From NCBI GenBank assembly GCA_027618625.1, contig JAQCER010000005.1:1-17874 (forward strand): a stretch of DNA of 17,874 nucleotides, given 5' to 3'. Shown one piece after another: positions 1 to 17,874 of this stretch (its first letter is position 1; each line of letters begins with the position of its first letter). Source of the stretch: Verrucomicrobiota bacterium (GTDB lineage: Bacteria > Verrucomicrobiota > Verrucomicrobiia > Verrucomicrobiales > DEV007). The notes under the pieces were generated by a model, which worked only from the letters and a program-made list of their open reading frames with translations, was not told where the DNA came from and made no database searches. A program made the translations under genes and the position numbers.

Positions 1-411
1 GCGGATTCGACTGCTGTAGGTGTAGCGATCTTCGCGGTAGATCGCGGGAAAGCGCCGACGTACGAAATGGATGACTGCTGGTGTCAATTTGCGATCGCCG
101 CCGCGTCCGGCCAGGGCTTTGATCAACTTCTGCGCGTCACCGGATTTGAGAGCATTGCCCCATTTCTTGATGGTTCGCGGATCGACCTCGAATACCTCGT
201 GCAGGGTAGTGAGTTTGATCCCCAAATTGAACAGGTGAGCCACCATCAGTTTGAAGCGCGTGTCCTCCCGATCAGAGGGCACCACCTCGAACAGTTCGAG
301 ACCGTAGTAGACGTGGTATTGTCCGGTCTGACTGTGTTTGGAAACGCTGAAAACAGGATTCCTTTTGTCAGTGCCCAGAATCGGTTGAAGATAGCTTGTT
401 GATTCACCCAT
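1..411 (-). CDS. Transposase-like HTH protein, N-terminal part (runs off left edge)
   Basis: The minus frame is open from an ATG at 411 to the window edge (137 codons, no stop), beginning MGESTSYLQPILGTDKR. After a short N-terminal region, residues about 50-100 form a helix-turn-helix-like segment (LMVAHLFNLGIKLTTLHEVF, then DPRTIKKWGNALKSGD). A basic stretch follows (LAGRGGDRKLTP) and then RRRFPAIYREDRYTYSSRIR. This order, with an HTH, an 'AGRGGDRKLTP'-type linker and a basic segment before a catalytic domain, is typical of transposase N-termini. The catalytic domain itself lies outside the window, so no DDE residues can be checked. A DNA-binding regulator is the alternative. The coding frame is convincing; the transposase name is moderately so. 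Two truncated genes lie immediately to its right, which fits a mobile-element-scarred region. Confidence 0.7.
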   Translation of the reverse strand, partial: MGESTSYLQPILGTDKRNPVFSVSKHSQTGQYHVYYGLELFEVVPSDREDTRFKLMVAHLFNLGIKLTTLHEVFEVDPRTIKKWGNALKSGDAQKLIKALAGRGGDRKLTPAVIHFVRRRFPAIYREDRYTYSSRIR

Positions 412-498
412 GATGGCTGGATGGTGCCAAAAATACCGCCCCCCAGCGAGAAAACTCGCCCCGTTTTCCGCCCGCCCAAGGCCAAATCTCGAACAAGT
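412..498. other. Short gap upstream of the transposase-like gene
   Basis: Eighty-seven bases between the transposase-like start and the stop of the minus-strand fragment. It holds a perfect 5-bp inverted repeat with an AAAA loop, GCGAG-AAAA-CTCGC, at 446-459, flanked by C-runs. There is no U-tract, so it is not a convincing terminator. It could be part of an insertion-element end or an operator. No clear promoter is seen. Confidence 0.3.
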
Positions 499-1032
499 CT
501 AGTTGCCCGCAATTTTCACGATTTCACCTAAAAAAGTGAGTTCTGAACCTGCTCCGGCACGCAGGAGATAGTCCTTCAGCAGCGCGATGTATGCGGCCAC
601 TTGGGGCGGATCCGGGTAAGGCGTGCCATCCGCTCCCGGCCTGCGTTTGACCCGGAAAAAGACGACGTTGATTCCTTTCTCTCGGGCCAGGTCCAGAAAT
701 GCGGGCAACAAGGAACGCGGCAACATCCCGGCAAGATCGGAATCCACCGGGGCGAGGCCAGTCATGTTGTCTTCCTCGCCTTCGGCGAACGCGCCGGCGT
801 CGGCCCGCAACCGCCGAGCGCTGAAAAGCCGGTCGGAATGCCCTCGAACAGCATCGCGTGCGGCGGCTGGCGTGGAGAGGATCAAGGCTTTCGTGTAGAT
901 TTTGTCCTGCCATTCCAGGTGATGCTTCTGCAGGGGGTAGAGTCTCTGGCTCCATTCCAAAAGGGTTCCGCGTCCGTCCTTCCGCGTGGATCGAAGCGTT
1001 TCCTCCAGAAAAGGTGAAAATGAAGCCGTTCG
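499..1032 (-). pseudogene. C-terminal fragment of an unidentified protein (5' end lost)
   Basis: The minus frame is open from 1032 (an in-frame TGA lies at 1033-1035) to a TAG at 499-501, about 177 codons. The first possible start giving a sizeable product is a TTG at 960, but the protein-like sequence continues upstream of it (SPFLEETLRSTRKDGRGTL, then LEWSQRLYPLQKHHLEWQDK). This suggests the N-terminus has been removed rather than that translation starts at 960. Later segments include a hydrophobic strand in a basic context (EKGINVVFFRVKRRP) and a helical C-terminus ending FLGEIVKIAGN. The alternation of strand and helix is reminiscent of the last part of an SGNH/GDSL-like or other alpha/beta fold, but no catalytic motif is visible and I do not assign a function. 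It abuts the truncated sulfatase on the opposite strand, so both genes appear to have lost their 5' parts at the same junction. Confidence 0.5.
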
Positions 1033-1835
1033 TCAATAAACGGCTGACAGAGACGTTCACGAACGAGGCCGTTCGTTTCATTGAACAGAACGCTGCGGAA
1101 CCTTTCCTGCTCTACCTGCCCTTCACGGCTCCTCACTTTCCGGTCGAGGCCCATCCCGACTGGAAAGGGAGATCGCAGTCCGGCGTGTATGGCGACGTGG
1201 TTGAGGAGATGGATTACCGCATTGGAGAGATTCTGGCGGCCCTCGAGGCTGCGGAGATCCATGAGAGAACGATAGTCGCTTTCCTTTCCGATAACGGCCC
1301 GGAGCCGATGACGGAGGAATCGAAAGCCACTCCTCATCGTGGTAAAAAATGGTCCGCGCTGGAGGGAGGCACACGCGTTCCCTGCATTATCCGCTGGCCT
1401 GGGGTGATTCCGGCCGGACGAGTGAACGATGAATTGGCTGCGGCAATCGACCTTCTTCCCACCCTCTGCGGTGCGTGCAACATTGATTTGACTGCCACCT
1501 CAAGGCGGCAACCAGTCATCGACGGCGTGAACTTCTGGGAAAGTCTCATCGGTCAGCACACAGGAAATTTCCGCAGAGAACTCCTCTACTGGCACGGCTC
1601 CGATGGACTGCAGGCGATTCGGGTGGACAACTGGAAGCTGTTTCCCGATCAGAAGCACGCAGGACTCAACGGGGAAGGACCCGCCTTGTTCGATCTCGCC
1701 AGCGATGCCTGCGAACAAACCAATCTCAGGGATCAGTTTCCGGATCGGGTCAAAGCGATGGCTGATCAGGCAAGAGAACGCCTCGCTGAGATCCAGATGT
1801 CGATCATGCCTCTGGGTACCGCAGGTACGAAGTGA
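1011..1835 (+). pseudogene. Arylsulfatase (alkaline phosphatase superfamily), 5'-truncated
   Basis: Clear C-terminal part of a formylglycine-dependent sulfatase. From about KMKPFVNKRLTETFTNEAV (ATG at 1020) to the TGA at 1833-1835 it shows the family landmarks. These are LPFTAPHFPVEAH, the metal-site motif LSDNGPEP, the active-site lysine region RGKKWSALEGGTRVP, DLLPTLCG, and the closing strands ELLYWHGSDGLQAIRVDNWKLF and ALFDLASDACEQTNL. Family members are usually about 450-500 residues. Here only about 270 remain, and the N-terminal half with the C-x-(S/P)-x-R motif that becomes formylglycine is absent, so the protein cannot be an active sulfatase. The open frame extends upstream to 858, but that part reads only as the antisense of the neighbouring minus-strand fragment. 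The breakpoint is therefore near 1010-1020. Confidence 0.85.
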
Positions 1836-1870
1836 AGCGCTGGTGGTGGCAAGCACAAGCAGGCATCCTC

Positions 1871-1900
1871 TCGTCAGCGATCGTCAGCGATCGTCAGCGA
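1871..1900. repeat. 10-bp tandem repeat, three copies
   Basis: TCGTCAGCGA is repeated three times without mismatch in the 58-bp gap between the convergent sulfatase remnant and selenoprotein C. The third copy contains the TGA stop (1894-1896, minus strand) of selenoprotein C and its final arginine codon. It may be a replication-slippage product; no regulatory role can be shown. Confidence 0.85.
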
Positions 1901-4900
1901 TGCCAGGGTTTGCCGCGCCGGAAGCTGGTCAACCGCTCCTCGATCTCGGCTACCAGCTTTGTCTGATTCTGCCTTCTCGCGATGTCGATGGCTTCCTCAA
2001 GTGTTTTGACTGCGGCGTCGAAGTCACCAATCTCCGCATAGGCTGCGGCAAGCGTATCCAGCGCGCGCGGGTCCCTGTGACGGGTGCTCTCGACCAGCAT
2101 CGTTGCCAACTGCACTGCCTCTGTTCCGTTGCGAACGGAGGCATCGGGATTCGTCGCGAGGATCCACGCAAGATTGCTCGCAGCAGTCAACTGTCGGGGA
2201 TTGTGGCGCAGGACGGTGCGCATGTTGTCCGCGGCTTCTCGATGCCGGTCTGCCTGGTAAAGCTTGTGCGCAACGGCAAGGCGAAGCGGTTCAACGGCCT
2301 TTGGTGAAAGCTGATCGAGATATCCCAGCGCCTTGTCGACCTGGCCTGATGTTGTGGCGAGTCTGGCGAGGCTGCTGAGCGCATCCACATGCCCTGGATC
2401 ATATCTTAAGACCTGTTCAAAGGCAGAAATGGCAGCGGTGACCATTCCCTCCTCCTCTGACAAGCTGCCCAGAAAATAGTGGATGGATGAAACTTCCATA
2501 TCCTGATGGCCGGGGCCGCGGTTGTCAGCGATACGGATCAGTTGTTGGAGGTAATCGATGGCATGGGATCGCAACCCCCCCTCGTAGAACTTCAATGCCA
2601 GCTGCATGGAATCGATCGACTTTGGCAAGGCTCGTCGCCGTCCGGAAAATGCTTGTGCGAGCCTTACGCGCGTTGCGGGGTCATCGATCGACTCAATCTC
2701 GGTATCCTTCACGATTTGGATCGCTGACACAGGGCCAAGATACAGAACCTGCAGGCACCCATCTCTTCCGACGAGGAAAGTGCTGGGCAAAGGGAGCGGG
2801 CGATTGCCCTGGATGAGGGTGCGCTGGGTTGACTCAAGCGTGTCGATGACCGCTTGATTCGCCCAGGCAAAGTCGATGTTGCCCGCGGAATTCCGGGCGA
2901 TCGCCAGTGCCTCCGCTTCACCATCCTGCTTGTCCAGCTGGTCAACGCTCAACGCAACAATCCGAATCCCGTTCTTTTCAAAATCCCCGGCATGCTCTGC
3001 GAAATCCAGCAACTCACTCAAACAGGGTGCGCACCAGCTCGCCCAGAGGTTGATGATCAACGTTTGATCGCTGACTCCCCCAAGCGTCAGCTCAGAACCA
3101 TCGAATCGAGATACCTTGATTTCAGGCAATGGCAATCGACTGACCATCGGTATCCGAGCCACTGTCGATGTCTGAGGAATCGGTGGAGAGGGGAGAAGCT
3201 TCAGCGATCGGGCTCCAGCCTCAACCGGCCGTGCCGCGCCACTTCCTTGCACAAGGTGGTAACGTCCTCCAGGCTCAATGTTCTTGAACGTTTCTTGCAA
3301 TCCGTCGGGCCAGCGCACCATCAACGATTCGATCACCAGGCCGGCCGACCGCCCGAGGCCAAAGTGTACCCACTTGCTGGACTGCGAAAGGAATCCGTCG
3401 CCAGCTGCAAGCGTCTGGATCCGCTTCTCCAAGCCTTTGCCTCGATCGACGGTCAATTCAAGACGGGCACCAATGGCATCGCGATTGCAATGAGCGCCTT
3501 GGAGTCGGAAGCGAACCGATGCGCGCCCGGGATCAGTAGAGGCGTCACCATTGTTTCTTAGGAATCTTACCATGGGCGCCGTGCGATTGCTGATCCACAG
3601 ATCGAGATCACCGTCCTGATCCCAGTCCGTCGTCGCCACGCCCCGCGCATCATCCAGAAAGTCGAGGCCAGAGACTGCTGAAATATTGGCCATCGGCACA
3701 CTGCTCTGCAGATTGAGAAAACTGCAATTGCGCTCGTTGCCGCTCCAGGAGCTGCCCTGGCGAAGCAGGGCGTTCGCCGTGAGCCAGGCCATCCGATAAT
3801 TTGAGAAGGCGCTCGAATCGCCGCTGCTTTCAGGTGATTGCGACGCGCCCCGCCGCCAGTAGAAGCTTCATAAATCGTCGGGTCTACGGGCCGTTACGAA
3901 GCCATTGCCGATCACCAGATCCTCCCAACCGTCGTTGTTGAGATCAACGAACTTCGATCCCCATGACCAACGCCCCATGGTGACGTTTGCCGCCTCGCTG
4001 ACATCCTGGAATCGACCGGTTCCGGTGTTGCGAAAGAGTGAATTTCCGCGAGCCATCCGGCGCATCTGGGAGAGTTTCAGGTCATTTTCGCCTGGGCGAA
4101 AATGGCGCTGATAAGTGATGCGATTGCCCGCGCCCGAAAACATGTTTCCGACGTAGAGATCCATCCAACCGTCGTTGTCATAGTCGGCCCAGTCAGCAGA
4201 CATTCCCGATGAGATATCTTCGACGCCCGCATCTGCGGCAACATCAACAAAGGCACCGTCGGTGTTCCGATAGAGGTTGTTCCGTCCGAAGTCGTTGGCC
4301 ACATAAAGATCGAGATCTCCATCGTTATCGTAGTCTTCCCATGCTGCCGCGTAGGAAAAGCGGGCGTTGTTCTGGTTCAATCCGACCGTTTCCGTCACAT
4401 CTTCGAAGCGCCAGTTTCCGATGTTCTTCAGGAGAATGTTGGGTTGCCCGTTGTTTGCATCGTAGAATGGAACCGGAAGACCGAGAACGCTCTCACTCTG
4501 GTCTTTGCCGGGTGGAGTGTGCCCGCAGACGTAGATATCAACGAATGAATTACCATCGTAGTCCGCGGCGGCCATCGAATCCACCATGGTCGGAAATGGA
4601 ACCTGTAACGTATCAGTGAAGGAACCGCCCCCGTCATTGGCGAAGAACATCACACTGGCATCTCCCCCCAGCACGAGATCCTGATCTCCATCATTGTCTA
4701 GATCGATAAAGAGCGCACTGGAGAATGGATCGATCCAGTCCAGACCCGATGCGGTGGCGCGATCGATTACCGAACCATCCGGCTGCTGAATGAGCAGGCG
4801 ATTGGGCAAACCATAAGGTTGGCAGAGATACAAATCGTCAAGACCATCACCGTTGGCGTCACCGATCGCCAATCCCGCCATGGTTACAATGTCAGGTGCG

Positions 4901-5742
4901 ATTGTTCGTTCCAGGCGCGCCTGCCAGTAGTCGACACCACGGGACAAGTGGTCCGTGTAGATCGATGTATTGGCGAACACAGACTCGGTACAGTCGGTGA
5001 AGAGCTGGCCATTACTCTTCGCGCCCCCCTCTTCGTATCGCAGCAATCGAACGCGGCTGAGAACTGGATCCTGCTGCTGTTGATTGGTCCAGCCAACCTC
5101 CCAGGTTGCATTCTGCTGTATGGGTTGGCCGTCGACGATTCCAAACGTATCAAAAAACACCTGGGTGGTGAATTGCTCGTCGGCACCTGACTCAATCGTG
5201 AAAACCTTCGGATTCAAGCGGATCGCGTTACCGGAAGCCAACGGCTCCATCCACTGCTGCAACGCCTGTAAGAATGCCTGCCGCCCCAACGCGGCAATCG
5301 GCCCGGGTTCATCGCTATCGGGCCGAGCAACAGTTAGCGTTCCATCCGTGAACACATCAACCAGCTTTGGGCGCAGTTGGGTCGTAGTAAACGATTGGGA
5401 AATCGCCATCGACTGAGTAATCGATTCAAGAGCGGCGGGATCCAACTCCAACGCGTGGGCCAATGTCTTCAAGACCCCCGCCGCTTTCTCCTGCAGAACT
5501 TCGGTGTCCCAGCCCGAGTCGTTGGAGGCATCGATGCGTATCGCCTCGTCCCTGAAAGGCAGATCGAAGCTTCGTTCTTCACCGGGAAGCGTCCCTAACG
5601 CCATTGGCGTCTGAGCCTCGTCGGCGATTATCGTCTTCGGAGCCGACCCCGCTTTCTGCTCCACCCGTTCGCTTCCAGTGCAGGCGACCAGAAGCACAGC
5701 GACGGCGACGGTTTGCAGGAGTCTGACAGCAGCACCCTTCAC
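1894..5742 (-). CDS. Selenoprotein C: lipoprotein with FG-GAP, Sec, ASPIC/UnbV, TlpA and TPR domains (UGA readthrough)
   Basis: I read this as one gene of 1282 residues with Sec625 at the in-frame TGA 3868-3870. The frame is the same on both sides and the CRTAC1-family architecture runs through. The chosen start is GTG 5742, which overlaps the TGA of the preceding gene (GTGA); the frame is open further upstream, but only inside selenoprotein B. The start gives a lipoprotein signal (LLQTVAVAVLLVAC, lipid-anchored Cys21). Order: N-terminal domain about 40-250; FG-GAP/VCBS repeats with acidic calcium-binding-like loops (GDANGDGLDD, DLDNDGDQD) about 285-620; D-D-L-U-S-F-Y-W; further FG-GAP and GNERN; ASPIC/UnbV about 740-830 (NRDAIGARLEL); TlpA-like thioredoxin with WCAPC at 903-907 and LPSTF; TPR repeats about 1045-1275. 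It probably acts at the membrane on the periplasmic side as a redox protein; substrate unknown. A conventional caller would split it at 3868. The alternative, a nonsense-mutated gene, is disfavoured because two paralogues share the same TGA. Confidence 0.85.
3840..3870 (-). promoter_or_regulatory. Sec UGA codon with SECIS-like hairpin (selenoprotein C)
   Basis: The TGA (3870-3868) lies in the context GAT-TTA-TGA-AGC (D-L-U-S). Downstream, GCGGCG pairs with CGTCGC (6 bp, one G-U) around the loop GGGCG at 3840-3856. The loop begins 18 nt after the UGA, and its first two bases are G. This fits the bacterial SECIS pattern (hairpin just downstream of UGA, G among the first two loop bases). It departs from the GGUC loop of the two sister genes, so it is the weakest of the three. 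Confidence 0.7.
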
Positions 5743-8678
5743 CGTTGAATCAGCAGGCGAAGTTGAGACACGGTCGGGATGCCCTTCTGCAAGTGCAACA
5801 CGTTTCCTGAACGATCGATGACGAATGTCGTCGGGAGAGGTTGATCGGCAAACCGGCTCTGCATCAACTCGAGAACAGCATTGCGTTGCTCGTCGCTGGG
5901 GTGAAGGATTTGATAGGGCGGCGCTTTGTCCTTCTGATACGTAGCGAGCTTTGTGCCATCGTCTTCGGGATCGATCGGTAGACCATAGAAGCGAATGGCA
6001 CCGTTGGTTGCCCGCGCCAGTCGAGCAAGATGCGGAATTTCCTTCGCACAAACCGGGCACCACGTCGCCATTGTGGTGACTACCGCCAAGTCGGCGTTGA
6101 TGGTTAAATTCAGAGTGGCGATCGGGATTGGGCGCAGGTTCGACAGCTGCGGAATCGCTGCCTTGACCAACTCTGCTTTCACCACAGCAGCCTCCGCTTG
6201 ATTCTCATGGACGGTTGCCAGCCATCCCGCCGACAGGGAATCGAGATGGCTGCGCTTGCCGCTCGTCCATTCGATGGTGATCTGGTCTGCCTTTTGATGT
6301 TGACCGATGCCTATGGTCAAGGTGCGGCTGTTCTGGGCTGCAAAGCCATCGCCGCAGCGCAGTTCACGCCGCAGTTTCTGATCCCCGAGTTCAACTACCA
6401 CATGCGTCCCGTAGCCGTCGCGAGGACTCCACTCTTTCGTGGCGGCCGACGCCTGGTTTCCTCCGATGAGGCGCAGGTGGACAGCGTTTCCGACGTTACG
6501 CATTTCGTTGCGAAACAGCTGCAGCTGCGGGTTGTTGGAATTCGTGAGCACGATGTCGGTTCTGCCGTCGTGGTCGTAGTCGAAATAAGCAAATGCGCGT
6601 CCATCGGCGAGGCTGTCGCTGCCGCTGAGTCCTGATACGTCAGCAAAGGCTTGCCCCATCTGGTTCAAGAAGACGGAATTGGTCTCGTTGCCACTGAACG
6701 AATGGCTGCGCAAGACTCGCCGTTCCTGCACTTTTGTGTTGGTATCGAGAACACCTGGCATACTGCCATACTGCCGAGTGTCGATCCCTTCCGCATCAAA
6801 GCGCTTGTTGAGATTAGTGTCAGAGCGCACGACCGCACGCCAGAGATCGCTTCACAAGTCAACTTCTGTGGCAGTCTCTGCTGGTGGCGTGTAGAGACCG
6901 TTGGCGACATAGAGATCGAGGAACGTGTCATTGTTGAAGTCCGCGAATTGCCCTCCCCATGACCAGCCGGTCTTCGCCACGTCCATTGAGGCAGAACTCT
7001 TCACGAGACGATCGCCCGTGTTGTGAAGCAGCAGGTTGCCAGCGACACCGGCATACATCCGTGGCTCCAGTCCATCGATCATCTCCGTGATGCGGCTGCC
7101 GGCCTTGCTGTACATGTAGGTAAAGAACGGATCCTGGAAACCATCATTGTCGATGTCCCCTAACGAGACACCCATTCCGAATCCCTGCAGAACATCGCCA
7201 GCGAGTGAAGTGGTGACATCCGTCAGCTTACCATCATCGTTTCGGAATACGTAATCCGGAGCATAGTCGTTGGCGACGAAGAGATCGGGATCTCCGTCGT
7301 TGTCAAAGTCAGACCACGTGCTCTGGAACGTTGACAGCCAGAGGTCGGCGCCACCTGCCTGCGGGGACGGCGCGAATCGTCCGCCTCCTTGGTTGATCAG
7401 CAACACATTGGGAGGGCCGGTCATTCGGAACACCGGATGATCCTGAGCACGTCGGCGCTTCCACTCTAAGCGCTCGTCAGGATTCAGGAACTCGTCAGCC
7501 AGCACGTTGGGTGGCTTGGTGATCGGCAGGCGATACGTGGAAATGTAGACGTCGAGCAATCCGTCGCCATTGACGTCGGCCGATGCCATCGAAGAAACCC
7601 AGTAGGGCAGCGGGGAGCTTACGCTTTCCTGGCTCTTGTCAAAGAACTGGCCGCCAATGTTCTCGTAGTAGCGGCTGCGTTCCAGGCTCCGACCAATGAA
7701 CACGTCGGCATCGCCATCATTGTCGTAGTCGGCGAAAAGCGAACAGTTGCAGATGCCATCGATATCCAGGCCAATCTGCGGTGCGATGTCTTCAAAGGTG
7801 CCATTGCCCCGATTGCGCCAGAGCTGGTTCTTTCCCCACCGGCCGGTCACGTAGAAATCGTCCCATCCATCACCATCGATATCCACCACCGAAACGGAAG
7901 GATGTTGATCCAGCGAGTCCCAACTGATGACGTATGGCCAGTAGGCTTTAGGGTAGGTAAATTTTGTGCCACCGGTCAGCAAGACCTCGCGGACGTAGCG
8001 TTCGTGCACGGAAGCACGGGCGCGCGCTACTTCTCTGGAATCTGGAATGGCGTCGTCGAGCACTTCGCGGAAGAACCGCATGGCGGTCTGGGTTGTTTTC
8101 AGTTTTCTGGTAACCCACTGCTGCACCAGCCACTCATTGGCGCTGCTCTTGCTCCAGCGGACATCGACTTCGCCTGACCAGGCGGCGCTGTTGCCAGTGC
8201 CAGTTCGGCCCCGTGCGGAGAATTTCAGCGTGGTTACGAACGTCCCATCCACGTCCGCCGCTCCTTTCAGGACGCCAAAGCGAGCGTCGTCGAACAGGAA
8301 CGCCTCTTCCCACAATGCCGTCCACAGATCGGCAACAGGAATCTCTCGCTCTTGAATGAGCCAGTCGTGCTCGGTGACGTCTGGCCGTTTGGGAGGCTCC
8401 GGGGCTGATCGATCTGGACCTGCAAGATCGAGGGCCGTTGCCGTGGGCGCGAAGAACTGGCTGGCATAGTGTCCCGGCAGTTGCAGGTCGCGAACGGCGG
8501 AGGCAAGTCGGTTAATGGCGGGCGTGAGGGACTCGATGATCTCCTCATTGGCGACCATCAATCGAAATGCCGCGTCGGCGGAGGGTGCCTCCTGAGCGCA
8601 CACGGAGCAGGAAAGGCACAGGTAAGTCACATGCAGCCAGGCTGCGAGCAAGAGGCTTCGCCAACGACACCAGCACAT
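5739..8678 (-). CDS. Selenoprotein B: exported FG-GAP, Sec, ASPIC/UnbV, TlpA protein (UGA readthrough)
   Basis: Read as one gene of 979 residues with Sec609 at the in-frame TGA 6852-6854. The start is the ATG at 8678, which shares its A with the TGA of the LamG gene (TGATG); a GTG at 8681 is possible. The signal peptide (SLLLAAWLHVTYLCLSCSVCA) is probably cleaved before QEAPS. Order: an N-terminal domain about 35-245 shared with selenoprotein A (compare DDARFGVLKG with DDASFGVLKA); FG-GAP repeats about 255-600 with a C-x-C at 310 and 312; V-D-L-U-S-D-L-W; GNETN and further FG-GAP; ASPIC/UnbV about 730-820; TlpA-like thioredoxin with WCPVC at 873-877 and a cis-Pro-type LPTTF motif. The Sec and the CxxC in one chain suggest internal thiol/selenol exchange in the periplasm (inference). 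The stop is followed with overlap by selenoprotein C, so the two are probably co-translated. Confidence 0.9.
6824..6854 (-). promoter_or_regulatory. Sec UGA codon with SECIS-like hairpin, GGUC loop (selenoprotein B)
   Basis: The TGA (6854-6852) lies in GAC-TTG-TGA-AGC. The hairpin GCGUGC-GGUC-GUGCGC (6825-6840) has six pairs including two G-U wobbles, and a possible closing G-U at 6841/6824. The GGUC loop starts 18 nt after the UGA. The E. coli fdhF SECIS has the same GGUC apical loop at nearly the same distance. Confidence 0.82.
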
Positions 8679-11368
8679 CACTGCCCGATGTCCTTCACGC
8701 GATAGTATCGCTCCTGAGTACCCGCCGGGGGTGTGTCCTGATAACTGGTGGTTTCACCTGCTCCGACAATGCTGTCGTCAATCTCGGTCCAAGCCGAAAG
8801 ATCGGGGGAGGCGTCGACGGCATAGGTGCGCCCGGCGACAGAGTTCCACAAGAGCTCTACTGTGCCAGCACCGGCGTCGTAGGCTGCGGATACGATCTCA
8901 AATGGGCTGGCCTCTCCAATCGTATCAGGGCCCAGGGCGAGATTGGTCGCCACTTCATCGGCAGTGAGCGTCCCGCGCCAGATTCTGAACTCGTTCACGG
9001 TGCCGGAATGCCCGGGATCCCCCCAGGCTGTTGAGCCGATCGATTCGGTGGTTGTGACAATGTTGCTCACCGGATTGGTTTCCAGTTCCGTGATCTCCTG
9101 CAGACCATCGATCCAGAGATTCGTCGTGCCCTCGGGGCCAACGCTGACCACGAGATGATGTTCCTCGTCTTCGGTCAACCGCTCACCGCTGCCAAAAGGA
9201 ATACTGTCGATCCCATGAGCACCATTGCGGTCGAGGCCAGGGGCGACATCGCCACCGCCCCGGAAGTTGGTCCACGCGAATTCCTGGCCCGCCTGACTGG
9301 TGCCGAAGGTGAACAATTTTGCCCAAGTCCCGGAGCCAGAGTCAGTATACCAGGCTTCCACGCTCACACCGGTGACGGCAAAATTGCCTCCGATATCGAC
9401 TGGATCGGTGAAGCGCATGCTGGTGGCCCCACCACCGGAACCAGCTCCATCCAGCTTGAGCTGATTGTCTTCGACAACCGCGGTGCTGAAGAGAATGCCG
9501 TCGTTGCCACCGACGGAATCCGTCAACTCTGCACCTGCGTTGTAGGAATAGCGATGGGCGAGTTGGGCCATCGTCAGCGGCGGTGGATCGTTCGGGTCAT
9601 TCGGGTTGGTGTTCGTGGCGATTTCCAGCCCATCCGGGTACAGGTCCATGTCTGAATCGGTCAGCAGCGGGTTTGTCTTGTGGGTCTTTACTTCAGCACC
9701 GTCAGTCAGGGTGTCACCATCCGAGTCAGCGAGCCGAGGATCCGACTTGTAAGTCTTGACTTCTTCTCCGTCGGTGAGTAGGTCGCTATCGGTATCTGCC
9801 TTGTTCGGATTCAATTGAAAACTGAATGCGAGCTCCTCCGCATTGGTCAATCCGTCGGCATCAGCATCCGCATCACCCGTCTGGTTGAGGTTTCCGAACC
9901 ATTCCTGCTCCCAGGCATCTGGAAGTCCATCCCCATCGGAATCCAGTGCTGCAGTCGGAGCGATCGATGCATGGGCCTCAATGCGCTCCGCCGGCAGGAT
10001 TTTATCGTAGATAGCGACTTCATCGAGCAAACCAATATACTGGCCTTTGCCACCTTGCCCGAGCGAGTTCCAACCCATGTATCGGATATGCGCATCGGAA
10101 TCCGTAAAGACATTTGCACCACCTTGGAGGTCAGACTTCAACTCGCCGTCGACGTAAAGCTGCGAGGTGAAGCTGCTCCAGTCATACGTGACTGCGACGT
10201 GGTGCCACTCATTGTCGTTGATAGGATCGTCACTGACATGCAGGTGTTGGTCATTCACCGCAATCGCTCCGAGCTGGCCGGTTGGGAGGATGTATCCCCA
10301 CTGGATGTCACCATCGCCGGGACTCTCTTCGCCGAACACCGTCGCCGTTCGCCAGTTGGACGCATCCTGGCCCTCTTGAGAGGTCTTCATCCAGAACTCA
10401 AGCGTGGTCTTCTGATCTGGATCTTGACTCCCGGCAGAATCGTCGTTCACGAGCTGGGCAAGCGATCCAGCACCGGCTTCGCCAAAGTCGATATGTGAGT
10501 TGCCCGGGGCGTCCGCGAAACTTGCCGCCAGTCCATGGTAGCCATCGACCTGAGTGACGCCAACATACGTGCCGTCGGTTTCGGTGGCGCCAGAGTCCGT
10601 GGCCGTCCCACCCCCGTCGTCAAATCGCCAATAAGAAACCGGCTCATCCTGCAGAACCGCAGCGGCGTAGGCGCCAGGCACCGAATCAGGCCCGGCGGCA
10701 AGATTGGAAGCAACTTCGTCTGCCGTCAGCTCTCCCGCCCAGATCCGGAACTCGTTCACCGTGCCATTCATTCCTGGGTCGCCCCAGCTGGTAGCACCGA
10801 TCGCCTCAAAGTTCGCCCCGCCTCCTTGACCGATGTCAGCAGTCGGAGTCGTCTCCACGGCCTCAAGCTTCAGGTCTCCATCCAGCCAGGTGTTGAGTTG
10901 GCCATCGACGCCGACACTGATCACCAGATGGTGTTCTTCATTCTGCGAAATCTGCTCACCAAAAAGCTTGGCACCGCCACGATCCACGCCGGATTGCTCG
11001 CCGTTGCCTCGGGTGTGGGTGTAGGCAAGTTCGAACCCAGCCTCGTTCTGGCCGAACTGGAACAACTTGCCCCACGTGCCAGTTCCCGCGTCGGTGTACC
11101 AGGCCTCGATGGTCACGCCGGTTTCGCCAAAGTTGGTGCCGATATCGACAGCTTCCGAGAATTCCATCCGATTTGCGCTCGTGCTGCTACCCGCACCTGT
11201 CAGGATCAAGGCACTGTCGCCGACGGTTGCGCCGCCTTCAAGAACTCCAGCATTGCCGCCGACGCTGTCTTCTGTGCCTCCCGAAAAGGAGTATCGATGC
11301 ATCAGGGTTGCGGAATAGGCTGGCGACCAGGCAATAAAGGCACAGGCACAGAGAACGGTAATTTTCAT
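8678..11368 (-). CDS. Exported triple-LamG protein with Asp-rich TSP3-like repeats
   Basis: 896 residues, ATG at 11368, TGA at 8678-8680. The signal peptide MKITVLCACAFIAWSPAYSA ends in a good cleavage site. Order: LamG/concanavalin-like domain about 21-230; a second, different LamG domain about 235-468 (YWRFDD, TLEFWMKTS, EWHHVAVTYDW, LLDEVAIYDKIL); thrombospondin-3/EF-hand-like acidic repeats about 475-595 (DSDGDGLPDAWEQEWFG, DTDSDLLTDGEEV, DSDGDTLTDGAEV, DSDMDLYPDG), likely calcium-binding; a third LamG domain about 601-815 closely resembling the first; and a C-terminal beta domain about 820-896 (VELLWNSVAGRTYAVDASPDLSAW). LamG domains usually bind glycans or act in adhesion; no catalytic residues are seen. 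It contains no internal UGA. It lies between two selenoproteins, 123 bp after the first and overlapping the next (TGATG), so it probably belongs to the same operon as a surface or periplasmic partner. Confidence 0.93.
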   Translation of the reverse strand: MKITVLCACAFIAWSPAYSATLMHRYSFSGGTEDSVGGNAGVLEGGATVGDSALILTGAGSSTSANRMEFSEAVDIGTNFGETGVTIEAWYTDAGTGTWGKLFQFGQNEAGFELAYTHTRGNGEQSGVDRGGAKLFGEQISQNEEHHLVISVGVDGQLNTWLDGDLKLEAVETTPTADIGQGGGANFEAIGATSWGDPGMNGTVNEFRIWAGELTADEVASNLAAGPDSVPGAYAAAVLQDEPVSYWRFDDGGGTATDSGATETDGTYVGVTQVDGYHGLAASFADAPGNSHIDFGEAGAGSLAQLVNDDSAGSQDPDQKTTLEFWMKTSQEGQDASNWRTATVFGEESPGDGDIQWGYILPTGQLGAIAVNDQHLHVSDDPINDNEWHHVAVTYDWSSFTSQLYVDGELKSDLQGGANVFTDSDAHIRYMGWNSLGQGGKGQYIGLLDEVAIYDKILPAERIEAHASIAPTAALDSDGDGLPDAWEQEWFGNLNQTGDADADADGLTNAEELAFSFQLNPNKADTDSDLLTDGEEVKTYKSDPRLADSDGDTLTDGAEVKTHKTNPLLTDSDMDLYPDGLEIATNTNPNDPNDPPPLTMAQLAHRYSYNAGAELTDSVGGNDGILFSTAVVEDNQLKLDGAGSGGGATSMRFTDPVDIGGNFAVTGVSVEAWYTDSGSGTWAKLFTFGTSQAGQEFAWTNFRGGGDVAPGLDRNGAHGIDSIPFGSGERLTEDEEHHLVVSVGPEGTTNLWIDGLQEITELETNPVSNIVTTTESIGSTAWGDPGHSGTVNEFRIWRGTLTADEVATNLALGPDTIGEASPFEIVSAAYDAGAGTVELLWNSVAGRTYAVDASPDLSAWTEIDDSIVGAGETTSYQDTPPAGTQERYYRVKDIGQ
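8924..9568 (-). repeat. LamG duplication, distal copy (third LamG domain)
   Basis: Encodes residues about 601-815 of the LamG protein. It shares with the proximal copy, in the same order, HRYS, DSVGGN, VEAWYTD, GTWAKLF, EEHHLVVSVG, AWGDPG, GTVNEFRIW and LTADEVA-NLA-GPD. The two copies are separated by a different LamG domain and the TSP3 repeats. Confidence 0.85.
10682..11308 (-). repeat. LamG duplication, proximal copy (first LamG domain)
   Basis: Encodes residues about 21-230. Motifs are HRYSFSGG, DSVGGN, IEAWYTD, GTWGKLF, EEHHLVISVG, SWGDPG, GTVNEFRIW and LTADEVASNLAAGPD, matching the third LamG domain motif for motif. The duplication is diverged, so it is not recent. Confidence 0.85.
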
Positions 11369-11491
11369 AGGGACTTAGTAGGCTGATGTAGTGCGAGTCA
11401 AAGGGAAAGGGAGAAACGGAGAAATGGAGGGGCTTTTTCGGTGTCGTAGGGGATGATGCCCGCCAGACCAAGAACAATTTCGTACGACGAC

Positions 11492-13915
11492 TCACAATTC
11501 CTCGATCACGACAGCGCCACCGACTTCCGGGACGGCCTCGTTGGTAACCTTCCCTGACGGCCACCGAACCGAGAGACTTTTCAAGGTTTCGTCTGCTGCC
11601 AGAGTAACACGGATTGCCGCAGCATTCTGCGACGACAGGCCCTCACCAATGCCCCGACGGTACTGGCGCTGGCCTCTGGACGTCACCGCCGTCAACACCG
11701 CGCCGCAGGCGTCACGGTTCGACAAACGCGACGCTGCTGCACCTCGATTGCCCCCAACGAGGTGCACTTCGACCACTCGCCCGCCGGCGGCGGCGCCCTG
11801 ATCTCCTCCACGGTTGCGAAACAGTCTCAACCGCGGAGCGCTCACACTGGCAAGAGCAATGTCCAGCCAACCGTCCTTGTCGTAGTCGAACATGGCAAAT
11901 GAGCGCGCGTCCTCCTTGCAATCGACGCCACTGACCAGCGAGTAATCTTCGAACCCGTCGCGGCCTGCGAGTAGTAAACGGTTGCGTTCATTGCCACTGA
12001 AAGAATTGCTCCGATAGGCCGGGCCACGTTTGCCGGTCAACGCACCTGGCGCTTCCTGCTGTTGCACCCGTAGTTGAAAATTCAACAGCGGTGACTGCCA
12101 ATGACTCGACCTCCGGAACGCATCGCTCTGGGTTGGGTCGGAGAGCACGACCGTGCTCCAGAAGCAACTTCACAAGTCCACCTCAGTCGCAACACTTTGC
12201 GGCGCAGTGTAGTAGCCACTGGGCACGTAGAGATCGCGGCGGCCATCATTATTGAAATCGCCGAATTGGCCACCGAATGCCCAGCCCACCTTTGCCTCTG
12301 GAGAGCCCGCCTCCGCCACTTGCCGGAACGTTCCATCTCTGTTCTCGTAGAGGAAATTGCCACGCGCTGCCGCTTCGATGCGAGGATCGACCTTGCCCAC
12401 TGCCCGGATAATCCGATTGCCTGCCTTCGAGTACATGTTCGACACAAAGAGGTCCAGGTCTCCGTCATTGTCGTAGTCGCCCACCGACGCCCCCATCCCG
12501 AATGCCATTTGTCCGCCGGGAAACTGCGTGGCAAAGGCATCTACGAGCACTGGTTCCGGCGAACCCGCAGGCGTATCATTTCGAAGAAAGCTGTCAGGAG
12601 CAAAGTCGTTGCAGACATACAGATCATCGTCACCATCACCATCCGCATCGAACCAGGCGGGCTGATAACTTTTTCGCCAGAGTTCCACGGCATCGCCACC
12701 AGCCCTCTCCAGCCTGCCGCCGCCTCGGTTCATCAGCAGCACATTGGGCGTGCCTCGGTCGTCAAAGTAGGGATGCGCTCCAGCCGAGAGCGCATCCAGC
12801 CTGCGTGCCTGTTGTTCGGGCAGATAGCGCTGCTTCCAAACAGGCAACACATCTGTTCCCGGGCTATAGGTTGTCAGATAAACATCCAGCAACCCGTCAC
12901 GATTGACATCTGCTGCAGACGCCGAAACGACAAAATACTGCCTGCCGAGATCGGTTAATTCCCCGGTAACATCTCGAAAATGGCCGCCGTCGTTGCGGTA
13001 ATAGAGCGTTGGCTCCAGGGACCTTCCTAACAAAGCATCTGGATCGCCATCGTTGTCGAAATCCGCGAACAAAGCGCAGTTCACGCAGTCCTCGGGCATC
13101 AGTCCCGAGCGGAGCGTGACGTCCTCAAAAGTGCCGTCACCCTTGTTGCGCAACAACTGTGGCGATGCCCACCTTGCGCTCACAAAGAGATCATCGTTGC
13201 CGTCGGAATCGTAGTCGACCACACTGACCGACGGATACTGGAAGGCACTCTCCATGTCCGCCAGATCCGCGTATTCCCGCTTTGCCAGCAGCAGCCGTTT
13301 CTCCGTCAGCGCCGTCACCGTGATCTCCTCCTGCAATGAGCGGCGCGCCTGATCAAAAGCGATCCAGTCGGGTAACGCCGTCTTCAGAACCTCCTCGAAC
13401 AACGGCCCGGTGGATGAAACGGAATCGCTTTCTACCATTGCCCATTCTGCCACCTGCCACGAGCCCGACGCGTCCTGCTTCCAGATCAGTCGCTGCTTTG
13501 TGCGGATTCCCACCATCTTTTCCGCCAAAGTCCCACTGGAATCTACGTAACGCCCTTCAAAACTCGTCAGCATTTCGCACGTCGAAAGATCCACCATGCT
13601 TGCCTTCAGTACTCCGAATGAGGCATCGTCCCACACAGCCGCTTGACTTCGAAGGCGATCCAATGCGGAACTGTCGAATCCATCTGCATACAGATCTTCG
13701 ATCGTGTCGGCTTTACCGGTGATCATGGCCTGCGCCATTGCGCGTAGACGCGGAGTCAACTTCAGCACCAGCTCTTCCACTGCGACCACCTGCTGAACGA
13801 CCGCGTCTGCAGTCGATTGCCCGCTGGTAACGGAGAGCGCGGCTGAAAAGGCCGTCGAGACGACGATCAGCTTGGACAGGAACCACCGGAAGGCGTGTGG
13901 AGAAGGGAGTTTCAT
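11492..13915 (-). CDS. Selenoprotein A: exported FG-GAP, Sec, ASPIC/UnbV protein (UGA readthrough)
   Basis: Read as one gene of 807 residues with Sec582 at the in-frame TGA 12170-12172. It starts at ATG 13915 with a signal peptide (FRWFLSKLIVVSTAFSAALSVTSG); no strong Shine-Dalgarno is visible. Order: N-terminal domain about 40-220, related to that of selenoprotein B; FG-GAP/VCBS repeats about 225-575 (DYDSDGNDD, DFDNDGDPD, DADGDGDDD, DYDNDGDLD) with a C-x-x-C at 277-280; V-D-L-U-S-C-F-W; SFSGNERN and another FG-GAP (DYDKDGWLD); a terminal ASPIC/UnbV domain about 700-805 (NRDACGAVLT, VRWPSGK). Unlike the other two it has no thioredoxin domain. The family is called CRTAC1-like; its biochemical role is not established. 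It is the first gene of the cluster. The 123-bp gap to the LamG gene shows no clear terminator. Confidence 0.9.
12141..12172 (-). promoter_or_regulatory. Sec UGA codon with SECIS-like hairpin, GGUC loop (selenoprotein A)
   Basis: The TGA (12172-12170) lies in GAC-TTG-TGA-AGT. The hairpin GGAGCAC-GGUC-GUGCUC has six Watson-Crick pairs plus a seventh formed either by G-U or by G-C with a bulged U (12141-12159). The GGUC loop begins 18 nt after the UGA. This is the best-formed hairpin of the three and closely resembles the apical part of the E. coli fdhF SECIS. Confidence 0.88.
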
Positions 13916-14177
13916 GGCAACTCTGACAAATATCCAGAGCCTGCCCTATCAGACCACAAGCGTCAATCATCCGTCCCAACCGTTCCGGAGGGGCCTCGCG
14001 CTTTCGAGTGTCCATCACGAACGCAATTGGGCCGGGGCCGCACCGGTGTCCCCGCATGGCCCGAGTTACGGGCGCAGCTGCAACCCGGCAAGTGCTTGAC
14101 GTCAGGGGCGATTCTGGTCAGATCATTCCGAAATGAGTCTCTTTCTCACTCCATCCCCGGCTCCGGCCTCTCGATTA
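13916..14177. other. Intergenic region upstream of the selenoprotein cluster
   Basis: This 262-bp stretch should hold the promoter for the minus-strand cluster and perhaps one for the plus-strand ORFs. Reading towards 13915 there is a TTGACG near 13960 but no good -10 at the right spacing. Reading to the right, a TTGACG at 14096-14101 also lacks a clear -10. A perfect 8-bp palindrome TGACGTCA lies at 14097-14104 and could be an operator half-site pair or chance. The short ORFs here do not look like genes. Confidence 0.4.
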
Positions 14178-14273
14178 ATGGCGAGATCTAGTCGCGTAAT
14201 CTTGTCGCTGGTGGCCTCCATCTTAGTGGGTGCGGCTTTACAGTCCCGAGCATCATTTGGAGGGAGGATCTAG
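14178..14273 (+). pseudogene. Signal-peptide-like mini ORF, probably the severed start of the following ORF
   Basis: The 31-codon ORF from ATG 14178 to TAG 14271-14273 begins MARSSRVILSLVASILVGAA, followed by LQSRAS, a typical export signal with basic start, hydrophobic core and A-x-S-like end. It then stops at once. The longer ORF that continues rightwards is in the next frame. The simplest reading is one secreted protein broken by a small indel, or an ORF that is only a signal by chance. Confidence 0.4.
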
Positions 14274-14283
14274 GTCGGGCTCG

Positions 14284-14793
14284 GTGCGGCAGCGGCATAA
14301 GGCGGTCGGGCGATTCTATTCCCGGCGAATCAACGCGCTTTTCGAAGAGTGGGCCGAGCTGGACGATGTGCTTCGACCGCTTCTCCATCGGATCGAGGGG
14401 GATATTCACATCGCGAGCAAATCGGCCGGGTATCGGAATCACTTCACGTCGCCGGTCTTGGGCTGCGGCGATTTTCTCCGATCCATCAAGTTTACCAAAC
14501 CGCAGGATTCCCGGATTCGCACGGTCACCGTCCTCTACGAGGGCTCAGGCCCACGGGACTCGTCCATGACAAGTGAAACGATCACTCTGAACTTCATTAC
14601 CGAGAATGGTCGGGCTGTAATCGACGGAGTCCGTTCCGTAAGCCGGTATGATCACAGCTACATCCACGACCTCGACGAAACTAAAGTGACCTCGCTTGAG
14701 GAACATATTCAGGGCCGATGCGAAATGTGGAAGTTTTGGATCGAGGAGATCAACTTGTGGCGCAGACAAAACGCTGGGAGATCGGGATTGTAA
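14284..14793 (+). CDS. Hypothetical protein, uncertain start
   Basis: About 169 residues from a GTG at 14284 (the open frame reaches back to a GTG at 14230) to the TAA at 14791-14793. A purine-rich GGAGGGAGG lies at 14259-14267, rather far from the GTG. The sequence has plausible protein character: a helical N-terminal part (RFYSRRINALFEEWAELDDV), beta-rich central strands (RIRTVTVLYEG, ETITLNFITENGRAVIDGVR) and an acidic/aromatic C-terminus. I do not recognise the family. It lacks its own signal peptide; the mini ORF at 14178 in another frame would supply one. It may be the decayed remains of a secreted protein. Confidence 0.45.
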   Translation: MRQRHKAVGRFYSRRINALFEEWAELDDVLRPLLHRIEGDIHIASKSAGYRNHFTSPVLGCGDFLRSIKFTKPQDSRIRTVTVLYEGSGPRDSSMTSETITLNFITENGRAVIDGVRSVSRYDHSYIHDLDETKVTSLEEHIQGRCEMWKFWIEEINLWRRQNAGRSGL

Positions 14794-14864
14794 GTTTGGA
14801 AGGAGTGCTTTTACGGGCAATACGGTCGACGCGCAAAGTGTCTGACACTTCCGTATCTTTTGCG

Positions 14865-14970
14865 CTATTCATCGCCCAGGGCGCCAACGATCCACGCGTG
14901 GTCAAGTCCGAGTCCGATCAGATGGTCGAAGGCCTGCGCAAGCGCGGCGTCAATGTCCCCTACATATTTT
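14865..14970 (+). pseudogene. Peptidase S9 (prolyl oligopeptidase) C-terminal scrap
   Basis: The translation in this frame contains LFIAQGANDPRVVKSESDQM followed by VEGLRKRGVNVPYIFS. This matches the conserved segment around the catalytic aspartate of S9 peptidases (QGANDPRV-x-ES-Q-V) before the catalytic histidine. The histidine region (usually DEGH) is not present, the upstream alpha/beta-hydrolase domain is missing, and only about 35 codons are recognisable. The frame stays open from 14718 to 15068, but the flanks do not resemble the family. The fragment ends three bases before the convergent selD stop. Confidence 0.65.
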
Positions 14971-14972
14971 CC

Positions 14973-17270
14973 TTACAAGAGTATGAAGGCGTCGCCTTCA
15001 TTTGCGTGTGGGGCTTCTTCGATGGATCCGATTATGGCGGTGTCGGGATAGCCTGCGGCGAGAAGTGATGCAACGCAGTGGGCGGTTTCTTCCATGGGCA
15101 CCATGGCGAGGAGGCCGCCGGAAGTTTGCGGATCGAAGAGCAACGGATAGGCGGGGTGCTGGGCGATCGCTGCTGGGGTGTCCAGGCCGTGCATGGCGCG
15201 ACTGTTCTGCCGGTGAAGGGAACTGAGAATTCCTCCGCTGGCGGTGTCGATCGCGCCGTCGAGCAGTGGGATGGTGTCGATTTCGAGGCGGGCGATTCTG
15301 CGGAGCGGGCGCAACATTTCCAGCAAATGCCCGGCCAGGCCGAAGCCTGTGACATCGGTGCAGGCGCTGGCGTGGTGTTGGCGCAGGATCTTCGATGCAG
15401 CGAAATTGGACAGGCACATGGAGGCAATGGCGGAATCGATCCAGCGCCCGCGGGCCTTCAGTCGCATGGCGGCAGCGAAGAGGGTGCCGGTGCCGATCGC
15501 CTTGGTCAGAATGATCGAGTGCCCCGGGGCGGGCGTCGATTTTTCCATGGTGCTGCCGGGCGCGGCAAAGCCGTTACAGGTCAACCCTAACGCTAACACA
15601 TTGCCCTCAGCCGTGTGTCCGCCGTAGAGTGCGGCTCCGGTTTCCTCCAGCACATCGACTACGCCGGACAGGAGCTGGAACAGTGTTTCTCCAGCGACGG
15701 TATCGGAAGCGAACGGCACCAGCGCGGTGGCCAGAGCGCTGTGAGGCTGGGCGCCCATGGCGAAAATATCGCTGAAACAATGCAGCGTGGCGATGCGCCC
15801 GAAGAGCAACGGATCATCGATCAGCGCTGGCAGGTAGTCGACCGTCTGCACCATCTCCATTCCGCTCGGCACGGCGAACACGGCCGCATCTTCGGCATGA
15901 TCGAGCAGGGCAAGGGCCGGGCTGCCCGAACGCTCGCTCCGCAGGCGATCGAGCGCTCCCGTGAGGATGCCGCTGCCGACCTTTGCCGCACAGCCAAGGC
16001 ACCGCATCTGTGACCGTCGGCGCAGCTCCGAGACTTCGTCCGCCAGCGAATCCCTGCGCGCCACGGTGGTTGACTCCGGCGTCTCTGTCATCCCAGGCAT
16101 CAGCGGCAAGTCCTCAAATTTCCGCATGAACCGTCGATCGATCCAATCCTTCAGCTGCCACATCAGCGGCGATCGCCAGGCGAGAAACTTGCGCGAGGCA
16201 ACGGCTTCACCGTTTTCCCCGTTGGCCGTTCCGATCAGGCTGAGGAACTCCTTCTGCGGACGATAGGGGCGCAGTGGCTCGCCATTGAAATAGTGCCGCA
16301 AGTTGTCGAGGAGGGGCTTGGCCATGCGCACCGCGAAAACTCCGGACTTCGGCCGCGGCTTGCCTTCAATGGTGGCGGCATCGCCAGCGCCGAACACGAA
16401 CGGATGCGACACCGATTGCAATGTCGGCGACACTAACAGAAACCCAGCGGCATCGGTCTTGAGGCCGGACTTGCGTATCCACTCCGCCGGGCTGGCACTG
16501 GTGACCCAGAGCAGGTGCTCGGCTTCCACCGTTCGTCCTGAGTCGCAGACCAGTTGTCCTTTGCGCACCTCGACCACGCCTTCACCTGTGTGCACCGTGA
16601 TGCCGCGCTCGTTCAGCAGTTGGGAAAAAATGCGCCGCACCTTCGGATTGTGCGTTTCCAGAATTTCGGGTGCGCGATGCACCAGTGTGACATCACCTTT
16701 GTCACCGAGCCTTCGCTTCATGCAAAGGGCGATCTCTACGCCCCCTGCACCGCCACCGACGATGGCGATGCTCTGCTTGCTGCCACCACCCTCAGCTTCG
16801 GCGTTTGCTGTCCCGTTTGCTTTCGCGATGATGCCGTCCCACTTGCGCAACAGCGCGGGCACCGGTTTCGAACCGACGGCAAAGGCATCTGCGCCAGGCA
16901 CGTTGTCCATACTTGGCGTGCTGCCGGTATTGATGGAAACAGCGTCAAAGGCCAGCGCACTGCGGCCCTTCAGGAGCACCTTTTTTCTGGTAACATCGAT
17001 CCCGATGCATTCGGCCTGGACAAAATGAGCACCGGCGAACTGGCACAGGCGTCGCACATCGATGTGTGCTTCGTCATAAGAATAGTAACCCGCGATGAAT
17101 CCGGGAAGCATGCCCGAGTAAGGCGCGTGGGCGACATCGCTCACCACCGTGATCTGCACCCCCGCCAGTGGCTCCATGGCCAGCATGCGCAGCGCCAGCG
17201 CATGGCTGTGCCCGCCGCCGATGAAGACGAGGCTCTTCGCTGCTGGAATCGTCGGTGATGCTGAATCCAT
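14973..17270 (-). CDS. selD: Selenophosphate synthetase fused to an FAD/NAD(P) oxidoreductase
   Basis: 765 residues, ATG 17270 to TAA 14973-14975. Residues about 12-330 are a pyridine nucleotide-disulfide/NADH-dehydrogenase-like domain: FAD site FIGGGHSH at 16-23, second Rossmann motif IVGGGAGGVEI at 170-180, and FAD-ribityl motif FGAGDAA at 293-299. Residues about 415-765 are SelD: catalytic Cys427 and Lys430 in CLGCAAKVG, DHAEDAAVF, QTVDYL, SDIFAMGAQPHSALA, ALYGGHTAEG, TDVTGFGLAGHLLEM and FDPQTSGGLLA. SelD makes selenophosphate from selenide and ATP in the cytoplasm, for Sec-tRNA (and for selenouridine). Such N-terminal oxidoreductase-SelD fusions are known; the extra domain presumably helps reduce or deliver selenium. 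The catalytic residue is Cys, not Sec. It lies just upstream of the selenoprotein cluster on the same strand, separated by about 1 kb of degraded DNA. Confidence 0.96.
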   Translation of the reverse strand: MDSASPTIPAAKSLVFIGGGHSHALALRMLAMEPLAGVQITVVSDVAHAPYSGMLPGFIAGYYSYDEAHIDVRRLCQFAGAHFVQAECIGIDVTRKKVLLKGRSALAFDAVSINTGSTPSMDNVPGADAFAVGSKPVPALLRKWDGIIAKANGTANAEAEGGGSKQSIAIVGGGAGGVEIALCMKRRLGDKGDVTLVHRAPEILETHNPKVRRIFSQLLNERGITVHTGEGVVEVRKGQLVCDSGRTVEAEHLLWVTSASPAEWIRKSGLKTDAAGFLLVSPTLQSVSHPFVFGAGDAATIEGKPRPKSGVFAVRMAKPLLDNLRHYFNGEPLRPYRPQKEFLSLIGTANGENGEAVASRKFLAWRSPLMWQLKDWIDRRFMRKFEDLPLMPGMTETPESTTVARRDSLADEVSELRRRSQMRCLGCAAKVGSGILTGALDRLRSERSGSPALALLDHAEDAAVFAVPSGMEMVQTVDYLPALIDDPLLFGRIATLHCFSDIFAMGAQPHSALATALVPFASDTVAGETLFQLLSGVVDVLEETGAALYGGHTAEGNVLALGLTCNGFAAPGSTMEKSTPAPGHSIILTKAIGTGTLFAAAMRLKARGRWIDSAIASMCLSNFAASKILRQHHASACTDVTGFGLAGHLLEMLRPLRRIARLEIDTIPLLDGAIDTASGGILSSLHRQNSRAMHGLDTPAAIAQHPAYPLLFDPQTSGGLLAMVPMEETAHCVASLLAAGYPDTAIIGSIEEAPHANEGDAFILL

Positions 17271-17491
17271 CCTCGCGGCAGGCTACCTTGAATTCACCCT
17301 CAGTCTATCCGATAATGTCCCACAGAGCCGCTGCAGCCGCTGGACCATTTCCAACCAAACGGTGAAAACGCCCCATCCATTTTGGCAATTTGGTATATGT
17401 TGTAAGGTTTCCTCTGGATCGCGGGTATTTCCTGGTGACCACCCGTCGCCTGTGGCTTCCCTACTCTAGCACAATCCGGCTCAATCCCATC
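17271..17491. other. Divergent intergenic region (selD / TSP3 gene)
   Basis: This 221-bp region between divergent genes must contain at least one promoter for each. I see no clear tRNA (a tRNA-Sec was looked for), riboswitch or strong -35/-10 pair. There is no strong Shine-Dalgarno before either ATG: selD has GCGAGG directly abutting its ATG. Confidence 0.4.
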
Positions 17492-17874
17492 ATGACTAAG
17501 CACATTCCATTTCCCGCCCTTTCCTGCGCTCTGGTGCTGCTGAGCACCGCGCTTGCTTCCGCACAGACCGCGCCAGATTCACTCAATGGTAACTATTGGC
17601 TTCGGGTTCAGGCCCTCGACTCGTGGCAGTGGGAGGTCGATTCCGATGGCGATGGCATGTCGAACCGGGAGGAATATTTCGCAGGCACTGATCCACTGGA
17701 TGCGTTTTCCCTTTTGGAAACCGACATCGCGGCATCGGCTGATGGCTCGCTGTTGTTTTCCTGGGACGCCCAGCCATCCACTCGGTTCCACTTCCTCGGC
17801 TCAGGGAACCTCGTCGACTGGGAAATCCTGGGAGACCCGATCGCCGCCGACGGCGGCAGGGAGGAAATTGAGCT
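17492..17874 (+). CDS. Exported protein with TSP3-like acidic repeat (runs off right edge)
   Basis: Open from ATG 17492 to the window end (127 codons). The signal peptide MTKHIPFPALSCALVLLSTA continues LASA, with cleavage likely before QTAPDS. Residues 50-70 carry an acidic thrombospondin-3/EF-hand-like motif (VDSDGDGMSNREEYFAGTDP), as in the LamG protein. This is followed by a beta domain (GSLLFSWDAQPSTRFHFLGS, then NLVDW) resembling the C-terminal domain of that protein. It is transcribed away from selD. The function is unknown; it is probably a surface or periplasmic calcium-binding protein. Confidence 0.85.
   Translation, partial: MTKHIPFPALSCALVLLSTALASAQTAPDSLNGNYWLRVQALDSWQWEVDSDGDGMSNREEYFAGTDPLDAFSLLETDIAASADGSLLFSWDAQPSTRFHFLGSGNLVDWEILGDPIAADGGREEIE

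Follow-up and report, generated by a model that had tools for sequence, protein, structure and literature searches.

The window analysed here is the whole stretch of 17,874 nucleotides, and all the genes described below lie on its reverse strand. Three of them encode CRTAC1-like proteins with one in-frame TGA each. Gene A (11492..13915), as delimited by read-through translation, domain search and alignment, would encode 807 residues with selenocysteine (Sec) at position 582. Its N-terminal signal-like stretch is followed by an FG-GAP propeller and a UnbV_ASPIC domain, and no thioredoxin-like domain was found in it by Pfam search. Gene B (5739..8681; 980 residues, candidate Sec at 610) also has a C-terminal TlpA/ResA-like domain, with the motif W-C-P-V-C at 6048..6062. 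Gene C (1894..5742; 1282 residues, candidate Sec at 625) is lipoprotein-like and combines CRTAC1-like, TlpA/ResA-like and TPR domains, with the motif W-C-A-P-C at 3022..3036. The frame of C is open further upstream, and a GTG was picked as its probable start on two grounds, its overlap with the stop of B and the lipobox-like stretch that follows it. The gene run also includes, between A and B, the gene of a LamG/TSP3 protein (8678..11368), the stop of which is overlapped by the start of gene B. An oxidoreductase–SelD fusion for selenophosphate synthesis (14973..17270; TIGR00476, 260 bits for a cut-off of 125) lies upstream of A in the same orientation, with 1.06 kb between its end and that gene, close to the 1 kb given for selD in the preliminary description.

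When the TGA is read through, A, B and C are single open frames with one internal TGA each (U582 at 12170..12172, U610 at 6852..6854 and U625 at 3868..3870). The read-through frames and the alignment bear out the initial observation of three paralogues interrupted at one aligned site, since the three codons share the same alignment column, within the motif D-L-U-S-x-x-W. The homology reported past the TGA is also real: UnbV_ASPIC is found beyond it in all three proteins (31, 49 and 59 bits for A, B and C, for a Pfam cut-off of 23.4), and AhpC-TSA/redoxin domains in B and C. Conserved homologous sequence is thus present on both sides of the in-frame UGA, as in selenoproteins. FG-GAP repeats followed by UnbV_ASPIC place A, B and C in the CRTAC1/ASPIC-UnbV group, and B and C possess in addition a thioredoxin fold with a CxxC motif, located 265 (B) or 279 (C) residues downstream of the Sec position. 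In gene A, the Sec codon belongs to a U-S-C motif.

A hairpin follows the TGA at equal spacing in all three genes, as had been noticed at the outset. It has a 7-bp stem and a GGUC loop starting 17 nt after the UGA in A (12142..12159) and B (6824..6841), and a 6-bp stem with a GGGCG loop, a variant of GGUCG, again from 17 nt, in C (3840..3856). Taken singly, these hairpins were rejected as proof: they are not exceptional compared with dinucleotide shuffles (z-scores –1.30, 0.48 and 0.73), and a different fold wins at site A in a 45-nt window. Their significance comes rather from the comparison across sites. The distance from the UGA to the loop start is 17 or 18 nt at 165 of 180 distinct TGA sites, versus 12–19 of 180 in five synonymous recodings and 2 of 13 close sense homologues. 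GGUC is found at +18 in 162 of the 180 sites (35 ± 5.5 when recoded), GGTC being present in one of the 13 close sense homologues, and the local fold reaches –9.9 kcal/mol at TGA sites versus –5.1 ± 0.19 kcal/mol after recoding. The pair +15/+25 shows compensatory changes in the 154 rows that were sorted into register (G-U 69, A-U 39, G-C 32, C-G 12, U-G 2). Over all rows, unsorted, 88.5% of the pairs are formed versus 83.5 ± 0.4% in shuffled ones, and neither hairpin register is formed in 9 of 179 rows.

The published constraints of the bSECIS model (review PMC13188914, section 5) were applied by script, with a loop 16–37 nt after the UGA, a G in the first two loop positions and an energy of –7.5 or lower. 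This check, suggested in the preliminary description, was passed by 172 of the 180 TGA sites versus 55–64 of 180 synonymous recodings; among genes lacking the TGA, 6 of 13 close sense homologues and none of 10 Cys paralogues passed. With about a third of synonymous recodings accepted, the model is too loose to serve as sole proof, and the SECIS case therefore rests on the fixed loop position, the GGUC and the pair changes. From these sequence features, a predicted E. coli-like SECIS element lies downstream of the UGA of the family.

Describing these genes as one cluster tied to selD proved too narrow. Seventeen family genes with TGA at the site, on 15 contigs, are present in the window's genome, and at least 62 more in ten relatives. 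Among the matches listed in these 11 genomes, the stop aligned with the site is TGA in 79 of 79 genes and never TAA or TAG, which agrees with the original argument that independent nonsense mutations are implausible. The count of 79 leaves out one gene (L122), with a TGA elsewhere and a proline at the site. An additional TAA was seen elsewhere in the matched stretch of another gene (L049). Named genomes of Verrucomicrobiota, Planctomycetota and Acidobacteriota, two of them chromosome-level assemblies, contain at least 110 pattern matches, which overlap the 79. A set of homologues all ending at this position, raised beforehand as an adverse outcome, was not encountered: the reading frame stays open past the site in 110 of 110 matches listed, in 28 of these up to an edge of the DNA examined. 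Values of dN/dS of 0.05–0.20 downstream of the UGA indicate purifying selection. In a sample of 288 Verrucomicrobiota genomes, with seven candidates scored per genome, UGA copies were found only in the window's genome, and five other genomes had weaker, sense-coded matches. No common neighbour partner emerged from a scan of 18 open frames that flank 16 of the 22 listed loci, since these frames are split among mixed families: outer-membrane barrel (3), CotH/LTD (2), DUF1552, DUF1592-type, gamma-glutamyltranspeptidase, TSP3, tRNA synthetase and MORN, with seven frames giving no match.

The expected replacement of U by Cys was seen in part of the homologues. Cys occupies the site in 10 of the 13 paralogues lacking the TGA in the 11 genomes (the others have P twice and D once) but in only 5 of the 116 database homologues listed, where D (43), A (23), S (17), G (12), N (8), E (6), L (1) and M (1) are otherwise found. 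Because D, A, S, G or N stands at the site in most listed sense homologues, a large part of the wider family can do without Sec. Well supported branches of the tree require at least three switches at this position from Cys to another state or back.

The search for selA, selB and selC proposed in the preliminary description was successful for two of them, SelA (1e-118) and tRNA-Sec (62.3 bits; SeC with anticodon tca according to ARAGORN) being present in the window's genome. The SelB family model gave no match over cut-off there, and only a C-terminal piece was recovered with the same-genus SelB as query: the last 24 residues, 92% identical to it, right at the edge of contig C61. The selB gene is thus cut by the assembly, which is fragmented and 71% complete. 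SelB is over cut-off in 9 of the 10 relatives bearing UGA genes, and was not found in 3 of 26 genomes bearing such genes. Over 29 genomes, the window's own included, tRNA-Sec is present in 11 of 11 genomes with UGA genes versus 4 of 18 without (p = 5e-5, with a 53-bit line chosen after the scores were seen and 100 candidates per genome scored), and SelB in 9 of 11 versus 3 of 18 (p = 0.001), both tests ignoring the relatedness of the genomes. Co-occurrence in Terriglobia was discarded as uninformative, SelB being common there (51 of 61) while most homologues are sense-coded.

Sec insertion in the CRTAC1-like family as a whole is thus almost certain from the sequence evidence, and A, B and C are very probably selenoproteins themselves, with Sec inserted at all three sites of the window. 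This was the initial reading of the three genes, and it is now supported by tRNA-Sec, SelA, SelD, the SECIS and the UGA-only stops. At each internal UGA, the hairpin 17 nt downstream would call the SelB–tRNA-Sec complex, leading to the insertion of selenocysteine. A hairpin-aided programmed read-through, with an ordinary amino acid inserted, would also agree with a stop codon preceding a stem-loop and with the varied residues of the sense homologues. It is nevertheless very improbable, because the GGUC loop and its spacing fit a SelB-type SECIS, the genes accompany tRNA-Sec and mostly SelB, TAA or TAG are never used among the 79 listed genes, and there are sister genes with Cys.

Nonsense mutations or true termination, by which these would be pseudogenes, or genes split in two whose C-terminal part is a protein of its own, look more improbable still. 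TGA is ordinarily a stop, and the genome assembly is incomplete and fragmented, yet the same site is affected in the 79 listed genes of 11 genomes and in the named genomes of three phyla, including the two chromosome-level ones, and selection is purifying downstream of the UGA. Moreover, TGA occurs in none of the 93 other FG-GAP matches of the window's genome (91 without stop, two with TAA). This last result also speaks against a reassignment of UGA in these genomes, for which the many genes with an in-frame UGA could be invoked. UGA indeed terminates the LamG gene and the full-length frames of A, B and C, as was pointed out from the start against a global change of the code, and the likelihood of such a reassignment is negligible.

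The family proteins are probably exported. Modelled in part (pLDDT 88), C has murine CRTAC1 (9etn) as first fold match (E 8.6e-28, TM-score 0.74 by target length), and Sec stands at a helix start in two confident predicted models; this predicted helix begins where the propeller joins the UnbV/ASPIC part. Of the Sec proteins for which enough sequence is available downstream, 146 of 151 keep the CxxC of the fused TlpA/ResA-like domain, as do 4 of 5 Cys proteins; among homologues that carry another residue at the site, the count is 13 of 118. When the thioredoxin domain is lacking, Sec proteins have a Cys at U+2 in 7 of 10 cases, versus 0 of 151 for the rest, the p value for this U-S-C type being overstated since the seven proteins form about three related groups. 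The exceptions are the five Sec proteins of the 151 without CxxC and three Sec proteins with neither thioredoxin domain nor Cys at +2. Once corrected for relatedness, the link between Sec and CxxC is not significant (six independent pairs, with a mean of 2.2 in the same direction and 0 opposite).

Sec may act in this position as a redox-active selenol. Its oxidised form could be reset in B and C by the CxxC of the fused thioredoxin domain, and in A by the Cys two residues away in U-S-C. Such a redox relay between Sec and CxxC or a nearby Cys is slightly favoured on the sequence patterns. A structural or metal-binding Sec at the propeller junction, with the thioredoxin-like domain working independently, is an unlikely reading, though one to be taken seriously. 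FG-GAP repeats bind calcium, and both the D, A, S, G or N found at the Sec position in most listed sense homologues and the outcome of the relatedness-corrected test are in its favour; the contrasted distributions of CxxC and of the U+2 Cys, as well as the location of Sec at a helix start, argue against it. The broader proposal built on the relay stands at about even chances: the family would consist of widespread, multi-copy exported selenoenzymes, in which the selenol at the propeller–ASPIC junction performs the chemistry and the TlpA-like domain or the neighbouring Cys is a built-in reductant, the sense-coded relatives reflecting repeated Sec loss with CxxC decay.

The in-frame UGA and GGUC-loop hairpin recall those of E. 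coli formate dehydrogenase H (fdhF), with a spacing of 17 nt here and 18 in fdhF, and the presence of SelA, SelD and tRNA-Sec, together with some sister genes with Cys, is as in other SelB/SECIS selenoproteins. Unlike in fdhF, Sec belongs here to a CRTAC1-like propeller/ASPIC protein, probably exported and encoded in many copies per genome. The FG-GAP and UnbV_ASPIC domains and the fold match of C are shared with the CRTAC1/ASPIC-UnbV family (PF07593, PF13517), from which these bacterial proteins differ by Sec and, often, by the C-terminal thioredoxin-like domain. In both sequence and fold, that domain matches the thiol:disulfide oxidoreductases TlpA (1jfu, 4e-18) and ResA, and B and C have the motif W-C-x-x-C, but it is fused to a Sec-bearing propeller and does not reach the curated NCBIfam TlpA/ResA cut-offs. 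UGC-containing TlpA-like selenoproteins, listed in Table 1 of a 2026 review (PMC13188914), have Sec in the thioredoxin-like motif U-G-C (NCBIfam NF041054, WAxxUGC_long). In B and C, Sec lies upstream of the thioredoxin-like domain and both cysteines of the CxxC are retained; the score of C on NF041054 is 20.8 bits, for a cut-off of 300.

The judgement that a selenoprotein family with FG-GAP and ASPIC/UnbV domains had not been described holds against these sources. No FG-GAP, VCBS or ASPIC wording or Table 1 entry was found in this review of 119 families, from which newer or subscription literature may differ, and no NCBIfam model was over cut-off for seven members (A, B, C and four relatives). 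Judging from its sequences, the family appears large, absent from both catalogues and spread over several environmental bacterial groups. For whole bacterial selenoproteomes, the highest sizes that the review names are 57–63 genes, compared with 17 genes of a single family in one 71%-complete genome. A thioredoxin-like fold is found in the majority of characterised selenoproteins, and selenoproteins are rarely retained in aerobes (PMC13188914); Sec is carried here by a probably exported propeller protein. Since standard annotation would stop such genes at the UGA, the extent to which these phyla use selenium is likely to be underestimated. The family also provides a handle on the role of CRTAC1/ASPIC-UnbV proteins. 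If the reading as exported selenoenzymes is true, a biochemical role could be assigned to the ASPIC/UnbV domain, and selenium chemistry outside the cytoplasm would be common among environmental Verrucomicrobiota, Planctomycetota and Acidobacteriota.

Genes A (13915-11492, 807 aa), B (8681-5739, 980 aa) and C (5742-1894, 1282 aa) all lie on the minus strand, and each is a single frame with one internal TGA. Pfam places FG-GAP repeats before this TGA and UnbV_ASPIC after it, with additional AhpC-TSA/redoxin domains in B and C. As the preliminary description had it, the three TGAs fall in a single alignment column, within D-L-U-S-x-x-W (U being the candidate Sec site), and selD adjoins them, as a SelD fusion gene ahead of A, B and C. 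N-terminal hydrophobic stretches, and a lipobox-like LLVAC in C, suggest that the proteins are exported. LamG, B and C look translationally coupled, since TGA/GTG overlaps join the LamG stop to the B start and the B stop to the C start. Between A and selD lies a plus-strand open frame of 187 aa (14230-14793) with no Pfam match at 1e-6. A sulfatase fragment ending in TGA (858-1835) covers positions 142-299 of the 301 of PF00884, its N-terminal part being absent, and about three tandem copies of cgtcagcgat are seen by eye just past the end of C (1870-1900).

The TGA is a recurrent feature of this family. In its own genome, the core family alignment (A2) gave 110 matches: 17 with exactly one TGA, 91 without stop and two, both weak, with a single TAA. 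Across 29 genomes (this one and 28 relatives, up to 46 candidates scored in each), at least 80 matches bear a TGA. Among the matches listed, 79 of 80 had the TGA at the Sec column after realignment (L122 carries it elsewhere), and TAA or TAG was found there in none of the 79. These are distributed, among the matches listed, as 17 in the own genome (G000) and 12, 9, 1, 4, 9, 2, 10, 6, 1 and 8 in relatives G001, G004, G006, G008, G011, G014, G015, G017, G025 and G027. Thirteen aligned rows lack the TGA, with Cys in ten, P in two and D in one; fetched loci failing to align across the site are excluded. The Cys rows read D-Y/H-C-T-x-F/Y-W in nine cases and D-Y-C-S-Q-Y-W in one. They make up a sister family within these genomes (L034, L035, L123-L128, L130, L133), and nine of the ten have a second Cys five residues on, as in C-T-x-F-W-C-H-D.

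The expectation of Cys in place of U held in part: Cys is usual in these paralogues (10/13) and rare in the database homologues listed. Among the best 120 of 6190 over threshold, 116 aligned at the site, with D in 43, A in 23, S in 17, G in 12, N in 8, E in 6, C in 5 and L and M in one each; the top three by junction profile (P0020, P0005, P0012) have Cys and the fourth (P0017) D. A quick, unrooted tree was built from 85 Sec, 5 Cys and 32 other rows (122 in all) after thinning the Sec rows and the sense rows that lack CxxC, and support is weak for 52 of its 119 inner branches. It implies seven changes for Sec and four for Cys, three of each forced by well supported branches. Sense rows stand at several places among the Sec rows, the majority in one group, which suggests that Sec was lost repeatedly. 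Sequence downstream of the UGA is conserved, eight pairs having a dN/dS of 0.05-0.20 over about 200 codons; upstream, seven pairs give a defined value, of 0.03-0.10.

A hairpin at one spacing 3' of each UGA had also been noted, and the wider set of sites supports a bacterial SECIS there. The set comprised 199 sites, 190 of them distinct (180 TGA, 10 Cys). The bSECIS constraints published in section 5 of PMC13188914 are satisfied by 172/180 TGA sites versus 0/10 Cys sites; the model is loose, because 55-64/180 synonymous recodings and 6/13 close sense-codon homologues pass too. The loop position is more discriminating: it begins 17 or 18 nt after the UGA in 165/180 TGA sites, versus 12-19/180 recoded ones and 2/13 sense homologues. 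GGUC stands at +18 in 162/180 sites (35.3 ± 5.5 in 200 recodings), and GGTC occurs in 1/13 sense homologues whose peptide is identical or almost so (1/20 with seven weakly aligned rows added). In E. coli fdhF, GGTC follows the UGA after 18 nt, versus 17 nt here. Mean local energy is -9.89, versus -5.10 ± 0.19 in 50 recodings. With one two-site locus merged, the loop is of the 5-nt GGUCG type in 154 of 179 rows, a 4-nt GGUC displaced by one in 16, and neither in nine. Rows sorted by fit show compensatory changes at the pairs +15/+25, +13/+27 and +17/+23. In unsorted rows 88.5% of the pairs form versus 83.5 ± 0.4% shuffled, and in the 147 rows sharing W-R-Q-V-V 96.0% versus 92.0 ± 0.4%, in shuffles that ignore relatedness. 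Four members with U-T-F-Y/F-W or U-T-C-M-W (L172, L197, L213, L033) fit neither register and may have a different SECIS. Base +1 is A in 179/180 sites. The codon next to the UGA (12167-12169, 6849-6851 and 3865-3867 in the window) encodes Ser in 172/180, each time as AGY and never as TCN, although TCN is commoner in the pool. This exceeds protein-coding needs and is perhaps part of SelB recognition or of the stop-codon context.

The Sec machinery was recovered in the same genome for tRNA-Sec (62.3 bits; SeC (tca) by ARAGORN) and SelA (1e-118), and for SelB only as its last 24 residues. These are 92% identical to the SelB of the same genus and occupy bases 8954-9025 of a contig 9026 bases long. 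Across the 29 genomes, tRNA-Sec of at least 53 bits is found in 11/11 genomes with UGA genes versus 4/18 without, the line having been set after the scores were known, with 100 candidates scored per genome; Rfam's own cut-off of 47 bits is passed by 20/29, and a 46-bit match is tRNA-Leu. SelB exceeds its cut-off in 9/11 versus 3/18, the two exceptions being the own genome (71% complete) and G014 (85% complete). We infer that the proteins of this family contain Sec.

The family extends well beyond these genomes. Scanning GTDB contigs with a pattern that itself contains TGA, and is uninformative on TGA versus other codons, matched at least 109 stretches, in part the same genes as the 79. Among the matches listed, 110/110 are in frame and open downstream (28 as far as the fetched DNA reaches), and all have FG-GAP-like sequence upstream except L173, cut by the locus edge. 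Those listed include Verrucomicrobiales/Akkermansiaceae/Roseibacillus, Planctomycetaceae/Pirellulales, Holophagales, Bryobacterales, Thermoanaerobaculia, Terriglobia, one 'Proteobacteria' assembly and others, with two chromosome-level assemblies (L173, L204). In 26 genomes picked from these loci to cover groups, SelB is over cut-off in 21, at 235.7 (cut-off 242.25) in one, a C-terminal piece in one and absent in three. The distribution is patchy, since the own genome is the sole bearer of UGA copies in a 288-genome phylum sample with seven candidates scored per genome. Within one Bryobacterales/Terriglobia class (that of G047), UGA copies occur in 2/13 match-bearing genomes and SelB in 51/61 genomes.

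The judgement that no FG-GAP plus ASPIC/UnbV selenoprotein family had been described agrees with the sources consulted. PMC13188914, the 2026 review on selenoproteins in prokaryotes, states 119 families and gives 57 and 63 genes for the largest bacterial selenoproteomes; its available text, including the whole of Table 1, has no FG-GAP, VCBS or ASPIC wording. The main text of PMC4807772 lacks the words UnbV and ASPIC, and that of PMC12013277, PMC5029168 and PMC9312934 lacks FG-GAP and VCBS. Literature searches pairing 'selenoprotein' with 'UnbV' or 'selenocysteine' with 'FG-GAP' found no paper, and the two papers found for 'selenocysteine' with 'CRTAC1' appear to concern peroxiredoxin 6. No NCBIfam model reaches its cut-off for A, B, C or four relatives.

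Column comparison of 163 Sec and 116 sense proteins singles out the two Cys of a thioredoxin-like CxxC (88% and 87% versus 14% and 31%), in a domain matching TlpA (1jfu, 4e-18) and ResA. With duplicates removed, CxxC is present in 146/151 Sec proteins (those with at least 310 aa downstream), 4/5 Cys and 13/118 other proteins; the relatedness-corrected test is not significant, with too few pairs. Ten Sec proteins stop before this domain, and seven of them, including A, have Cys at U+2 (versus 0/151), in about three groups by motif (SCFW, SCLW, TCMW). A Cys at U+87, in G-x-E-R-N-C, is seen in 67/176 Sec versus 3/123 sense proteins and is a possible second partner. In AlphaFold2 models built with Cys in place of Sec, the site opens a helix, at residue 401 (helix 400-411) in part of C (801 aa, pLDDT 88, pTM 0.88) and as first residue of helix 610-619 in B (980 aa, pLDDT 87, pTM 0.86). 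The best fold match of the C model is murine CRTAC1 (TM 0.74 by target), followed by TlpA/ResA. Having both a selenol where a helix begins and a CxxC domain would fit a redox role for these proteins, in a putative selenol-CxxC relay.
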